From a virus: a stretch of 61,323 nucleotides of DNA. Of the stretch, positions 1-61,323 are shown piece by piece (position 1 is the stretch's first letter; the number at the start of each line of letters is the position of its first letter). The position numbers and the translations under genes were made by a program. The stretch spans positions 1 to 61,323 of IMG/VR virus record IMGVR_UViG_3300044714_000062, one strand, 5' to 3'. Under the pieces are notes generated by a model, which saw only the letters and a program-made list of their open reading frames with translations, was not told where the DNA came from and did not search any database.

Positions 1-127
1 TGGATCTTACCGGGCGACAGCCGTTGTTACCGTGCGATGAGCCATCTTACCGCACCCTTCCCGCCCATGTCAAGGGCTCCGGCATAATTTTTTTGAGCGG
101 TGCGCATCTGCCCCTCGAACCGCTCCC
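1..127. repeat. Left copy of terminal direct repeat (contig closure)
   Basis: Bases 1-127 are identical to 61197-61323. A perfect repeat of exactly 127 bases is the usual k-mer overlap left by an assembler at the ends of a circular contig, so this most likely marks a circular (or circularly permuted) 61,196-bp molecule rather than a biological terminal repeat. It contains the end of the integrase gene. Confidence 0.95.
4..52. promoter_or_regulatory. Three direct repeats at exact 20-bp spacing (operator or integrase arm sites)
   Basis: Nine-base elements occur at 4-12 (atcttaccg), 24-32 (ttgttaccg) and 44-52 (atcttaccg), each starting exactly 20 bp after the last, so about two helical turns apart. 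They overlap the integrase stop codon and sit just upstream of the leftward early operon that begins at 61152. Phased repeats like this suit cooperative binding by a repressor, excisionase or integrase arm domain. Which protein binds is inference. Confidence 0.6.
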
Positions 128-1019
128 GCCGCCGCCCCACAGACTCCTCGCCGAACCGTAGGCCCTGCACGCTCTCGGCCAGCTCCTCAAGCCCTGGACG
201 GTCCACGTACACGCTCGCCGTGGTGTTGACGCTTGCGTGACCCATCATCGCCTGGGCGGCCCGGAGGCCGGCATGCCGGGCGATGTGGTCCCCGAAGGCG
301 TGGCGAAGAAGGTGCGGCGTGACGTGCCGGGCGATCCCCGCCTGGTGCGCAACGCGGGCGACGAGGTGCCCGAGCGCGCTATGGCTGATCTTGTAGGAGG
401 GGGCACGTTGGTTGCGCCCGCTGTTATCGCACGCCCGGATCACGGTGTCATTGACGCCGACGGTAGCGCGGATGTCCGCGATGACGGGCTCCAGTTCGGG
501 CAGCACTGGCACCCAGCGTTCGCGTTTGCCCTTCGCGATGTCCGGGGAGAACCAGACGAACCCGGGCCGGTCGAAGTGCCTTCCGCGGAACCCTTTCAGC
601 TCCACCGCACGGGCGCCGGCGCAGGCACCGAGGAGCATCACGCGGCGCTCCCGGATGTCCTGGCACGCGGCGATCATCGCCAGAACCTCCGCCCGGGTGA
701 GACGCGCGATCTCCGGTTTACGGGTCTTCGCCCGCGCGACCTGCCGCGCGGGGTTGTCGGCCCGGTGGCCCTCCGTCAATGTCCAGTCGTAGAAGCTCGT
801 CAGGATGGAGTGCTGTAACGCGCGGGTGTTCGGGTACTCCCACCGTGCGAGGGTCCGCTTCACGTCCTCCCGCGTTGACCGGAGCGGCCCCGCGGAGGTG
901 TCATGGGCGTGCGCAGCAAGCGCCCGCCGGTAGGACCGCACCGATTCCTCGCTGTTGATTCTCCCTGCCTGCCGCTGGTCGCGCAGGTACTCGCTGATCG
1001 CGTCATGCCACCGCATCAT
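27..1019 (-). CDS. int: Tyrosine recombinase (phage integrase)
   Basis: 330 residues, normal length for a phage tyrosine integrase that inserts the genome into the host chromosome and, with an excisionase, removes it. The N-terminal 100 residues look like the SAM-like core-binding domain. The catalytic domain shows R137 (in GARAVELKG), K163/K165, H236 and R239 (TPHLLRHAFG), H261 (MGHAS) and the nucleophile Y271 (ASVYVDRP). All key residues are present, so the gene looks active. The stop codon lies inside the phased 20-bp repeat array. The start MMRWH at 1019 follows a 419-bp gap that may hold its promoter and attP. Confidence 0.95.
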   Translation of the reverse strand: MMRWHDAISEYLRDQRQAGRINSEESVRSYRRALAAHAHDTSAGPLRSTREDVKRTLARWEYPNTRALQHSILTSFYDWTLTEGHRADNPARQVARAKTRKPEIARLTRAEVLAMIAACQDIRERRVMLLGACAGARAVELKGFRGRHFDRPGFVWFSPDIAKGKRERWVPVLPELEPVIADIRATVGVNDTVIRACDNSGRNQRAPSYKISHSALGHLVARVAHQAGIARHVTPHLLRHAFGDHIARHAGLRAAQAMMGHASVNTTASVYVDRPGLEELAESVQGLRFGEESVGRRRERFEGQMRTAQKNYAGALDMGGKGAVRWLIAR

Positions 1020-1438
1020 GCCCCCTGTCTGGGCGCAGCGACGCGGTATCCTGCCGAGCGCGCCGCGACCCTTACCGTCGCGTTGCCATGCCCCCGGCGA
1101 TCCTTAGTCGCGCGGGGGCCCTTATCGGCGCGAAACCGTAGCAGAACACTCCGGGGAAACTACCGACCCCACTGTTCGCATCTTGGGAACCCTCCCTTCC
1201 TGGCTGTCCCTGCCAACAGTAAGTATGCCCGCATTTCCTGGTGATGTCAAGGAATGGAAGCGCCCGGCTCCCCACGTCAGTCTTAGCTGCGGGTGCGCGG
1301 CGCCTGCCCGATGGTTCCAGCAGAGGCAGGCCACCTTCCCCCAAATCGCGCTGGTCTCCGGCCGCCACGCACACCGCGTGGTCTCTCACGCCACCTGGGA
1401 GTCTACCTCCCGCTCCGGCGCCCCCATAGACGCACGAA
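1020..1438. other. 419-bp gap upstream of integrase; no convincing gene
   Basis: Open frames exist on both strands but none has a ribosome binding site or protein-like composition. It contains a GC-rich inverted repeat (gcctgcc ... ggcaggc, about 1302-1333). This is a reasonable place for the integrase promoter and possibly the phage attachment site. I found no recognisable tRNA or tRNA fragment to mark attP. Confidence 0.5.
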
Positions 1439-1461
1439 AGCCCCAGCGGGTAGCTGGGGCT
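1439..1461 (-). terminator. Rho-independent-type terminator downstream of the RHH gene
   Basis: A perfect 9-bp stem (agccccagc / gctggggct) with a 5-nt loop, followed on the minus strand by a short T-containing tail (cttt). It begins 5 bp after the stop of the RHH gene and would separate that transcript from the integrase gene. Confidence 0.75.
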
Positions 1462-1465
1462 CAGG

Positions 1466-1684
1466 TCAGTCGGAAGATGGCGCGGTGAGGTCCGTTGAAA
1501 GCTCGCCGACGATCCCGTGCTCCCACGCTAGTAGCAGATCGCGGAGTGCAGAGGAGCGCGTGGTCTCCTTGGCGAGTCGTTTAGCGGCGACCATTGGCTG
1601 CCGTTCGTAGTAGGCGCGGAATGCGATGACGAGGCGGTCGAGGCGGTCGGCGTCGTCCTGGTCGATGCGTATGTGTAGGTCCAT
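1466..1684 (-). CDS. Small ribbon-helix-helix-type regulator candidate
   Basis: 72 residues. The N-terminus MDLHIRIDQDDADRLDRL reads as an RHH beta strand and first helix, and RSSALRDLLLAWE as the second helix, the pattern of CopG/Arc dimers that bind DNA. It is transcribed divergently from the plus-strand operon whose promoter lies at 1709-1737, and ends at a good terminator. Position next to int and a divergent promoter suits an immunity or integration regulator, but the role is inference. Confidence 0.6.
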   Translation of the reverse strand: MDLHIRIDQDDADRLDRLVIAFRAYYERQPMVAAKRLAKETTRSSALRDLLLAWEHGIVGELSTDLTAPSSD

Positions 1685-1708
1685 GCCGCATAGTGTAGCA
1701 TGGTTGTG

Positions 1709-1737
1709 TTGACAGTGTGCTGAGCATGTGCTACGAT
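1709..1737 (+). promoter_or_regulatory. Sigma-70-type promoter TTGACA-N17-TACGAT
   Basis: Consensus -35 (1709-1714) and near-consensus -10 (1732-1737) at the ideal 17-bp spacing, the best promoter seen in the window. The predicted start site, 7 bases after the -10, is 1744, exactly the A of an ATG, so the transcript should be leaderless. It drives the plus-strand operon and overlaps the upstream region of the divergent RHH gene. Confidence 0.8.
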
Positions 1738-1743
1738 ACGCCT

Positions 1744-1788
1744 ATGGCTCTCGAAGACCCACTCGCGTTCGGAGGCGACCAGCGATGA
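1744..1788 (+). CDS. Leaderless 14-residue ORF at the head of the plus-strand operon
   Basis: ATG at the predicted transcription start encodes 14 residues ending GGDQR, and its TGA overlaps the next start codon as ATGA. The stretch 1771-1788 (an SD, then ATGA) is repeated identically at 2001-2018, where the first true gene also ends in GGDQR. It may be a translated leader that couples translation into the operon, or the remnant of a duplicated gene junction. Confidence 0.45.
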   Translation: MALEDPLAFGGDQR

Positions 1789-2018
1789 CCACGACCGAGA
1801 AGCAGTATGGCTGGCATATCGACCGGGGCGGCGCCGTGCATCGCCTCCGTCGCCCTGCTCGTCACGGCCGCGCCCACTTGGCGAGCGCTTATCTGATCGG
1901 CTACGTGTGGCGCGAACGGCGAGGCTGGCGCAACGACCAGTGCTGCGACCACTTCCCGACGCAGCGGGCCGCGGCGGAATCGCTGGACCGGATCGTTCCC
2001 GGAGGCGACCAGCGATGA
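1785..2018 (+). CDS. Small hypothetical protein, plus-strand operon
   Basis: 77 residues from the ATG at 1785, preceded by the SD ggagg at good spacing; the longer frame from 1728 has no SD. It is basic and rich in Arg and Trp, with a QCCDHF segment. Stop and next start overlap (ATGA). No family recognised. Its strand, promoter and position mark it as lysogeny-side or accessory. Confidence 0.65.
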   Translation: MTTTEKQYGWHIDRGGAVHRLRRPARHGRAHLASAYLIGYVWRERRGWRNDQCCDHFPTQRAAAESLDRIVPGGDQR

Positions 2019-2224
2019 GCGGGCGCACCCAGCCGAGGGAATGGACGCTTGCGAATCCGTTTGGTACGGGGATGGTTGCGGACGGTCCCGAGATCAGCCT
2101 CAGCGAGGAAGTCAGAGTCATCGAGCTTGAGCCGGTAGTCGACATGTTGAAGAACAACTATGACCCCGGCTTCCGCGACGACGATGTAGAGCAGTTTCTC
2201 CGCGCCCATGGGAGGCTCCAGTGA
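2015..2224 (+). CDS. Small hypothetical acidic protein
   Basis: 69 residues starting MSGRTQPREWTL, led by the same 18-base SD/start module as the previous gene (2001-2018). Acidic and soluble, no recognised domain. Translationally coupled on both sides: its stop overlaps a GTG that opens a 13-codon ORF (2221-2262) leading into the next gene. Confidence 0.65.
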   Translation: MSGRTQPREWTLANPFGTGMVADGPEISLSEEVRVIELEPVVDMLKNNYDPGFRDDDVEQFLRAHGRLQ

Positions 2225-2258
2225 CCGTGCCTCTCTCCTACTTCCTGGACAGGCCACG

Positions 2259-2459
2259 ATGAGCGACGCCGCTACCACATCGTTGATCTCCGACGAGATC
2301 CTGGAGGCCGTGGATATTTCGGCCTCCCTCCAGGCGGGAGCACCCAACGGCTCCCCGGAGCGTATGCGGGGAATCACGCTGCGGGTTCTCGTCTCCCAGT
2401 TCCGCCAGATGCGCAGCCGACTTGCTGTCGTAGACCCAGGCTGGAGGCCCACCAAGTGA
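2259..2459 (+). CDS. Small hypothetical helical protein
   Basis: 66 residues from MSDAATTSL. The frame is also open from 2208. The ATG overlaps the stop of the 13-codon ORF at 2221-2262, so coupling may replace a strong SD. It is mainly helical by composition, and no family is recognised. Confidence 0.6.
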   Translation: MSDAATTSLISDEILEAVDISASLQAGAPNGSPERMRGITLRVLVSQFRQMRSRLAVVDPGWRPTK

Positions 2460-2626
2460 GCGCCGGGTTCGGCATGTGCGCAGGCTGCGGCAACCCGCTG
2501 ACCGACCGAGAGATGCTGCTCGGCGACGTGTGCGACCCGTGCGGTGATGAGCCCAGCATCATGTGTGGCCCGAGTGCAGGGGATGACCTTGTGGACCCGT
2601 GCTATGGCGACGAGGAGGAAGCGTGA
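2456..2626 (+). CDS. Tiny zinc-ribbon-like protein
   Basis: 56 residues starting at GTG 2456, overlapping the previous stop as GTGA. CAGC at residues 8-11 and CDPC at 26-29, with two further cysteines near the end, form a CxxC...CxxC zinc-knuckle pattern. The C-terminus is acidic. Function unknown. Confidence 0.6.
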   Translation: MSAGFGMCAGCGNPLTDREMLLGDVCDPCGDEPSIMCGPSAGDDLVDPCYGDEEEA

Positions 2627-2682
2627 TGTCTGAGGGGTTGGGGCGCTCCCCCGGCAGGCCGGCCACCGGAGAGCCATCGTGA
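2626..2682 (+). CDS. Possible 18-residue ORF
   Basis: ATG at 2626 overlaps the previous stop (TGATG) and the frame ends at 2682. It may only bridge translation between the zinc-ribbon gene and the gene at 2699. Very short, so weakly supported. Confidence 0.3.
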   Translation: MSEGLGRSPGRPATGEPS

Positions 2683-2698
2683 TGGCGCCACGCGCACC

Positions 2699-3034
2699 GT
2701 GGGAAGTCGCGGCAGACACGTGCCAGAGCGAATCGCTCAATGCGAGCGCGAGGGGTTTCGCAAAGGCTGGGCTGCGGCCCGCGACCACCACCCACCTTCG
2801 ACGGGCTACGAGGTCAAGATCACGCGCTCCCTCCTCGGCATCTACTACCCCCACGTCTCACTCGATGGGGAGTCCGTGAGCGCAAGCATTGTGGGTCCCG
2901 TGATGGGCTGCATGACCCACAAGTCCGCTGTCGCCCTCGGACGCCGAATCGCTGAGCGCCATCAAGAGAACTCGCAGCCACCCGTCCCGCTCGACCCCGG
3001 TGCCCCCGAGCGGCTGGCGTACAACCCCCCCTGA
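2699..3034 (+). CDS. Hypothetical protein, last gene of the plus-strand operon
   Basis: 111 residues from GTG 2699; a GTG at 2723 is an alternative start and neither has a strong SD. The frame is chosen because its residues look like a folded protein (VKITRSLLGIYYPHVSL, MGCMTHKSAVALGRRIAERH) while the overlapping frame at 2679 is low-complexity. It ends 8 bp before a strong hairpin. No family recognised. Confidence 0.6.
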   Translation: MGSRGRHVPERIAQCEREGFRKGWAAARDHHPPSTGYEVKITRSLLGIYYPHVSLDGESVSASIVGPVMGCMTHKSAVALGRRIAERHQENSQPPVPLDPGAPERLAYNPP

Positions 3035-3041
3035 GACGCGA

Positions 3042-3074
3042 GAAGGCCCCCAGCCAAAACGGCTGAGGGCCTTC
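3042..3074 (+). terminator. Strong hairpin ending the plus-strand operon
   Basis: A 14-bp stem with one mismatch (gaaggcccccagcc / ggctgagggccttc) and an aaaac loop, 8 bp after the stop at 3034. It lacks a U-tract, as is common in high-GC actinobacterial terminators. It may also stop leftward transcripts from the lysis module; another short inverted repeat follows at 3080-3108. Confidence 0.65.
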
Positions 3075-3263
3075 AAGGGTCCCGCCAGAGCGCGAACGGT
3101 CGGCGGGAAGGAATGGTAGGGCGGCTAACCGACTGCGCCTGCCGGCCGCCCACGTTCTTCTTCCGTCACGCCAGCAGTTCGGTAGCTATTCTCCCGGGGC
3201 TCTGCGATGAAGGGCGCGAAGACGAGTGAGTTTATACGGCGCCCCGGATAGCGGACGAGGCGC

Positions 3264-3536
3264 CTACGGGGCGAGAGCCCGAGAAAGCAACTCCGCCTGC
3301 TCCCCCGTCAGCTCGACATCGCTCTTCCCGCGACGAGCACGCCACAGGCCAACCCACTCCCGCAACCCAACGCCACGCGGAGGGACCATGCTCATCTGGT
3401 CACGCGGACAGCCGCTGGAGAACTCGATGCGCCAGACACAGCCGTGGCAGTCGCCGCCGCAGTCCATCGCGGGGTCTCTCCGCTTGGCGGTGCGGTGGTC
3501 CACAAGCTCCCGGCCGCAGATTCCACAAGCGCTCAC
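3264..3536 (-). CDS. Small cysteine-rich (zinc-binding) protein
   Basis: 90 residues. Two clusters, CGIC at residues 4-7 and CGGDCHGC near residue 28, plus an His, fit one zinc site. The rest is basic and then acidic. It is the last gene of the long leftward late transcript. Small Cys-rich proteins of this type are common in actinophages; the role is unknown. Confidence 0.65.
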   Translation of the reverse strand: MSACGICGRELVDHRTAKRRDPAMDCGGDCHGCVWRIEFSSGCPRDQMSMVPPRGVGLREWVGLWRARRGKSDVELTGEQAELLSRALAP

Positions 3537-3545
3537 CAGCCGAGT

Positions 3546-3908
3546 CTACTTCACGACCTGGACACGCTCAACGCGCCGGCCGAAGACGATCGCGGTCTGG
3601 CAGTCGGGCGTGTAGAAGTCCAACTGCGACCCTGCGCCTATGCGATCCTCGACGACGAACCGCGTGCGCCCCCACACCGCTGGGGAGACCACCAGGTGTG
3701 TGCCGAGCGGCCACATGTTGTTGGCGACCTCGCCGACGAACGGGGCCTGCCCGGACGCCGTGATGGTGCCCTGGCAATAAGCGGTCCCGGATAGTGCAAC
3801 AGCGTGAGTTGCTGCGAGTATGGCGAACAGAAGTCGGATGCATCCTTCTCCCTCCTTCGGAACGGTGCAGCCACGGCCGCACCCGGTCACGCCGAGCTTT
3901 GGTCTCAT
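3546..3908 (-). CDS. Secreted 3D-domain (RlpA/MltA-like) protein; start uncertain
   Basis: The part from about 3846 down to 3546 reads as a hydrophobic export signal (RLLFAILAATHAVALS) followed by a 3D-type double-psi barrel: TASGQAPFVGEVA, PLGTHL, VEDRIGAGSQLDFY, and a final Cys-containing strand. 3D-domain proteins act on or bind peptidoglycan glycan strands, so this probably joins the lysis module. The start is a problem. A strong SD (ggagggagaagg) leads into an ATG at 3841-3843 that is out of frame with the signal peptide, and the nearest in-frame starts are GTG 3890 and ATG 3908 without SDs. A one-base indel near 3840 or a non-canonical start would explain this. Confidence 0.6.
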   Translation of the reverse strand: MRPKLGVTGCGRGCTVPKEGEGCIRLLFAILAATHAVALSGTAYCQGTITASGQAPFVGEVANNMWPLGTHLVVSPAVWGRTRFVVEDRIGAGSQLDFYTPDCQTAIVFGRRVERVQVVK

Positions 3909-3950
3909 GGGCTGCGTCGAAATTGAGCAGACCGAAACGAGACCAAAGCT
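3895..3950. repeat. Perfect 12-bp inverted repeat with 32-nt loop
   Basis: agctttggtctc (3895-3906) and gagaccaaagct (3939-3950) are exact reverse complements, 32 bp apart. The repeat lies between the coiled-coil gene and the 3D-domain gene on the leftward transcript. It could be an RNA hairpin controlling or terminating expression of the 3D-domain gene, or a protein-binding dyad. Confidence 0.7.
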
Positions 3951-3985
3951 GAGGCGTCTTCCCGCCCGAAGGCGAGGCCAACCCC

Positions 3986-4261
3986 CTATTCGGGTTTGAG
4001 AGCCGTGAGCGCCTGCACCGCAGGGTCGAGCCCGTTCACCGCTTCGGTGAGTTTGGTGAGGTCCACGGGCTGCCCTTCGTTGATCTTGGCCTGGAGTTCG
4101 TTCAGCTCCGTCTGTAGCGTGCCCTTCGCTGTGGCGAGGTCGGTGGCGACCTGGGCGACAGCGGTTTCCAGCGCGGCGACATTTTCCTGCTCGGCCATTT
4201 GTTCTCCTTCGATGTCGGATACACGTCTCTCCAGAGCGGCGAGACGCTTGAACAACCTCAT
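3986..4261 (-). CDS. Small coiled-coil protein
   Basis: 91 residues from the ATG at 4261, which overlaps the previous stop as ATGA. An internal in-frame ATG at 4198 has a better SD (aaggagaac) and would give 70 residues. Heptad-rich: LAALERRVSDIEGEQ, then an ETAVAQVATDLATAKGTLQ coiled coil. Short coiled-coil proteins often accompany phage lysis genes; no function assigned. Confidence 0.65.
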   Translation of the reverse strand: MRLFKRLAALERRVSDIEGEQMAEQENVAALETAVAQVATDLATAKGTLQTELNELQAKINEGQPVDLTKLTEAVNGLDPAVQALTALKPE

Positions 4262-4731
4262 GCGGCGCGGGCCTCTTCTGGGGGGCCGACAACCCCGATC
4301 TCGTTGTTCGCCAGCGCCGTGATGACATGTTTCGGGTCCGTCGAGGTGCGCAGCACGTTCCACTCGGGGGTCGGCAACGAGTGGACACCCTCCTGGCCCC
4401 GGTGATGGAGAACGCACAGGGGCTCCAGATTCCCCTCCTGCTCAACATACTCTTGGAACTCCTCGTCGGACAGGTGCAGCCCGTAAGCGTGGTTGAACTT
4501 TTCGAGGTCGATGTCACCAATGTGCGCGTACTCCACCTTGTCGTGGTGCAGCTCGATCCCGCCGTAGTGATAATCGGATTCGACGTTGCACTTGAGGAGG
4601 CCCTGTCGCTTCAGGCGCTCTTTGGCCTGGTGGAATAGCTTGTAGTTGGGGTCCTTCTCGCGGGGTTCGTGAGCGGGCCAACGCTCAATGAACCGCACCG
4701 TCACTTCCTCTTCGTGGGCTGGCGTGCTCAT
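4258..4731 (-). CDS. HNH-like putative endonuclease
   Basis: 157 residues from MSTPAHEEE at 4731 with SD ggagaa. The core has IELHHDKVEYA, then LEPLCVLHHRGQEGVHSLP and PEWNVLRTS. The spaced His pairs and the LC..HHRG...H pattern resemble the HNH/ENDO-VII-like fold seen in many actinophage proteins. A free-standing HNH outside the terminase block may be a homing endonuclease or a modified nuclease. Overlaps the next gene by ATGA. Confidence 0.55.
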   Translation of the reverse strand: MSTPAHEEEVTVRFIERWPAHEPREKDPNYKLFHQAKERLKRQGLLKCNVESDYHYGGIELHHDKVEYAHIGDIDLEKFNHAYGLHLSDEEFQEYVEQEGNLEPLCVLHHRGQEGVHSLPTPEWNVLRTSTDPKHVITALANNEIGVVGPPEEARAA

Positions 4732-4943
4732 GTAGTTTTCTCCGCGAGCTCGGCGGTCACGACGTCCCCGTAATGCGCGTTGCCGTCCGTCACATCCAAC
4801 GACAACCATGGCGCGTGCTGAGTCGTGCTCTCCACGTCAGCGCCCTCGAAGACCGCGACCTGGACGGCCTCCACCCCGTTCTCCTTCGCTACTTCGGCCA
4901 AGCGCTCTAGTTCTGCGGCTGGGATGCTCCCCTGGAGACTCAT
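4728..4943 (-). CDS. Small hypothetical protein
   Basis: 71 residues from MSLQGSIPAAEL at 4943, SD gaggtgag. A short helix, then a predicted beta segment (VQVAVFEGADVE, WLSLDVTDGNAHYGDVV). The stop overlaps the start of the HNH-like gene. No family recognised. Confidence 0.6.
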   Translation of the reverse strand: MSLQGSIPAAELERLAEVAKENGVEAVQVAVFEGADVESTTQHAPWLSLDVTDGNAHYGDVVTAELAEKTT

Positions 4944-4947
4944 ATAC

Positions 4948-5682
4948 TCACCTCTCTGTATAGACGCCAGCTTCGCCGCCTTCGCGGAGTAGCTGGTCGA
5001 AAGTCGCGGTCGGCATCCAGCACACGGAGGCGCCCTCCCCGGGGTATGCGAGGCCCCAAGAGTTCTCGAACGGGACGGCCTCTGCGCCTTCTCGGCCGAG
5101 TGCCTTGAGTACTTCCTGGATGCTCGTCGCCCACCGGATCGCGGAGATACCATCGATCGGGTTCGGGGGGTCATCACCGACTTCGCGGGTGCAGACCTCC
5201 TCGCCAGCCTGCACACGGTGGCCCTTGGAGAGCAGGATCTGTGCGCCGGCGTGAACCGTCGCGCCTTCACCGGACGGGTAGGTGCCTTCGAGACGCCTTG
5301 CTTCATCGTACAGCCAGAACGCATCGAAGAACAACTCTTCTAGACGGGTGATCGTGATGGCCCGGCTGTTACCGAACCCAACGCACGCGCCTTCCTCGCC
5401 CTGGTTGTAGAACACCTGCGCCGCTTGGCGATTGCGCTTCACGGCGCCCATCGGCTCGAAACAGAAGCAGTGACCACCCCGGACGGTGCCGAGGTCTTCG
5501 TCCTTCGCCACATCCGGCAGGTGGAAAGACCCGTCGATCACTTTCGGTTCGTCGAACGACGTGTACCAGGGGAAGCCGACCACGACCGGCACATCGGTCG
5601 GGAAGCCCGCTGGCGCCGCGGCGAGAGGTTTCTCCGCGACGTGCGGTTTCTCTGCGGGGATGATGCAGCCGAGAGGCCCCAT
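4948..5682 (-). CDS. Papain-like (C1) cysteine peptidase with permuted motif order
   Basis: 244 residues. Three papain signatures are visible: YNQGEEGACVGFG with probable nucleophile C100, RGGHCFCFEP with H71, and FENSWG near residue 220. In papain the order is Cys, His, Asn; here it is His, Cys, Asn. The segment VVVGFPWYTSF...GGHCF, which normally follows the cysteine half, stands at the N-terminus. I have an impression that related proteins occur in other actinophages. Located directly after the holin-like gene, so cleavage of host envelope proteins or peptide cross-links at lysis is plausible. Confidence 0.7.
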   Translation of the reverse strand: MGPLGCIIPAEKPHVAEKPLAAAPAGFPTDVPVVVGFPWYTSFDEPKVIDGSFHLPDVAKDEDLGTVRGGHCFCFEPMGAVKRNRQAAQVFYNQGEEGACVGFGNSRAITITRLEELFFDAFWLYDEARRLEGTYPSGEGATVHAGAQILLSKGHRVQAGEEVCTREVGDDPPNPIDGISAIRWATSIQEVLKALGREGAEAVPFENSWGLAYPGEGASVCWMPTATFDQLLREGGEAGVYTER

Positions 5683-5684
5683 CG

Positions 5685-5924
5685 TCAGACCTTCGCTTTC
5701 GCGGCCGGCGCGTAGTGGCCGCTCAGCACATGGTGAGCGGTCAGCCAGCCGAGGGCGGCGGTGATCCCGAACACGGCGACCTGCGAGACCACGCTCGCGA
5801 TCGTCGAGGCTCCGAGGTGGAACAGCGCGAGGAAGTGGACGTGGACGACGAGCCATGTCGCGGCGGCGCCCGAGACGACAGGTACGACGACTGCGGCTAG
5901 CCACGCCTTGATGGTTTCAGCCAT
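5685..5924 (-). CDS. Holin-like two-TM membrane protein
   Basis: 79 residues, strong SD (aaaggagaagga). Two hydrophobic helices: residues about 8-30 (WLAAVVVPVVSGAAATWLVV) and 41-62 (STIASVVSQVAVFGITAALG), with a short charged tail. Size, topology and position between the endolysin and the peptidase fit a holin that permeabilises the membrane at lysis, but no sequence family is certain. Confidence 0.65.
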   Translation of the reverse strand: MAETIKAWLAAVVVPVVSGAAATWLVVHVHFLALFHLGASTIASVVSQVAVFGITAALGWLTAHHVLSGHYAPAAKAKV

Positions 5925-5947
5925 TTGCTCCTTCTCCTTTGGTTGGG

Positions 5948-6211
5948 TTACTCTCCGGTGTAGGTCAGGGTGAGCGTGACGGTCGTGCCCGGCTCGACGG
6001 GTACCCCCGGCTGCGCCCCAGGGACACCCGTGATGTAGGCAAACCCGGAAGCTTCGTTGGCGGGGTTCGGGCAGATCGCGCGCACGACGCCCTTGTCGGA
6101 GCTCGCGCCCTGGATGCCGGACTCCAGGCTCACGTCCAGGGGGATTTCGGCGAGCGCGGTCCCGTCGCCGCGGACCTCCAGTTCGACTGTCTGCGTGGTT
6201 GTTTCTCCCAT
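5948..6211 (-). CDS. Hypothetical beta-rich protein of the lysis module
   Basis: 87 residues, SD aaaggagacc. It reads as one immunoglobulin-like beta domain ending TVTLTLTYTGE, with a single Cys-Pro. Such small Ig-like proteins may be virion decorations; no specific family recognised. Confidence 0.6.
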   Translation of the reverse strand: MGETTTQTVELEVRGDGTALAEIPLDVSLESGIQGASSDKGVVRAICPNPANEASGFAYITGVPGAQPGVPVEPGTTVTLTLTYTGE

Positions 6212-6226
6212 GCTGGTCTCCTTTGG

Positions 6227-6403
6227 TTAGGCCGCGAGGGTTTCTGCGCGGCGTATCGACTGGTATTCACGCGGCGGCACAACGGGCTCGCCGTGCCGAT
6301 GAAGCCATGCGGCGGGGAACGGCAGCACGGCGATACGTGTGTCGCTCTCCCTCCCCCTGGCTGGGGCGAGCTTCAGCGCGCCACCACAAGGCGGACACTT
6401 CAC
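6227..6403 (-). CDS. Small CxxC zinc-ribbon protein
   Basis: 58 residues from GTG 6403, chosen because the SD aagggag precedes it by 7 bp. It begins VKCPPCGGALKL, a zinc knuckle with only one visible CxxC, so it may dimerise around the metal. Function unknown. Confidence 0.55.
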   Translation of the reverse strand: MKCPPCGGALKLAPARGRESDTRIAVLPFPAAWLHRHGEPVVPPREYQSIRRAETLAA

Positions 6404-6425
6404 AAGGACTCCCTTCGTCGGGGCA

Positions 6426-6746
6426 TCAGCACTCACGCCAGACGCCATGCTCAAGCCAGCCGTGCCAAAACTCGCCAGGCGTCTTAACCTCTCCGACCAG
6501 CGCGACAACGGGCACGACTTGGCCACCCATGATCGAGCCTCCCACACTGATCGAGCCGTCGGGGTACTCCGTGATGAGGTGGCGGTTACCGTTCCGGTCG
6601 TCCTCATCCACCCACAGACGAGTAGTCGAGCCATCGGGGCAGCACACGAACCAGCCTGCATCGCACTTGCCGTAGTCACCGGGCTCGATCCTGCCGTCGG
6701 CTGCGCGACTCAGCCACTCGCCGTCGGGGAGGCGCCTTCCCCCCAT
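6426..6746 (-). CDS. Hypothetical protein with beta-propeller-like strands
   Basis: 106 residues, SD ggaggggg, start overlapping the previous stop (TGATG). It contains repeated short strands with aromatic residues (YGKCDAGWFVCCPDGSTTRLW, HLITEYPDGSISVGG). No family recognised. Confidence 0.6.
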   Translation of the reverse strand: MGGRRLPDGEWLSRAADGRIEPGDYGKCDAGWFVCCPDGSTTRLWVDEDDRNGNRHLITEYPDGSISVGGSIMGGQVVPVVALVGEVKTPGEFWHGWLEHGVWREC

Positions 6747-6874
6747 CAGCGCTCCCCCTCCCTGGTATGCTCAAGCACACAAGTTGGCCCCGCGTGCGTG
6801 CCGATGGGCGACAGCACTCGAACAGCGCCACAACCGACGCGCAGCCCACCAATAGTCAGCCGCGTGCCCTGCAT
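6746..6874 (-). CDS. 42-residue coupled small protein
   Basis: ATG at 6874 overlaps the endolysin stop (TGATG) and the TGA at 6746 overlaps the next ATG in the same way, so it fills the gap exactly. The start is MQGTRLTIGGLRVGCG. The perfect coupling on both sides is the reason to accept it despite its size. Confidence 0.55.
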   Translation of the reverse strand: MQGTRLTIGGLRVGCGAVRVLSPIGTHAGPTCVLEHTREGER

Positions 6875-7389
6875 CACGCCAAGCCGTGAGCAACGAAGCG
6901 GTCGTGCCAGATTGCGGCCCAGCGCATCGCGCGTTCCGCGTACTCCTGCGCGGCCGGGCCGCTGCCGTTGTACGCCTCGAAGCCTCCCTGCGTGCCGTGC
7001 TCGACCATCAGCCCATGCAGGAAGTGGAATCCAACGTCGCAGTTGAACCGGGGCTGCCAGCAGCCTCCGAGGTCCTGCGCCTGGATCTGCAACGCGGGGT
7101 CAGTGATCTGCGTCGGCCCGACACCGTTCGGGGTCATCCCGCGGTCCCGGCGTTCCCTGTAAACCACGTACCGCGGCTCGGTGACCTCCTGCTCATACCA
7201 CTCCACGGGGCACGCTGAGCCTTCCCCGCCGAAGATGTTATGGCCAGCGGACTCGTTCTCGATCATCGCCAAGCACTGCGACAGGTCCGGGCGGTCGGGG
7301 CTCGCGGCCTGCGCTTCGACGATAGCCTGCGCGTTCTCGATGCCGTACGCGGCGATCATCCGGGCGCGCTTCTGCTCTAGCTCCGTCAT
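6874..7389 (-). CDS. Endolysin, lysozyme/transglycosylase-like
   Basis: 171 residues, strong SD (aaaggagaggt). ENESAGHNIFGGEG near residues 44-57 supplies the catalytic Glu in the lysozyme-superfamily arrangement, GVGPTQIT is the conserved glycine-rich SLT motif, and AYNGSGPAAQEYAERA the C-terminal helix. It would cut the glycan strands of peptidoglycan. There is no signal peptide and no separate wall-binding domain. The holin-like gene and peptidase downstream complete a lysis cassette. Confidence 0.8.
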   Translation of the reverse strand: MTELEQKRARMIAAYGIENAQAIVEAQAASPDRPDLSQCLAMIENESAGHNIFGGEGSACPVEWYEQEVTEPRYVVYRERRDRGMTPNGVGPTQITDPALQIQAQDLGGCWQPRFNCDVGFHFLHGLMVEHGTQGGFEAYNGSGPAAQEYAERAMRWAAIWHDRFVAHGLA

Positions 7390-7566
7390 GGATACCTCTC
7401 CTTTGATTGGTCGCAGGGGCGCAGCAGGCGGAGAGGGAGGAGGGAACCTGCCGCGCCCCCACGATTAGAAGCTGACGGTCGGGCGCTTGTAGCCGCGTCA
7501 CTCGGTATCCGCGGTGGCGTCTTGGGTGATGGTGGCGAGCCCTCCGCTCGGTAGCCGCCGCGTGTT
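7390..7566. other. 177-bp gap with possible remnant coding sequence
   Basis: In frame with the end of the upstream membrane-protein gene, the codons after its TGA read RRLPSGGLATITQDATADTE, then a stop, then RGYKRPTVSF. There is no start codon. This looks like a decayed small gene or a lost C-terminal extension. The strong SD of the endolysin lies at its end. Confidence 0.35.
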
Positions 7567-8097
7567 TCACGTCGTGGCATCGTGCCCCTCCCCTACTACG
7601 GGCTCAGTGGACGGTCTGATCGGTTCGAGCGCAGGACACGGGATCGCCCGCACCGCTTCGAGGATCGTCTTCAGCCCACCCTCAGTTTCCAGGCTCATCG
7701 CGTCGAGCAGCTTCTCGCTGTTCTGCTCCGTCGCCTCCGAACGAGCATCCGACGCCAAACTCTGCACGTTCTGGCCGACCATAATGACCGACAGCAACAC
7801 CAGCTGAATGTATGTCTGCGCGACCCACGCAACGATCAAGATCAACCCCGGGGAGATAAGGAAGTGCGGGAACGTGCCGCTCGGCACCCACCCCGCCTGC
7901 GTGAGGATCGCGGGGAGGCTGCACAGCGCGATCACGCTGAACAGATAAGCGCAGCCCATCGACCCCACGCCCTTGGTGATGAACACCGCGAACTTCGCGT
8001 TGAATCCCTCGACCTCCCCCATCGCCTTGGCGACCTCAGCCGGGTTGAACCGCACGGCCCTCGCGAGATGGTGGTGTGCCTTCACTGGCCTACTCAT
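7567..8097 (-). CDS. Two-TM membrane protein, conserved actinobacterial type
   Basis: 176 residues from MSRPVKAHHH, SD gagaggc. Two membrane helices (about 50-70 and 83-106), then WVAQTYIQLVLLSVIMVGQNVQ and a SDARSEATEQNSE helix, closing with ETEGGLKTILEAV. This recalls small membrane proteins encoded in many bacteria and phages and annotated only as membrane protein or low-affinity permease-like. It could act in lysis control or superinfection immunity. Real gene; role unknown. Confidence 0.6.
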   Translation of the reverse strand: MSRPVKAHHHLARAVRFNPAEVAKAMGEVEGFNAKFAVFITKGVGSMGCAYLFSVIALCSLPAILTQAGWVPSGTFPHFLISPGLILIVAWVAQTYIQLVLLSVIMVGQNVQSLASDARSEATEQNSEKLLDAMSLETEGGLKTILEAVRAIPCPALEPIRPSTEPVVGEGHDATT

Positions 8098-8257
8098 CTG
8101 CCTCTCCTCTGATTGCTTTCTTGATCTCCTCATGGCGCCGGCGAGCGGGCCGCACAATGTGACGGTGGCCAAGCCAAATCAGGAGCGCGCCTACCGCGAG
8201 GCTTGTGGCTGAATCAGCGACCCATTCGCGCATCACTACGACAGCGATCGCGTCCAC
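8090..8257 (-). CDS. Small single-TM protein
   Basis: 55 residues from GTG 8257 (SD agggggt); an internal ATG at 8233 is an alternative. One hydrophobic helix (SLAVGALLIWLG) followed by a basic, then acidic tail (RPARRRHEEIKKAIRGEADE). The stop overlaps the next start by 8 bp. Topology resembles a spanin-like or holin-modulating protein. Confidence 0.55.
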   Translation of the reverse strand: MDAIAVVVMREWVADSATSLAVGALLIWLGHRHIVRPARRRHEEIKKAIRGEADE

Positions 8258-8266
8258 CGGACCCCC

Positions 8267-8272
8267 TACAAT
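8267..8272 (+). promoter_or_regulatory. -10 element (TACAAT) for a leaderless plus-strand gene
   Basis: TACAAT lies 9 bp before the ATG at 8282, putting the transcription start at about 8279 and leaving a leader of about 3 nt. No SD precedes the gene. No good -35 is seen, which is common in actinobacterial promoters. Confidence 0.5.
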
Positions 8273-8281
8273 TCAGATGTT

Positions 8282-8554
8282 ATGTACAGCTACGGCGTAC
8301 TCATCGAGATAGAGCCCGGTGTCACGAGGCCCGCGATTGCGTGTAACGCGGATGACCTCGCGCACGCCCGCGCCCTCGAAGCGCACCGCGAGACCATCCG
8401 CGGCGAACTCGCCGGGCTGATCGCGGACGCGATCCGCTACGACCTCCAGCTACCCGCCGAGCTCCGCGAGCGAGTCTCGCTCTGGGCCGGGGGCATCGCT
8501 GACGGCGAAGCACTCAGGGACGAACTGCGGGACGCTCTCCTTCAGCTGGCGTGA
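8282..8554 (+). CDS. Isolated plus-strand small protein (moron candidate)
   Basis: 90 residues starting MYSYGVLIEIEPG; acidic, with helical C-terminal half. It is the only plus-strand gene within the lysis module, has its own -10 element and no SD, and its last 41 bp overlap the end of the convergent gene 8514-8783. An independent promoter inside a late operon is the hallmark of a moron expressed in lysogens; function unknown. Confidence 0.6.
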   Translation: MYSYGVLIEIEPGVTRPAIACNADDLAHARALEAHRETIRGELAGLIADAIRYDLQLPAELRERVSLWAGGIADGEALRDELRDALLQLA

Positions 8555-8783
8555 CCGGGGTCGCGGGGATCTCCCCGCCCTGCGCCTGGATCGACCGGAC
8601 AAGCTGCTCGTTACGCGCGACGAGATCCGTCATCGTGCTATTGACGATCGCGTGGATCTCGACGACCTGCCGCCGGTTGCGTTTCGCCATCACCACTGCG
8701 GCCAAGGCGCTGACCGCCGCAGCGCCGGCTGCTACCAGTGTGCCGACACCCGCCCAGCTCGAAACGAACACCAACCCCGCCAT
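8514..8783 (-). CDS. Small single-TM protein
   Basis: 89 residues. The N-terminal hydrophobic segment (VGTLVAAGAAAVSALAAVV) is followed by KRNRR, the stop-transfer pattern of an N-out anchor, then a helix and a Pro-rich tail. One of five consecutive membrane or secreted small proteins. A lysis-timing protein or holin is possible. Confidence 0.6.
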   Translation of the reverse strand: MAGLVFVSSWAGVGTLVAAGAAAVSALAAVVMAKRNRRQVVEIHAIVNSTMTDLVARNEQLVRSIQAQGGEIPATPVTPAEGERPAVRP

Positions 8784-8798
8784 GAGCGCCTCCTACGA

Positions 8799-9158
8799 TC
8801 AGTGGGCAGTAAGCACAGCTACGACTAGGTAGCTCACGCTGCCGAGGACACCCGCGACCACAGCGCCGACCACGGCGAACGTGAGGCCCTGTCGCCAGGT
8901 CAACCTTCGGCTGCTCGCCACGTCCGCAGCCTTGATGCGCGCGGCCTCTAGTTCCGTAGCGCGTTCTTCGTCGCGCTTGATAAGCGCCAGTTCGATCGTG
9001 TGATCTTTCACGGTGCCATTCGTTTTCTGCGCGAGCGTCCGGGTCTCTTCCCCGGTCTGCTCGATTGCCTTCAGTCTCTCGCCCTCCCAAGCCCTGTGCT
9101 GCGCGGTCGCCTGCTCCTGTGCCTCCAACCGTGCTTCCAGCTTCCCTATGCCTAGCAT
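8799..9158 (-). CDS. Coiled-coil protein with C-terminal TM anchor
   Basis: 119 residues from MLGIGKLEARLEAQEQ at 9158. A coiled coil covers residues 1-85, a basic turn (RRLTWRQ) follows, and the C-terminus is a membrane helix (LTFAVVGAVVAGVLGSVSYL). This is a tail-anchored architecture, also seen in haemolysin-XhlA-like lysis proteins. Start overlaps the upstream stop (TGATG). Confidence 0.6.
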   Translation of the reverse strand: MLGIGKLEARLEAQEQATAQHRAWEGERLKAIEQTGEETRTLAQKTNGTVKDHTIELALIKRDEERATELEAARIKAADVASSRRLTWRQGLTFAVVGAVVAGVLGSVSYLVVAVLTAH

Positions 9159-9475
9159 CAGGGTCCCGGCAGCGTGATCGTGTATGCCCATTCCCTGACA
9201 CGCTCCAGGTACGGCCCCACGCCCCCGCGTAGAAACGCCTGGATCGTCGCCGTGGCTGTCACGGTACCCGGACCTGGAGTCACCCGGAGCGGGATGCTCA
9301 CCCCGCAGTCCACGCGGGTACGCGCGACTCGCTGGCATGACGTCGCTGTGCCCCCCTGCGTGACCACATAGCGCTGGATCGCCGCGTGAGCGTGGGAGGT
9401 CGTCAGATAGGGCTTTGATGCCCAGGCTCCCGCTACCCCTAGAATGAGGATGGAAAGGATTGTGCGCTTGGGCAT
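9158..9475 (-). CDS. Small secreted protein
   Basis: 105 residues with a clear signal peptide (KRTILSILILGVAGAWA). The mature part has two Cys (SCQRVARTRVDCGV), likely a disulfide, and beta strands. It resembles small secreted proteins of actinobacteria with a Cys-x9-Cys loop. Starts by overlap with the preceding stop. Confidence 0.6.
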   Translation of the reverse strand: MPKRTILSILILGVAGAWASKPYLTTSHAHAAIQRYVVTQGGTATSCQRVARTRVDCGVSIPLRVTPGPGTVTATATIQAFLRGGVGPYLERVREWAYTITLPGP

Positions 9476-9924
9476 CAGGATGCAGCTATAACGAGAACGG
9501 AGAACGCAACCTGTATCTTTTCAGCGGTGGCCGCGTTTGTGGTGGCGATTTCGAAATATTCAGTTTTCTGGGCCACGAGAGACGCCACGCGATTATCCGT
9601 AAGCCCGTTCACAGTAGCAAGAGCCAAGTATCTGGCGCTAGTCTTGGCAGTTTTGAAAGTGACCTTATATAGGCCCATTTCCGGGTTAGTCACCGTGAAA
9701 TCACCGGAGCTATTTTCTATGGCCCCACTTGCGCCTATTGCCGCCCATGACAGAAAGTTGGGCGAGTTCGCCCCGCCCTCCAGGAGAACCGCACGCCCAT
9801 ATAGTACTTCATCGATCTTTTCCGCGAGCTTTTTGAACCCTGTCCCGATGTCATGAATCGGGTTTTTTCCCGTCAACGCCGGGAGTTTGAAGTGCGTACT
9901 TTCAAAGTATTCTTCGGGCATCAA
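9475..9924 (-). CDS. Small virion protein, candidate tail tip or fibre component
   Basis: 149 residues. The N-terminus has an F-L-P/NPI-DIGTGFKKLAEKID helix and the rest is a beta-rich jelly-roll-like domain (DFTVTNPEMGLYKVTF). It overlaps the tail protein I gene by 4 bp, so it is likely the most distal tail component or a fibre tip or chaperone. Codon use is more AT-rich than in the lysis genes. Confidence 0.55.
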   Translation of the reverse strand: MMPEEYFESTHFKLPALTGKNPIHDIGTGFKKLAEKIDEVLYGRAVLLEGGANSPNFLSWAAIGASGAIENSSGDFTVTNPEMGLYKVTFKTAKTSARYLALATVNGLTDNRVASLVAQKTEYFEIATTNAATAEKIQVAFSVLVIAAS

Positions 9925-11072
9925 GTCACCTGGGCTAGTGTTGCGGTGAGTATTTCGGCGCTGACTTCTTCGATCAACAGCGTACCCTCGTCAATGTACG
10001 GGTCGGTCTGCAACGGTTCTTCCGTGACCACGTATTCCGGAACGAGCCCCGCGGGCTTTGTGCCTTTCACATACCCATCGAGCTGCGTTGTGTTGCCTTC
10101 CGGGACTAGCTGCTGCGGATGGCACAAGACCGTGAAGTAGTAGGCGTTCGATTCACCGTTTGCCTTCTCGCGTGGCAGAAGTTCATACTGCGTAGCAATA
10201 TTGATCAGCGTTAGGGGCTCGGGGGGTGTGGCTGCCGTGAAGCCGGGACCCGTATCCGTGTATTCCGTGACCGCCCCAACTTCATGGACGACGCTCTCCC
10301 CGCCCGGTGTGCTGCCGCGGTACACCCGGTAGTTAGTCGCGCTGGGTACCGCAGACCATTTCAGTTTAGCTTTCCATTTGTTCGTCCCGCCAGCGTCAAA
10401 GCTCCGCTCGTTCGAGACCCCCGTCTCCACGCCCGCCACGATCGCGGTGATGGTGTAGTAGTAGAGGCCGGGGCCGAGTTCGCCTCCCGTTTCGCTCGCG
10501 CTGATAGGTTCCAAGGTTGGTGGTGTAACACCACTCGGGATGACGAACGTTGCCCCTGAGGTGAATGTCTCCGTTACTTCGTAGCACAGCAGGGAGCCCG
10601 GTGTGGATTCGTGCCGGACCAACTGCCCTTCCAAGTATTCCGTGTCCGGCGCCCAGAACCGGCTGATACCGCGTTCGATCGCTGCCTTCACGGAGGCTTC
10701 GGTGCCGCGTTCTAGGCCGCTCTCGGCTTTGATGAGCGCCCGCGCTTCCGCTTCGGTCACGCCGGTCGGGAGGATCACTCCGACATACATTGCTAGGTAT
10801 GGCAGCGCACTGGCTGGCGCCGTGGTGACGTCTAGTAGTGTCCCCCATGCTGGCGTGTAGTTAGGCGAGCCATCTTCCCCCGATTCTGCGGCGAGCACTT
10901 CGACGGGTTCGAACATCGTCGCGAGCGAACGCAGGTAACGGTCAAGGTCGGTGCTTCCGACGATAGGCGGCCCCGTGTCCCACGGCTCCATGCGGGCGAT
11001 GAGGCGTTCAGCGAAGGGCGAGAGGCCCCCAATCGTAAAGGGGATAACGAGGTCTTCAGAGAGGGTGGGCAT
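9921..11072 (-). CDS. Baseplate tail protein I (gpI-like) with inserted beta domain
   Basis: 383 residues. Residues 1-150 match the tail protein I pattern (LPYLAMYVGV, EAEARALIKAESGLERGTEASVKAAIERG). Residues about 165-290 form an Fn3/Ig-like module (YYYTITAIVAG, LKWSAVPSATNYRVYRG), and the remainder is beta-rich. gpI sits at the baseplate edge and connects fibres. The order J, fibre, I here departs from the P2 order J, I, fibre. Start overlaps nothing; end overlaps the next gene by 4 bp. Confidence 0.8.
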   Translation of the reverse strand: MPTLSEDLVIPFTIGGLSPFAERLIARMEPWDTGPPIVGSTDLDRYLRSLATMFEPVEVLAAESGEDGSPNYTPAWGTLLDVTTAPASALPYLAMYVGVILPTGVTEAEARALIKAESGLERGTEASVKAAIERGISRFWAPDTEYLEGQLVRHESTPGSLLCYEVTETFTSGATFVIPSGVTPPTLEPISASETGGELGPGLYYYTITAIVAGVETGVSNERSFDAGGTNKWKAKLKWSAVPSATNYRVYRGSTPGGESVVHEVGAVTEYTDTGPGFTAATPPEPLTLINIATQYELLPREKANGESNAYYFTVLCHPQQLVPEGNTTQLDGYVKGTKPAGLVPEYVVTEEPLQTDPYIDEGTLLIEEVSAEILTATLAQVT

Positions 11073-12551
11073 CTATAGTTCCTGGTAGAGTACTTCATCT
11101 TCGATAGTGAAGTGTTCCCCGCTGACCTTCCATTTCCAGCCAGGGGGAACAAGAAAAGTCAGCGTCTGGATGACGTACCCCGCGTTCGTTGACTGCTGCT
11201 CCGCCAACCCTACTTCGATCTCGGCCGCACCTTCGATATTTTTGATGTACGCCTGCGCGTAGGCAAGTTTGCCACCTTCCAACTTGACCTGGACCGACAC
11301 CAGCACCGGGTATTCCGTGCTCGCCACAACTTCTTTATTGACTTCCCCCGCCACGGTGCGAGGTCCGTTAGCGACACCCGCCGGAGGCCAGCCCGCGATA
11401 GCGACATTGGAGATAGAGGTCCTGCGGGCCACAGCATAAGCCGTCAGGGTCGTGCCCGCAGGCTTACCGTATATCCCCCAGCCCGTCGAACTGTTGTTGT
11501 AGATCAGGACGCCTTTCAGCCATCCTTCGCCATAGTATTCCCATGCTTTTTCTAGGATCTGCTTAGTTTTTTCTGCTTGTTCTTCTTCCTTGATCGCTTC
11601 CGTGCCCCCCGAGAGGGTTTCGCGGTTATACCCACACTCCGTCACGTACATGTTGTTAGCGGCCACCGCCCCCTGTGACACAAGAATGGCGTGGGCCGAT
11701 GCGGCTGCCGCGAACCCGAAGTCTTGTCCACCGTAGACATTCTGGGATGTGTTGCTGCCGTACCCGTGGAAGCTGTAGGTGTTGACCTTTTTCTTGCCTT
11801 CCGGCCATGCGGCGAAGAAGTCCACGATCCAGCCTTCGCCTTTGCTCGGGCTCGACACCGACCCTTCCACATTTTCGGAGGTCTTCTTCGTGTAGCTCCC
11901 CCAGGTGAAAACCGACAACGACGGCATCACCGCGATCGTTTTGGCGGTAACCGCCGCTTCGACATAGGCATATACTTCCTTGCAGATTTCGGCGTATTCT
12001 TTCGCGTTGCTGCCTTTCGGCCCATTTGGGGAATAGTAGGGCTCGTTGATGATCTCCCACAAGGTAGCCGTGGGATGAGCGGCCATCGTTTCTTCGATGA
12101 GTTTCGCGGCGGCTTTCCCGAAGTTTTTCGCGTTGATTTTCCCCAGGTACACTTCCGCGTCGATCTGGATGACGGGCGTCAAGCCAGCGGTCAACCGTTC
12201 GCCGACGGCTGTAATGAACGATGCGACGCTGCTTTTCCCTTCGCCTTCCATTTTTTCCGTGGTGTTGTTCCACACCGCAACGATGGAACCACCACGATCA
12301 CCCACGACATTTTTCCCCGTCCAATATGCATGGTCGTTGAAAGCGCCGTTGACACCAAAAAGGAAGGGCGCGCCACTGGGAGCCCCCGATGACACGATAG
12401 CTTCCACTTCGGCTTTCGACAGGCCACTTTTCGCTAGGGCTTCTTCAGCCGCCGTTTTGGCTTCCTGGACGCCTTCCTCTAGGTTATTCACTTCGGCAGC
12501 ATTCCACTGCGTGACACGTTCAATCGCTTTTCTGAAAGACCACGCCATCAC
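11073..12551 (-). CDS. Tail fibre with clan-A glycoside hydrolase domain
   Basis: 492 residues. Residues 1-55 are a virion-attachment-like helical N-terminus (WNAAEVNNLEEGVQEAKTA). Residues 60-390 read as a TIM-barrel glycosidase: WEIINEPYY gives the acid/base E170 within the clan-A N-E-P signature, and MYVTECGYN gives the nucleophile E305. Residues 400-492 form a beta domain. It would bind and cut a host surface polysaccharide during adsorption. It sits between baseplate J and tail protein I, adjacent to both. The substrate cannot be read from sequence; a GH5- or GH39-like fold is the best guess. Confidence 0.75.
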   Translation of the reverse strand: MMAWSFRKAIERVTQWNAAEVNNLEEGVQEAKTAAEEALAKSGLSKAEVEAIVSSGAPSGAPFLFGVNGAFNDHAYWTGKNVVGDRGGSIVAVWNNTTEKMEGEGKSSVASFITAVGERLTAGLTPVIQIDAEVYLGKINAKNFGKAAAKLIEETMAAHPTATLWEIINEPYYSPNGPKGSNAKEYAEICKEVYAYVEAAVTAKTIAVMPSLSVFTWGSYTKKTSENVEGSVSSPSKGEGWIVDFFAAWPEGKKKVNTYSFHGYGSNTSQNVYGGQDFGFAAAASAHAILVSQGAVAANNMYVTECGYNRETLSGGTEAIKEEEQAEKTKQILEKAWEYYGEGWLKGVLIYNNSSTGWGIYGKPAGTTLTAYAVARRTSISNVAIAGWPPAGVANGPRTVAGEVNKEVVASTEYPVLVSVQVKLEGGKLAYAQAYIKNIEGAAEIEVGLAEQQSTNAGYVIQTLTFLVPPGWKWKVSGEHFTIEDEVLYQEL

Positions 12552-12557
12552 ACACCC

Positions 12558-13799
12558 CTATTCAGCGGTCACGAGTACATACGAGTTTTCTGTCTCGGGC
12601 AACGGCGCTTCGCCCGTGAGCGTGATGTCCGCTGTCCCGGACGGCGAAGCCGATGTGCCCGTTTTCAATCCTTCCGAGCCCGCGAACACGTATGCAACGC
12701 CCTGCGTGCGCTCGATTAGGCCGATGATCTGGTTATATCGCACGATCCCATAGCCCTGGGTGGCGTTCAGCCAGGAGTTAGCGCCGGTGGTTGCGGCTTC
12801 GGGGTTCCCCCATGTTTCCGCGCTCAGGTAGGAGACGATCGCTGCTTTCACGTTAGCTTCGACAGAGACCGTACTGTAGTTCGGGAGAACCTTGACCTTT
12901 GTCGTCACATACACTTTGGTATATGTGGGTGGTTCTACGAACACCACAAAGTTAAGCTCACGGAAGCCCTCAAGGTATTCCTTGATCGCTTTGCGGGCTT
13001 CCACCGCGTGCGTTTCGGTTTCTGCCGTAGGCGTATCGTTCCTGATCTTCACGAACACGCAGACGGTGCGCTCGTTTTCGCTGGTTTTCGTTTCTGGGTT
13101 GTACCCGTCGATCGCGGTCGCCCGGCTAATCTCCACCCCTGTCGGGAGGAGCGAGCTAGGGGCCACCAGCGCCATTTCGGCGAAGTTCGCCGCGGTGATA
13201 GGCCGGGGTGCCTGCAATACAAGCTCCGCCGCCAGCCGCGACTGGTATTCTTCGTCGGTTTCCTGGTCCACCCCACCGGAGGATTCCCCGACGATTTTGA
13301 CTTCGCTGACCCAGTCGATCGCGTCCACGAGCTGGATGGTTTCTTTCAACCCATTGTATTCCGTGCCGCGTTCAGCGGCCACGAGCTGCACGGTGGCGGA
13401 CGATTCACCTTTAGCGACTTTGACTTCGCTTTCGACATAGAACGCGAGTTCGCCGATCGTTAGCTGCGTCCCAGCTTCAATGATCCGAGCGGGGTATTCG
13501 CCGCCTTCTTCGAGTAGCGTCCATTTCGTATTGCATGTCGCGTTCGCGCCTTCGTTATAGGCAACGCCGAGTAGTTCGGTGCCGTATTTACGGAAGATCG
13601 CCGGAGGCACGACCGCCGCGACATTCGCCGCGTAGGACGCCATGAGCGAGATTGCGCCAATCTGAATGATCTCAAGGTCGCTGTCGTTCGGTTCCCAGCC
13701 GACGACACCCCGCGCTTCGAGTTCTTCTTTGAGCTTTTCGACCGCGAGATCCGCGAGCTGCTGCGCGCTAGTCGTGATCTGAACTTCGAGGTAGCTCAC
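12558..13799 (-). CDS. Baseplate assembly protein J
   Basis: 413 residues, the length of P2 gpJ-type wedge proteins. Typical features are the ARIIEAGTQLTIGELAFY strand region, the central GGVDQETDEEYQSRLAAEL motif that is diagnostic of the family, and a C-terminal RYNQIIGLIERTQGVAYV. It forms the baseplate wedge with the gp25-like protein encoded just upstream (4-bp overlap) and triggers sheath contraction with gpI. Confidence 0.92.
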   Translation of the reverse strand: MSYLEVQITTSAQQLADLAVEKLKEELEARGVVGWEPNDSDLEIIQIGAISLMASYAANVAAVVPPAIFRKYGTELLGVAYNEGANATCNTKWTLLEEGGEYPARIIEAGTQLTIGELAFYVESEVKVAKGESSATVQLVAAERGTEYNGLKETIQLVDAIDWVSEVKIVGESSGGVDQETDEEYQSRLAAELVLQAPRPITAANFAEMALVAPSSLLPTGVEISRATAIDGYNPETKTSENERTVCVFVKIRNDTPTAETETHAVEARKAIKEYLEGFRELNFVVFVEPPTYTKVYVTTKVKVLPNYSTVSVEANVKAAIVSYLSAETWGNPEAATTGANSWLNATQGYGIVRYNQIIGLIERTQGVAYVFAGSEGLKTGTSASPSGTADITLTGEAPLPETENSYVLVTAE

Positions 13800-14095
13800 G
13801 GGACCCCCACCACGATCTGACGGTCAGCCGGTATCAGCCCTTCGAGTTCCTGCGCTGTGACCTCGATCCCTGTCCAGCGTTCCACGGCAGCCCGGAACGG
13901 CCCGAGTTCCAACGGGACGATGCCGAACAGCAATGACGGCGCCCCGTATTCAGGGAGGTCTTCCCTGAAGCCTTCTTCGCAGACCAGCACGTTCAGGACA
14001 CGCATCGCGTTGCCTTCCGGGGAGCCCTGCACGGTCGTCCTGGCGCGGCCCTGCGCGTTGAACGCGAACGGCGACGAGAAGTGCTGCGGTTCCAT
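13796..14095 (-). CDS. Baseplate wedge protein, GPW/gp25 family
   Basis: 99 residues from MEPQHFSSPF at 14095, led by the SD ggggggc; the longer frame lacks one. Signature elements are a beta start, then RVLNVLVCEEGFREDLPEYGAP and the acidic end. gp25/W proteins nucleate the sheath on the baseplate. Immediately followed by J with a 4-bp overlap, the canonical order. Confidence 0.88.
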   Translation of the reverse strand: MEPQHFSSPFAFNAQGRARTTVQGSPEGNAMRVLNVLVCEEGFREDLPEYGAPSLLFGIVPLELGPFRAAVERWTGIEVTAQELEGLIPADRQIVVGVP

Positions 14096-14105
14096 GCGCC
14101 CCCCT

Positions 14106-14387
14106 TTATGAGTGCGGGCCGTCCCACCAGACGACCTTCGGGACCTGTTCCCCGTCAAAGACGACCGTCATCGGGGTCCCCTGGATGGGGAGCGTGTTGC
14201 CGTGGATCGCGGGCCACGCTAGGGGGCCTACGGGGCGTTCGGTGGAGTGTTCGGGGAGGATCACCCACACCGGGTCTTCGAAGGTCGCGGGGGCTGGTTT
14301 GCTGGTGCTGACGTAGCCTGTGGCGACCGGGTACTGTTCGATCGCGCCGGGGGGGTTCGGGAGCCCGTGGAGCTTGCGAGGGTCCAT
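14106..14387 (-). CDS. Small OB-fold-like spike or hub protein (gpV-like candidate)
   Basis: 93 residues. The second half, LAWPAIHGNTLPIQGTPMTVVFDGEQVPKVVWW, resembles the OB-fold of gpV/gp5/VgrG proteins that joins the hub to the membrane-piercing spike. It lacks the repeated beta-helix needle, so either the needle is elsewhere or this is a minimal spike. Position directly before gp25 and J supports the call. Confidence 0.6.
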   Translation of the reverse strand: MDPRKLHGLPNPPGAIEQYPVATGYVSTSKPAPATFEDPVWVILPEHSTERPVGPLAWPAIHGNTLPIQGTPMTVVFDGEQVPKVVWWDGPHS

Positions 14388-14493
14388 CGGTGGCTCCTTC
14401 GTTCCATACTCTGATACGCTCCCCGGCCAACATCAAGCGCCCCGGCGGCGATGGCACGCCCCGGGGCCGACCGGAACCCCTGGAGGTCCCGAC

Positions 14494-15381
14494 ATGCCCA
14501 AGCTAGCAGCAGCACTACTCGCAGTACCGTTAGTCGCCGCCCTCTCCGGCTGCGGCGTTACGACGATCAAGACGAGTGCCCACGCATCGAGGGCATCCAG
14601 CTCCGGAACGACCGCGACCAAGGCACCCTCGGGTCCATTGACGATCGGGAGCACCGCGACTCTCTCGGGCGAGAGCGAAGGCGAAAAGCTCGAAGTGACC
14701 CTCCTTCGCTTCGCTCCTCACATCAGCGGCGGCGAATACGACGAACCATCGGCTGGGATGCAGTACGTCGGCATCACGCTACGCATCCGCAATATTGGAA
14801 GCGCCGCATACTCCGACTCCCCGTCCAACGGCGCCACTGTCCTATCGTCCACCGGACGCCCCGGCAAGACGGCCCTCCTGACCTCGGGCGAATGCGGTGA
14901 ATCCTTCGCTACGCGTGTCAACATCCCACCTGGCGAAGCGCAGGAAGGCTGCATCCCATTCGAAGTGCCAGAAGGGACAGAAGTCGCCAAGGTTCAGTGG
15001 ACACCGAGCAGCGGCTTCTCCGAAGAAACCGCAGAGTGGCAGCTACACGACCCCCAAGCCGCACCCGTCTCCGAAGACGGTCCAGGCACCGGATCGGGTG
15101 CCAAAAGCTGCGGCGAACAGCTCAGTGGAAGCGAAAACGCCTCATGCCCCTTCGCTAAGGCCGTACTCACGGCGTTCGTCGAACGACTCGCTGAAGAAAA
15201 CGCACCGCCTAAGAGCGTCTCGGCCTACAGTTCCGTCACTGGTAAGCACTACACCCTCTCATGCGCCCTAGTTGAGAGCGGCGCCGAGGTCGAGTGCTCG
15301 ACACCTGGAAGTTCCGGCGCTACTGTCACCTTCCCTTTCCTCGCCGCCCAGGAAATCCGCGTCGAATCAGAAGGGGGTTGA
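14494..15381 (+). CDS. Plus-strand lipoprotein (moron, candidate superinfection exclusion)
   Basis: 295 residues from MPKLAAALL at 14494, SD ggaggt. Signal peptide with lipobox LSGC (Cys about residue 21), a Ser/Thr-rich linker, then a beta-sandwich like the telokin/DUF4352 lipoproteins (MQYVGITLRIRNIGSAAYSDSPSNGATV) and a second domain with paired cysteines. It sits on the opposite strand inside the tail operon together with 15387-15740. Surface lipoproteins expressed by prophages typically block injection by related phages; that role is inferred. Confidence 0.75.
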   Translation: MPKLAAALLAVPLVAALSGCGVTTIKTSAHASRASSSGTTATKAPSGPLTIGSTATLSGESEGEKLEVTLLRFAPHISGGEYDEPSAGMQYVGITLRIRNIGSAAYSDSPSNGATVLSSTGRPGKTALLTSGECGESFATRVNIPPGEAQEGCIPFEVPEGTEVAKVQWTPSSGFSEETAEWQLHDPQAAPVSEDGPGTGSGAKSCGEQLSGSENASCPFAKAVLTAFVERLAEENAPPKSVSAYSSVTGKHYTLSCALVESGAEVECSTPGSSGATVTFPFLAAQEIRVESEGG

Positions 15382-15386
15382 TCCCA

Positions 15387-15740
15387 ATGGGCTTTCGTGA
15401 GTCGGTCAAGCAGCGCGCGGAAGAGAAAGCCAACACCTTCGGCCAAGTGCGTCTCTACGGCGGGAAGGTCTTCAACGAAAAGACCAGTGAGGGTGGGTGG
15501 GTCAAGGGCGCTCAGGCGACGGTCGAGACCTCGGGCCAGCTCGAAAAGCGCGTCACGGTCACTCGGCTCGTGACCCTCAATATCCTCGCCTTCGGCCTGC
15601 GCAAGAAGAAGGATTCGCGTCAGCTCTTTCTCACCGTCGAAGGGGAGGACTTCGCGTTTGTTGTCGAGGTCGATCCGAAGCGCGAGCGGCAGGCCCGCGA
15701 GTTTGCGGCGAAGATCAACACGGCGGCTCGCCAGGGCTAG
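15387..15740 (+). CDS. Small PH-like domain protein, partner of the lipoprotein
   Basis: 117 residues starting 6 bp after the lipoprotein stop. A basic amphipathic start (FRESVKQRAEEKAN), then alternating strands (VRLYGGKVFN, TVTRLVTLNILAFG, RQLFLTVEGEDFAFVVEV) and a final helix, an outline resembling bacterial PH-like domains. It forms a two-gene plus-strand unit and its end overlaps the hub gene by 4 bp. Membrane-proximal role likely; no exact family. Confidence 0.6.
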   Translation: MGFRESVKQRAEEKANTFGQVRLYGGKVFNEKTSEGGWVKGAQATVETSGQLEKRVTVTRLVTLNILAFGLRKKKDSRQLFLTVEGEDFAFVVEVDPKRERQAREFAAKINTAARQG

Positions 15741-17791
15741 CTCTTGACTTCGTAGTAGCCGAGCAGGTCCGGGCGGTAGTCGGCTTCGAGTTCGGTCGGG
15801 TCGCCTTCTTGGCCCATGCTGATGACCTTCCCGCCGCCGATGTAGAGCGTCACGTGGAGCGTGTGGGCTTCGCTCGAACCGTAGAAACAGAACGCCCCCG
15901 GTTTGGGGTTGCTGACCTTCTTGCAGTTCGCGATCATCGTCGAGGTGTCGCCGATCGGGGTGTAGTCTTTGTTGGAGGGGTCCGGGAGGCCAGCGGCCTT
16001 GTAGTCGAGCGTGCAGAACGCGGAGCAGTCCATTGTGCGCGGCGATGGTCCGAACAGCGTCCCGTTGTTTTCGCGCGCTGGGATTTCCTCCGTGTACCTG
16101 TAAATGTGTTTTTCCTGCTGTTCTTTCAACGCCTTCTTTGCGGCTTCTACGGCCGAGTTCGCGGAGCCTTCCGCGCCTGGTTCTTTCGCGGTGCTCGTTT
16201 TTTCTGTGGCTTCCGGCTCCGGCAATGGCGCAACCGGGGGCTCCAACGTGAACGTGGTGAACGTGTCTTTGAGACAGTTGCGCGTAGCGTCGGTTACGAT
16301 CCAGCGTTTGTTGATCGGCCCAGACCCCACGAATTCAAAGACATCCCCAGCACGGTAGTCTTCCGGGGCGCACACCAGGTTGAGTTTGATCTCGGATGGT
16401 GTAGATGGTTTGCTAATCCTCGACTTGCGCTGCGTGCGACCTTTCAGAGCATGTGTCGCGCGGTATTCGAAAGCGGTGTTGTCGAAGTTCGCTGTGAGCG
16501 GAACCGCTATCGCCCCGGCCTGCTCAACCTTATGGCCCTTCACATCGCGGTAGACAAGGTTTTCCGGGACGTTCAGGAACAGCGAGACGGCCTGGTCACG
16601 GAGAGAGGGGCCATCCATGTAGAACAGGGTGTCGCCATTGCTGAACGCGAACCACGCGACCTGCTGCGCCAACCGGGTGATGCATTCCCATGAGTCTTCG
16701 TCGGGGTTGCTCGTGCTGCCGCGTTTGAGCTGCTTCACGTCGGATTCCCCTGTGGCCTTCTTGCCGAGCGTTACGCCGCCGTAGGCGTGGACGATCACTT
16801 CCGCCTCAGCCTTGTATGAGTTGAAACCAGCTTCGGTGCCGCCGCCCTCTACTTCAAAGGCGACCTTTCCAGCAGACCACGATGGGTTTTTCTGAGCCAG
16901 CCCTATGCCGCCGCCCCGCCCGTAATAGCCCGTCTCCAGCCAGTATTCTGCCGTGGCCTGTGTGTCCTGCGGGTCAAGGCCGGTATTTTTCGCCGTGTCT
17001 GGTTCAAGCTGGAAGACGCCTTCCGCGTCAGTTTCGGACTTCGCGGTCGGCCTGAAGCTCGATTCCGCTATGGCGGCCTCGACAATCGCGAGCGTTGCGA
17101 GCGGCCCAGCGATCTTGAGGTTGCAAACCCCCATGACGGTGTTGATCGCTTTGATCTGTTCCATGTCGGGCTTCGTGCCCTTGACCGTCACCGCCGATGC
17201 GGCGCTGACCGCCCGCGTCTTGTTGGCTTTCGCCTTCGCGGTTTCAGCGGACGCTTCCGTTTCAAGTTCTCCTTCTACCTTTGTTTCCACTGGCTGCTGC
17301 ACATTTAGTTCGGGGCACACAAACCGGATCGCGGGCTCCTTGCCGGATACCCCCACTTCGTCCACAAGCGCCTTTACGAACTGTGCGCGGGTCGTCGTAC
17401 CCGGTGGCACGTTCCGCCCCCCCCACTTCTTACGCAGCCGCCCGATGATCTTATCCTCAAACGTCAGAATCAAATTGGGTTGCGTCACATCGTTAGTGAT
17501 TTCAATAGCGCAGAGCACCCAAAGCCAACCGGACTTTTCGGGAAATTCAACTTCGATTTCGTCCAGCAACCCTTCTTCCGTCACCTCCAGCCAGCCCGAT
17601 GTCGCCAGCACCCAATATGGGTCGATGCAGTGGACTTTGATGAACGAGGCGCCCGCGATCTGGGTCTCTAGTTCGATCTCGCTAATAGAGCTAGCGAGCT
17701 GCTTAGCATCCGGTGTTTGGCCCTTCGCGGACTTTACCATCGCCGTAGCGACAAAGCTGCTGACGAGCTGGGAGCTTAGGGGTTCGCTCAT
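15737..17791 (-). CDS. Tail hub with transglycosylase-like and NlpC/P60 domains
   Basis: 684 residues. Residues 1-165 and about 330-545 match the two halves of a gp27/late-control-D-type hub (DYRAGDVFEFVGSG...RWIVTDA). Inserted at about 205-325 is a lysozyme-like domain (IVEAAIAESSFRP with catalytic E243; GVFQLEPDTA). The C-terminus, 561-684, is NlpC/P60: TMDCSAF with C589, and AHTLHVTLYIGGG with H643/H646. The protein would sit at the tail tip and open peptidoglycan by cutting both glycan and peptide bonds during injection. Two hydrolase domains in one hub is unusual. Confidence 0.85.
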   Translation of the reverse strand: MSEPLSSQLVSSFVATAMVKSAKGQTPDAKQLASSISEIELETQIAGASFIKVHCIDPYWVLATSGWLEVTEEGLLDEIEVEFPEKSGWLWVLCAIEITNDVTQPNLILTFEDKIIGRLRKKWGGRNVPPGTTTRAQFVKALVDEVGVSGKEPAIRFVCPELNVQQPVETKVEGELETEASAETAKAKANKTRAVSAASAVTVKGTKPDMEQIKAINTVMGVCNLKIAGPLATLAIVEAAIAESSFRPTAKSETDAEGVFQLEPDTAKNTGLDPQDTQATAEYWLETGYYGRGGGIGLAQKNPSWSAGKVAFEVEGGGTEAGFNSYKAEAEVIVHAYGGVTLGKKATGESDVKQLKRGSTSNPDEDSWECITRLAQQVAWFAFSNGDTLFYMDGPSLRDQAVSLFLNVPENLVYRDVKGHKVEQAGAIAVPLTANFDNTAFEYRATHALKGRTQRKSRISKPSTPSEIKLNLVCAPEDYRAGDVFEFVGSGPINKRWIVTDATRNCLKDTFTTFTLEPPVAPLPEPEATEKTSTAKEPGAEGSANSAVEAAKKALKEQQEKHIYRYTEEIPARENNGTLFGPSPRTMDCSAFCTLDYKAAGLPDPSNKDYTPIGDTSTMIANCKKVSNPKPGAFCFYGSSEAHTLHVTLYIGGGKVISMGQEGDPTELEADYRPDLLGYYEVKS

Positions 17792-18648
17792 AGCTGCATC
17801 GCCGTCTGTGGCACCTTGACCCTCGTGCCTCGCTTCAAACGCTTGTCGGGCCTCGATCCGATCGCACGGTTCCCCGCGTTCGCCTTGACGAGTTCACTGA
17901 TTGCCGTCGCGCTCTTACAGTAGTATGCGGCGATTTCGCCAAGGGACCTGTACCGGCCGTCCACCGGGACCGTCACCGTTTCGTACTGGTGTTCAGCTTT
18001 TTCTCGCGCCTTCGCTCGCGCGGCAGCAGAGTTCAGGCCCACATCATAGGCGGGTTGGACGAACTCCGTGAGCGTGACGACGCAAGCCTGCCTAACGCGG
18101 CTGCCTTCGTTGTCGCGCAGTACGCCAGTCCCTACCGTCCGGTCCCATTCGATGCCCGTCCCCGACGAGGCTGAGACCACCCACTTGAGGGTCGGCGTCT
18201 GGTACTGGTAGGGGACAAGTAGCGTCTCCTTGCCATCGCTCGCAACGCTATGGATCTGCACGAGCGGGCTGTTGCCTTCCCCCGGCGTCCCGACGCCGCC
18301 TTCCTGCGGTGTTTTGAACTTCACGCCACGGCCCGCCATCCATTCCAGCGCCTGCATATCTTCCTCGATGCTCCCAGGATGCCCGCGCCACCGTTCGCTC
18401 GCCGCCCGCATTTCTGCCGTCGATTCGTCAAACAGCAACGGGACGGTGATCGCCATTGGTTCATAGCCTTCAAGAACTGTGATCGACTTGCGCTGCGGCC
18501 GTTTCACGCGGGCGTAGATCGCGTACCCTTCGATGGCCTCGATCGCTTCGTTGTTAGCCAAAGCCCAGAAGTCGTTTTTTTCTCCACGGCCAGCGAGGTT
18601 TGTGTTTTCACCAAGGAAGTGGATGGCGCGGCGTGTCAGTCCGCTCAT
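17788..18648 (-). CDS. LysM-domain baseplate/tail protein
   Basis: 286 residues. N-terminal beta domain (VKRPQRKSITVLEGYEP), and a C-terminal LysM at about 228-284 (GEIAAYYCKSATAISELVKANAG ending TRVKVP). Phage proteins with this layout (T4 gp53/P2 gpX-like function) clamp the hub to the wedges and may contact peptidoglycan. It lies between tape measure and hub, overlapping both by 4 bp. Confidence 0.8.
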   Translation of the reverse strand: MSGLTRRAIHFLGENTNLAGRGEKNDFWALANNEAIEAIEGYAIYARVKRPQRKSITVLEGYEPMAITVPLLFDESTAEMRAASERWRGHPGSIEEDMQALEWMAGRGVKFKTPQEGGVGTPGEGNSPLVQIHSVASDGKETLLVPYQYQTPTLKWVVSASSGTGIEWDRTVGTGVLRDNEGSRVRQACVVTLTEFVQPAYDVGLNSAAARAKAREKAEHQYETVTVPVDGRYRSLGEIAAYYCKSATAISELVKANAGNRAIGSRPDKRLKRGTRVKVPQTAMQL

Positions 18649-20393
18649 GCCCGCGCCTGTAGCTTTTTGGTATAGAGCGCCATACCCTCCGTCAATGTTC
18701 TCGCGCCCCCAGGGTCACGTACGATCGCTTCCGCTAGCTCGCGGCCACCACCAGAACCGATATGTAGATGGACGTGGAGGTCGCGGCCACGGTGCGCCGC
18801 TGGGTGGTGATCGTCGGATTGGGTGTGCGCGTCAGGTTTAGTCTTGCCTACTTCGCCGAGTTCCCCGATGGTTTTGATGTTGTTAGTCGGTTTGAAGACT
18901 GACGGGATCGCGTTGTAGCCTTTGATGACGAGGTTGATGGCTTTGATGATCAGGTTGACGCCTTTTATGACCCCGTTCACGATGCCGTCGAACACGGTGG
19001 ACACGAACGACCCGATCCCGTGAAAGATACTTTCGACCCCCGTCTTTAGCTGCTTGAAGTGTTTGATGACCTCCACAAGCGCGAAGAGTGGGAGTGCGAA
19101 TGTGGCGAGGAGGATTTCCCAGTGCTGTTTGATGAATCCCACGGCGTCGAGTACGATTCTCTTGACGGCACCGAAGACCGCGTTTACTACTTCGCGGAAG
19201 GTTTTGAAGTGCATGTAGGCGTACACAACGCCGGCTACTAGGGCGGCTATCCCGATGACGATGAGGGAGACGGGGCTCGTGAGTAGAAACAGCATGTCGG
19301 CCGCGAACTCGATGGATGCGCCCCATGCCGTTGTGGCGATGGTAGCGAGCGCCATCGCGCCATTGTAGGCAAGTATCGGGATAACGACAGCGCCGACCCC
19401 TATCGCTAGGGCCTCGACAATCTGGTGGTACTTGATCGTCCATTTGATGATACTGGCGATGACACCGATCCCTACCTTGATGACTGCGCCGATGACCGCG
19501 AAGACGACCTTGAGGACTGCGCTGATTTGCGTCCAGTGGCGCATCACGCCCTGCGCAAGATGGCTAAGGAAATTGAAGGCTTTCGTCTCGATCGGAAGGA
19601 GTTTGCGCCCGATGCGCTCCGTAATGACATCCAGTAGGTTTTTGAAGTTGTTCATGGCGCCGGACGCGGTTTTGCTGTAAGCCTGCGTGGCACCTTTGTA
19701 TTTTTCGAGGACGACCCGGTTGATCTCCATCGCCGTTGCTTGTTTGTCGAGCAGTTCGGCGTGACGTAGTAGTTCCGGGTTCTGTTTCTTCTGCGCTTCG
19801 GTGAGCTGGTCAACATACGTCTTGACGGGCTGGATGATCCCTAGGTACTGTTGAGCCCTACCCGCCGTGCCGGCCTGCGCACGAGCAACGAGTTTCAACG
19901 CAGCGGAGTATTCGATGTGGGCGCCCCGCGCGAGGTTGACCGCGCTCGCGTTCAACTTGACCGCTGTCGAATACTTCCCCGTTACGTTGATGAGCTGCGT
20001 GAGTCCACGGGCTTCTTCGACCGGCGAGAACCCTCCATGCGTCGAGGAGTGCTCAATCGCCTGGTTAGCCTGCCGCATGGTGGACTTGCTTAGCTCCCCC
20101 GTGTTCCTGAGGGCGTTCTGAAGCTGCGCCTGCTGTTCCTGCCACTGTTTGCCGCCCTGCACCACGTCTTTCAACCCGAACACCACGGTCCCGAGCCCTA
20201 GCGCGCCGGCACCGTACCCGATGACGTTCTTCATCCCGCCGAATGCTTTGCTGAGTAGCCCCACGTGCTTGCTCGTGTCGTCGGCCGTCTTGCCTGTTTT
20301 TTCGAAGCCCTTCTCGGCCTCATCCTGCGCCCTCAACGCCCCACGGGAGTCACCTGTGAGCAGGAAGCGAACTATGCGGGTCTCGGAGTCCAT
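18645..20393 (-). CDS. Tape measure protein
   Basis: 582 residues. N-terminal helical region (RGALRAQDEAEKGFEKTGK), a long coiled segment, three or four hydrophobic helices (about 310-400), and a His/Gly-rich C-terminus. The gene sits between chaperones and LysM protein as in all contractile-tailed phages. At about 0.15 nm per residue the tail tube would be near 87 nm. The protein fills the tube and is ejected at infection. Confidence 0.88.
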   Translation of the reverse strand: MDSETRIVRFLLTGDSRGALRAQDEAEKGFEKTGKTADDTSKHVGLLSKAFGGMKNVIGYGAGALGLGTVVFGLKDVVQGGKQWQEQQAQLQNALRNTGELSKSTMRQANQAIEHSSTHGGFSPVEEARGLTQLINVTGKYSTAVKLNASAVNLARGAHIEYSAALKLVARAQAGTAGRAQQYLGIIQPVKTYVDQLTEAQKKQNPELLRHAELLDKQATAMEINRVVLEKYKGATQAYSKTASGAMNNFKNLLDVITERIGRKLLPIETKAFNFLSHLAQGVMRHWTQISAVLKVVFAVIGAVIKVGIGVIASIIKWTIKYHQIVEALAIGVGAVVIPILAYNGAMALATIATTAWGASIEFAADMLFLLTSPVSLIVIGIAALVAGVVYAYMHFKTFREVVNAVFGAVKRIVLDAVGFIKQHWEILLATFALPLFALVEVIKHFKQLKTGVESIFHGIGSFVSTVFDGIVNGVIKGVNLIIKAINLVIKGYNAIPSVFKPTNNIKTIGELGEVGKTKPDAHTQSDDHHPAAHRGRDLHVHLHIGSGGGRELAEAIVRDPGGARTLTEGMALYTKKLQARA

Positions 20394-20878
20394 TAGCGTG
20401 CGTGGCCGTCGTAGTCAGTCGTGATGACTTTCGCGGCCTCCTTGAGTGCTTTCCTGATCTGCCGCTGAGCCTCCGGTAGCGTGATCTCAGCGGCGGGTTT
20501 GAGGAACGGGTGCATTGGCTGCTCCACCCACTGTTCGCGGTTGCCGAAAACGGGGTGCCGAAACGTTTTGCCGCCGCCCTTGCGTCCTTGGTTCCCCAAC
20601 TCAAAAAGGCCCGCGATAGGTGCCTTGGCGCCCCCAGCTTGAACGGAGACGGTGGCGCCCGCGACGCGGACCTTGATGGTGGGGGGTATCTTTTCTGAGT
20701 GCTCAGAGGCGATCGTGCGCGCGGCGATGGCCATGATCTCGCCGCCCTCGCGGAGCTTCTTGCGTAGTTCGCGACTCGTGAGCTTCGCGCTCTTTTTGAG
20801 GGCTTTCGCAGCGTTGCGGTATTCCCGCGTGTCGACCGCCTGACCCGAGCGCTCAGTGCTGGTATGGCTGCGTGCCAT
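20393..20878 (-). CDS. HK97 gp10-like tail or neck completion protein
   Basis: 161 residues from MARSHTS at 20878, whose ATG overlaps the T-frame stop. Helical N-terminus, then a beta core with FELGNQGRKGGGKTFRHPVF and MHPFLKPAA, the pattern of HK97 gp10-family minor tail or neck proteins. It is unusual to find it between the chaperones and the tape measure; it may serve as a tail-completion factor. Confidence 0.65.
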   Translation of the reverse strand: MARSHTSTERSGQAVDTREYRNAAKALKKSAKLTSRELRKKLREGGEIMAIAARTIASEHSEKIPPTIKVRVAGATVSVQAGGAKAPIAGLFELGNQGRKGGGKTFRHPVFGNREQWVEQPMHPFLKPAAEITLPEAQRQIRKALKEAAKVITTDYDGHAR

Positions 20879-21054
20879 CACCCACTCCTCTCGGCTGCCT
20901 GTTCGGCGATCTCGCTAGCAACGTCATACCGGGCACGAAGGATCGTCAGATAGGCAGGCTCACCATCGACAAACAGACGCCGGTAGTCAACCGGCACACC
21001 GAGGAGGTCGCAGTTCGCAGCCAGCCGGACTAGCTGGCTGCGTCGGCTTCCCCC
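20878..21054 (-). CDS. Tail assembly chaperone T-region (expressed by -1 frameshift)
   Basis: An open frame with no start of its own continues from the G-chaperone gene in the -1 frame: after the slip it reads GGSRRSQLVRLAANCDL, then LTILRARYDVASEIAEQ, and ends with a TGA at 20878 overlapping the next ATG. Together with 21030-21566 this gives a GT fusion about 50 residues longer than G. Placement directly before the tape measure region is the classical position. Confidence 0.75.
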   Translation of the reverse strand, partial: GGSRRSQLVRLAANCDLLGVPVDYRRLFVDGEPAYLTILRARYDVASEIAEQAAERSG

Positions 21055-21566
21055 AACTGCTCCTCGTCGATCCCCTCGTCGATCGTGCCCTGCTTAGCCA
21101 TCAGGAGCCCAGCATGGACGATCACCTGTGTCTGCTGTGGGATGATGAGAAAGACCGCGGCCCGGTCAGTGATGGGCTCTTCGCTGTTCTTGTGCAGGCC
21201 GAGGTATTCGGCGAAAGCCACGTTGAGCTTGTGGTCTTCGGCGTTGAACTTCTCCGCTTCGGCCTTCGTCTGCTCGTCTGAGGGGGCGCGTGCCTCGATG
21301 CTCTCGCAGGCCGCGACGAGCGTGTCAGCGGCGTTGTACAGCTCGGCGGTGGCTTCCGCGTCCTCCTTTGTTTTGCCGCGCACCTTCGCGTTCCGGGCCG
21401 CTATGCGGCGCTGCGTCTTCCAGTCCACCAGATGGTAGAGGCCAACCAGTCTCCCCCCGTAGCCGGGGATAGGTAGCCGCTCGATCGTGTTGGCTTGCTG
21501 TTCGGCGCGCTGGCGCTGAAGCTGCTCCTGTAGCGACTCCGACGGCCGTGGGAGTTCCGCAGCCAT
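21030..21566 (-). CDS. Tail assembly chaperone G
   Basis: 178 residues, mostly helical and acidic (KEDAEATAELYNAADTLVAAC), ending DEEQLGEADAAS. It follows the tube gene and carries the slippery site near its end. G and GT chaperones coat the tape measure protein and recruit tube subunits; they are not in the mature virion. The start overlaps the tube stop. Confidence 0.8.
   Translation of the reverse strand: MAAELPRPSESLQEQLQRQRAEQQANTIERLPIPGYGGRLVGLYHLVDWKTQRRIAARNAKVRGKTKEDAEATAELYNAADTLVAACESIEARAPSDEQTKAEAEKFNAEDHKLNVAFAEYLGLHKNSEEPITDRAAVFLIIPQQTQVIVHAGLLMAKQGTIDEGIDEEQLGEADAAS
21048..21054 (-). promoter_or_regulatory. Slippery heptamer GGGGGAA for -1 frameshifting
   Basis: In the zero frame the site reads TTG GGG GAA GCC; slipping one base back gives GGG GGA AGC and enters the T frame. 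The P-site glycine tRNA re-pairs perfectly. The G stop codon (TAG) lies 16 bp downstream of the slip. Confidence 0.7.
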
Positions 21567-21988
21567 CAGCCCACAGCCCCATTCGGGCTCACTTTGAGCT
21601 GGAGCTTCGCCTCTTCACTGGTCCCGGCCTTGTAGTTCGGCCGTGTGCAGCCTGTTAGGACCCCCGTGTACGTTTCGACGTACCCCGTGGATGCCTGTTC
21701 GGGGCCGAGCACTGTGTAGCTCACGGTGACGGCCGCAGCGACGACTACCGCCCGGTCGAGAGCCTTCTTGACCCCAGTCATCGCTTCTGACCAGAGGCGC
21801 TCAACGGTGATCGGCGCACGCTTGGCGACACCCCCCAGTGGGATCTGTTCCTGCATCGCGCCGGGGAACACGACTAGTTCCTCGGCGGTGACGTCGCCGC
21901 CCTCCAGCATGTCCCATACTTCGGAGTCGAGGGAGACGCCAGCGACACTTACGTGGATGGCTACCTGGTCCGAGCGAAATATCCTCAT
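21566..21988 (-). CDS. Tail tube protein
   Basis: 140 residues, right for a myovirus tube subunit. Beta-rich with VAIHVSVAGVSLDSEVWDMLEGGDV at the start and a conserved-looking LQLKVSPNG end. It lies immediately downstream of the sheath gene with a 1-bp overlap, the expected order. Confidence 0.85.
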   Translation of the reverse strand: MRIFRSDQVAIHVSVAGVSLDSEVWDMLEGGDVTAEELVVFPGAMQEQIPLGGVAKRAPITVERLWSEAMTGVKKALDRAVVVAAAVTVSYTVLGPEQASTGYVETYTGVLTGCTRPNYKAGTSEEAKLQLKVSPNGAVG

Positions 21989-23466
21989 TATGCACCCACG
22001 CTTTCTGTGATCGGTGCTGCAACGATGATCTCGCTGAGCGAGTTGACGAACGGCGAGATCCGCACTTTGAGTTCGGCGTTGAGCTGCCCTTCCTGCTCAG
22101 TCGCAGGCGTATTGATCGGTTCCTGCACGTTCGCTACACCGGCTTCAGGGGCCGAGTTGCCGAATAGGGCGTTCTCTTTCCAGTGTTCGGCTATGACGCC
22201 CTGGAGTTCTCCCTGGAGCTTCGAGAGGAGGATGCCGCGCCCGTCGATCGTGCGGCCAAAGAACTTTTCGAGGAGTTCTTCGGACTGCCACACAAGGTGC
22301 ATCCGCTCCCGACCCGCTGACGCCTGCCAGTAAATCTTGTCCGTGGAGGGCAGCAATGCAGTAACGAACCCGTACAAGCACGGGATACCCGATGGTGTCA
22401 CGTACCACGAGTTGATCCCGGCTTCTGAGAGTTCCGTCATCTGCGCCAGCGTGAACGTGTTCGTGAACCCCGTGACGAAGTTGCTGATGCCTCCGGGGCC
22501 ATAGGCGGGAGGAGCCCAGCCGATCCCTATGGGCGCCTGGTTGTCGTTGCCCGTTGCGGCGACCTGCGCGCAGAGAGCGGCGATCACCCCGGACCCTGCG
22601 ATTCTGCGTGTCGTGTTCGCCGTGATGCCGGGCACGATGCACGAGCCGGAGTGGAAAATCATGTACCCCGCGATGTTCGCCGGATAGGATTCTTTCGCGG
22701 TTATCAGGGTGGCAGGGGTCGCGGAGTCCGCGAGGTCGCAGATAGCGAGCCTGTTGTTTTTCGTCGTCTGGCAGTGTTCGCCCATCAGCACATGGATGCC
22801 TTTTTTGACGGGTTCTTTTTCCGTCGCGGGAATCCACACCTGTCCCGGCCCGTAGGTCTTGAGTATCCGTTCGAGGGCTTCTTTCGCCAGGGCTTCGGTG
22901 ATTTCCGTGGCCGGGTTCGTGCCGCCAGTGAGCGCGGCCGCAGCAACAACTTTGAGCGCTTCGCCTTTGCCGGTAGAATATTCCGAACCTTCCGTGACCG
23001 CGATATACTGCGAGGTGACACCCACGAATTCGCTGGCTTTTGTACCTTTGAACGTTTCGAGGACTTCTCCCGCTTCGTTCTGCACGATCAGTTCCGTGGC
23101 GGTCCCTTCAACCTTTAGCTTGTTACCGAGCGTCCCGGTGTACTTCGCTTTCACAACGAGCACTTTCGCGGCACCAGCGGTAGCGAGTTCTTTGCTGGCG
23201 GCAGCAGCCGAGCTTTCTTTCCCGGCGCGCGTGACATATATCTGCGCCATGCCGAGGTTGAACGCAGCCTGTATATCGTCATACATGACGGAACTAGTCG
23301 CGGTGCGTTCCCCGAACACTTCCACGTACCGTGCCAGGCTCTTGACGAGCGTCGGCGTATATGGTCCCGAGTCGGTCAGCCCGATCGGGAAGCCCGTTCC
23401 AGTGGAGATGGAGGTCCCCGCCGACTGGGCCGTCTCACTGGACGACACTTTGATTCCAAACGACAT
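21988..23466 (-). CDS. Contractile tail sheath protein
   Basis: 492 residues. N-terminal strand for inter-subunit linking, then GFPIGLTDSGPYTPTLVKSL and the characteristic Y-D-DIQAAFNLGMAQIYVTR block of sheath proteins, with the conserved C-terminal insertion domain after residue 330 (FTNTFTLAQMTELSEAGIN, KIYWQASAGRERMH). It defines the phage as a myovirus. The sheath contracts to drive the tube through the envelope. Confidence 0.93.
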   Translation of the reverse strand: MSFGIKVSSSETAQSAGTSISTGTGFPIGLTDSGPYTPTLVKSLARYVEVFGERTATSSVMYDDIQAAFNLGMAQIYVTRAGKESSAAAASKELATAGAAKVLVVKAKYTGTLGNKLKVEGTATELIVQNEAGEVLETFKGTKASEFVGVTSQYIAVTEGSEYSTGKGEALKVVAAAALTGGTNPATEITEALAKEALERILKTYGPGQVWIPATEKEPVKKGIHVLMGEHCQTTKNNRLAICDLADSATPATLITAKESYPANIAGYMIFHSGSCIVPGITANTTRRIAGSGVIAALCAQVAATGNDNQAPIGIGWAPPAYGPGGISNFVTGFTNTFTLAQMTELSEAGINSWYVTPSGIPCLYGFVTALLPSTDKIYWQASAGRERMHLVWQSEELLEKFFGRTIDGRGILLSKLQGELQGVIAEHWKENALFGNSAPEAGVANVQEPINTPATEQEGQLNAELKVRISPFVNSLSEIIVAAPITESVGA

Positions 23467-23479
23467 AGCGGCTCCTCCT

Positions 23480-24154
23480 CTACAGGGGGGTTGCGGTTGG
23501 CTCAGCGATCACGTCAACATCTCCGTCTTTTGCGACAGGACGATCCTCAAAGGGTTCTTCAGGTCCCGTGTACCCCGGCGATTCGCTGGGCGTCAAGCCC
23601 GTCGGCCCGTCTAGCTGGTTTACGACCGGGGCAACCCACACATGGAACGTCGTGATCGACGCCTGCTGCCGACGCTTGTCCGGTTCGGGACACTCAACTC
23701 TCGGTACGCCGACCATCCTCGACCACTGCAAGTTCGGGATTTCGAGAGCGCCCTGCTGCACCAGCAACATCACCGCCGCCCCGTACAACGAGACCTGCAT
23801 CCGCGCGGACTCTTCAGGCAGGAACTGCTCCACGCCGTCCTTGCCGAGAGCGACGCACCAGACCTGAACCTCGAAGCCCTGCACATACCCCACGCTCGCC
23901 GAGACCTCGGGTTCACCCTCGGGCTCCACGATCACGATGACCGCCGGCAGTTCAGCGTCGGACCACGAGATCGCTTCCGAGGTCCCCCCGTGGTAGCTCT
24001 CGGGGGCTGGCGGCCGCTCTAGGGTTCTGGGGCGGATGCCGTGCTGGCGCTCTACTTCAGCAAGGTACGCGTCGAGCCATGTGCGGAGCGTGGCGAGGAC
24101 GCCCTGCTCGACGTCCCATAGGCTCACCAGGGGGCCAATCAGCGTTTCGGGCAC
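23480..24154 (-). CDS. Tail terminator / head-tail joining protein candidate
   Basis: 224 residues. N-terminus LRTWLDAYLAEVERQHGIRP and central AVIVIVEPEGEPEVSASVGY with FEVQVWCVALGKDG resemble neck proteins of the gpU/terminator type that cap the tail before head joining. Located between connector and sheath, the usual terminator slot. Pro/Glu-rich C-terminal tail of about 35 residues. Confidence 0.65.
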   Translation of the reverse strand: MPETLIGPLVSLWDVEQGVLATLRTWLDAYLAEVERQHGIRPRTLERPPAPESYHGGTSEAISWSDAELPAVIVIVEPEGEPEVSASVGYVQGFEVQVWCVALGKDGVEQFLPEESARMQVSLYGAAVMLLVQQGALEIPNLQWSRMVGVPRVECPEPDKRRQQASITTFHVWVAPVVNQLDGPTGLTPSESPGYTGPEEPFEDRPVAKDGDVDVIAEPTATPL

Positions 24155-24171
24155 CGCGGGCCTCCTGTTAG

Positions 24172-24339
24172 CTATGGGTGCCGTGTGGCGTGCGCTGAAG
24201 CGAGCGTCAGTGTCTCTCCGGGCGTAGCGGGCCGGAAGCCTTTCAGCCAGCGCTCGCGGTCCTGCGCCTCGGTCTGCTGGCGCTCACGGATCAGCTTGTC
24301 GTGCCGTTTACGCCACGCACGGTCAGTCTGTTTACCCAT
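24172..24339 (-). CDS. Small basic protein
   Basis: 55 residues from MGKQTDRAWRKRHDK at 24339, SD aaggac. Highly charged helix. Sits between the connector and the terminator genes; perhaps a packaging or neck assembly factor. No family recognised. Confidence 0.5.
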   Translation of the reverse strand: MGKQTDRAWRKRHDKLIRERQQTEAQDRERWLKGFRPATPGETLTLASAHATRHP

Positions 24340-24356
24340 GTTGGGTCCTTCCCTGT

Positions 24357-25325
24357 CTATGCGAGCGATGGGTGACGTCTCGTGGGGCTGAGCATCGCTA
24401 CGACGTGGTACGGCAGCGCGACGTGCGGTAGCTGCTGTTCGGTGTCGGCCTGCGTTTCGCGGCCTCTCCCGGTCGCCTGCGTGGTCATCCACCACCAGCG
24501 GATCGTCTCCCGGGCGGCCCTAGCGACGTTCCGAGGGACCTGTTCCTGGCCGGCCTGATAGACCACATGCACGCTCTGCTGCGGGTGGGAAGGGTCGTGC
24601 CACCAGTTGTATGTACCACCACCGGAGGTGCGACGCACAATGAGGCCGAGTTCGTCGTGCGTCATCTCGCTATAGACGGACCCCTGTGTTGGGGTGGGCA
24701 CGATCGAGAGGTTGTACTCGATGGGACCACGGAACTCGCTGACCGCCAGAACATTCAGCAATGGACTCGTGCCGGGACCGAACGAGGGCTTGTGTCGGAG
24801 GCTGATCGTGCTGTGGCCACCTTCATACCACTCATCGAACGTCTGCGGGATGATTGGCCCTGTGTGCTCTTCGATCAGCGGCTGGACGTCTTCGATGAGC
24901 CCCACGAGCTCCGCGTCGTGAACGCGGTCGTTAGCGGGGAGGTTCAGCGTTTGCTTGACTTCGGGGAGCGACACGATGAGCCGTTCGCCTGGGGTGAGTA
25001 GGCTCTCTTCGATGCTGATCCAGATGTAGCCGACGGTCGGCCAGCGCATTTTCGCGCCGCCGCCAAGTACGACCTCCCATGATGCGGCGAACTCGCCGAC
25101 TATGGCGGTGTCTTTCGCGCTGAACGTGTACGAGACGTTGCCGCCCACGGGTTCAGTGATGGCCGCTACGCCTGTGAGCGTCACCGGGGTCGCAGAAACC
25201 AAGGAGCGCATCACCAGGCTCACCGTGGCGCCGGTCAGGTTCGCCGGCTGCCCATTGGTGTATGTCAGGGTATCTGTGAGGATCGGGCTCGTGTCGTTCT
25301 GTGCGATCGTGAAATCGGGCTGCAT
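24357..25325 (-). CDS. Head-tail connector with N-terminal Ig-like domain
   Basis: 322 residues. Residues 1-105 form a BppU-N-like beta sandwich (FTIAQNDTSPILTDTLTYTNG, GATVSLVMRS), followed at 115-150 by the helical LPEVKQTLNLPANDRVHDAELVGLIEDV typical of gp6/gp15-like connector rings, then a beta part. A fusion of a baseplate-type Ig domain to a connector is odd and may display the Ig domain around the neck. Confidence 0.6.
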   Translation of the reverse strand: MQPDFTIAQNDTSPILTDTLTYTNGQPANLTGATVSLVMRSLVSATPVTLTGVAAITEPVGGNVSYTFSAKDTAIVGEFAASWEVVLGGGAKMRWPTVGYIWISIEESLLTPGERLIVSLPEVKQTLNLPANDRVHDAELVGLIEDVQPLIEEHTGPIIPQTFDEWYEGGHSTISLRHKPSFGPGTSPLLNVLAVSEFRGPIEYNLSIVPTPTQGSVYSEMTHDELGLIVRRTSGGGTYNWWHDPSHPQQSVHVVYQAGQEQVPRNVARAARETIRWWWMTTQATGRGRETQADTEQQLPHVALPYHVVAMLSPTRRHPSLA

Positions 25326-26956
25326 TAGACCTCCCCAGCGACCGATTCGGGAGACACCAGCCCGGCTAGAACAGGTGTGGCACGGATCTTGAGGCTCCCG
25401 GTACTCGTGGAGTTCGCGGCCTGGAGCAAAACCTGCGTCGGGGCATATAGTGGGAGGGTCGTGAGCCCCGGGTAGAGTTCTTCGCTGGGATACAGGTTTT
25501 CGCTGGGTTGCAGCGCTGGACCGCCAGCTTCGGATACCCCCCCCGCGGGGTTCAGGGCGATATCGGTCGTTGCCGTGTCGGTCAGGCTCCCGCTACTGAC
25601 CCCTACGGCAGCGCTGAGCCCGAGATAAGTGATTGCTGTGACCGCGAGAGCTCCCGTGCTGACCCCAGCGGCGGCATGTAGGTCGATGTGGGCGTTCAGG
25701 AAGAGAGTGCCCGCAGAGACCCCAGCGGCGGCTTCGAGAGGGACCTGTGTCTTGGCGGTGACCCCGAGACTGCCGGTAGTCTGCCCGACCGCGGGTTCTA
25801 GGGCCGTCGCGCCTGTCGTCGTAGCTGTCATCACGCCGCCAGACTGGCCCGCTGCCGCATTCAACGGCACCCCAGCGGTCGTGGTGTCCGTCAGGGACCC
25901 TCCGCTGGTTCCCGCGGCTGCCCCGAGCATGACTTGCGTCGGTGCTGTCGCGGGAAGGCTTGGCTGCCCTGGGTAGAGTTCTTCGCCCGGGTAGAGCCCT
26001 TCTTCGGGTTCGAGACCCGGTCCACCGGCTTCTGAGTGGCCAGCTGCGGCCTGTAGCGCGATCTGGGTAGGTGCCGTGACGGCCACGGATGGCCCACTGG
26101 CTCCCCCTGCGGGCGCAAGCGGCGCTAGGGCTGCTGCTGTGAGCGCGGCGCTTGCAGCACTCGTCCCCGCAGCTGGGTGGAGGTCGAGATGGGCGTCGAG
26201 GAAGATTTCACCGCCGCTGATGCCTGCCGCTACACCCAGGGGCGCGCTCGTGGGGGCTGTGACCGCGAGGCTTCCCCCGCTCGACCCCGCGGCGGGATTC
26301 AACGCTACGGGGATCGGTGCGGGCGCAGCTTGGTACGCGGCGATCAGGCCAGCCCAGGTGCCCGTGCTCGAGAACGAGCCCGTAGCGGTCGCTTTGCTCC
26401 CCGCCGTGGGTGCTAGCAGGTACTCGGCGCCCAGGGAGCCACCGGTCTGGTCGGCGCCCGTCAAGCCCGTCGCACTCCCCCCCGCGGTGAACGTCCCAAG
26501 GGATGCTGTGCTACCGAAGACCCCTACCCATGCGTCGCCTTCAAGGAGGTTCCCCGTCGTCGGGCCTGCCGAGACGGAGGTCCCTATCCCGCTACCGTTG
26601 CCGCTCGTGTCGAACCAGCTCGCGGACTTGACCCCCGAGAACTCGAAGGCCGCGGCCTCAACGACGAGGCTGGCGCCAAAACCGTTGACGCTAATCGACG
26701 TGACACCCGTTTTGGTGATCCTCGCGGAGAAGACCATGACGGTGATCGCTACACCACTCGTGATTTCCGCGTCCAGGTTGTAGGTCGTACCCGAGCTGTC
26801 GGAGCATGACGCGGCCCCTGTGGCCGCTGCGGTCGCGACAGCGACGACCAGGGTATTGCCGACTGCGCCAGCTGTGATTGGGAGCGTGACGGAACCCCCG
26901 CCGAGCGGGCTCGTGGTAGCTATTTGGCCGCTATTGCGGACGAGCGCAATCGACAT
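25325..26956 (-). CDS. Repeat-rich head fibre or decoration protein
   Basis: 543 residues. Residues 1-210 form a beta domain (ITAGAVGNTLVVAVATAA; VEAAAFEFSGVKSASWFD) like surface lectin or adhesin domains. Residues 215-530 are about a dozen degenerate repeats of roughly 22-28 residues centred on LxAAAGxSxGSLxxTA, broken twice by LYPGEELYPG or LYPSEELYPG linkers. Composition suggests an elongated beta fibre. Its location between capsid and connector genes points to a head or neck fibre rather than a tail fibre. Confidence 0.55.
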   Translation of the reverse strand: MSIALVRNSGQIATTSPLGGGSVTLPITAGAVGNTLVVAVATAAATGAASCSDSSGTTYNLDAEITSGVAITVMVFSARITKTGVTSISVNGFGASLVVEAAAFEFSGVKSASWFDTSGNGSGIGTSVSAGPTTGNLLEGDAWVGVFGSTASLGTFTAGGSATGLTGADQTGGSLGAEYLLAPTAGSKATATGSFSSTGTWAGLIAAYQAAPAPIPVALNPAAGSSGGSLAVTAPTSAPLGVAAGISGGEIFLDAHLDLHPAAGTSAASAALTAAALAPLAPAGGASGPSVAVTAPTQIALQAAAGHSEAGGPGLEPEEGLYPGEELYPGQPSLPATAPTQVMLGAAAGTSGGSLTDTTTAGVPLNAAAGQSGGVMTATTTGATALEPAVGQTTGSLGVTAKTQVPLEAAAGVSAGTLFLNAHIDLHAAAGVSTGALAVTAITYLGLSAAVGVSSGSLTDTATTDIALNPAGGVSEAGGPALQPSENLYPSEELYPGLTTLPLYAPTQVLLQAANSTSTGSLKIRATPVLAGLVSPESVAGEV

Positions 26957-26981
26957 TGCTCCTCCTCACGCAAAGCGGCAG

Positions 26982-28211
26982 TCACGGGGTGAAAGATTCT
27001 ATCGCTTCGAGGGTCTGCCACGGGAGTTTGGGTACGAAGCTGCCGGAGCCACTAAGTTCCTCGGTGATATGCGGCAGCGCTTTGTCTTCCCATGATTTGG
27101 GTGACCATTCTTTGGCCTGGAAACGCCAGTCTGCTGGGGCGCCATAGGTCGGGTCGATGTCAACCCAGGCGTACGGCGAGCCGATATCGACCTGGCTCTC
27201 CAACGGGATACCGACCCCCCTCGCCCCGATATTGTCGGGGACGAATGCCCCGTGCTTGCGGACCGCTTCGTAGATCGCTTTGGCGATCGTCCCGAGACTC
27301 GCGTATTCGCTCGCGCGTGATTCCTTCGGGAAGGCTAGGAACGTGCCATCGGGTACCGCGTCAACATGAGGATAGGCAGGGTTGGGTTTACCTTCGTATT
27401 CTTCTGAGATCAATGAGTCGTATTTGCCTGCGCCGGAGTCGCTGCGTGTCGCAGGGGAAACCCATCCGGGGCCGGTCACGGGAAGAATGAGCGCGATGGC
27501 GTGGTTGATTTCTCCATCGAGTAGGACGTTGATGATGTCCTGCCACATAATCATCCCGCCGAGCATCGCTAGCGACGAGGCGCGGATACCCCAGTTGTTC
27601 GGCCATACCCCGCTGAATGACGAGAGCCCTTTCAGGTAGCCCCCCCACCGGGCCGTGAACGGCCCCGTTTCTTCAGCGCCGTGCGCTTCGAACTTCCAGA
27701 ACTCCCACATCTCACTCGTGTCGAGGTTGATGATCGTCACGCTTTTATCGGAGTTGTTTGGGTCCGCGATGTGTTTCGCCGCGATAGTCGCCGCCGGGGG
27801 GATGGGGACGGCAGCCCACGTTCTTCCGAGACCGTTGTTTTCCGCTTCGGGGAGTTCTTCCCCCGTTTCGGTGACATGCGCGACCCTTACCTTAGGGACC
27901 GCGCTATTGACGAAATAGAAGGTCGAGGAGGGCGTCGAGAGACCGGAGTAGAAGCGCCCCGTGGATGTGCACCCCGGTATCTTGCCGCCCGTGTACGCGG
28001 ACCCATAGAAGTTGGGGGCCGCTTCCGCGTTGTAGCTGTACGCCGGGTCGGTGTAATGCATCTGGTTGGCGAGCATAAGTGCCAGTTCTTGACTCGCGGC
28101 ACGCGGGGCTTTCGTCATGTCCCGCTGAAAAATGTTGGTCGGCGCGAATAGGCTAATCGGAGTAGCCGCGGACACGCCGAACGCACTTCCGCTGAAGAGG
28201 AGCGAGCTCAT
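26982..28211 (-). CDS. Large virion-associated protein of unknown fold
   Basis: 409 residues. Features include a hydrophobic N-terminus (SSLLFSGSAFGVSAATPISL), NGLGRTWAAVPIPPAA, SEMWEFWKFEA, WGIRASSLAMLGGMIMWQDI, EINHAIALILPV and a late GVGIPLESQVDIGSPYAW. Proteins with the ASxLxxLGGxI and IxHAIALxxP motifs occur as secreted proteins in actinobacteria, so this may be a captured host surface protein used as an adhesin. 26-bp spacing to the next gene. Confidence 0.5.
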   Translation of the reverse strand: MSSLLFSGSAFGVSAATPISLFAPTNIFQRDMTKAPRAASQELALMLANQMHYTDPAYSYNAEAAPNFYGSAYTGGKIPGCTSTGRFYSGLSTPSSTFYFVNSAVPKVRVAHVTETGEELPEAENNGLGRTWAAVPIPPAATIAAKHIADPNNSDKSVTIINLDTSEMWEFWKFEAHGAEETGPFTARWGGYLKGLSSFSGVWPNNWGIRASSLAMLGGMIMWQDIINVLLDGEINHAIALILPVTGPGWVSPATRSDSGAGKYDSLISEEYEGKPNPAYPHVDAVPDGTFLAFPKESRASEYASLGTIAKAIYEAVRKHGAFVPDNIGARGVGIPLESQVDIGSPYAWVDIDPTYGAPADWRFQAKEWSPKSWEDKALPHITEELSGSGSFVPKLPWQTLEAIESFTP

Positions 28212-29320
28212 TATGCGAAGCCCATACGAGGGAGCAGAAATTTACCGCCCACTTCCAAGGCTGCAGGAGTCACGGGCGAAGGAAGTGAGCTAGGTATCGT
28301 CTGGCCTGTATTTCCTAGCGCAGCGGTCCGAGGGGATTGGATCTGCAAGTTGTTCTGGATTTCCCGGCTGTACAGTGAGATGCAGGTCCCGGACGTCACA
28401 ACCTCGCACAGAACCGCGTAAAGCAATTCAGGAGCCGACCCCGATTCAATTTGGCTTTCTAGCTTCAAGGCGCATGGCGTATTGGCTTTCAACGGTACAT
28501 TTGTCGCTGAAGTAAAGTCAGCGCTGTGCCCGAGCAATTCATATTTGGCGTTGAGTACAGCGACCCACAGGTGGGTTCGTTTGGTTGGTTCAGTCTCCAG
28601 GGCATCCACAGCGAAAACTACGGCATTGATTTTCGTTTTAGGCGATGTAGGAATCGCCGCCAACACGGGAGTGCCGCTCGGGACCGCCAGGGCGGTGATC
28701 GCAGCAGCTCGCGGGCTCGCAGCATCGTTGTTCGCGACCTCCGCCCGTTCTTCGTTCGTTCCGGCTTCGGGGGTTGTATAGGTTTTAACGGCAGACAATC
28801 GCAGCAATACAAGAGGATTGAAGCCTTCGGACCCCGTTTCTCCCTTTTCGCCCCTCGGTGAGCACAGGATCGCCCAATGGGCACCCCCGTCCATCGTGAG
28901 GAGCACATAGGTGTTCTGTTCGTTCGGCCCCGTGTTAGTCGCAGGGAGAGGCCCGTTGAGGACCGTGAAGGCGTTGGATACCGCGATAGCGTGACCACCC
29001 GCGGCGTTCTGGGTGACCTTCGCGAGCACGACACTCGTTTCCGGCCTGGCGCCCGTCGGGGGCACCAGCGTGACGGCACCCTTGGCGACGTAGGTATGGT
29101 TCTCGACGTAGGTTGTCCCTTCGGTGAGTGACGGGGAGATTTCCCCTTCGACTTCGCCGTGTGATTTGGTGAGGCCGGTATCCACCGAACTCGGCAGCGG
29201 TATCGCCCCGCTAGTCACCTGCGCGGCCAAAGCTTCTTCGGCGGCATTCAGGTTCTGCCGGTCGAGCGCGGTCGGTTCCGGTTCACCTTTGTTTTTCCAC
29301 GGGAAGACGGAAAGCGCCAT
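28211..29320 (-). CDS. Fibre protein with short collagen-like motif
   Basis: 369 residues. N-terminal helix (LDRQNLNAAEEALAAQVTSG), a beta module with TYVENHTYVAKGAV, then a short GEKGETGSEG collagen-like stretch near residue 155, followed by a jelly-roll-like C-terminal domain. This layout (attachment domain, triple-helix spacer, receptor domain) suits a trimeric fibre. Overlaps the next gene by 1 bp. Confidence 0.6.
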   Translation of the reverse strand: MALSVFPWKNKGEPEPTALDRQNLNAAEEALAAQVTSGAIPLPSSVDTGLTKSHGEVEGEISPSLTEGTTYVENHTYVAKGAVTLVPPTGARPETSVVLAKVTQNAAGGHAIAVSNAFTVLNGPLPATNTGPNEQNTYVLLTMDGGAHWAILCSPRGEKGETGSEGFNPLVLLRLSAVKTYTTPEAGTNEERAEVANNDAASPRAAAITALAVPSGTPVLAAIPTSPKTKINAVVFAVDALETEPTKRTHLWVAVLNAKYELLGHSADFTSATNVPLKANTPCALKLESQIESGSAPELLYAVLCEVVTSGTCISLYSREIQNNLQIQSPRTAALGNTGQTIPSSLPSPVTPAALEVGGKFLLPRMGFA

Positions 29321-29324
29321 CGGG

Positions 29325-29741
29325 TTACACCAAGGTCAGGGAGAGAACTTCCGCCGCAATAGACGCCGGGGTCTGAGTAGTCGAGATCACCGTGGATGCG
29401 GCGGTCCCCCACATGATGACGTTCCCTTTGCCCGTTTCTTTATTGTCGCACACCGCCCACGCGATGATCGTCGAAGTGCCCCCGGTACAGGCGGCAAACG
29501 TAAAGGCTTCTTTGTTGTTGATCGAACTCGGCGTCCCAGCGACAGCGGAGTTCAACACCGACGCTGGAACTTCCTTGCGGGCATACCCCGTGTAGGTCGC
29601 CTCTGTGATCGTGGCACCCGTGTTGCTGTTAGTCGGTACCACGGTTAGCAACGCCAGCCACATCACGGGCAGTGTGAGTTCTTTCTTCCCCGACACATGT
29701 TCAAGGGTTTTTGTCGCGTACGCTTGGCTGAAACCCGACAT
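29325..29741 (-). CDS. Conserved phage structural protein (decoration type)
   Basis: 138 residues, all beta. LTLPVMWLALLTVVPTNSNTG, TEATYTGYARKEVP, SINNKEAFTFAACTGG and KGNVIMWGTAAS follow the widespread phage pattern of a small structural protein with gYaR, N-x-x-x-F and GN-x-x-x-WG elements. Probably a decoration or fibre subunit. Confidence 0.65.
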   Translation of the reverse strand: MSGFSQAYATKTLEHVSGKKELTLPVMWLALLTVVPTNSNTGATITEATYTGYARKEVPASVLNSAVAGTPSSINNKEAFTFAACTGGTSTIIAWAVCDNKETGKGNVIMWGTAASTVISTTQTPASIAAEVLSLTLV

Positions 29742-29744
29742 TGC

Positions 29745-30089
29745 CTAGCCTCCGATTCCGATTTGTACAGGCCCAGGGGTCTGTTCATGGTCCGCCAGTG
29801 CTGGCGCCCCAAGGGCATCCAAGCCGGCCTCTGTCATCTTCCACCGGCCATCCGTCTCCTCCGCCAGACCCCTCTCTCGCAGCCCCCCTAGGAAGGCTGC
29901 TACCTGGTCTTCGGTGCGCCCCGGGATACTCCGATCTCCCAGCAGTCGCGCCGTCAGCTCCCCCACGCTGTACGAGCGGACGCTCTCCTTCGCTCCGCCA
30001 TCAAGCTCCGCCCGGATAAAAGCCTCCTCGTCCGCAGCCCAGACGGGGAGATGACCCAGGACCCGACGCTCGGTATCCGATGCGAACAT
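29745..30089 (-). CDS. Winged-helix-like small protein in the head operon
   Basis: 114 residues. VGELTARLLGDRSIPGRTEDQVAAFLGGLRERGLAEETDGRWKMTEAG reads as a winged-helix unit with the recognition helix and wing. A DNA-binding-type domain among structural genes is unexpected; it could be a late regulator or a protein-interaction wHTH. Spacing 3 bp from the next gene. Confidence 0.5.
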   Translation of the reverse strand: MFASDTERRVLGHLPVWAADEEAFIRAELDGGAKESVRSYSVGELTARLLGDRSIPGRTEDQVAAFLGGLRERGLAEETDGRWKMTEAGLDALGAPALADHEQTPGPVQIGIGG

Positions 30090-30101
30090 TTGGCCTCCTA
30101 G

Positions 30102-30461
30102 CTAGATAAAAATGACTTGAAAAGTGTCCGGCGGCGACACGGCCCTGAACCGCAGTTCTGTGACCCCGGACGCCAACGGGAGCGAGAAGAACCCCTGTGC
30201 GAGCATCGCCAGCCCCGTATCCCCACTGTCGAGGTTTGTACGCAACGTGACCTGCGACACTTGTTCGCCGCCGATCGTGAAGATCCCCGCGACCTGCACC
30301 GCTTCCCCCGGCACCCTCACCACAAAGTCCGTGTTGGGAGCGAGTTCGCAGTTGATGATCTCGCTGATCGCCGCTTTCCCCGAGACCGTGTTGGGGCCTA
30401 CCGTAACCTGGCCGATCAACAGGCCGTCAGCCATGCCGCCCAAGGTAAGACTGCCAGCCAT
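30102..30461 (-). CDS. Small beta-rich structural protein
   Basis: 119 residues. MAGSLTLGGMADGLLIGQVTVGPNTV followed by strands (DFVVRVPGEAVQVAGIFTIGG). Fits a capsid decoration or neck protein by composition and neighbours. No family recognised. Confidence 0.55.
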   Translation of the reverse strand: MAGSLTLGGMADGLLIGQVTVGPNTVSGKAAISEIINCELAPNTDFVVRVPGEAVQVAGIFTIGGEQVSQVTLRTNLDSGDTGLAMLAQGFFSLPLASGVTELRFRAVSPPDTFQVIFI

Positions 30462-30772
30462 CAGGGTCCCTCGATACGGATGATCGGTTCATCGACGAGG
30501 CCGCGCCTCCGCGCGTCCCGGCGACAGTACCGTTCACACTTCGCCACCAGCCGTTCGCGCGACCTAGCACTCTTCACGCCGTTCTCGGGGCACCCGATCC
30601 CCACGATGATCGTCGCCCACCACGGGGACAGCCATGAGCCATAGTCCCTGTGGAGGCGGATCGTGTACCGGCCCTCCAAGATGCGGATGACGCCGGGCGC
30701 TCGTCGGTCGCGGTACGCGACCACATTCTCTGGGGGGCGCGCGGGCATCGGGTTCCCCTGGAGTGGCATCAT
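30461..30772 (-). CDS. Small basic hypothetical protein
   Basis: 103 residues from MMPLQGNPM at 30772, preceded by SD ggaggag and overlapping the upstream stop. It has VVAYRDRRAPGVIRILEGRYTIRLHRD and an Arg/Cys-rich helix (RLVAKCERYCRRDARRRG). Possibly nucleic-acid binding. Confidence 0.5.
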   Translation of the reverse strand: MMPLQGNPMPARPPENVVAYRDRRAPGVIRILEGRYTIRLHRDYGSWLSPWWATIIVGIGCPENGVKSARSRERLVAKCERYCRRDARRRGLVDEPIIRIEGP

Positions 30773-31047
30773 GCGACCTCCTCCATGCACTCAGGGCACC
30801 TCGCCGCGATCACGTCATGCTCACAGCGCGGCATCGGACGGCGACCCCGGCGCGGCTTCTCGGGGACCACTGTCTCCATCACAGTCGCGTCCTGCGTGGT
30901 CTCCATAGCCGTCTCCCCCACGCCCATGCGGGCGAGTTCGACATCCATATTGCGGACAATGCCGCGATCCCCGCGAGCCCGAGCGTTAGCCCGGGTCTCG
31001 CGGAACATCGCTATCTTCGCGGCACGCCCTGTCTCAACTACCCGCAT
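30769..31047 (-). CDS. Small protein with C-terminal zinc motif
   Basis: 92 residues from ATG 31047, 3 bp after the upstream stop. A basic helical N-terminus (RRGRRPMPR later) leads to RCEHDVIAARCPEC, a compact zinc-binding end. Longer upstream frame is rejected because it overlaps the decoration gene. Confidence 0.5.
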   Translation of the reverse strand: MRVVETGRAAKIAMFRETRANARARGDRGIVRNMDVELARMGVGETAMETTQDATVMETVVPEKPRRGRRPMPRCEHDVIAARCPECMEEVA

Positions 31048-31049
31048 CG

Positions 31050-31715
31050 CTACTTGAGGAACACGACAGGCGCGGCGGCCTGGAGCGTGAACGTTTCCAG
31101 TTTCGCCGGGGCCGTACCGGTTGCCGAGAGCGCCGTTTTGAAGCACGGCAGCGGGGCACCCGAGAACCACGGGTAGTGTTTCGCCCCGGACGACGCTTTG
31201 GTCAGCGCCGTAGCCGCCGTTTCGATCGTTGCCAGCCCAGGGACGGCCGTGGATGCCACCGCGTACAGTGACACGTACAGCCACCCATGCGGTGCGTTCC
31301 CGGGTTCGACCAGGACGGGTTTTTCGAGTTCCGCTTCATATGTTTCCGTTTTCCCGATTAGCGTTGCACCCGTAGCGTCTTTGCTCTGGGCCAACAGCGC
31401 GGGGAGGGTCGTGTCTTCCCCGGACACCAATGTGGAGAGTCCGGAGTACAGGGCGACGAAAAAGTGTTCGCCGCCTTCCGTGGATGCCGAGGTCGAACGA
31501 ACCCCGATCTTGTTGATTTCCACCCCATACGGAAGGGCGATCGGGACCGTTGTGATTTCAGCCGTTTTCAACGCGGCAGCAGTCGCAACCATCGCGCTAC
31601 CGGGTGCAGCATTTGTCCACATCGGGACATCGCTCTGCGCGATGTTATTCTGCTGCCCCCAAATGCTCCACAGGGGGTTCTGCTGCGGAAACCGTCCGCT
31701 GACGAGATCAGACAT
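31050..31715 (-). CDS. Head decoration protein candidate
   Basis: 221 residues from MSDLVSGRFPQQNPLW at 31715, SD aaggaga. Beta-rich: VPIALPYGVEINKIGVRST, HFFVALYSGLSTL, HGWLYVSLYAVAS, ending with FTLQAAAPVVFLK. Directly downstream (10 bp) of the larger major capsid gene, the usual place for an abundant decoration or fibre-base protein. Confidence 0.6.
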   Translation of the reverse strand: MSDLVSGRFPQQNPLWSIWGQQNNIAQSDVPMWTNAAPGSAMVATAAALKTAEITTVPIALPYGVEINKIGVRSTSASTEGGEHFFVALYSGLSTLVSGEDTTLPALLAQSKDATGATLIGKTETYEAELEKPVLVEPGNAPHGWLYVSLYAVASTAVPGLATIETAATALTKASSGAKHYPWFSGAPLPCFKTALSATGTAPAKLETFTLQAAAPVVFLK

Positions 31716-31725
31716 GTCTTCTCCT

Positions 31726-33480
31726 TTAGAAGGCGTAGCCGCCGAGGGTCGGTTCGGTCGGGGCAGCCGAGAAAGACGTGCCCACCTTGAACGGTTTCCC
31801 GCCAGCGAACTGCAACGACGGGCCATAACGCACCAGCAGCGCAATGTACGCATACACCTGGAACCGGATCTGCAATGTGCCGGACACGACCTCGGGCAGC
31901 ACCCGGGCGCGGAGGTCCGACTCGAAGAACCAGATGTCATCGAACTTCGCTGTCAGGCAGTACGAGAACAGTTCGGAGCCCGATGTGATGAGGGCTTCCA
32001 CTGCTTTGTTCGCTGCCGCGATGATGCTCGCGGAGCTGCCGGTCGCTGTGCTGTTCGCGGACGGCAGGATCGGCGGGATGTTCGCCGACTGGTACACCGA
32101 CGGCCCGAGCGGGGTTTTCAACAGGAACCCCTCAGCTTCCGTGTCCGCCGCGAGCTCACCCGCAATATTGAAGTTCGGGAAGTCCGAGGCGTTGACGAGC
32201 AGCCGTCCCTTTTCCGATTCGGTGTCCGTCGCCGACGCGAGGTACGCGCCGAACGCCGGGTTGATGACATGGTGGACGTTCTGGACGTTGAAGCGTTCCT
32301 TAGCGATATGCGACCAGTTGGCGCCCATCGCAGCGAACATCACCTGCGGTGTGAGAGCCGACGTGGATTCCCTGCGGCCCGCTTTCCATTCGTTCGCCCC
32401 GGCGCCAACCGAGGGGAACAGTCCCCGGATGGTGCCGGCGTTCAGGGTCGTGTAGTTCAGGCCCTGCCCGTAGGACACGTTCTGGTCGAGCTTCAGGTGG
32501 TAGTCCGCCAGCAGGTCTTCCTGGACGACACGGTCGAACACCTGGCCGGGAGACTGCTCGATCAACTGGATCGCTACGTCCTCCTGGCCCGCCAACGTCT
32601 TCACGGCAGCTTCGACGTATTCCGATTCGATGTCCCGTGAGGCGACCCCGGCGTTATCCGCGAGCTGCGGTGCGACTTCCGCGCCGAGCTTGATCTTCGG
32701 AAGTTTGATCGTGTCCGTCCCCAACGGCACCGGCATATTGCGGCACAGGGGGGCAATGACACGCCCAGCACGAAGCGCCGGAATGAAATCGTCCTCCACG
32801 AGCCACAATGGCGGCACGAATTCCCCGCCGGAGCCGGGGGCACGCGACGGGTTGGCGCGCTGTTCAAACGCCCGACGCTCAAACGGAGAGGTCGTCAGAT
32901 CGCCACTGAGGCCGAGACTGGTTCGGAACTCACGCTCCGCGGCCTGGAGCTGGTCTTCCGCCGCGCGCTGTGCTGCTTTCTCGCGCTTCTCGACGGTCTC
33001 CTCCATCATCTTGCCGTGCCGCTCGCGCCGTTCGTCCGCCGCAGCCCAACCGCCGTCCGGCTGGAACCGGCCCCGCAGACTGTTCTCCGAGCCGATCAGG
33101 TCGCGGAAGAAGCTGACCTCGTGCGCGTTGTCCTTGCGATACACCATCGGCTCCGAGATAACTTCCGCGTCGATGGTGTGCGCGTCCGCAACCTTGCGGC
33201 GCTCCGCGCGTTTCTGGAGAGTGTCGATTCGCTCGTTGATCGCTTTGTCCTGGCGATCGAACTCGCGGCTTTCTGTTTTGAACTCTTCCTCGGCGGCGTT
33301 GTAAGCGTCGCGCTCCTCCTCGGAGGGCCGCTCGTCGTCCTTCTCTGCTTTCATCCGCTCGTCGAACTCGACGCGCTCCTTCTCGCGGCTGTCGATCAGC
33401 TCATCCCATTTCGTGCTGATCTCCGCACGCTGGTCTTTGAGCCCATCGAGAACCGTAGGCTCCGCTGTTACTGTAGCCAT
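31726..33480 (-). CDS. Major capsid protein A (HK97 fold) with N-terminal delta domain
   Basis: 584 residues, SD gaaaggaagg. Residues 1-105 are a highly charged coiled coil, a scaffolding delta domain to be cut off by the prohead protease. The mature fold begins near 215: SGGEFVPPLWLVED, PLGTDTIKLPKI, VAIQLIEQSPGQVFDRVVQEDL, and the closing P-domain LPEVVSGTLQIRFQVYAYIALLVRYG. It is a homologue of capsid protein B (35086-36285), sharing the GGEF-PP-W, EQSP and SGTL-RF elements. Confidence 0.9.
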   Translation of the reverse strand: MATVTAEPTVLDGLKDQRAEISTKWDELIDSREKERVEFDERMKAEKDDERPSEEERDAYNAAEEEFKTESREFDRQDKAINERIDTLQKRAERRKVADAHTIDAEVISEPMVYRKDNAHEVSFFRDLIGSENSLRGRFQPDGGWAAADERRERHGKMMEETVEKREKAAQRAAEDQLQAAEREFRTSLGLSGDLTTSPFERRAFEQRANPSRAPGSGGEFVPPLWLVEDDFIPALRAGRVIAPLCRNMPVPLGTDTIKLPKIKLGAEVAPQLADNAGVASRDIESEYVEAAVKTLAGQEDVAIQLIEQSPGQVFDRVVQEDLLADYHLKLDQNVSYGQGLNYTTLNAGTIRGLFPSVGAGANEWKAGRRESTSALTPQVMFAAMGANWSHIAKERFNVQNVHHVINPAFGAYLASATDTESEKGRLLVNASDFPNFNIAGELAADTEAEGFLLKTPLGPSVYQSANIPPILPSANSTATGSSASIIAAANKAVEALITSGSELFSYCLTAKFDDIWFFESDLRARVLPEVVSGTLQIRFQVYAYIALLVRYGPSLQFAGGKPFKVGTSFSAAPTEPTLGGYAF

Positions 33481-33500
33481 GATCCTTCCTTTCGGGAGAT

Positions 33501-33515
33501 GCCCCCGATGGGGGC
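33501..33515 (-). promoter_or_regulatory. Short GC hairpin in the leader of capsid gene A
   Basis: gccccc-gat-gggggc forms a 6-bp GC stem with a 3-nt loop 21 bp upstream of the ATG, just above the SD. It lies in the 125-bp gap that separates the lipoprotein gene from capsid gene A. It may be a processing or stabilising hairpin that sets high capsid expression. Confidence 0.4.
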
Positions 33516-33605
33516 TTGGGTGGTTATCTCCGGGCGGTGCTCGACTTCAGGCGGCGGTGCGCGTGTAACGGCGTCCAACGGCCATCGCGGAGTCCAACGC
33601 GGGTA

Positions 33606-34787
33606 CTATGATTCGGCTTCGACGAGCGATACGCTCGCGTTGTTGTTGTCCCAGACATTGCCCGACCAGATGAAGTTTGCACCCGATGGGCAATAGGACG
33701 GTTCGCTTACGGTCGGGCAGCCCCAGATACTTTGCGAGCCGCCGCGCGGGAAATAGCCATATTCATCGAATCCTTGATTCCATTTGCCGGTGTTCGCGCC
33801 TTTGCAGAGGTAGTCACCCCCCGAGGTTCCTTCGGCACCGAGGCAGCGAGCAAAACGGTTGCCTCTGATGACCGCCGTAGAAGTACCAGCGCCGCTGCTC
33901 TTGACTTTCCCGCACATCGAGAACTGCTCTTTCGCGCCAGCGACCAGGCTTTCTTCGACGGTCATGTGGTCTTTGCACGCCGGTTTCGTTTCTTCGTTGG
34001 TGTTCAGGAAGATGATCGCGACGTTGTTTTCGGGGTTCAGCAGCGTGTCCTTCTTCGCGACCACCGAGGTTTCGTTGGCGTACCAGTCCTCGCGGTGCTG
34101 CGACGCATCCGGGAGATCGGCGTTCGCGAGGATATAGCTTTCCTTCGCTTCCGCTTCGCCCAACAGGCACTCGACGCAGGACCGGAAGACGTCTTTGGTG
34201 ACTTTGAGGTTCGAGTCGCCCCCGCTGAGGTTTTCGCCCTTCACGCCGTCATCGATATATTCGGTGTTCTGGTGAACACCTTCGACCGTGGAGTTTTCCA
34301 GTGTGAAGACCGTCGTGCCGAGGATCTGGATGACCGCCGTCCCGTCTTTCGGGACATCCGCCTTGAGGCAGTCCTTGTTGAACAGCCACCCGCTGCCCTG
34401 ATTTTCCAGGTACACCGAGCCGCCTTCGGGGACCGAAATGTCCTTTTCTTTGACTTCTTTATGGCTCCCCAAGTAGCTTTCGAGTTCCACGAGGGTCATG
34501 CTCGCCAGTTCGGAGCATTTCTTCCCCGTGGCTGCTTCGGCCCCCACGTTTTCAGGGGACGGGAACGCCCCGCCGGCGAGCGGGCCACTCGTACAGCCAG
34601 TGAGGCGTGTGGTGCCTTCCGTTTCGGGGTTCTCGAAGCATCCAGTGTGCGTCGTTTTGACGACGGGGTTACAGACCCCATGGGCGCCCACCACGCACGG
34701 TCCGGGGTTGACTACATCCCCATATCGCTTCCTCGCCGCACACCCCGATAGGCCGACCAGGATGGCTAGCAGTATCACCCAGCGCAT
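33606..34787 (-). CDS. Lipoprotein-like right-handed beta-helix protein inside the capsid block
   Basis: 393 residues. The N-terminus is a bacterial lipoprotein signal: basic start, LLAILVGLSGCA lipobox (Cys 16). The remainder is cysteine-rich with repeated short strands (GGSVYLENQGSGWLFNKDC, AVIQILGTTVFTLENSTVEG, STAVIRGNRFARCLG, NFIWSGNVWDNNN), as in pectate-lyase-type beta helices. It sits between two major capsid genes and would be made late with the virion. A lipid-anchored beta helix could coat the host surface or mask receptors; an alternative is a virion appendage whose N-terminus mimics a lipobox. Confidence 0.6.
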   Translation of the reverse strand: MRWVILLAILVGLSGCAARKRYGDVVNPGPCVVGAHGVCNPVVKTTHTGCFENPETEGTTRLTGCTSGPLAGGAFPSPENVGAEAATGKKCSELASMTLVELESYLGSHKEVKEKDISVPEGGSVYLENQGSGWLFNKDCLKADVPKDGTAVIQILGTTVFTLENSTVEGVHQNTEYIDDGVKGENLSGGDSNLKVTKDVFRSCVECLLGEAEAKESYILANADLPDASQHREDWYANETSVVAKKDTLLNPENNVAIIFLNTNEETKPACKDHMTVEESLVAGAKEQFSMCGKVKSSGAGTSTAVIRGNRFARCLGAEGTSGGDYLCKGANTGKWNQGFDEYGYFPRGGSQSIWGCPTVSEPSYCPSGANFIWSGNVWDNNNASVSLVEAES

Positions 34788-35086
34788 CAGACCTCTACGA
34801 CCGTCAGCGTGCTATTGCTAGAAGCAATCGCAGTAACGGAGCCCGTCCAGACCATGGGGCCTATCATTCCGTTCCAAGAGCCGCCTTCCTTGGCGATCAG
34901 AATCCCTTCTTCTGCTTTAGCCGTTTTACCTAGCCCGAGGTAGATCGCGTTAGAAGAAATATTGACGAACTGGCACCCGTTGCGGTTTTCGTTCGCTTTT
35001 AGGACTTCTTTACTCGCGGATTCTACGACAAAGGTATTCGGGCTCGACGTCGTTACTTCACTAATCCTGTCACCTACTTGGGGCAT
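34787..35086 (-). CDS. Small capsid-associated beta protein
   Basis: 99 residues from MPQVGDRISEV at 35086, overlapping the capsid B stop (TGATG). Core GCQFVNISSNAIYLGLGKTAKAEEGILIAKEGGSW then TLTVVEV resembles small phage structural proteins of the IYLGxG type. Probably a decoration or stabilising protein of capsid B. Confidence 0.6.
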   Translation of the reverse strand: MPQVGDRISEVTTSSPNTFVVESASKEVLKANENRNGCQFVNISSNAIYLGLGKTAKAEEGILIAKEGGSWNGMIGPMVWTGSVTAIASSNSTLTVVEV

Positions 35087-36285
35087 CACTTGAACCCTTC
35101 TACTGGCGTCATGCCAGTACCGACAAGCTTGGAGACACCCGAAGGGTACCGGCCGAGGATCGCCGCAACAGTCCTGCGCAAAGCGAACCGCACTTCCAGG
35201 GTTCCCGAGAGCACATCCGACTCGATCATCGTGACGGGCGCCGAGTCGAACAACACCATGTCCTTCGGGCGCAGCGCGAAGATCGCATCCTGTTCTTTGG
35301 TAGCGCCGTACACGGGCTGGATCGCATCATCCAGGTACACGCCGACGCTCGCAAAGCCCGCATTAGGAAAGTCGGAGTCAGGATAGTCTTCAATACTCAG
35401 CGGCCGGTTCGAGTTATCCTCAGAGGTCGCTAGCCAGAAGAAGCGGCTCGTGTTCACCACAAGCGCTTCCGGTGGTTTGCGGCGTTTCACACCGACCTGG
35501 GCGAGGATTTCGCCGATCTTCGGGACCATCGCGGTCCCCGTGGGCGACCCGCTCGTGTACACAACTTCGTTCGTCCCGGAGAGTTCGATGAGGCCATACC
35601 ATTCTTCGTATTTAGGCCCCAGCCCGTTGATAAACGCTTTCTCCACATCGAAGTCAGACGACTCGAACATGTCTTTGAAGACCACCCAGTCCAGGTGAGC
35701 GCCAATCGGGGACTGCTCCAGGCTCTCGATAGGCCAGTCCGAGATACCCGCAAAGATCACCGCGGGGGACGATGCCGCTTCTGTCGTGAACCCTAAGCTA
35801 TCCACCGGAGAGTTCGGGACCTGTGTACTGACCGTTGAGCCCGTGATGACCCTCGGCAGGTTCACCGACGACACGCCCCTCGGCAGGTCGAACGTCGGGA
35901 TTAGGCGCTGCAATACGGGGCTCGACCGGCGAGCCGTCGCGAACATCTCGTTCACCCACCACGGCGGGGCGAACTCGCCGCCATATCCGATCTTCAAAGA
36001 CGGGTTCACGCGGTACTCGAACTCCGCGCCCTCCAAGCTCCGCGTCTCGTACTTCGGCATCGCGTCCATCTGGCGCCCATGCTGCGCCAGGCGCTCCCGG
36101 GCGGCCGTGTTGCCGCCATAGCGCGGTTCAGCCAGCGCCAGGTCAGACAGGTAGCTGCGGCCGTCGAACTGGTACACCAAGGGCTCCCGGACATGGCGGT
36201 GCGCGTTCGCCTCCGCGGTCTCCGCAAGGGCGCGCTCCTCCTGGGTGGGCTGCTCCTGTAGACGCTCAGCGGTTGTGGTCTCCAT
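35086..36285 (-). CDS. Major capsid protein B (HK97 fold)
   Basis: 399 residues from METTTAERLQEQ at 36285; the longer frame overlaps another gene. N-terminal 80 residues are charged. The fold is seen in YGGEFAPPWWVNEMFATARR, DLPRGVSSVNLPRVITG, DWPIESLEQSPIGAHLDWVVFKDM, and VLSGTLEVRFALRRTVAAILGRYP. Homologous along its length to capsid protein A but lacking the long coiled-coil delta domain. Located directly after the protease and a small zinc protein, the standard major capsid position. Confidence 0.88.
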   Translation of the reverse strand: METTTAERLQEQPTQEERALAETAEANAHRHVREPLVYQFDGRSYLSDLALAEPRYGGNTAARERLAQHGRQMDAMPKYETRSLEGAEFEYRVNPSLKIGYGGEFAPPWWVNEMFATARRSSPVLQRLIPTFDLPRGVSSVNLPRVITGSTVSTQVPNSPVDSLGFTTEAASSPAVIFAGISDWPIESLEQSPIGAHLDWVVFKDMFESSDFDVEKAFINGLGPKYEEWYGLIELSGTNEVVYTSGSPTGTAMVPKIGEILAQVGVKRRKPPEALVVNTSRFFWLATSEDNSNRPLSIEDYPDSDFPNAGFASVGVYLDDAIQPVYGATKEQDAIFALRPKDMVLFDSAPVTMIESDVLSGTLEVRFALRRTVAAILGRYPSGVSKLVGTGMTPVEGFK

Positions 36286-36494
36286 CACTCCCCCTCCGTC
36301 TGGCGTATGCAGAGCATGATCGGCTCGCCATTCCTCGGGCACGGGCACCAGTGGGTCATCGGCGGTTCGCCGTCCTCTAACTCCAGCGGGAAGGTCAGCG
36401 GTTTGAAGGTCAAGCCCTCGTGACCGTCGCCGTGACACCGCGCGCACCCTTTGATGCTCGTTTTGATGGGCTCGGGCAGCTTGATCGCCTCCAT
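36285..36494 (-). CDS. Small zinc-binding protein
   Basis: 69 residues. CARCHGDGHEG (DnaJ-type CxxCxGxG-like) and HWCPCP, enough ligands for one zinc. It is coupled to the protease stop (TGATG) and to capsid B (1-bp overlap). Perhaps an assembly chaperone; compare the CxxCxGxG insert in the protease. Confidence 0.6.
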   Translation of the reverse strand: MEAIKLPEPIKTSIKGCARCHGDGHEGLTFKPLTFPLELEDGEPPMTHWCPCPRNGEPIMLCIRQTEGE

Positions 36495-37681
36495 CACGCG
36501 GCCCTCGCTATCGCTTTCGCCCTACGCGCCCGCTCGGCCTCCACGCCCGTCGGGATCAAGACCGCCAGCGGGTCCGCTGTGAGCGGCGGCGTGGGGTCGG
36601 GCTCGTCGGGGGCGCCAAGAATGTCATCGATTTCGCCCTTGATCGCTTCGAGTTTCTGTTTCTTCGCGTTACTGAGGGCTTTCCCGATGCGGTCCTCGTC
36701 GATCCGCAGCTCGAACGCGCCGGCATCGGAGCGCATCGTGATGGTGCCCGACGTGTCCGCGTTCGCGCCGTGCGTGACCATGCTCACGTCGCCCTTATGG
36801 ATCGTCGCGGCCCGTACGACACGTTTGCGGTCACCGTCCGTCCAATCGTCGTCGGTGGCCTTGAACGCGAAGCTCATTTCCGTCAGGTCGCCGCGTTTCA
36901 TCTTCGGCACCAACGCCTGCACATCCGGGTCGGATGGATCGAGGTCCGCGTCCACTTTCAGGCCACGGGTGTCTTCGCTCAACGTCATCGTGCCCGAGCG
37001 AGTCCTAGCTAGCGGGAGTCCTTCGTGGTTGATGAGCAGCACCACGTCCGGGTCTTCGCCCAAGCAGCGCCGGAACGCCCCCCGTGCGAAGGTCTCCTCG
37101 AACCGGCCGACCATGTACGGGATCTCCGTCGTGCTCGCGTACCCCGAGAACCGCAGCCCACCATCGGACGTTTCGCGGATCTCGACTTCGGCTGTGAAGT
37201 CGCGGCGCTCGACGGTACCCTCGATGCTTTCCCGGACACGCTTACGGCGCTCCAGCTCCGCATCGTCTGCCGAGTTGTGCTGTTGGCCGCCAGCTTCGAC
37301 TTCCCCGGTCCCTTCGCACGTTTCGCAGGTAGCGTCGTCCGTCCCGTCGCCCCCGCATGTCGGGCAGACCTCCATGCCAGGCTTGAGTACGCGCGTCTCG
37401 GCGTCGGTCTCGGCCGCACGCCAGCTTTCGGGGAGGCTTGCTGTCGCCTTCAACGCCTCAGCACGCCCCTTGATGTACGCCTTCACCGCGTCACGCACAG
37501 CATCCGGGGCTCGCCCGAGTGCCTGCACGGCGTTCGAGAGGTCGGCGGTGTCCGCGATCGGGAAGCTGTAATGGCCGTCCGGGTTTTTGTACGCCTTCCC
37601 TTCCTTGCCGAGCGTTTCGACCTGCGCGTCGGTGTACTTGGCGCGTAGCTCTGCCTCTGCGCGTATCTCATCATCGGACAT
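36494..37681 (-). CDS. HK97-type prohead protease with zinc-finger insertion
   Basis: 395 residues from MSDDEIRAEAEL at 37681. Residues 10-90 match a small helical domain (GKAYKNPDGHYSFPIADTADL...RAEAL) seen fused to some phage proteases. Residues 103-128 are a DnaJ-like zinc finger (C106, C109, C119, C122). Residues 160-340 form the S78/U35 protease: YMVGRFEETFARGAF, LLINHEG with H219, and DLTEMSFAF with S270. It would trim scaffold from the two capsid proteins. The zinc finger is not part of the classical HK97 enzyme. Confidence 0.85.
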   Translation of the reverse strand: MSDDEIRAEAELRAKYTDAQVETLGKEGKAYKNPDGHYSFPIADTADLSNAVQALGRAPDAVRDAVKAYIKGRAEALKATASLPESWRAAETDAETRVLKPGMEVCPTCGGDGTDDATCETCEGTGEVEAGGQQHNSADDAELERRKRVRESIEGTVERRDFTAEVEIRETSDGGLRFSGYASTTEIPYMVGRFEETFARGAFRRCLGEDPDVVLLINHEGLPLARTRSGTMTLSEDTRGLKVDADLDPSDPDVQALVPKMKRGDLTEMSFAFKATDDDWTDGDRKRVVRAATIHKGDVSMVTHGANADTSGTITMRSDAGAFELRIDEDRIGKALSNAKKQKLEAIKGEIDDILGAPDEPDPTPPLTADPLAVLIPTGVEAERARRAKAIARAA

Positions 37682-37688
37682 TTGCACC

Positions 37689-39035
37689 TCACTTCGTGGG
37701 TACCGGCACGTTCTTCTTGGGGCCTTTACCGTTCGCCTTCGGCGCTTCAACTTCGCCTTCAGGCGGCACGGCTCCGAATGGCGCGGGCGGCGGGTCGTCT
37801 TCGTGCTTTTCCGCTTCCTTCAATTCCTGCAACGCTTTTTCCAACAGCTCCGTGTTGATCGGCGTGAACACCTTCTTACCTTCACCGTTCGGCAACGGGG
37901 GCATGTCGAAGAACTTGCCGCGGATCTCGTCCGCGATCGTCATACCACCCAGCATCAAAAGGGAACCCGTCTGTGCGCGTTCTAGTTCGCTGCCCCGAAT
38001 GCGATGGCTGATATCGAAGTCAACGAAGTTCCTTGGCGGCAGGCATTCCGTTAGTGCGCGCGCCACCCGGCAGGTGTAGCCCACCAGGCAGTTGGCGACG
38101 AAGGTGCGCTCCTGCTGCTCGATGCCACGCCCAAAGCTCGTGCTGCGTTCGTTCAAGCCGACCATGTGCGGGGGGATACGGAATATGACCCCGCTGATTT
38201 CCTCCGCAGAGTATTTGCGGGCTTCAAGAAGCTGCTGGTCGGCGGGGCTGAGCTGGATCGGGTTGAACTTCGCGCCCTCCGTCAACACCGCCGGCAAACT
38301 CGACTTGGCTGGCCCCTGGTGCGCCGCGTTCCACGACGCCGCCATCTGCTTCGTAGCGGGTTCGCTCAACCCGTTCGGGACTTCGATCACGCCTCGCGGG
38401 TCCGCGCCGTTGGCGTACACGTTCGCTGCGAACACATCCATCACATGGGCGACACCGAACGAATACTTCATCACCTGGATCGGGTTGAGGCCGAGGAGAT
38501 GGCCTGGCATCGTCTGATAGCGGACGTGGAAGACGTCTTCGGTGGGGATGGGTTTCCCCGCGAAGAACCACAAGACCTCGCCGTTCAGCTTCACTTCGGG
38601 CCGCACCACGTCGGGTGAGACGGGCATGATCTGGGTGGGGTACCCCATGTCGTCCCGTTCGATGATCTGCCCGAAGAAGTTGCCTCGCAGGGCCAGCGCC
38701 CAGATGAACATGACGAGCCAGTCCGTGAGGCTGATCGGCTCGTATGGTCGTTCCAGCAGCGGTGGGAGCTTGGTTTCTTTCGCTGTGACCTGGTTAGCGG
38801 GCTTGTCGAGCACCCTGAGCGGCAGGGAGGCCACGGAGTCCGCGAGAAGGGCGCAACAGCCGTACACGGCCGCGATCTGGCTCGCGCTCTCCGTCGTGAC
38901 ATGCAACCCACCAACCGACCCACCAACCGAGCCTGGTGCTGGCGGCGCGGTGCTTCCCCATTCCAAAAAAGGATTGGCGCCGCGTGCCTCAAGTACGTTG
39001 GCGACCGCCCGGCGTACCATCGATGACACGGGCAT
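37689..39035 (-). CDS. Portal protein, HK97 family
   Basis: 448 residues from the ATG at 39035 (SD gaggggg; a GTG lies one codon before). Family pattern: AVYGCCALLADSVASLPLRV, GNFFGQIIER, VFHVRYQTMPGHLLGLNPIQV, GVIEVPNGLSEPATKQMA, IPPHMVGLNERSTSFGRGIEQQ. Forms the dodecameric DNA channel at the capsid vertex. Directly upstream of the protease gene (7-bp gap), downstream of three small genes and the terminase. Confidence 0.93.
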   Translation of the reverse strand: MPVSSMVRRAVANVLEARGANPFLEWGSTAPPAPGSVGGSVGGLHVTTESASQIAAVYGCCALLADSVASLPLRVLDKPANQVTAKETKLPPLLERPYEPISLTDWLVMFIWALALRGNFFGQIIERDDMGYPTQIMPVSPDVVRPEVKLNGEVLWFFAGKPIPTEDVFHVRYQTMPGHLLGLNPIQVMKYSFGVAHVMDVFAANVYANGADPRGVIEVPNGLSEPATKQMAASWNAAHQGPAKSSLPAVLTEGAKFNPIQLSPADQQLLEARKYSAEEISGVIFRIPPHMVGLNERSTSFGRGIEQQERTFVANCLVGYTCRVARALTECLPPRNFVDFDISHRIRGSELERAQTGSLLMLGGMTIADEIRGKFFDMPPLPNGEGKKVFTPINTELLEKALQELKEAEKHEDDPPPAPFGAVPPEGEVEAPKANGKGPKKNVPVPTK

Positions 39036-39077
39036 CACCCCCTCGGGGTAGACTTAGGGGATGGATCAAACGGCCAA

Positions 39078-39311
39078 TCAAGCGGCCTGCTGAGCCCGTC
39101 GCTGCTGCCGCTCCAAGCGCCGTCGAGCAAGCAGACCCCGAGCCTTGACCCACACGGCCGTCGCCCGCTTGAGCCGCACGTTGTCCGCTGCAACCCCAAG
39201 AAACAACAAGCACGGTGCGGCAGCGATCAGCGCCCAGCCGGGGTTGGTGAGGTAGTCCACTCCGGCGACGAGGCTGGCGAGGCCGGATAGCTCAAGCAGG
39301 TTCGAGAGCAT
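39078..39311 (-). CDS. Small membrane protein
   Basis: 77 residues. Hydrophobic N-terminal two-thirds (ASLVAGVDYLTNPGWALIAAAPCLLFLGVAA) with one or two TM helices and a strongly basic tail (RRRLERQQRRAQQ). Starts by 1-bp overlap with the next gene. Function unknown. Confidence 0.6.
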   Translation of the reverse strand: MLSNLLELSGLASLVAGVDYLTNPGWALIAAAPCLLFLGVAADNVRLKRATAVWVKARGLLARRRLERQQRRAQQAA

Positions 39312-39502
39312 CAGCCTTTGCGTTTCTTCCGCTTCGGCAGTTCGCGGGCGAACCCGAACGGCACCTTCTTGGGCTTCGCCTTAGCCTTGGCTTTCTTCTT
39401 CGCGGGCGTCGCTGCGGGCTCGATGACCTGGATGCGCTCAGGGCTCGCCGCGTCGCTGCTGTTCACGAACCACGGTTCCCCGGACCACTCGTTCCAGCGC
39501 AT
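39311..39502 (-). CDS. Small lysine-rich protein
   Basis: 63 residues, ending in a Lys/Ala-rich tail (KKKAKAKAKPKK ... KRKKRKG) that looks nucleic-acid binding. Between terminase and portal, so a packaging-associated role is possible. Confidence 0.6.
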   Translation of the reverse strand: MRWNEWSGEPWFVNSSDAASPERIQVIEPAATPAKKKAKAKAKPKKVPFGFARELPKRKKRKG

Positions 39503-39780
39503 TACTCGTAGGCGATGATCGCGGAGGCCCGCACGTTGTACGGCGAGCCGTTCGGGTTTTCCAGGTGGAGCACCGCGTCGGGCGCGGGAAGGCCCTCACC
39601 GTTCAAAGCGGCGACCACGGGTGCGACGTCTCGCAGGTTGATCGTCTTGCCTGTGACGAGTTCGATGCTGCCCGGCTCGGCCGGTGGAATGTCGGGCTCC
39701 GGGGCCATCTCGGGCTCAACGGGAGCTGGCGCCTCGGGTGCCTCTGACTGGACTGCGGGGTCAGCAATTGAAGCCTCCAT
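39502..39780 (-). CDS. Small acidic protein with proline-rich linker
   Basis: 92 residues from MEASIADPAVQ at 39780 (SD gaaaggggg). Pro/Glu-rich first half and a small folded end (INLRDVAPVVAALNGEG, VLHLENPNG). First gene of the head operon below the plus-strand insert. No family recognised. Confidence 0.6.
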   Translation of the reverse strand: MEASIADPAVQSEAPEAPAPVEPEMAPEPDIPPAEPGSIELVTGKTINLRDVAPVVAALNGEGLPAPDAVLHLENPNGSPYNVRASAIIAYE

Positions 39781-39797
39781 GAGGCCCCCTTTCTGGT

Positions 39798-39803
39798 TAT
39801 ACT
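39798..39803 (+). promoter_or_regulatory. -10 element (TATACT) for a leaderless plus-strand operon
   Basis: TATACT ends 8 bp before the ATG at 39812, giving a predicted transcription start at about 39810 and a 2-nt leader. No SD is present. It overlaps the SD region of the divergent gene starting at 39780. Confidence 0.55.
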
Positions 39804-39811
39804 TACATAGG

Positions 39812-40084
39812 ATGGGTGAGGGCTTGGACAAAGCTGTTGCGACCGACGCCCCGGAGAGCTACTTCTTCGGGCCGGTCCACGGGATCAATCTCTCCGACGA
39901 GCAGGCCGTAGACCTGATTCGCTGCATCCCCGGCTCCCGATGCCTTCCCGAGGTACTGATGGGCTACCTTGGCCGACGCTGGCAGTGGACGAACGGCCTC
40001 ATCCTCACCTACGAGGGGAAAACCAAACAGTTCCGGCTCCAGTCCAATGGGCAGCAGTTCGAGACCGGAGCGTTCGACCGATGA
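39812..40084 (+). CDS. Plus-strand small protein (first of a four-gene insert)
   Basis: 90 residues, start MGEGLDKAVATDAPE. Compact alpha/beta composition (VHGINLSDEQAVDLIRC; NGLILTYEGKTKQF). Leaderless by promoter position. Ends ATGA-overlapped with an RHH-like gene, forming a strand-reversed cassette between terminase and portal genes. Confidence 0.65.
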   Translation: MGEGLDKAVATDAPESYFFGPVHGINLSDEQAVDLIRCIPGSRCLPEVLMGYLGRRWQWTNGLILTYEGKTKQFRLQSNGQQFETGAFDR

Positions 40085-40335
40085 GACGCAACTTGACGAT
40101 CAGCTTCGACGCCGACTTCATCGAGCACATCGACACCGACCGTGGCGAGCTCTCGCGCGGCAAGTTCATCGAAGCCCTCATGCCGGGGCATGGTGAACTG
40201 CTGCTGCGCCCCGGCGAGAAGACATCAGGTGGGTTCGCGATGCTGGAGCCCATGTCACGCGCCCAAGCGGCCGTCGCTCATCGTCCTACGTGCTCTTGTG
40301 CGGTCTGCAAACCACCGAAGGAGAAGAAGGCATGA
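40081..40335 (+). CDS. Ribbon-helix-helix-like protein with zinc tail
   Basis: 84 residues. RNLTISFDADFIEHIDTDRG and SRGKFIEALM form the RHH strand and helices, and the C-terminus TCSCAVCKPPKEKK carries a CxCxxC cluster. A likely DNA-binding regulator of its own cassette or of late genes. Confidence 0.55.
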   Translation: MRRNLTISFDADFIEHIDTDRGELSRGKFIEALMPGHGELLLRPGEKTSGGFAMLEPMSRAQAAVAHRPTCSCAVCKPPKEKKA

Positions 40336-40448
40336 CGGGCAGCGATGTGATCGCCGACTTCCGCTATGCGCTCCGCAAGGCCCGCGACGACGGCGAGATC
40401 AACTGCGATGACACGCTCCGCGACCTCGAAGAGCGCCAGGCCGCGTGA
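40332..40448 (+). CDS. 38-residue coupled small protein
   Basis: ATG at 40332 overlaps the previous stop and the TGA at 40448 overlaps the following GTG. Charged helix (DFRYALRKARDDGEI). Accepted because of tight coupling on both sides. Confidence 0.5.
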   Translation: MTGSDVIADFRYALRKARDDGEINCDDTLRDLEERQAA

Positions 40449-40714
40449 GCAGTTCTCCAATCTACATCCTGCACTGCATCCGCTACGACGACTGCTGGGT
40501 TGCTGGCGTCTTCTCCAGCGAGCAGGCAGCGTCCATTGCTGCTGCGAACCAGCTTGAGCCGAAGGGCCGCGCGTTCGGTGTCTATGTCGAAACGTGGACC
40601 GTTGATGGCGAGCGCACTGCCTCGGTGCATCACCGTTGCCCCGAAGACGAGAGGGCAGAGCCCGAGATCCAGTGGCGCGCCTGGCCTCGATGCACACTCC
40701 CCCCTCAGACGTAG
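40445..40714 (+). CDS. Small hypothetical alpha/beta protein
   Basis: 89 residues from GTG 40445 (GTGA overlap). IYILHCIRYDDCWVAGVFSSEQAASIAAANQ then YVETWTVDGE, a strand-helix-strand layout similar to the one in the protein at 45858. Its end overlaps the terminase end by 10 bp (convergent). Confidence 0.6.
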   Translation: MSSSPIYILHCIRYDDCWVAGVFSSEQAASIAAANQLEPKGRAFGVYVETWTVDGERTASVHHRCPEDERAEPEIQWRAWPRCTLPPQT

Positions 40715-42225
40715 TCGTTCAGGTCGATGACTTTCGCGTCACCCGGCACCGCGAGCGTCTGAGCGCCCCACAACGCCAGCGTGACCGCCACCAACGGCGT
40801 GATATCGACCGTGCTGTCCGTCCGTGACCATGCCCAGCGGTCGCTGAGCTTCAGCTTGATCGCGCCGCGGATCGCCTCTTTCAACTCGGGGGTCCCGAGA
40901 TGCCGCAGCTCGCCGTCTTTGACGGCATCGAAGATGATCCCACAGCCCTGCGCGTGCTCCGCTTTCGAGACCGGGGTGACCTCAATCCGGCGTTTCGCTA
41001 GGTCGGGGAGCAGCGCAGCGCCCTGACCTGACACGTCCACGATTATGGACGCTGGCGCATTCTTCGCAGCCACGGCCTCGATCAGATCAGCGATCCAGTT
41101 CGTGTTCCGCTTGTGCTCCAGCACCTCAACATGGAGCTTTCCATCCATCCGGTGCCCGGCGATCGCTACACAAGACCGGGTGCGGTTCGGGTCAACATCG
41201 AACGCCAAGGCGAACGGCCCCGTCGGTGCGGACTCCGGGTCAGCACACGCATCCCACGCCTCGGGGCTGATCGGCCGTTTAGCCGACTCGTCCGTGTCGG
41301 GCCAATCCCCCGCGCCAAGCCTCTCGACGGCGAACGTGCGGGCGCTCATAGAGCGCTGCTCCATCGCAACATGCTCCACGGAGATCCTGACCCCCAAGGC
41401 GGGGTTAGCTTCCGCCCACCGCTCCACGTCCACGGCCATCTCCGGCGTCACCTGATCGGGCCCCTCCGCATCCACCGAGTGCTCCGCATACACGAGCGAC
41501 GGGTCACCGCCCCGCAGCGCGCGCTCACGCAGCCGTGCGAGGACAATCCCATCCGGGTGGATTTCCTGGTCCACCGCCGAACTCGAATACCAGAGCTGCG
41601 GGTTGCCCGTGATCGACTTCGCCGACACGACGGGCATCAGCGCGCCGTGGAACGCCTGCGGGCAATCGTAGGCCTCGTCTAGGTACACCGTGTCCGCAGA
41701 GAAGCCCCTAGCACCACCCCCGGTGCGTGTACGGAACCTGAGCCGTGGTGCGCGGCCGGTCTTTGGATGCCGGTGGAGCTGGATCGCTTCGCTGCCCTTT
41801 CCGCGATCCATTTTCTTCACGCGCCGGCTGAACTCCGGTGTCCCATCGATCAACGCTTCCAGGCGTAGAAACTGCTCGACGCTGGTGTCCGCCATGTGCG
41901 CCGAGTGGATCTGAAGATCTTCTTCGAGCAAGAAAAGGCCCGTCAACTGCCGGACCTCAAGCTCCCCGTTCTTCCCGTTCTGCCGCGGTGCAACCTCCGC
42001 GACCTCCAACGCAGCCCACCGGCCCTCCAAGGTTTCCCCCAGGCCAGCGATCAGGTGCGTGGACTGCCATTCATCGAGGATCAGCCCAGCCATCTTCCCC
42101 AGGTCGATCGCTTCCAACCCCGTCGAGGACGCGAACGGTGGAGCGTGGAAAATCCGGGCTTGCTGGTGGCCCCTAACTGGCGCGGCGCTTCGCTCTCTGG
42201 CGAGCAATATCGTCGAGCCGGTCAT
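40705..42225 (-). CDS. terL: Terminase large subunit
   Basis: 506 residues from MTGSTILLARER at 42225, SD aaggagg. ATPase: Walker A APRQNGKN (R81, K85) and Walker B TVYLDEA (D183/E184). Nuclease: ALAFDVDPNR (D343, D345), IIVDVSGQG (D397) and a C-terminal acidic TVDIT. It drives DNA packaging and cuts concatemers. The start lies inside the terS gene (53-bp overlap). Whether packaging is cos or headful cannot be read from this sequence. Confidence 0.92.
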   Translation of the reverse strand: MTGSTILLARERSAAPVRGHQQARIFHAPPFASSTGLEAIDLGKMAGLILDEWQSTHLIAGLGETLEGRWAALEVAEVAPRQNGKNGELEVRQLTGLFLLEEDLQIHSAHMADTSVEQFLRLEALIDGTPEFSRRVKKMDRGKGSEAIQLHRHPKTGRAPRLRFRTRTGGGARGFSADTVYLDEAYDCPQAFHGALMPVVSAKSITGNPQLWYSSSAVDQEIHPDGIVLARLRERALRGGDPSLVYAEHSVDAEGPDQVTPEMAVDVERWAEANPALGVRISVEHVAMEQRSMSARTFAVERLGAGDWPDTDESAKRPISPEAWDACADPESAPTGPFALAFDVDPNRTRSCVAIAGHRMDGKLHVEVLEHKRNTNWIADLIEAVAAKNAPASIIVDVSGQGAALLPDLAKRRIEVTPVSKAEHAQGCGIIFDAVKDGELRHLGTPELKEAIRGAIKLKLSDRWAWSRTDSTVDITPLVAVTLALWGAQTLAVPGDAKVIDLNDYV

Positions 42226-42604
42226 CCGGGACCTCCTTCGGCGCCAGCTCTCGCAGCCGATCCAGAGTATCGCGCATCTCCCGCGCGCACATGCTCTTTG
42301 AGGTCGCCGAGTTGTAGGGATGCTCGATTTCGCGGGCGAGCGCCACCGCCGATGCAGCGAGAGCCGAGTCGCCCAGATCCTTGGCGCGCTTACGGACCGC
42401 CGCGACATCGCGTTCAGCCGCATCGATCACGTTCGCCCTCGCCGACATGCTGAACGGCTCCGGGAACATCGGTCGCGCAGCCTCGGCGGACATTTCGATC
42501 AACACCCGGGCGCCTTTGCCAAACACGCTGACGACTCGCGCTCCCTCAGCGTAGAGATCGACCACGGGCGCCGACGGTTTACTCGGCGTCTTGCGAGGGG
42601 CCAT
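42173..42604 (-). CDS. terS: Terminase small subunit candidate
   Basis: 143 residues from MAPRKTPSKPS at 42604. Helical: ARANVIDAAERDVAAVRKRAKDLGDSALAASAVALAREIEHP, resembling phage small terminase-like proteins of actinophages, with a basic C-terminus. Call rests mainly on position between HNH and large terminase. ATG overlaps the HNH stop. Confidence 0.65.
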   Translation of the reverse strand: MAPRKTPSKPSAPVVDLYAEGARVVSVFGKGARVLIEMSAEAARPMFPEPFSMSARANVIDAAERDVAAVRKRAKDLGDSALAASAVALAREIEHPYNSATSKSMCAREMRDTLDRLRELAPKEVPDDRLDDIARQRAKRRAS

Positions 42605-42930
42605 CACCACCACGCCTTCGACCGGCTCCTACGCCCCCCCAACACACGCCGATTCCGCTCCCCCACCCCACACCCCGAATGCTCAGGCCCCGCATAGCCA
42701 CCATTCCGATGGTCATGCCCAAGAAACCAGCGCGACCCCGGCTCAATCCAGCCACCGCACTGCACGCAAAACGCGCCACCAGCCTCAACCACACGCGCCA
42801 CACGCGCACGTTCACGCAAATGCTCCGGGCCATACCCACGCTCATATGTGGTCCCCCGAACCGCCACCCCCAACAGCTTAAAGCAAGAATGGGGGGATTT
42901 TTGACCTGGAGCGGGTCGTCTAGTGATCAT
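42604..42930 (-). CDS. HNH endonuclease next to terminase
   Basis: 108 residues (a GTG start near residue 22 is possible). FCVQCGGWIEPGSRWFLGHDH and AGPEHSGCGVGERNR give the zinc Cys pairs plus the HNH His-Asn motif. In HK97-like phages a free HNH protein encoded beside terS is needed with terL for cos cleavage, which makes cos packaging a fair guess here. Confidence 0.8.
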   Translation of the reverse strand: MITRRPAPGQKSPHSCFKLLGVAVRGTTYERGYGPEHLRERARVARVVEAGGAFCVQCGGWIEPGSRWFLGHDHRNGGYAGPEHSGCGVGERNRRVLGGRRSRSKAWW

Positions 42931-43036
42931 CCCCGACTTTCATACCCGGCGCGAGTAGGGGTCGAGCTAGCTCAGTGCTTGCGTAGCCTGACCGTGACCG
43001 GTCGAGGGAAGACAATCTCGATGAGCTTCCCGAGTT

Positions 43037-43375
43037 CTAGAGCGCGTCTGAGTCGAACCGGGCGATCGCCATAACCCGCTGAGGCTTGGGGTGTGGCGAC
43101 AGAACGGGTGAGAGGTCGTCGTCTGCGCTCGGGTGCGCGTTGTACCCGAGCGCAATGGCGATTGCGTCCGCCACGAACGGCACGACACGCTCTGCCTCGG
43201 CGACCGTTAGCTCGATCCCGAAGCGGTCATCGAGCACGACCGTCATCATGCCGCCGTCATGGACCTGGGCGTGCAGAAACGGCACGCTCCAGCCCGAGAC
43301 GACGACCCCGTGCTGAGAGAACGGGCCAGGGAAAGTGACCCGAGACTCGGGCAGTTCGATAGCGTCTGAATCCAT
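43037..43375 (-). CDS. Hypothetical protein
   Basis: 112 residues from MDSDAIELPESRV at 43375, SD aaggagg. Strands (VVVSGWSVPFLHAQVHDGGMMTVVLDD), then a helix (TVAEAERVVPFVADAIAIALG). Last early-region gene before the packaging block; 106 bp of non-coding DNA follow, a possible late promoter or cos region. Confidence 0.6.
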   Translation of the reverse strand: MDSDAIELPESRVTFPGPFSQHGVVVSGWSVPFLHAQVHDGGMMTVVLDDRFGIELTVAEAERVVPFVADAIAIALGYNAHPSADDDLSPVLSPHPKPQRVMAIARFDSDAL

Positions 43376-43437
43376 CAGCCCTCCTTGAGTTTCGCTTCCG
43401 GAGGCCGAATCCTGCCCCCTGGCGTGGGTTTGCAAGC

Positions 43438-43632
43438 TACGCTGCGTGGAAGGGCCTGTATCGGGGCCGTGCGTCCGTGGAGCGCGCGTTCGGCAGGCTC
43501 AAGAACGAATGGGCGCTGGCGCCGCTCCGCGTGCGCAGGATCGAGCGCGTGCGGCTACACGCCGATCTCACGATCCTCTCGCAGCTATCGAGCGCACTGA
43601 GCAGGGAGCGCGCCCTGGCAGTGGCGGCGTAG
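43438..43632 (+). pseudogene. Remnant of a DDE transposase (C-terminal fragment)
   Basis: About 64 residues in frame to a stop at 43632: KGLYRGRASVERAFGRLKNE, WALAPLRVRR, LHADLTILSQLSSALSR. This is the C-terminal block of IS transposases of the DDE type that are common in actinobacteria, containing the conserved Y-R-x-R-x-x-x-E-R-x-F-G-R-L-K motif with the final catalytic Glu. No start, no upstream catalytic domain and no visible inverted repeats, so it is a decayed fragment of an insertion element. Confidence 0.82.
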
Positions 43633-43651
43633 CCCGCCACAAGTACGTGCG

Positions 43652-44065
43652 TCAAGCATCGTTGGCCTTTTGGGCCCTCCGTCGTCGCCTATAGCCGAAG
43701 TACATCCGGACGCTCCGCACCAACAGCCCCCGCCCCGTCTTGTCAAAGGCTTCCCGATCCTGCTGTGCGTATTTCGCCTGGATTGCCTTGACGCGAGGGT
43801 CTTCGTCGTACACGCATAGCCGCCTCTGAATGTCTTGGTGCAGCGCGCGAATATCTTGCCGCTTCTGATCGCGAAGCAGCAAGCCGCCAACGAGCAATGC
43901 TGCGCCCAGCACCACGGCAAGGAGCGCATCCCCACTGAGCTTTTCCTTTGCCACCCAGCCACCAACCCCGGCACCCGACAAAAGGGTGCCAAAGGCAAGC
44001 AACGGCGCGGCCCTATCCCAGAGCGCAAGCCTGCCAAGTCGCTGCGCCAGCTCATACAGGTCCAC
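43652..44065 (-). CDS. Two-TM membrane protein
   Basis: 137 residues from GTG 44065 (SD gggag); the longer TTG frame is less likely. Two adjacent TM helices (PLLAFGTLLSGAGVGGWVA; LLAVVLGAALLVGGLLL) then a basic helical cytoplasmic tail with YDEDPRVKAIQAKYA. A 2TM-plus-helix layout resembles effector-type membrane proteins in phage defence or exclusion, but nothing decisive is seen. It lies next to the transposase remnant. Confidence 0.6.
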   Translation of the reverse strand: MDLYELAQRLGRLALWDRAAPLLAFGTLLSGAGVGGWVAKEKLSGDALLAVVLGAALLVGGLLLRDQKRQDIRALHQDIQRRLCVYDEDPRVKAIQAKYAQQDREAFDKTGRGLLVRSVRMYFGYRRRRRAQKANDA

Positions 44066-44206
44066 GTAGCGCTCCCGGGTGTGCGCGTGAGCACCTGAGC
44101 GCGGCGTGCCTAGCACCCACACTCTGGACGGCCGCTTTCCCAACGCGTATGGCGGGGATGATCAGCCTGCGCTGCCGCGATCGTAACAGGCCCTCCGACG
44201 GAAGGG

Positions 44207-44980
44207 TCATGCGGCCATCATCTTGCGGTCGAGGGCTTTGACTTGGCGTTCGACGCCGCGCAGAGTCTTGATTGTCTCCGGGGTGCGCGCATAAGCCCTG
44301 ATCTCTGCGACGACGGCGAGCAGTCGCTCTCGCTGGAGGATGTAGCCGTTGGTGTGGTTCTCCTCGGCGCGCTCGGTGATGCGGTCCTGCACGGTCTCTA
44401 GCACGGCCTCGCCCTCGCTTTTCATCGCCACGGCCTTGCGGGCAGTGTACCCGCGGTCCTCGACGGTTTCCTTCGGACGAGGCGCTCCGCATGTGCAGGT
44501 CGTGATCGGCCTGCCCGTCAGGTAGTCGATGTCTGGGAACGCGCGGCCACACGGCTTGCCCTTCCGTGGACCTGTGGTCAGGACGGCTGTGCAGACGGGG
44601 GCTACGGGTGCGGTAGCACGGAGGAGACGTGCGCGGTCGGTCTTGTCGTGGGCGCCTTTCTCAAACCGCACCAGCCACCAGTCGCCATCACGTTGGACGC
44701 CGTTGTCCAAGACCGTGATCCTCAGGGTCTTCGTTGGGCGGTCGCAGAGGTCGATTAGCGCCAGGACCGCTCGGGCTCGTGTGGGCTGCCGTGCAGCTCG
44801 CTCCCGGTACTGGTCGAACGGCACGCGGGGCTTCAGGGTGTAGACGCCTTGGGGTCGCATCGGGCAGCGCTTCAACTGCGGGTCCCACCGGTCACCCGGC
44901 TTGCCGTACCGTACGGGTAGCCGCAGCTCGCGAAGGGCGGTACGCCTGATGGCCTCGAAGGTCGCCGGGTGGATCAGCAC
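44207..44980 (-). CDS. Hypothetical protein with possible PUA/ASCH-like core
   Basis: 257 residues. RYGKPGDRWDPQLKRCPMRPQGVYTLKPRVPFDQYRER and KTLRITVLDNGVQRDGDWWLVRFEKG recall ASCH/PUA-like beta barrels. A Cys pattern (VCTAVLTTGPRKGKPCGRAF, TTCTCG) suggests zinc. The C-terminal 80 residues are a coiled helix. ASCH domains bind RNA or modified nucleotides; the match is weak. Confidence 0.45.
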   Translation of the reverse strand: MLIHPATFEAIRRTALRELRLPVRYGKPGDRWDPQLKRCPMRPQGVYTLKPRVPFDQYRERAARQPTRARAVLALIDLCDRPTKTLRITVLDNGVQRDGDWWLVRFEKGAHDKTDRARLLRATAPVAPVCTAVLTTGPRKGKPCGRAFPDIDYLTGRPITTCTCGAPRPKETVEDRGYTARKAVAMKSEGEAVLETVQDRITERAEENHTNGYILQRERLLAVVAEIRAYARTPETIKTLRGVERQVKALDRKMMAA

Positions 44981-45011
44981 AGGGGGATGCTCCGTATCTG
45001 CTGGGCGAGAC

Positions 45012-45560
45012 TCACGCGAAATCCCGGCGCTTGATCTTTGCCATCCGGCCGTCAGGATGGTGCCAGACGATGCCCTCGAAGCTGCGTCTCTGCACCCACT
45101 CGGCGATCGTCTCGAACGTCAACTCGGTGGGGCGGTCAAGGAGTCGATGCGCCTCGGCGTGCGCGACCAGTACGTGCGCCTTGAAGCCCTCCGGGTTGCT
45201 GTTGATCTTTGGCCCGCACAGCTCGTAGGTGCCGGCCGGTGGGTCTTGGAACTCTGGGAAGCTCAGCGCCTGCGTGTGCCACTTCGCGAACCCGGATTGC
45301 TCGATCGGCTCCCAGCCGACCGTCTTGCCCGTGTTCTCGTCCGTCTCGATGGGCTGGAAGTTCTCGGGTGGCTGCTTGCCGGGCTTGACCTCCCTGCGCG
45401 CCCACCAGCGGTCGCCGTCGAACATGCAACACGTCCCGTCGTACTTGCGAGTGGCGACGCCCTCACCGGCTAGCACCCACTCGCAGCCTGGCGTCACCTC
45501 CGGCAGCAGGTGGCGCATGTCCTCCGAGTCGCGCTTGAACAGCGTCGGTATCTTCCTCAT
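45012..45560 (-). CDS. Phage RNA ligase family protein
   Basis: 182 residues from MRKIPTLFKRD at 45560, SD aaaggag. Nucleotidyltransferase motif I is TRKYDGT with K39 as the adenylated lysine; motif III-like WWARREVK; GTYELCGPKIN; motifs IV and V are FEGIVWHH and MAKIKRRDF. It matches the compact RNA-ligase-1-type proteins of actinophages (DUF5565 style). Such enzymes repair tRNAs cut by host anticodon nucleases. No kinase partner is seen nearby. Confidence 0.82.
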   Translation of the reverse strand: MRKIPTLFKRDSEDMRHLLPEVTPGCEWVLAGEGVATRKYDGTCCMFDGDRWWARREVKPGKQPPENFQPIETDENTGKTVGWEPIEQSGFAKWHTQALSFPEFQDPPAGTYELCGPKINSNPEGFKAHVLVAHAEAHRLLDRPTELTFETIAEWVQRRSFEGIVWHHPDGRMAKIKRRDFA

Positions 45561-45858
45561 CCTGCTCCTTTGTGGTCGATGGCCTGAAGCTTGAACTGGA
45601 GCCATTTCTCGATGAGGCCGAGTAGCGCCGCGACGACCTTCGCCTCGTCGCTGACCGCCTCAACCACCCGGAGCACGTGGAGTAGGTACGGCGTGCGTGC
45701 CACCGGTCATAGCCAGCCGGGTCATTCTGCCGGGCTCCCTGAATCATCGGATCGGCGTTGAAAGCGTCGCAGTGCTTCTCGGCCTGCTCACGGGTCATGT
45801 AGAGCGCATGGAGGCAGGAATCCTCCCATTCGTGTGTCCAGACGCCGTAGACGATCAT
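45463..45858 (-). CDS. Hypothetical protein, C-terminus probably frameshifted
   Basis: 131 residues as read. Residues 1-55 are protein-like (MIVYGVWTHEWEDSCLHAL, MTREQAEKHCDAFNAD), a strand-helix pattern shared with the protein at 40445. After about residue 58 the frame turns into Ser/Arg-rich text and runs into the ligase gene, while the -1 frame (45557-45703) takes over good coding character. A one-base change near 45700 would join the two. Confidence 0.5.
   Translation of the reverse strand: MIVYGVWTHEWEDSCLHALYMTREQAEKHCDAFNADPMIQGARQNDPAGYDRWHARRTYSTCSGWLRRSATRRRSSRRYSASSRNGSSSSFRPSTTKEQDEEDTDAVQARLGGHAPPAAGGDARLRVGASR
45557..45703 (-). CDS. Small helical ORF overlapping a possible frameshift
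   Basis: 48 residues from GTG 45703 with MARTPYLLHVLRVVEAVSDE, then a helix ending GLIEKWLQFKLQAID. Its TGA overlaps the ligase ATG, the usual coupling. The frame lies -1 relative to the gene starting at 45858, so it is either a separate gene or the true C-terminus of that gene. Confidence 0.5.
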   Translation of the reverse strand: MARTPYLLHVLRVVEAVSDEAKVVAALLGLIEKWLQFKLQAIDHKGAG

Positions 45859-46031
45859 TCAACCTGCCGCCACTCGGACTCTTCGCGTCTCCATTGATGT
45901 TGCAAGCTGTCGCCGGGACGGACTGCGGCGCGCGCCTCCTCCTCATCCCCGGTTTCACACCACAGCGACCCATCCGGCGCCAGCACACGCCACCAACGGC
46001 CCTCTTGCCATTTGGTCGTCGAATCGCTCAT
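45855..46031 (-). CDS. Small Trp-rich protein
   Basis: 58 residues from MSDSTTKWQEGRWWRV at 46031, coupled to the upstream stop (ATGA). WRVLAPDGSLWCETGDEEEARAAVRPG is a pattern seen in small phage proteins of the query-a-value type; no function known. Confidence 0.55.
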   Translation of the reverse strand: MSDSTTKWQEGRWWRVLAPDGSLWCETGDEEEARAAVRPGDSLQHQWRREESEWRQVE

Positions 46032-46624
46032 GCGGCACGTCCAAGTATACGCCGCAGCGTCGTTTTCGGCAGCCCAGTAAGCCACGCTATCTGCCGCTCC
46101 GTATGGCCGTCTTCGGCGAGTGCCCGAGCGCGATCATGCTGGTCCGTGGGAGCGTCGATCACGGTGTCTCGGGGTGCTTTGCCGGTCACGACCGACCTGC
46201 CAGCCTTCAACCTCGCCTTCCTCACGAGCGTCGGTGTGCAGCGCATCGCCAGTGCTACGCGGTCCACGGGCTCGCCCTCGCCGTCCTTGATGATGCGGGC
46301 TTCGAGTTCGCTCTCGGTCTCGCCGACGACTTGGCCCTCTGCGCGCTTACGGTAGCTGTCCAGGTCCGCCTGGGCTTTCTCGATCACACGCCGGCGATGC
46401 CTCGTGATCGGTGCGGACTCGCGGTGTTCCTCCTCCAGGTCGTCGTAGACCGCCTTCTCCCAGCGCCTAGCCCAATGCTCATGTGGGGGCCTGCTCTCGC
46501 CGGTTGGTGGCTTGGTGTCCGCGCTGCCGCCACCACCAGTCGGGCTGTAATTCGTGATCGTCCCATGCGCCAACAGCTCCATGTTGGCGAGGATGCTCCG
46601 CATCTGCTGGGAGAGATCGATCAC
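46028..46624 (-). CDS. Hypothetical protein with C-terminal HTH
   Basis: 198 residues from GTG 46624, chosen for its SD (ggaggga); a GTG at 46774 would add 50 residues over the ligase-like remnant. Middle helical and charged; the C-terminus RARALAEDGHTERQIAWLTGLPKTTLRRILG is a helix-turn-helix like those of resolvase or transposase DNA-binding ends. Possibly a regulator. Confidence 0.55.
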   Translation of the reverse strand: MIDLSQQMRSILANMELLAHGTITNYSPTGGGGSADTKPPTGESRPPHEHWARRWEKAVYDDLEEEHRESAPITRHRRRVIEKAQADLDSYRKRAEGQVVGETESELEARIIKDGEGEPVDRVALAMRCTPTLVRKARLKAGRSVVTGKAPRDTVIDAPTDQHDRARALAEDGHTERQIAWLTGLPKTTLRRILGRAA

Positions 46625-46686
46625 GCGAAGTCCCTCCGCTTGAGCTTCGCCATCCGGCCGTCCGGGTGGTGCGTCGAGTACCACCA
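46621..46686 (-). pseudogene. Duplicated 3' end of the RNA ligase gene
   Basis: In one frame the sequence reads YSTHHPDGRMAKLKRRDFA and stops, nearly identical to the end of the RNA ligase (VWHHPDGRMAKIKRRDFA). The DNA also aligns closely for about 50 bp with 45012-45061. The rest of the enzyme is absent, so this is a remnant of a second copy or of a recombination event. Confidence 0.65.
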
Positions 46687-46770
46687 TGCTCGGCCAGTGA
46701 CCCACCGCAGGGCTGACCATGACCATGCACCGATGCAAGCCCCTAGCCGCATAGAACTCGCGCTCGAAGT

Positions 46771-47070
46771 TCACCGCCCGGTCTCCTTGCACGCCCGGAC
46801 GATCGCCGCACGCTCACGGTCCGTCAGATCCCCGACACGCCGCAAGGACGGCTCTTTGCCCGCGCGTCTAAACGCTCTCCATACCCGCTCCGCTCCCCAC
46901 CCGTACTGTGCGATCAGAAGATCGCAGAGGGACATCCCGTGCGCCTTGGGGTCCATGAGCGCAGCCTCGATCGAGAGTTCGTGCGCCTTCACGGCGCGCT
47001 TCACATCCGCGATGCCGGCACGCACCGCGGTCGCCCTCTCGAGCGCGGTCATATACTGCTCCCGCGTCAC
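46771..47070 (-). CDS. mIHF-like H2TH DNA-binding protein
   Basis: 99 residues (GTGA overlap with the upstream gene). A helical lead (ATAVRAGIADVKRAVKAHELS) and a core LCDLLIAQYGWGAERVWRAFRRAG, then RRVGDLTDRERAAIVRA, match the H2TH fold of actinobacterial integration host factor (mIHF/sIHF). A phage copy could supply DNA bending for integrase action or packaging. Confidence 0.62.
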   Translation of the reverse strand: MTREQYMTALERATAVRAGIADVKRAVKAHELSIEAALMDPKAHGMSLCDLLIAQYGWGAERVWRAFRRAGKEPSLRRVGDLTDRERAAIVRACKETGR

Positions 47071-47288
47071 CGTGGGGCCTCCCGCGTCCGACGGAGTGCC
47101 CGGGCCTCATACCACGCAAGGACGGCCAGCCGGTCAAATATCGCCCCCATCCGCAAGGCCGCTATCGGCTCGGGGAAATCGCGCTCCTCCAGACTCCATT
47201 TCCACGGTGTTGAGCGGCTAACGCCCAACTCCTCCGCGATCTCGGCGCGGCCAACAAGGTCCCACGGGCGGTCGATCGCGTTGTTCAC
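47067..47288 (-). CDS. Excisionase-like HTH protein
   Basis: 73 residues from GTG 47288. LVGRAEIAEELGVSRSTPWKWSLEERDFPEPIAAL is an AlpA/MerR-type winged helix: HTH, then the F-P-x-P turn. Small proteins of this type act as recombination directionality factors or repressors. Next to the mIHF-like gene, which favours a role in excision. Confidence 0.65.
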   Translation of the reverse strand: MNNAIDRPWDLVGRAEIAEELGVSRSTPWKWSLEERDFPEPIAALRMGAIFDRLAVLAWYEARALRRTREAPR

Positions 47289-47686
47289 GCTGGCGTTGTG
47301 GGGGAGGGGAGAGCCATACGAGCGGCCTGCCACGCGAGCTCTTTCTGGACTTTGCCCTCTCGCGCGTACGCAGCCAGGTCCTTCAGCTCGAGGTCACGGA
47401 GACGCACCAGTTCGACGAGTGCTTCGCGGAGAGCCCGCTCGCGCTTCAACGCCGCCGCATAGACGAAGGCGGCGACGAAAACGAAGTCAGGAGGCGCGCC
47501 ACCGATCACACCACCATGGCTATCGGTGTGCCACTCGTCCTCGCCGAAGCGCTCCACACGCTCCTCGGCCCACTCACGGCAAGCGAGCCACGTGTTTTCG
47601 CGTAGAGCCTCGTGCTCATCAAAGGGCACGCTCTCCATCGCAGCGCGTTCCTCAGAGCTCAACTCGCGGTCGCTCACCGTACTCAC
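47285..47686 (-). CDS. Hypothetical helical protein
   Basis: 133 residues from GTG 47686 (GTGA overlap). A charged helix, [26 protein letters not shown], and a second helix [16 protein letters not shown]. Mild hydrophobicity but not a clear TM. No family recognised. Confidence 0.55.
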
Positions 47687-48333
47687 GCCGCCAGAGCCTT
47701 CGTGATCGCCTGGCGTGAAGCGGTCCACTCATCCACCCAACGCAAAGCCCACGAGGCACGAAACACACCCTCGCTATCCGTGGCTTCCGCCGGATCATCG
47801 AGCGCCATGTCCCCCTTGCGGATCGATAGGAACCACTGCTCTGCCGGCCGATGCCCGTCTTTGGGGAGCCCCACAAGCTCAACATCGACCCCGCGAACAT
47901 TGGCAATCGTGCCGACCAGGCACGCGCACTCTCCGGTATAGGTCGATCCATCCACGCGGCCCTCCGTCAAGGCAGCACGCAAACCCGGGACCTCCTGGGG
48001 AGCCATGTCGAGGATCGACCAGAGGTCCTGCTTGAAAGCCCAGAGCGGATGCGATGGGCTTTCGACGGCGTCGCTCAGGACGGCGCCGCTCAGGACGGCG
48101 CCGCTCAGGACGGCGCCCCTCAGGACGGCGCCCCTCAGGTCGGCGCCCCTCAGGACGGCGCCCCTCAGGTCGGCGCCCCTCAGGACGGCGCCCCTCAGGT
48201 CGGCGCCGCTCAGGTCGGCGTCGCTCAGGACGGCGCCGCTTTTAACAGCCTCTTCCAGCGCCGTCCTCACATCCGAGGCGTTCTGCGCCGCGTAGAGCAC
48301 CTTCCCGTCGATCCAGTTCTTGATCTCGATCAC
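47683..48333 (-). CDS. Pentapeptide-repeat protein
   Basis: 216 residues from GTG 48333, SD aaaggagag. Residues about 31-88 are consecutive A(D/V)LxG pentapeptides forming a quadrilateral beta helix, followed by a 110-residue alpha/beta domain ([36 protein letters not shown]). The C-terminal part matches a conserved phage/host domain often fused to pentapeptides. Such helices can mimic DNA, for example binding gyrase; the role here is unknown. Underlying DNA is a tandem 15-bp repeat. Confidence 0.75.
48074..48238. repeat. Eleven tandem 15-bp repeats
   Basis: Units with consensus ctcagg(a/t)cggcg(c/t)c(c/g)(c/g) start every 15 bp from 48074 to 48224. They encode the pentapeptides of the preceding feature. 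The near identity of units implies recent expansion or gene conversion and possible length variation between isolates. Confidence 0.9.
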
Positions 48334-48755
48334 TGCTCGGCTCTCCTTTGGTTGGTTTGATGGCAGCCCACGAAGCGGACATGGGTCTTGGCGGCGTACT
48401 CGAACCACCGCAGGAAACGCTCACGCATCCAGCCGACATTCCCCGGCGAGCAGGCCACTACCCAGCCGTCAGCGGTCGAGAAACGATGCGGGTGAACAGC
48501 CTCGACCCACAGGCGCGCAGCGTCTCGGCCTTCAGCCTCGGCCGTGTCGCAGATCGCGCGCAGGCATCCAGCGACAGGCGCCCAGCGAGCAGCCAGGGCC
48601 TCGGACGGGCAGCCATCTGGGTGCCGCTCCGTGAGCTTGGCGAGGCGTGTGGCCTCTTCCCTTCGATGCCACGCGACAAGGGCCTCGCGCTCTTCGTAGT
48701 CGTGGCGCGCCGCCGCACCCCGAGCGAGTTTTCGAGCCATCCCCTCAGTAGGCAC
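48330..48755 (-). CDS. Hypothetical protein
   Basis: 141 residues (alternative start MARK at 48740). Helical basic lead, then [20 protein letters not shown] and [30 protein letters not shown] overlap with the pentapeptide gene. No family recognised. Confidence 0.55.
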
Positions 48756-48929
48756 CAGCGATCACCCTTTCTTGCCCTGGTCCCCGTAGCACTGCTCCAC
48801 CGGGACCAAGGACAACTAGGAGGTTGGTCTGGGGGTGTGGGTAGGGGTATGGGACCGGGACCGCGCGATGCGTGCGCATACGCGAGGCACGGAATCCATC
48901 AGCCATCCATCTGGAATCCGGGCGGAATA

Positions 48930-49253
48930 TCACCGGCTTCCCTTTGCCTTCCGTGCCGTGTCCGCCTCTCGTTTCTGAATCACTGAGGCGCGGGAGGGGT
49001 TGAAGTCGAGGTAGTCGTGAATCACCCACCCGTCGTCGTTGGGCTCCCACAGGCCAGCAACAACCAACAGTTCCGACACCTTCGACGCCCGCTTGCCGGT
49101 GCGCTCGCTCAGCCACTCGGGGTCCACATGCCCGTCCGTCAGCGCACCCGCGGAGTAGCACAGTGAGCGCATCCAGACACCCGAAGCCTCGTTGCCCGCC
49201 CGGCGTATCTTCCGGTGCTGGTCGATGCTGTCGTCGAGCTTGACCCACGGCAT
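48930..49253 (-). CDS. Short DnaD/replisome-organiser-like protein
   Basis: 107 residues. MPWVKLDDSIDQHRKIRRAG then VWMRSLCYSAGALTDGHV and LLVVAGLWEPNDDGWVIHDYLDFNPSR match the N-terminal winged-helix half of actinophage replication initiators. The usual C-terminal ATPase-loader half is missing, so it may be a truncated or minimal origin-binding protein. 175 bp of poorly coding DNA follow before the next gene. Confidence 0.7.
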   Translation of the reverse strand: MPWVKLDDSIDQHRKIRRAGNEASGVWMRSLCYSAGALTDGHVDPEWLSERTGKRASKVSELLVVAGLWEPNDDGWVIHDYLDFNPSRASVIQKREADTARKAKGSR

Positions 49254-49754
49254 TCACGCCTCCCCAATCGCAGCGGACATGTCGGGTGGCATAAACCCTA
49301 GGGGCTTGAGGATCTTGCCATCCTCTCGCACCAAGCGCTCCCCACGCCCCGTGCCGTCGCAGTGCTCGCATGGGTCACGGGCGCCCACCTGATCCGCGCG
49401 GTCTAAGGCCGCTTCGGCGTCCCCGGTACCATGGCACCACTCGCATGGCGGGTAGAGCTTGTGCATCGCCGCGCGGTGGACTTCAGCCAATGCGGCGTCG
49501 AGGTCGATGTCGAAGGCGTGCGCGGTCCCGTAGGAGACATAAAGGACGTCGGCTAGCTCGCGGGCGAGCTGCGCTCGGTTGATCGCGCGGTCATCAAGGG
49601 GGATACGCTCATCAAATACCAGGGGGCCTAGCTCATCCAGTAGCTCCTTGCCCTCCTCTTCATGCAGTGTCAGCCGGAGGGCGCCGTTGCCACGGCCGCG
49701 TTCGTCGTCCAGCGCCGCGTGGAACTCCGCGAGCATGTCGGCCGCGGCGCTCAC
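49254..49754 (-). CDS. MazG-like nucleotide pyrophosphohydrolase with zinc insert
   Basis: 166 residues from GTG 49754. LTLHEEEGKELLDEL and RAQLARELADVLYVSYGTAHAF are the metal-binding helices of all-alpha NTP pyrophosphatases (EExxE...ExxD). A DnaJ-like insert follows: PPCEWCHGTG and DPCEHCDGTG, replacing the usual short loop, then GKILKPLGFMPPD as in phage MazG-like proteins. It may remove aberrant dNTPs or (p)ppGpp. Confidence 0.78.
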   Translation of the reverse strand: MSAAADMLAEFHAALDDERGRGNGALRLTLHEEEGKELLDELGPLVFDERIPLDDRAINRAQLARELADVLYVSYGTAHAFDIDLDAALAEVHRAAMHKLYPPCEWCHGTGDAEAALDRADQVGARDPCEHCDGTGRGERLVREDGKILKPLGFMPPDMSAAIGEA

Positions 49755-50044
49755 GTCTGCGCCTCTCCACCCACGGGCACCCAAGGACCGACAAAACGCC
49801 ACTCCAGCGTGTGCTCCGCGTCGGGAATGTCGATAAAGGAGCGCGCGGTGTTCTCCGATACTTCCACAGGTGGGTCGCTGGGCGAGACGGCCCTCCATGC
49901 GACAGTTAGCCCTCTGGCCAAGTCAGCGGCATGGATCGCGGCCTCCATCTTGACCCTCTGCCGGGGAGATTCCGACACGCCGTCGGGTGCGTATGCGGCT
50001 AGCGCGGCCATCACTACGTTGGGTGCTATCGGCTGGTCGCTCAT
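49751..50044 (-). CDS. Hypothetical early protein
   Basis: 97 residues. N-terminal helix (VMAALAAYAPDGVSESPRQRVKMEAAIHAAD) like those of small phage proteins that precede dNTP enzymes; C-terminal strands. GTGA overlap with the MazG-like gene. Confidence 0.55.
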   Translation of the reverse strand: MSDQPIAPNVVMAALAAYAPDGVSESPRQRVKMEAAIHAADLARGLTVAWRAVSPSDPPVEVSENTARSFIDIPDAEHTLEWRFVGPWVPVGGEAQT

Positions 50045-50379
50045 GGCCCCTCCCGCTTGACGTGTGGGCCGGCGTTGTGGCGCTCCACGATCGCCACTAG
50101 GGCCTTACGAAAGTTGGCTAGTTGCTGGCACTCATCGTCCGTCAAGCGCTGACCGTCGGCTGCCCCGTCGAGGATCGCGCAGATATCCGGCGCGTCGTCG
50201 AGGAGGTGTTCGCAGACGAGCGCATCGAAGTCCGCCGTCACGTCTTCTCTGCCGTCGCCAATGACCGCCATGGTGTAGCCGCCATTCTTCAGGGGCTTAC
50301 GCTGATACCGGGTGAGGGCGTAGATGCGGCCCGACAGCGGGCCTTGGCGCAGTAGGATCGGGGTCTTCCGGGCGCTCAT
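50041..50379 (-). CDS. Hypothetical early protein
   Basis: 112 residues. LSGRIYALTRYQRKPLKNGGYTMAVIGDGREDVT reads as a beta hairpin domain, then a helical end (DDECQQLANFRKALVAIVERHN). Coupled on both sides; no family recognised. Confidence 0.55.
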   Translation of the reverse strand: MSARKTPILLRQGPLSGRIYALTRYQRKPLKNGGYTMAVIGDGREDVTADFDALVCEHLLDDAPDICAILDGAADGQRLTDDECQQLANFRKALVAIVERHNAGPHVKREGP

Positions 50380-50597
50380 GGCTTCTCCCGTCGCCTGCGC
50401 TGCGGACGAGCATCAACCGGCTCTGCGGTGAACTGGATTTCCATCCCTGGCTCAGGCCTGACCGCCGTATGCACGATCCACGCAGCTTCGCCGTTGGGTC
50501 TCACGCCCGCGACGAGACGGAAGCTCAGCGGCACCGGAGGCATCTGGACCCCAACCGCCTCGCCCTCTACAGCGTGCTGCTTGAGCGGAGGAGTCAT
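50376..50597 (-). CDS. Hypothetical early protein
   Basis: 73 residues, mainly beta (LSFRLVAGVRPNGEAAWIVHTAV, MEIQFTAEPVDARP) with a basic end. ATGA-type overlaps with neighbours. No family recognised. Confidence 0.5.
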   Translation of the reverse strand: MTPPLKQHAVEGEAVGVQMPPVPLSFRLVAGVRPNGEAAWIVHTAVRPEPGMEIQFTAEPVDARPQRRRREKP

Positions 50598-50842
50598 CGC
50601 CGTCCGAGACCTTTTTCAGCGATCCGGCCGGCCTGCTCAGCAGATACATAGGTAGATCTATCGAGGACGACGATCACTGCCTCCAGGGCCATCCGGTAGC
50701 GAGCATGGCGGGTGGTCGGATCGTCCTGTGGGAGCGCCAGCGCAAGGGCCTCCAGGCGATCCTCAGCGGCGAGAGGAGCCAACGCACGCTCAATCGCTCG
50801 CGCGGCCTTCGCGGGCGCAGGGAGAGCACGAGAAGTGCTCAT
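50594..50842 (-). CDS. Hypothetical helical early protein
   Basis: 82 residues, nearly all helix (AARAIERALAPLAAEDRLEALALAL; RYRMALEAVIVVLDRS). Overlaps neighbours by 4 bp. No family recognised. Confidence 0.5.
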   Translation of the reverse strand: MSTSRALPAPAKAARAIERALAPLAAEDRLEALALALPQDDPTTRHARYRMALEAVIVVLDRSTYVSAEQAGRIAEKGLGRR

Positions 50843-51117
50843 GCTGCCTTGGCCTCGTCGTAGTGGCCTACACGCTCGGGCTCCTCGGCGAGAAGGCGCT
50901 GCACCTCAGCCTCCACGGCATCCTCCGGGAATCGTTTGCCGTGTGGGCACTCCACGAACCGGGGACGCGCCTCGCCGACGGTCGTGACCTCTACATGCCG
51001 GCCACTCCGCAGCACTTCCGCCAGCAACTCGTGCACATCAGGGCACTCCGCTGTTGTCAGAAACGTCACGCACCCGCAGCGCTCTACCCCCATATACGCC
51101 TTGTCCTGGTCGCTCAT
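50839..51117 (-). CDS. Small Cys-containing early protein
   Basis: 92 residues from MSDQDKAYMGVERCGCV at 51117. CGC...TAEC...CPH gives a possible zinc site; the C-terminus FPEDAVEAEVQRLLAEEPERVGHYDEA is helical. Conserved-looking small actinophage type; role unknown. Confidence 0.55.
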   Translation of the reverse strand: MSDQDKAYMGVERCGCVTFLTTAECPDVHELLAEVLRSGRHVEVTTVGEARPRFVECPHGKRFPEDAVEAEVQRLLAEEPERVGHYDEAKAA

Positions 51118-51260
51118 GCCGCCATGTCCTGGTAGTGGTGTGGGCGCTCGGGCTCCATGTCGAACAGCCGCTCGGAGCTCAGGGCGACGGCGGGGTGGCG
51201 GGCCTCGCCCGTTTCGCCAGCGTGGCGCAGGAGCGAGAGCACCTTCAAACGCTGGCTCAC
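51114..51260 (-). CDS. 48-residue early protein
   Basis: GTG 51260 overlaps the previous stop and the TGA overlaps the next ATG. It has SQRLKVLSLLRHAGETGEARHP and ends with a His/Tyr-containing tail similar to that of the following protein (RVGHYDEAKAA vs PHHYQDMAA). Accepted on coupling. Confidence 0.45.
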   Translation of the reverse strand: MSQRLKVLSLLRHAGETGEARHPAVALSSERLFDMEPERPHHYQDMAA

Positions 51261-51436
51261 ACGGCACCTCGCAACGGTCGAGCGAGCACAGAGGGCTGGT
51301 AAGAACGGCGACTTGGACGACGGCGCGGCTCGGGTGGGAGTCTGACCTCGACCACGGGTAGATCCCAGTCGGGGTGTGCGGCAGCGAACCGCTGGGAGTC
51401 CCGTGCGTGCGCGGCACGCTTCGCGGCCGAGGTCAT
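51257..51436 (-). CDS. 59-residue early protein
   Basis: Start MTSAAKRAAHARDSQRF at 51436, overlapping the upstream stop. WDLPVVEVRLPPEPRRRPSRRSY makes it strongly basic. Function unknown. Confidence 0.45.
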   Translation of the reverse strand: MTSAAKRAAHARDSQRFAAAHPDWDLPVVEVRLPPEPRRRPSRRSYQPSVLARPLRGAV

Positions 51437-51858
51437 ACGCCGTTCCTGGGGCAGCACGCAATGAGCGCGACGGGCTCCCCGCTGGGTGCCACCTTGACCA
51501 CCGTGAGAGACGGCTTGCGCTGACCCGGGTAGGTGCCGTGACACCAGCCCCCGTCCGGGTGCAGCCGATCGACTACCTCAAGGAGTTCGGCCGAGACAGC
51601 CTGCGTACACGTGACTGGCAGTACGCCGCCACGCCACCACACGCTTTCCTCGACGCGCCCGAACACCGTGACCTTCAGCAACCCCTCGGCAACTGCCTGG
51701 TATATGGCGGCGAGCGTCATCCACGCGGTGCCAGTGCGCGTTGGGTCTGCGCGCGCAGCGAGGCCGAGTTGCCCCTTGACGAGGAGGTAGCCCTGCGCGG
51801 TGTCCCAGCCCTCTATTACTTCGCGGGCCTCCAGCTCTGGGTACGCCAGTTGAGTCAC
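51433..51858 (-). CDS. Hypothetical early protein
   Basis: 141 residues from GTG 51858. YLLVKGQLGLAARADPTRTGTAWMTLAAIYQAVAEGLLKV and WCHGTYPGQRKPSLTVVKVAP; alpha/beta, two cysteines near the end. Coupled to the HNH gene. No family recognised. Confidence 0.5.
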   Translation of the reverse strand: MTQLAYPELEAREVIEGWDTAQGYLLVKGQLGLAARADPTRTGTAWMTLAAIYQAVAEGLLKVTVFGRVEESVWWRGGVLPVTCTQAVSAELLEVVDRLHPDGGWCHGTYPGQRKPSLTVVKVAPSGEPVALIACCPRNGV

Positions 51859-52379
51859 GCCACGGCCTCCATCCGATCCCCAGCAGGCGGGTATTCGCGG
51901 TCGAGCGCCCACTCAAGGTCTAGCTCGCGGGCGAACTCGAACACGCGGGGGGCGTGCGCTTCGAGGACGACACGGGGGATGCGGCGGCTCGCGTTGTGGT
52001 GCGCCGCATGGCACAGCCGTCCCACCGGAAGCTGGTTGCGAAGATCCCAGCGGACAGCTTCAAAGTCCAACCCTCTGAAACCTGCTTCTTTTCGTAGAAC
52101 CTGCACCCTGATTATGTGATGCCCCTCCACGCCCGGGCAGTCGGGGCGTCCACAAACGGCGCAGCACTTCCCGCGCGCATGAACTCCCCAGGGTGCTCGT
52201 CTCCCTCTTCCTTCTCCACGCCTGCTGCGCTTCCGTTTCCCGTTGGCCTGCGCGTACTCCAACGGCGTAGCCATCCGGGTCTCCATCGACCGCTGCCCCT
52301 CCCGTCCGATCGCCGAGTACCGCACGAGCGGGGTGGTGCGCCGCAGCGGCGTCTTACGCTGAAGCTCCGCGCGTTTCAT
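51855..52379 (-). CDS. HNH endonuclease / NinG-like recombination nuclease
   Basis: 174 residues. The basic lead RKTPLRRTTPLVRYS is typical of phage NinG/HNH proteins. The core CAVCGRPDCPGVEGHHIIRVQVLRKE and LRNQLPVGRLCHAAHHN has the Cys pairs and HH...N...H motif. Likely nicks recombination intermediates, in keeping with the annealing-protein block encoded upstream. Confidence 0.75.
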   Translation of the reverse strand: MKRAELQRKTPLRRTTPLVRYSAIGREGQRSMETRMATPLEYAQANGKRKRSRRGEGRGRRAPWGVHARGKCCAVCGRPDCPGVEGHHIIRVQVLRKEAGFRGLDFEAVRWDLRNQLPVGRLCHAAHHNASRRIPRVVLEAHAPRVFEFARELDLEWALDREYPPAGDRMEAVA

Positions 52380-52582
52380 AGCGAGAGCGGCATCCCTTCG
52401 GCGAGTAGGCGCTCCTCGGTCGCCGCTTCATAGGCGAAGTGGACGAGGCAGTCCAGCTTGGGCGCATACGTGCCGCGCTGGTTTTCGCCGTAGGCTTCCT
52501 GGATCTCGGCGGAGAGCCGGCCAAGCATCCCCTCCCATTCACGCAGGAGGTCGAGCGTCACCTTGGGGGGCTCAGTCGCCAC
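52376..52582 (-). CDS. Small helical early protein
   Basis: 68 residues from GTG 52582, SD gaggagg. LLREWEGMLGRLSAEIQEAYGENQ and LDCLVHFAYEAATEE, helical. No family recognised. Confidence 0.5.
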   Translation of the reverse strand: MATEPPKVTLDLLREWEGMLGRLSAEIQEAYGENQRGTYAPKLDCLVHFAYEAATEERLLAEGMPLSL

Positions 52583-53030
52583 TTGGCTCCTCCTCCTTGG
52601 AGACGGACGCCGCGAGAGCCGCACGAGCTATATGGTTGACATCGCTTACGTGTGCAGCGGGGTTGCCTGTCTTGCCAGGATTGGTGCGTTCCTCGATGCG
52701 TTGGAGAGCGCCCTTCAGCGCGTCTCGCTCGGCCTCGGCAGCCGCGAGCTTGGCGTTCCGTTGATCCATGATGCGCTCAAGCTGGGCGATGCCATCTTTC
52801 AATTCTTCGTCTTCCCGCAGACGCTCCTGGTATTTGGCCTTCCATCCATCCCACTCCCGCTCTAGGTCATTCACTCGCTGCTCGGCAGCTACAGCACGAG
52901 CCTCCGGGGCCACCGTTACCGCCGCACCGCTCTCGGCCCTAGAAGCAGCCGCGTTACCCAGAGCGCGCCAGATACCATCCTCGTGGACAAGCGTCCATTT
53001 ACGGTCATCACCCCTGACGGGCCCAGGCAT
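52572..53030 (-). CDS. Coiled-coil early protein
   Basis: 152 residues. A long heptad-rich stretch from about 45 to 115 (VNDLEREWDGWKAKYQERLREDEEL; AAAEAERDALKGALQRIEE). Resembles accessory coiled-coil proteins near phage recombination genes. Overlaps its neighbours by 11 bp and 1 bp. Confidence 0.55.
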   Translation of the reverse strand: MPGPVRGDDRKWTLVHEDGIWRALGNAAASRAESGAAVTVAPEARAVAAEQRVNDLEREWDGWKAKYQERLREDEELKDGIAQLERIMDQRNAKLAAAEAERDALKGALQRIEERTNPGKTGNPAAHVSDVNHIARAALAASVSKEEEPSGD

Positions 53031-53230
53031 CAGTCCAACTCCTCAACGCGCTTGCCGAGAATGCGCCAGCGGCGCGGGCTTCCCCCTACACGCACTATCA
53101 ACCTGCCCCCATCATCCTGGGCAATGATCTCCACCGCGACGGGCTGGCGCTCCCGCTCGAACCGCTTCCAGGTGAGGAGCGTCTGGGTGCTCACGATCCA
53201 CTGCCGGCGACCCTGCGTAATGACAGCCAT
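53030..53230 (-). CDS. Small basic beta-rich protein
   Basis: 66 residues. VEIIAQDDGGRLIVRVGGSPRRWRILGKR suggests a small OB- or SH3-like barrel. Function unknown. Confidence 0.5.
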   Translation of the reverse strand: MAVITQGRRQWIVSTQTLLTWKRFERERQPVAVEIIAQDDGGRLIVRVGGSPRRWRILGKRVEELD

Positions 53231-53232
53231 GG

Positions 53233-53556
53233 TCAGCTCCTCCCGTGGCTCTTGAGAAGTGCCATCCCAATTGCCGCCCGGGTTTCGAGGGTGCGCATCA
53301 CGGCCTTCAAGCCTTCCCAGCGCGCCTCGTGCTCCATCCCGAGCATCGCGGTTTCGCGGTCAGCGATGGCGTTGCGTTCGGCGATCGTGCCCGTCGCTGT
53401 CAGGAACTCTTCCGCGCGGGTCTTCTCCTTGTCGCGCTTGCTGCGCCAATGGTCAAGCGCCGCTGCCTCCAGCTCGTTCTGGCGGTGCGCCATATCGCAC
53501 TCGATCTCCTCCAGGCGGCCTTGGACTGCGCCGGGTGCGGTGAGGGTGGCGTTCAC
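53233..53556 (-). CDS. Conserved actinophage early protein
   Basis: 107 residues. RAEEFLTATGTIAERNAIADRETAM, WEGLKAVMRTLETRAAIGMALLKSHGR match a helical family often encoded beside phage annealing proteins. Probably an accessory factor in recombination. Confidence 0.55.
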   Translation of the reverse strand: MNATLTAPGAVQGRLEEIECDMAHRQNELEAAALDHWRSKRDKEKTRAEEFLTATGTIAERNAIADRETAMLGMEHEARWEGLKAVMRTLETRAAIGMALLKSHGRS

Positions 53557-54158
53557 AGCCGCCTCCCCCTGTACGCGACCTTGACACGGCGCCTCGGCGG
53601 CGCGACGGACAGCTCGCGTGCACGCTCCAGGGCCTCCGCGACACCCGGCAGCTTGGCGAGCCGGTTAACGCCGGGGACGCTCGGCTTACGCACAGCCCCG
53701 CAGCGAATTACCCGTACAGCGACCCCCGCGATCTCGATGCCGACAGCATCCCGGAGTGCATCTGCCATGCTCTCCGGGCTCGCAGAGAAGGGCACCTCGA
53801 CCTCCATCTCAAGCCCGCGTCCGAGCGCGCCGGCAGCCGCCGTTTCGCTGATCGTCCCAGCCATGATGAGCGTCTGGAGGACTTCCTCCAGCGTCTCGGC
53901 CACATAGACTGTCGTGCCGGCGTTCGCTCCGGGGACCTTCAGCTCGAAGTCGCCCTCCAGCAGTGTGGTTGCCGCCTCATGGTCCATGCGCCGGACGAGT
54001 TCTTGCTGCACGGCGTCCTCTTCTTCGGCGATCTGCCGCCGCAACTCCCCGAGTGCATCGACCCACTCCGCCAGGCGTTTCGTGCTCGCGGTACGCACGT
54101 TCACGATCTCGCCCATGGGGCGGTCGAGGACCGTCAGCTCAGTAGAGGACTCAGACAT
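53553..54158 (-). CDS. Hypothetical recombination-block protein
   Basis: 201 residues from MSESSTELTVLDRPMGE at 54158. Residues 25-60 form a coiled coil (KRLAEWVDALGELRRQIAEEEDAV); the rest is alpha/beta with IEIAGVAVRVIRCGA. Layout recalls small nuclease-inhibitor or annealing-accessory proteins. Overlaps the next gene by 8 bp. Confidence 0.5.
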   Translation of the reverse strand: MSESSTELTVLDRPMGEIVNVRTASTKRLAEWVDALGELRRQIAEEEDAVQQELVRRMDHEAATTLLEGDFELKVPGANAGTTVYVAETLEEVLQTLIMAGTISETAAAGALGRGLEMEVEVPFSASPESMADALRDAVGIEIAGVAVRVIRCGAVRKPSVPGVNRLAKLPGVAEALERARELSVAPPRRRVKVAYRGRRL

Positions 54159-54687
54159 CGACCGTCTCCTGTGGGTGGTCGGCAAGCCACTTCAGGTATC
54201 CACGTCGGCACCGGACCTCCTCAGCGTTCCACTGCTCGCGGAGAACAGCGAGTTGGCGTGCGTTGAACTCGACGCGCCAGAAGTATTCGACGGGGTTGCC
54301 CTCGCGGATCGAGAAGTGCTGGCTAATTGTGTCTACGCGGATGCCGTAGTTGTTGGCGATGTCCAGCGCCTTCCACGGCTCGCCGTAGATATCCACGGTT
54401 GGGTGGCGATACGAGTGGCCGTCGCCCCCCTGGCAGGACTGGCACGTCCCAACGCCGTGCTCTTTGAGGATGCGCACGACGCGGGCGATCCCGGGGTCGA
54501 TCCGTTCGCCTCGGAAGTGCTCAAGCGCCCAGTGGTAGTCGCTCTGGTCGTCGAGGTTCGGTCCCTCGCGCCAGCCTGGCTCCCTTGGTGTCTCTGCGTC
54601 TTCGAGGTCCCCGATCTGCTTGCGCGGGAGGAGCATGGCGTCCAGCCACCACTCCGGCACGTCGTCGCGTGTACGGCGCTTACTCAT
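54151..54687 (-). CDS. Conserved phage protein with CQSCxGG motif
   Basis: 178 residues. RIDPGIARVVRILKEHGVGTCQSCQGGDGHSYRHPTVDIYG then WRVEFNARQLAVLREQW, an alpha/beta domain carried by many phages. The CxxCxGG-His cluster could bind a metal. Function unknown. Confidence 0.6.
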   Translation of the reverse strand: MSKRRTRDDVPEWWLDAMLLPRKQIGDLEDAETPREPGWREGPNLDDQSDYHWALEHFRGERIDPGIARVVRILKEHGVGTCQSCQGGDGHSYRHPTVDIYGEPWKALDIANNYGIRVDTISQHFSIREGNPVEYFWRVEFNARQLAVLREQWNAEEVRCRRGYLKWLADHPQETVDV

Positions 54688-55595
54688 GCCTGCGCTCCGC
54701 TCTCGGCTGCGAGGATGGCTTCCGCGCGGTCCGTGTCGGGGTCTCGTGTGAACTCCTCGGCGGCCGCCTCGATCGCGGCATCAGTGGAGTCAGCGAGGTC
54801 ATCGCGTGTCTCCTGCGCTAGCGCCTCGCGCCGGTTCTTCACCTTCGACCCAACCATCGCCAAAGACCCCAACACCAACTGCGGCAAGTATCCTCCCGCG
54901 CGGCGTTCGATCTCATCCAACGCGGCACCCACCGGGTTCCCGTCGGGCTCACAGCCCATGAGGTAACCGAGAGCCTGACGGCTAGTAGCGAGCTGCGCGT
55001 CAGAGGTCGCTGGCCCGTACTTCGGGCCGCTCTTGACGTGCTGCGGGGTGTCGTCTACCTCCTCGGCGGACACATCACCCATGCCTACGAGATCCGCGAT
55101 TGCACGGTTCTTCGCCCGCGTCGTCGCCGTTGCACGGAGATCGTTCTCTAGTTTCTGCCGCCCCTTGGCGTCCTTGAAGCGGGGCTCGTCGCTGCTGCAA
55201 TACCCGTCGCCATCCATCGTGCGACCGGCCGGCGTGATAGCGCGTGCGACGGCCTCTGCGCGAAGGGGGTTCCCCTCAGCGTCGCGTTCGGCGTTGAGCG
55301 TGCCGGGAACAAGCTTTACGTCGAGGTCGAACGCGGTGGCGATCTTCCGCCACCCTTTCTTCTTGACGAAACTCCCCGGCTTGTTGGGGGGACCCTGCCA
55401 GTCGTCTGGTGTGAGGAGGCTTCGGAGGAGCCGCTGGTAAGTCGCGAAGCTCTCCAGCACCGCCGCAGGATCGAGGGGGCGTAGAACCTCGCTCCGGCGC
55501 TCCCGGACCGCAGGGAGCATAGCCGCAGTCTGCTCCTCTATGGCCTGCGTGTCCTCGACGCACTCGGCGTCTGGTATCTGCTCGGGGGCGCTCAC
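54684..55595 (-). CDS. Single-strand-annealing-type recombination protein (candidate)
   Basis: 303 residues. FVKKKGWRKIATAFDLDV, AVARAITPAGRTMDGDGYCS and LENDLRATATTRAKNRAIADLVGMG follow the Erf/Rad52-like pattern (basic VxRA strand, glycine turn, then A-x-T-R-A-x-x-R-A-I-x-D-L-x-G helix) used by phage annealing proteins. Neighbouring helical and HNH proteins fit a Red-like system. Exact family not proven. Confidence 0.6.
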   Translation of the reverse strand: MSAPEQIPDAECVEDTQAIEEQTAAMLPAVRERRSEVLRPLDPAAVLESFATYQRLLRSLLTPDDWQGPPNKPGSFVKKKGWRKIATAFDLDVKLVPGTLNAERDAEGNPLRAEAVARAITPAGRTMDGDGYCSSDEPRFKDAKGRQKLENDLRATATTRAKNRAIADLVGMGDVSAEEVDDTPQHVKSGPKYGPATSDAQLATSRQALGYLMGCEPDGNPVGAALDEIERRAGGYLPQLVLGSLAMVGSKVKNRREALAQETRDDLADSTDAAIEAAAEEFTRDPDTDRAEAILAAESGAQA

Positions 55596-56110
55596 TTCAA
55601 CTTGCCCTTCAGCAGAAAGCGGAGGTTGGTCTGTATCGACTCAGCGGCCGACGCGCTCACAGCATCCGCGATGCCCTGGAAGTCCGACCATAGCCGCTCC
55701 TTGACTTTCTTCTTGACCTCCCGGGACAGCCATTCCCCGAGCGCGGTGTCCTGGCGGCTGCTGCTGTAGCCCGAGCGGTTCTCGGGGAGCTTGATCTGCT
55801 CCTCGACGCGGGCGGCGATTAGCTCTCGCAGCGTACGCTTCGGGCCGCTACGTGGGTCGCCGTAGGCGTCGGTCGGCTGGAACTCGCCATCAAGCGCCTG
55901 GGTGATCGCTGCCGCGACCGGCTCACGTATCTCCGAAAGAATCTGGCCCTTGACCATCTCGTTAACGTGCTGCTGAAGCGCTTCGTCGAACACCACTCGC
56001 GCCCGCTCCTCGCCGGGTGGCCTCCAGCGCTCCACGGCCATCGCTGCGGCGCGCTCGATGACCTGCTCGCGCAGCTCGCCCGGGTCAATCAGCTCGTCTA
56101 GCACGTTCAC
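55592..56110 (-). CDS. Helical early protein
   Basis: 172 residues: amphipathic helices throughout (REQVIERAAAMAVERW; LREPVAAAITQAL), ending SAAESIQTNLRFLLKGKLK. Coupled to the annealing-protein gene. No family recognised. Confidence 0.55.
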   Translation of the reverse strand: MNVLDELIDPGELREQVIERAAAMAVERWRPPGEERARVVFDEALQQHVNEMVKGQILSEIREPVAAAITQALDGEFQPTDAYGDPRSGPKRTLRELIAARVEEQIKLPENRSGYSSSRQDTALGEWLSREVKKKVKERLWSDFQGIADAVSASAAESIQTNLRFLLKGKLK

Positions 56111-56427
56111 GATGCACCCCCCAGGATCTCTACACGAGGCGCATCTACCGAAAGGCGCAGACGCTCACCATCCAGCCATACCGCAAGACTGGCCAACTCC
56201 GGGAAGCCACCCGGAACAAAGAGGCTCATTTCGCAGCCGTGCGCCGTTTTGAGGGTCACCCACCCTCGGCCAGCTATCGCATGGAGACCGTTGGTCAACG
56301 CCGCAGCGATCATCGCTTCGAACTCCGCGACGGTCAGGCCGTGTACGTTCAGATCGACCGTCGCTCCCTGCGGGATGACGATGCCCGCGAAGTGGCCTCC
56401 CCCTGCTGTATTCTGCTCGCCGCTCAC
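56107..56427 (-). CDS. Hypothetical early protein
   Basis: 106 residues. IVIPQGATVDLNVHGLTVAEFEAMIAAALTNG, an alpha/beta start, with VTLKTAHGCEMSLFVPGG. No family recognised. Confidence 0.5.
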   Translation of the reverse strand: MSGEQNTAGGGHFAGIVIPQGATVDLNVHGLTVAEFEAMIAAALTNGLHAIAGRGWVTLKTAHGCEMSLFVPGGFPELASLAVWLDGERLRLSVDAPRVEILGGAS

Positions 56428-56639
56428 TTGGACTCACCCTCCTTGTGGACATGGGTGGCTCCGAGTTCAGGCTCGGGGCCACACTTTTTGAACGACACGC
56501 CGAGCCCGACCGCGCCCAACGCGACCTGTACGAGCCCCGTGTGGGGACGGAGCTCGCTCGCCACGGCGCGCTCCTGACGCTCACCCAACAGTGGGCGCCG
56601 GAGGTCTTCGAGGACGGCGACCTTGCGACGGAACCTCAC
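56424..56639 (-). CDS. Small hypothetical early protein
   Basis: 71 residues from GTG 56639 (GTGA overlap). Basic lead and a VALGAVGLGVSFKKCG strand. Function unknown. Confidence 0.45.
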   Translation of the reverse strand: MRFRRKVAVLEDLRRPLLGERQERAVASELRPHTGLVQVALGAVGLGVSFKKCGPEPELGATHVHKEGESK

Positions 56640-56788
56640 GATTCGTCCTCCAATACCGCGCGGCAAAGAGACTCAGCGTCTGCTCGGGCGTCGCGGTCAT
56701 CCAAAGCCTGGGCATCCACGTCATCGACAAAGCGTTCCAGCCAGTCGCAGACACGCTCGATCATCCCTGGCGTGATCTTGCCGCTCAT
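56636..56788 (-). CDS. 50-residue early protein
   Basis: Start MSGKITPGMIERVC at 56788, SD ggagg. Helical, acidic (FVDDVDAQALDDRDARADAESL). The SD and coupling to the next gene support it. Confidence 0.5.
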   Translation of the reverse strand: MSGKITPGMIERVCDWLERFVDDVDAQALDDRDARADAESLCRAVLEDES

Positions 56789-57291
56789 CGTCCGGGCCTC
56801 CGGTACCACCCACGCACACGCGCCGGCACCCACTCGACTACTCGAAGACGTCCACGACCTCCTGCTTCACCTTCCGCACCATCGGCTGGAACTCCGCCTC
56901 GCGGACCGCCACGAACGTCCCGGTTTTCTCCTCCAGGCTCGCGGTCGCCTTCTTGATCGCGTCCTTGCGGCTCGTGGCCTTCACCGCTGTTTTCTCGGTG
57001 AGATGCTTCCACGCGCCGTCCATGAACGTGAACACATGGTAGGCGCCGGGGGCCTTGGAGCGCGTCATCTTCGGGGGAGCGGCAGCCACGGCTGTTTCGG
57101 TATCGGGCACTGGTCTCTCCTATCGTTGATGGTCGTTTGAAAAACGGGCGGCACTCCTCGCAGAACGCGCCGAGGATCAGCTCGTGGTCATCGAGGGGGG
57201 CATCGCATTCCACGCACGTCAAGACCTGGTCGTCGCCGTACACTTCCGGCCCCACGACCATATCCTCATCAGTTAGGTCACGCTCGATCAC
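56785..57291 (-). CDS. Zinc-ribbon protein; frame likely broken at a T5 run
   Basis: From GTG 57291 the first 55 residues are protein-like, with TCVECDAPLDDHE and FCEECRP forming a zinc ribbon. After PFF the frame runs on as low-complexity Gly/Arg text through the whole next gene. Removing one T from the run at 57135-57139 (plus strand aaaaa) would end the protein at a TAG at 57120, just before the next gene's SD. The true product is therefore probably about 56 residues. Confidence 0.5.
   Translation of the reverse strand: MIERDLTDEDMVVGPEVYGDDQVLTCVECDAPLDDHELILGAFCEECRPFFKRPSTIGETSARYRNSRGCRSPEDDALQGPRRLPCVHVHGRRVEASHRENSGEGHEPQGRDQEGDREPGGENRDVRGGPRGGVPADGAEGEAGGRGRLRVVEWVPARVRGWYRRPGR
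56838..57110 (-). CDS. Small hypothetical early protein
   Basis: 90 residues from GTG 57110, SD aggagag. GAYHVFTFMDGAWKHLTEKTAVKATSRKDAIKKATASL, a strand-helix unit like small phage proteins of unknown role. It lies wholly within the apparent extension of the upstream zinc-ribbon frame, which argues against that extension. Confidence 0.6.
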   Translation of the reverse strand: MPDTETAVAAAPPKMTRSKAPGAYHVFTFMDGAWKHLTEKTAVKATSRKDAIKKATASLEEKTGTFVAVREAEFQPMVRKVKQEVVDVFE

Positions 57292-57431
57292 GGCTGCCCC
57301 TTCCTACGCCGGTGCTCCCGGATCTCAGCGTCAGCGATTTTCGCCACAACACAAAGACACGCGGTGAGCAAACACAAGCCCGTCACCACGAGGAGGGCGA
57401 CGATCCCGACGAGTTCTCCAATCGAGCCCAT
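57288..57431 (-). CDS. Small single-TM protein
   Basis: 47 residues from MGSIGELVGIVALL at 57431. One long hydrophobic helix (VGIVALLVVTGLCLLTACLCVVA) and a basic tail (EHRRRKGQP). GTGA overlap with the zinc-ribbon gene. Confidence 0.55.
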   Translation of the reverse strand: MGSIGELVGIVALLVVTGLCLLTACLCVVAKIADAEIREHRRRKGQP

Positions 57432-57724
57432 CAGGTGCCACTCTCGATCGTCTGAGGGCCGGCCGTCCGCGGGTCCCACGAGCCACGCTCGAACTCCGGG
57501 ACACCCATCGCTTCAAAGTCACCCGACGGCGTCGCTTCCTGCGCGCTGACCGTCGCTTGCTGTTTCCGAGAAAGCCCCACGGTGTGCCCCGTCGCACAAC
57601 AGTGGTCGCGTGCCCGACTGATCGCCTGCGGTGCGCTCAACGCCCTCGCGGACCAGTCACAGTCCTGGCATACGGCGCTCGCGTTCCGCGTCTCCCACAG
57701 CGCGACCAGAGTCCGCCTGCTCAT
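57431..57724 (-). CDS. Small zinc-binding early protein
   Basis: 97 residues. ASAVCQDCDWSARALSAPQAISRARDHCCATGHTVGL has the C-x2-C...H-x4-5-H zinc-finger-like layout found in phage proteins related to treble clefs. Stops 1 bp inside the next gene start. Function unknown. Confidence 0.6.
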   Translation of the reverse strand: MSRRTLVALWETRNASAVCQDCDWSARALSAPQAISRARDHCCATGHTVGLSRKQQATVSAQEATPSGDFEAMGVPEFERGSWDPRTAGPQTIESGT

Positions 57725-58539
57725 CGGGACCCTACCTCCAAACGCAACTGCGGTGTCAACCCATCAAGCAGCCGTGTACGCCACCGTCGGGCGTACTCGA
57801 TGCAGTTCGCACAGTTCAAGTGCTGCTCACGGCAGAACGGCAGCGGAGGAGACCTGCGCGCCTGGAAGGACCACGCCATCGAATCGGCGCTCGTCAACAC
57901 GTCCGCGAAGTTCGCCAACCCCCGCACCTTGACCCCAAAAGCGTGGACACTGATCCCGCGCTCGACGATGCACCGGATGATGTCCTCAATCTCCCCCGTC
58001 GCCTGGCGGCGGCAGACCGAGCCGACACCCACAACCGGCTCTTCGCGGAGGTCGATGCCGGCGACGCCATACATGTCGATGCACCGCTCGTAGTCGTCGA
58101 GTGCCCAGCCCTGCAGGACGGGGATGAACGGCAACTCGGGGGCGCGCTCGCGGAGATCGAGGAGGTTCCGGACGGTGCGCTCCTGATGCTCCCGCACACT
58201 CAAGCCGGTCTTGGCGAGCATCACAGGCTCGCACATCCAGTCCATCGGGGCCGCCCAATCCAGACTCCCGATCTCCCGCGCGTACCGCTCGACAGCCTCG
58301 ACGTACTCCTCGGCCGTCGTCTCCCAAGCACCGAACAGTGAGAGCTCGCTGAAGCCACCCGAGTCCAACGCCCACTGGCACTGAGCGGCCGGGAGCGTCT
58401 TGTAGTCCCGCAGCCGCCGGTGACTGACGAACATGGGGCCGACCGATGGGTGGCGCCAAAGCCACCCTGGCCGGTGGGTGCCGAGATAGAACTCAAACTC
58501 GGCCTCGGCCTGCTCACGGGTCAGCACCGGGCGGATCAC
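57721..58539 (-). CDS. dpdA: DpdA-like deazaguanine DNA-modification transglycosylase
   Basis: 272 residues, the length of phage DpdA/TgtA-like proteins. FYLGTHRPGWL, FVSHRRL, QWALDSGGFSEL (D59), DWAAPMDWMCEP (D100), FIPVLQGW, GIDL (D163), VGVGSVCRRQATGEIEDI, HAFGVKVRG, SADSMAWSF, and a zinc site C236/C243/C246 with nearby His. Members replace guanine in DNA by a 7-deazaguanine such as preQ0, which blocks restriction enzymes. No folE or queC/D/E genes are present in this genome, so precursor would have to come from the host. Confidence 0.85.
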   Translation of the reverse strand: MIRPVLTREQAEAEFEFYLGTHRPGWLWRHPSVGPMFVSHRRLRDYKTLPAAQCQWALDSGGFSELSLFGAWETTAEEYVEAVERYAREIGSLDWAAPMDWMCEPVMLAKTGLSVREHQERTVRNLLDLRERAPELPFIPVLQGWALDDYERCIDMYGVAGIDLREEPVVGVGSVCRRQATGEIEDIIRCIVERGISVHAFGVKVRGLANFADVLTSADSMAWSFQARRSPPLPFCREQHLNCANCIEYARRWRTRLLDGLTPQLRLEVGSR

Positions 58540-58868
58540 AAGACCCCTTCCGCGAGATCGGCCCAGCGTCGAAGATCCACCTGCACCTGGCGAGGATCTT
58601 CCCCGGGATTCGGGACACCATCCGGGCGCACGATGCTTGAGACGCCGCGCTCATCATCGATTTTGTCCAGCCAGTCGGCGAGGAGGCGCAGCTTGACGGG
58701 ATCAGGAAGTGCGCGGCGTGCCTCGGCGAGCTGGGCCTCGGCCCGCTCAGCACGCTCCGTCACCCGCTGGAGGAGATCCCCGCATCCCTTATGGGTAGGG
58801 ATCGTGTGGCCCTGTCGTGCTTCTCGATCGCCGTCCGCCGCCGGACCCAGCAAATCCCGGCCGGTCAC
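58536..58868 (-). CDS. Hypothetical early protein
   Basis: 110 residues. Helical middle (QRVTERAERAEAQLAEARRALPDPVKLRLLADWLDKIDDERG) and end RRWADLAEGVL. Similar to short proteins of many actinophages; coupled to dpdA by a 4-bp overlap. Confidence 0.55.
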   Translation of the reverse strand: MTGRDLLGPAADGDREARQGHTIPTHKGCGDLLQRVTERAERAEAQLAEARRALPDPVKLRLLADWLDKIDDERGVSSIVRPDGVPNPGEDPRQVQVDLRRWADLAEGVL

Positions 58869-59059
58869 GATCGACGCCCCTTCGCGGTCTCGCGGTCAAC
58901 GTGCAGGTTGTTTGCGAGCCTGACCCGGGCCGTATGCGGAGACTCAACTGGATCGTGCCAGACCCGGCTCACGCACCCGCGTCCCTTGGGCTGGCCGCAG
59001 AACGGGCACGGGACGTTGACCACTGACACGCCTGGGAGTGGCTTGACGACCCTACTCAT
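58865..59059 (-). CDS. Phage zinc-finger protein, CPFC...H type
   Basis: 64 residues from MSRVVKPLPG at 59059. CPFCGQPKGRGCVSRVWHD and PHTARVRLAN follow the common actinophage motif CPxC-x6-C-x-H-x-R, a compact zinc finger. Function unknown. Confidence 0.65.
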   Translation of the reverse strand: MSRVVKPLPGVSVVNVPCPFCGQPKGRGCVSRVWHDPVESPHTARVRLANNLHVDRETAKGRRS

Positions 59060-59247
59060 GCGGCACGCTCCTCGTGCTCGGGTTCCCGGACAGGACACCC
59101 CGGCGACCCAGGCAGCGGCCGGGCAAGCGGGGAAGGACAGAAAGACCGGCCCGCCTTCCGAGAGCGCGTCGCCTTCGGCAACGCCAAGAGCTCGTCGGCT
59201 TCACCCGGGTCCGTTGGCTGCATGTTGAGATACCAGCGGTCGCTCAC
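59056..59247 (-). CDS. Small basic early protein
   Basis: 63 residues from GTG 59247, SD gaggga. A short strand start (SDRWYLNMQP), then a Pro/Arg/Lys-rich tail with two Cys. The longer frame upstream overlaps two other genes and is rejected. Confidence 0.5.
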   Translation of the reverse strand: MSDRWYLNMQPTDPGEADELLALPKATRSRKAGRSFCPSPLARPLPGSPGCPVREPEHEERAA

Positions 59248-59375
59248 GACTTCCCTCGCTTTGCGTGAGGGCAGTGAGGGTTGGGGCACTCCATCCGACC
59301 TTCGAGGCTGCGCACTACACCGCGGCCGAGGCACACCCAGCAGCGCATATCGCGCCAGTGATGTAGGAATGTCAC
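59244..59375 (-). CDS. 43-residue zinc-ribbon protein
   Basis: GTG 59375 follows SD ggaagga and overlaps the upstream stop; the TGA overlaps the next GTG. CWVCLGRG and CPNPHCPH form a C4/C3H zinc ribbon. Conservation of the Cys spacing within so short an ORF makes it credible. Confidence 0.6.
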   Translation of the reverse strand: MTFLHHWRDMRCWVCLGRGVVRSLEGRMECPNPHCPHAKRGKS

Positions 59376-59554
59376 GCTGCGCTCCTTCCAGAGAGAGACC
59401 GAGCCGCGAAGGGACGAGGCCCCAAAGCCTCCTTAGCCAGGTCGCGCAGGCGCTCACATCCTTTGCAGTCACAGCCCAGGGTCGTGAGGCCGATCCTCGC
59501 GTTCGCGGCATGGACACGCTCGAACTCCGCCGGGCTCAGGGCTGCCGCGGCCAT
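59372..59554 (-). CDS. Small Cys-containing helical protein
   Basis: 60 residues from MAAAALSPAEFERVHA at 59554. GCDCKGCERLRDLAKEALG has a CxCxxC cluster. Overlaps neighbours by TGATG and GTGA. Function unknown. Confidence 0.5.
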   Translation of the reverse strand: MAAAALSPAEFERVHAANARIGLTTLGCDCKGCERLRDLAKEALGPRPFAARSLSGRSAA

Positions 59555-60393
59555 CACGCGGCCTTCCGCTCCGACTCGCCCAAACGGACCATGCTCTCCA
59601 GCAACCCCAGGGCGCTCGACTGCAACTCGACCTTCGTAGGCTCAAGAGCGGCCCTCGCAGCGGCCCTCGCAGCGGCCCCCGTAGCGGCCCCCGTAGCGGC
59701 CCTCGCAGCGGCCCTCGCAGCGGCCCCCGTAGCGGCCCCCGTAGCGGCCCTCGCAGCGGCCCCCGTAGCGGCCCCCGTAGCGGCCCACGCAGCGGCCCCC
59801 GTAGCGGCCCCCGTAGCGGCCCACGCAGCGGCCCCCGCAGCGGCCCTCGCAGCGGCCCACGCAGCGGCCCCCGTAGCGGCCCCCGTAGCGGCCCACGCAG
59901 CGGCCCCCGCAGCGGCCCACGCAGCGGCCCCCGCAGCGGCCCACGCAGCGGCCCCCGCAGATTGTGCCTTGTTGATCGTGGCCTGCGCGGAACGCGCGGC
60001 CTCCACATCGACCAACGGAGAAAGGGCGCGGAGCGCCGCTGGCGACTCCTTGACGCCCGCAAGTTCGAGCCACGCAGGCGCCCACACGCGGACCAGCCAA
60101 TCCGTGACGAGCCACGCGCGCTCCTCATCATGCCCGTCACCCGCGGTCCCGATGGTGCGTGGGAGGAACGGCTTGAGTTTCTGCCGGCCCTCGTCGTCCA
60201 AGCCGTCGTTCCAGTCACGCAGAAACGCGCCGAGGACCGGGCTCAGGCACGCCGGGTGGTCGCTGAACGGCTCGTCAGCGAGCCACGACACCAACTCCGT
60301 CGCGCAGTGGCCCTGCTCAAAGCTGGCGTGGTTTGAGCAGTCCAGGGTCAGCTTGTCGAGCAGCACGAGACGATCCCGCACAAGCGGAGTCAT
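59554..60393 (-). CDS. Actinophage early protein with 26 tandem tetrapeptides
   Basis: 279 residues from MTPLVRDRLVLLDKL at 60393. Residues 1-145 form a helical domain (TLDCSNHASFEQGHCATELVSWLADEPFSDHPACLSPVLGAFLRDWND; WLVTDWLVRVWAPAWLELAG) that recalls Streptomyces phage and host proteins. Residues 145-249 are 26 tetrads (G/W/R)AA(A/T), probably one long alpha helix or helical rod with Trp or Arg on one face, then a short helical end. The domain is recurrent in actinobacteria but its role is not known to me. Confidence 0.65.
   Translation of the reverse strand: MTPLVRDRLVLLDKLTLDCSNHASFEQGHCATELVSWLADEPFSDHPACLSPVLGAFLRDWNDGLDDEGRQKLKPFLPRTIGTAGDGHDEERAWLVTDWLVRVWAPAWLELAGVKESPAALRALSPLVDVEAARSAQATINKAQSAGAAAWAAAGAAAWAAAGAAAWAATGAATGAAAWAAARAAAGAAAWAATGAATGAAAWAATGAATGAAARAATGAATGAAARAAARAATGAATGAAARAAARAALEPTKVELQSSALGLLESMVRLGESERKAA
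59648..59959. repeat. Twenty-six tandem 12-bp repeats
   Basis: Units gcggccc(c/t/a)cg(c/t)a run without interruption from 59648 to 59959. Only three positions of the unit vary. All six frames are open across it, which makes long antisense ORFs here meaningless. Confidence 0.92.
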
Positions 60394-60626
60394 GCCGCTG
60401 CCGCCTTCCGGTCGGCGTCGGGCCATAGCTCCTCGACCGGGGCCTGCACCACCCGGGCGATCTGCTCACGACGCTCCGGCTTAGGCGTGTACTCACCAAT
60501 GATCCACGCCCGGGCGTTCTGCCGGTCCACGCCCAACGCCCTTGCCAAAGCGGCTTGGCTCATCCCGATCCGCTCCAGCACTTCCCGGAGAGGGGTCGGC
60601 GGGTCACTAGCGAGCTTCGGAGGCAT
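60390..60626 (-). CDS. Cro/C1-type HTH protein
   Basis: 78 residues. LREVLERIGMSQAALARALGVDRQNARAWIIGEYTPKPERREQIARVV is a clear Xre HTH with recognition helix at about 31-40. Third gene of the leftward early operon, suited to a Cro-like early repressor that could act on the 20-bp-spaced repeats upstream. Confidence 0.8.
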   Translation of the reverse strand: MPPKLASDPPTPLREVLERIGMSQAALARALGVDRQNARAWIIGEYTPKPERREQIARVVQAPVEELWPDADRKAAAA

Positions 60627-60931
60627 CACGCAGCCCTCGGTGGTGGCGTGCTAAAAGAGGTCAGGCAGAACTCCATCGGGTTGATCTCGCCCTCGGCTAG
60701 CGCCTCCTCTACGTCGCGCAGGAAGTTCGCGGCGTTGCTCACCGCGTTGCAGTTGCCGCCGATCGAGGTCTTCACGGTTAGGTGCTCCTCGTGGTGCACG
60801 CACTCGTAGTCGCTCAGCAGGTCCGCGGCCCACTCCTCCACGGGGCCGAGTTCAAGCGTCAGATGCACCGTGTCCCGCAATTGGGGCACGCGCTGGTCAG
60901 GCTTCATCGCGCTCTTGGGATGGTTGCTCAC
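60626..60931 (-). CDS. Hypothetical early protein
   Basis: 101 residues. VHLTLELGPVEEWAADLLSDYECVHHEEHLTVKTSIGGN and a helix NFLRDVEEALAEGE, alpha/beta. GTGA overlap with the first early gene. No family recognised. Confidence 0.55.
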   Translation of the reverse strand: MSNHPKSAMKPDQRVPQLRDTVHLTLELGPVEEWAADLLSDYECVHHEEHLTVKTSIGGNCNAVSNAANFLRDVEEALAEGEINPMEFCLTSFSTPPPRAA

Positions 60932-61152
60932 GAGATCGCCCCCTGGGTGAGGTGCCTGCGACAGAGAGCACAGATGCGGCTATCGGCGATTAGGTGCCGG
61001 GAACTGGGGTCCGCAAAGACAGACGACCGACCATGGCCGTTCGCCCCACAGACTGTGCTGCCGCCTTTGAGCGCGACGTGCCACTTGCTTGAGGGTCCGA
61101 GTGTCCCAAACCGGATCAGTGCCGCCTCTGCGAGTGCGGTTTTTGTGGGCAA
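60928..61152 (-). CDS. First early gene, small zinc-binding protein
   Basis: 74 residues from TTG 61152, SD ggaagga. SKWHVALKGGSTVCGANGH and SRICALCRRH give C-x-H-like ligand pairs similar to small actinophage proteins of the H-x-C...C-x2-C-x-x-H type. It opens the leftward early operon below the operator-like array. Confidence 0.6.
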   Translation of the reverse strand: MPTKTALAEAALIRFGTLGPSSKWHVALKGGSTVCGANGHGRSSVFADPSSRHLIADSRICALCRRHLTQGAIS

Positions 61153-61190
61153 CGCACTATCCTTCCGATTGTTAGTGGCGTTCTGTCGGT

Positions 61191-61208
61191 CGGTAATGGA
61201 TCTTACCG
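61191..61208. promoter_or_regulatory. Palindrome CGGTAA-N6-TTACCG at the circle junction
   Basis: The hexamer cggtaa at 61191-61196 is the inverted partner of ttaccg at 61203-61208 (equal to bases 7-12), forming a perfect dyad with a 6-bp centre. It adds an inverted half-site to the 20-bp-spaced array and lies about 40 bp upstream of the first early gene (start 61152), where a repressor operator would be expected. Confidence 0.55.
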
Positions 61209-61323
61209 GGCGACAGCCGTTGTTACCGTGCGATGAGCCATCTTACCGCACCCTTCCCGCCCATGTCAAGGGCTCCGGCATAATTTTTTTGAGCGGTGCG
61301 CATCTGCCCCTCGAACCGCTCCC
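61197..61323. repeat. Right copy of terminal direct repeat
   Basis: Second copy of bases 1-127. It contains a truncated copy of the integrase 3' end (from 61223 onward), which should not be counted as a second gene. Confidence 0.95.

Follow-up and report, generated by a model that had tools for sequence, protein, structure and literature searches.

In nearly all HK97-type phages, the pentamers and hexamers of the head are made from one protein, and the reasons why phage T4 departs from this rule have had to be sought mainly within a single lineage. The viral DNA analysed here (IMG/VR record IMGVR_UViG_3300044714_000062, positions 1 to 61,323; hereafter the window) carries two genes whose products, CapA and CapB, are both predicted to be HK97-fold capsid proteins, which raises the question of what part each of them plays in the head.

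The head module and its two capsid genes

Since the record has a 127-bp direct terminal repeat, the window was regarded as complete, with a genome size of about 61.2 kb. It contains genes for a tail sheath protein (21988-23466, minus strand; phrog_23, 1.4e-15), a tape measure protein and a baseplate wedge protein and therefore belongs to a myovirus; an integrase gene suggests that the phage is temperate. Genes for a queuine tRNA-ribosyltransferase (57721-58539; phrog_1279, 5e-100) and an RNA ligase (45012-45605; phrog_14301, 7e-53) are also present, both on the minus strand.

The head genes are likewise located on the minus strand. The terminase large subunit (40705-42423; phrog_9, 1.5e-54) and the portal protein (37689-39038; Pfam PF04860, 2.8e-63) are followed by a prohead protease of the S78 family (36494-37750; Pfam PF04586, 5e-28; TIGR01543, 9e-23), the start codon of which is of uncertain position, a small Cys-rich ORF (36285-36497) and CapB (399 amino acids, 35086-36285; phrog_2263, 1.2e-12). 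CapA lies further downstream (584 amino acids, 31726-33480; phrog_2263, 9.8e-27). When the whole genome was scanned in six frames, CapA and CapB were the only HK97-fold capsid genes and the S78 protease was present once; neither a third capsid gene nor a second protease copy was found. A preliminary description of this DNA had listed capsid ORFs of 584 and 399 amino acids served by one protease, and the sequence supports both statements; the two genes are not immediate neighbours, as its term 'tandem' would suggest, since two ORFs (35089-34787 and 34787-33606) separate CapB from CapA. The gap of 208 nt that precedes CapB had raised the suspicion of a frameshift in the protease gene; this was dismissed, as the reading frame is open, the C-terminus is normal and the Cys-rich ORF fills the gap. 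The single S78 protease is expected to cut both capsid proteins.

The first of the two intervening ORFs encodes a protein of 100 amino acids (34787-35089), overlaps the end of CapB and shows a weak match to the internal virion protein family phrog_4363 (0.0017). It is conserved in the close clade only and is possibly a decoration or internal protein. The second, of 393 amino acids (33606-34787), starts with a lipoprotein-type signal sequence (LSGC), has no PHROG, Pfam or TIGR family and no homologue among the loci of the relatives; it is probably unrelated inserted cargo, perhaps with a role in superinfection exclusion. Directly behind CapA lies a gene for a 221-amino acid protein (31050-31715), which has 33% identity to its homologue in contig L137 (E=2e-25). 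Homologues follow CapA in 18 two-capsid loci, some of them in overlapping records, and are found in a few single-capsid loci; L001 and L004 carry two or three copies. The protein has no PHROG match and is a candidate decoration protein.

CapA and CapB share 29% identity over 260 residues (BLASTP, E=3e-20), and this, together with their common match to the 'major head protein' family phrog_2263, bears out the earlier proposal that they are homologous. The motifs on which that proposal was based are present (GGEFVPPLW/GGEFAPPWW, IEQSP/LEQSP, VVQEDL/VVFKDM and SGTLQIRF/SGTLEVRF); the stretch given as LPxGxxxxxLPxI also exists, but is looser than that pattern (VPLGTDTIKLPKI versus LPRGVSSVNLPRV). 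PDB sequences were searched with a CapA profile of 32 rows (CapA and relatives) and a CapB profile of 19 CapB rows. HK97 gp5 was retrieved independently by the CapA profile (E ~4e-8) and the CapB profile (E ~2e-8; 2.4e-8), and neither profile matched any T4 protein among these sequences at E-values up to 1. The AF2 models of both proteins are of moderate confidence (pLDDT 72.7 for CapA and 67.3 for CapB, in which the N-arm and the E-loop are poorly resolved). Foldseek matched the CapA model to HK97 (Head II; 1.7e-11) and the CapB model to phage D3 (4e-12) and the HK97 capsid (7e-12), with a probability of 1.00 to HK97, D3 and other capsids, and both models also match phage major capsid proteins in a viral structure library. 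By homology and predicted fold, CapA and CapB thus classify as HK97-fold capsid proteins, which makes CapB a full capsid protein and no remnant. Pfam PF05065 found no match in the window genome because CapA and CapB are too divergent for that model; capsid identity was settled by PHROGs and by the profiles against PDB sequences.

Distribution and history of the pair

The preliminary description had proposed a search for the same pair in relatives, and both genes were found intact in 23 IMG/VR contigs besides the window, each contig being counted once, which gives 24 contigs in total. This search required alignment queries; a single-sequence CapB query gave nothing. A degraded copy, which would have spoken against two working capsid proteins, was looked for and not found, and no loss of either copy was seen among the contigs that cover both sites. 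Where a gene of the CapA or the CapB clade was seen without the other (L006, L015, L053 and L057), the contig stops short of the place of the partner. The plan of the window, protease-CapB-...-CapA, is common to seven sampled contigs, which include two near-identical pairs, and to the more distant L137. Most other two-capsid contigs have the order portal-CapB-protease-CapA, and CapA is ahead of CapB in L011 and L016. Many further contigs show the order terminase-portal-protease-capsid with a single capsid gene.

Among cultured phages in INPHARED, CapA and CapB each match Mycobacterium phages only (57 records, one place per record), and Bipper, Courthouse, Baka and prophiGD43A-5 each have one capsid gene in their annotated maps. 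Neither CapB alignment retrieved a prophage from the GTDB species genomes. The tails of the two-capsid phages vary: sheath matches were found in the window and in L003, and L055 and L056 encode phrog_290 tail proteins and have no sheath match. As the two-capsid head occurs with both kinds of tail, there must have been either an exchange of modules between heads and tails or a replacement of one tail type.

The duplication assumed in the preliminary description was examined by phylogeny and seems to be lineage-wide and ancient. In a 62-row protein tree, all CapA (support 99/86), all CapB (100/99) and all single-copy proteins (97/89) form three clades, which meet at one node; L020 and L049, which have long branches and no detected CapA partner, were left out as unresolved. 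In a quick 89-row tree, the CapB rows also group together with lower support (79), and L020 and L049 are placed near CapB. Rooted on the single-copy side, the tree fits a single old duplication from which the whole two-capsid lineage descends; rooting on CapB instead would mean that CapB was lost in the single-copy relatives. A separate duplication within the clade of the window was rejected (AU test, p 0.025). The capsid proteins of L020 (5260-6615) and L049 (628-2214) are divergent and lie near CapB on long branches; the L020 gene precedes the protease, like CapB of the wide clade, and no CapA partner of either was detected in the stretches examined.

The distances within the CapA and CapB subtrees mirror each other (r=0.87, 19 genomes, permutation p 0.0002), which points to co-inheritance and is not by itself a sign of physical contact. 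dN/dS values lie between 0.07 and 0.25 across CapA and CapB, and between 0.13 and 0.23 for CapB, which indicates that both copies are under purifying selection and that neither is decaying. In the tree, the two proteins have diverged inside the phrog_2263 group.

Prodomains and predicted cleavage site

CapA is predicted to consist of a prodomain with a long coiled coil (residues 1-208) and a mature form (209-584), CapB of a prodomain without coiled coil (1-92) and a mature form (93-399). The GGEF motif is preceded by 51-104 residues in the CapB rows in which it was found, compared with 156-253 residues in CapA; for the single-copy relatives, the number is mostly 134-224. The preliminary description stated that CapB is without the delta domain. 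This is correct for the N-terminal coiled coil of approximately 100 residues, which is missing from CapB throughout the clade; however, around 92 residues remain, which are homologous to the second half of the CapA prodomain.

The cleavage sites were predicted by alignment to the capsid protein of phage LittleE, whose mature N-terminus was determined by Edman degradation as DLDRNNGTGGYAVP (PMC3706429). According to this alignment, cleavage would take place after R208 in CapA and after R92 in CapB. Without exception, R92 is present in 19 CapB sequences, and R208 is nearly invariant in CapA and its relatives. The arginine is followed by NP in both CapA and CapB, which is absent from the single-copy relatives and would fit co-adaptation of a single protease to the two proteins.

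Proposed roles of CapA and CapB in the head

From these data, we infer that both CapA and CapB are present in the virion, that their prodomains are cleaved and that CapB would be located at the vertices. As to the division of labour, we lean slightly towards a head made of both HK97-fold paralogues, with hexamers of CapA and with CapB at the 11 pentameric vertices, an arrangement that would have converged independently on that of T4 gp23/gp24. CapA, with its long coiled-coil prodomain acting as a built-in scaffold, would form the hexamers of the shell, while CapB, derived from one old duplication, would have lost the scaffold part of its prodomain and become specialised for the 11 pentameric vertices, with about 55 copies per head. 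The single S78 protease would remove both prodomains at the homologous arginine before expansion. Neither sequence contains anything that directly marks a pentamer-forming protein, and the strength of the Shine-Dalgarno sequence, used as a proxy for copy number, does not separate CapA from CapB. On balance, the evidence favours a vertex role for CapB.

A part of this evidence is the asymmetry between the copies. At 27 alignment columns, CapA retains a conserved residue of the single-copy proteins that is lost in CapB, versus eight columns where the reverse is true. In the wide clade, CapA occupies the ancestral place behind the protease with a leader of 102-154 nt. In most loci, the CapB gene directly adjoins that of the protease or overlaps with it; the overlap is 1-4 nt in the nearest relatives, and the window has the Cys-rich ORF between the two genes instead. 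By position, leader, residues and scaffold-type prodomain, CapA appears to be the ancestral-type copy.

The main rival explanation is that CapA and CapB co-assemble, regularly or irregularly, in the same hexamers or pentamers. Both proteins retain the full HK97 fold according to the predictions, and the two-protein encapsulin of Streptomyces lydicus forms mixed, irregularly tiled shells (PMC12407261). The clade-wide loss of the coiled-coil part of the prodomain from CapB and the one-sided changes of CapB, however, suggest a distinct site more than interchangeable subunits, and we regard mixed capsomers as rather improbable.

CapB could also set the head size, give rise to alternative heads or occupy a special site such as a ring around the portal. 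The position of its gene, close up to that of the protease and, within the wide clade, also not far from the portal gene, would suit such a function. Yet neither a satellite nor a second genome size is known, and in the literature searched no full HK97-fold paralogue was found to act in this way, which makes this explanation unlikely. Since both proteins seem to be full HK97-fold capsid proteins, the roles could in principle be reversed, with CapB in the hexamers and CapA at the vertices; it is CapA, though, that resembles the single-copy relatives in residues, position, leader and prodomain, and the one protein of these relatives makes the whole shell, so that a reversal has little to commend it. 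Just as doubtful is the idea that CapB is no lattice protein of the virion but expressed and dispensable, regulatory or restricted to the procapsid. Rod-shaped viruses with two capsid genes of which only one copy is used are mentioned as a cited case in PMC9894754; the dN/dS values of CapB, its retention in all contigs covering both sites and the conserved cleavage arginine speak against a comparable situation here. An assembly artefact or a fusion of two phages is hardly credible and for practical purposes refuted, because the pair, although metagenomic in every instance, recurs in 23 further contigs, most of which come from separate samples, and the window has a 127-bp terminal repeat and a single portal, terminase and protease.

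The proposed hexamer and vertex division resembles that of T4, in which gp24 forms the vertices. gp24 has about 20% identity to gp23 and a prodomain of 10 instead of 65 residues, and probably arose by duplication (PMC9958956). As in T4, two co-inherited paralogous HK97-fold capsid proteins of low identity (about 20% in T4 and 29% here) are encoded in one genome, and the prodomain is shorter in gp24 and in CapB. The T4 protease cuts both capsid proteins, and the same is predicted for the one protease here. CapA and CapB differ from the T4 proteins in belonging to the HK97 gp5/phrog_2263 group, in their fused scaffold-type prodomain and in the S78 protease; the gene order, set against that of T4, is protease-CapB-CapA or CapB-protease-CapA. 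The sequences speak against descent from the T4 pair, since CapA and CapB fall into the HK97 gp5 group; by analogy, the pair would work like gp23/gp24 without being a member of that group.

The preliminary description considered such pairs to be rarely described, and the precedents found are indeed T4 gp23/gp24 and the Ekchuahviridae (PMC9958956, PMC9894754). These tailed viruses of ANME-1 archaea have two divergent HK97-fold capsid genes in a complete genome, each with its own protease, and MCP-2 was probably acquired horizontally; according to the authors, it is unusual for Caudoviricetes to carry divergent capsid genes side by side (PMC9894754). In contrast to these separate proteases, the acquired MCP-2 and the two genomes in which the arrangement is known, the present pair has a single S78 protease in a complete genome, seems to stem from duplication and occurs in 24 contigs. 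The closest cultured relatives of both proteins are those of the Mycobacterium phages of cluster J (Omega, Baka and Courthouse) and of Bipper-like phages, which share the order terminase-portal-protease-capsid but have a single capsid gene at one place per record in all 57 records. In cluster J, the delta domain is cleaved, and Baka has a T=13 head (PMC3706429). Family 2B encapsulins have two HK97-fold proteins per shell, as proposed here, but are cellular compartments without portal, protease and DNA and show mixed irregular tiling (PMC12407261). The 'two major capsid proteins' of JBD30 and SU10 were rejected as precedents, as the respective papers mean two subunits of one protein. In the part of the literature searched, no earlier report of a paralogous pair with one protease in HK97-type phages was found, nor a description of such a duplicated pair across sheath and phrog_290 tails. 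Whether the T4-like hexamer and vertex split arose twice, the second time independently within HK97-type phages, and has lasted there across sheathed and apparently sheathless tails, with a vertex copy that lacks a scaffold and uses that of its partner, we consider about evenly balanced.

If CapB forms the vertices, a second, unrelated lineage with single-copy sisters and many natural variants would turn the difference between T4 and other phages into a testable question: what does a capsid protein gain or lose once pentamers and hexamers are left to different proteins, and is the built-in scaffold needed in both of them? The head would then be a natural two-component shell, the vertices of which could perhaps be studied separately. 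The distribution of the pair also illustrates that collections of cultured phages can lack entire lineages with two capsid genes.
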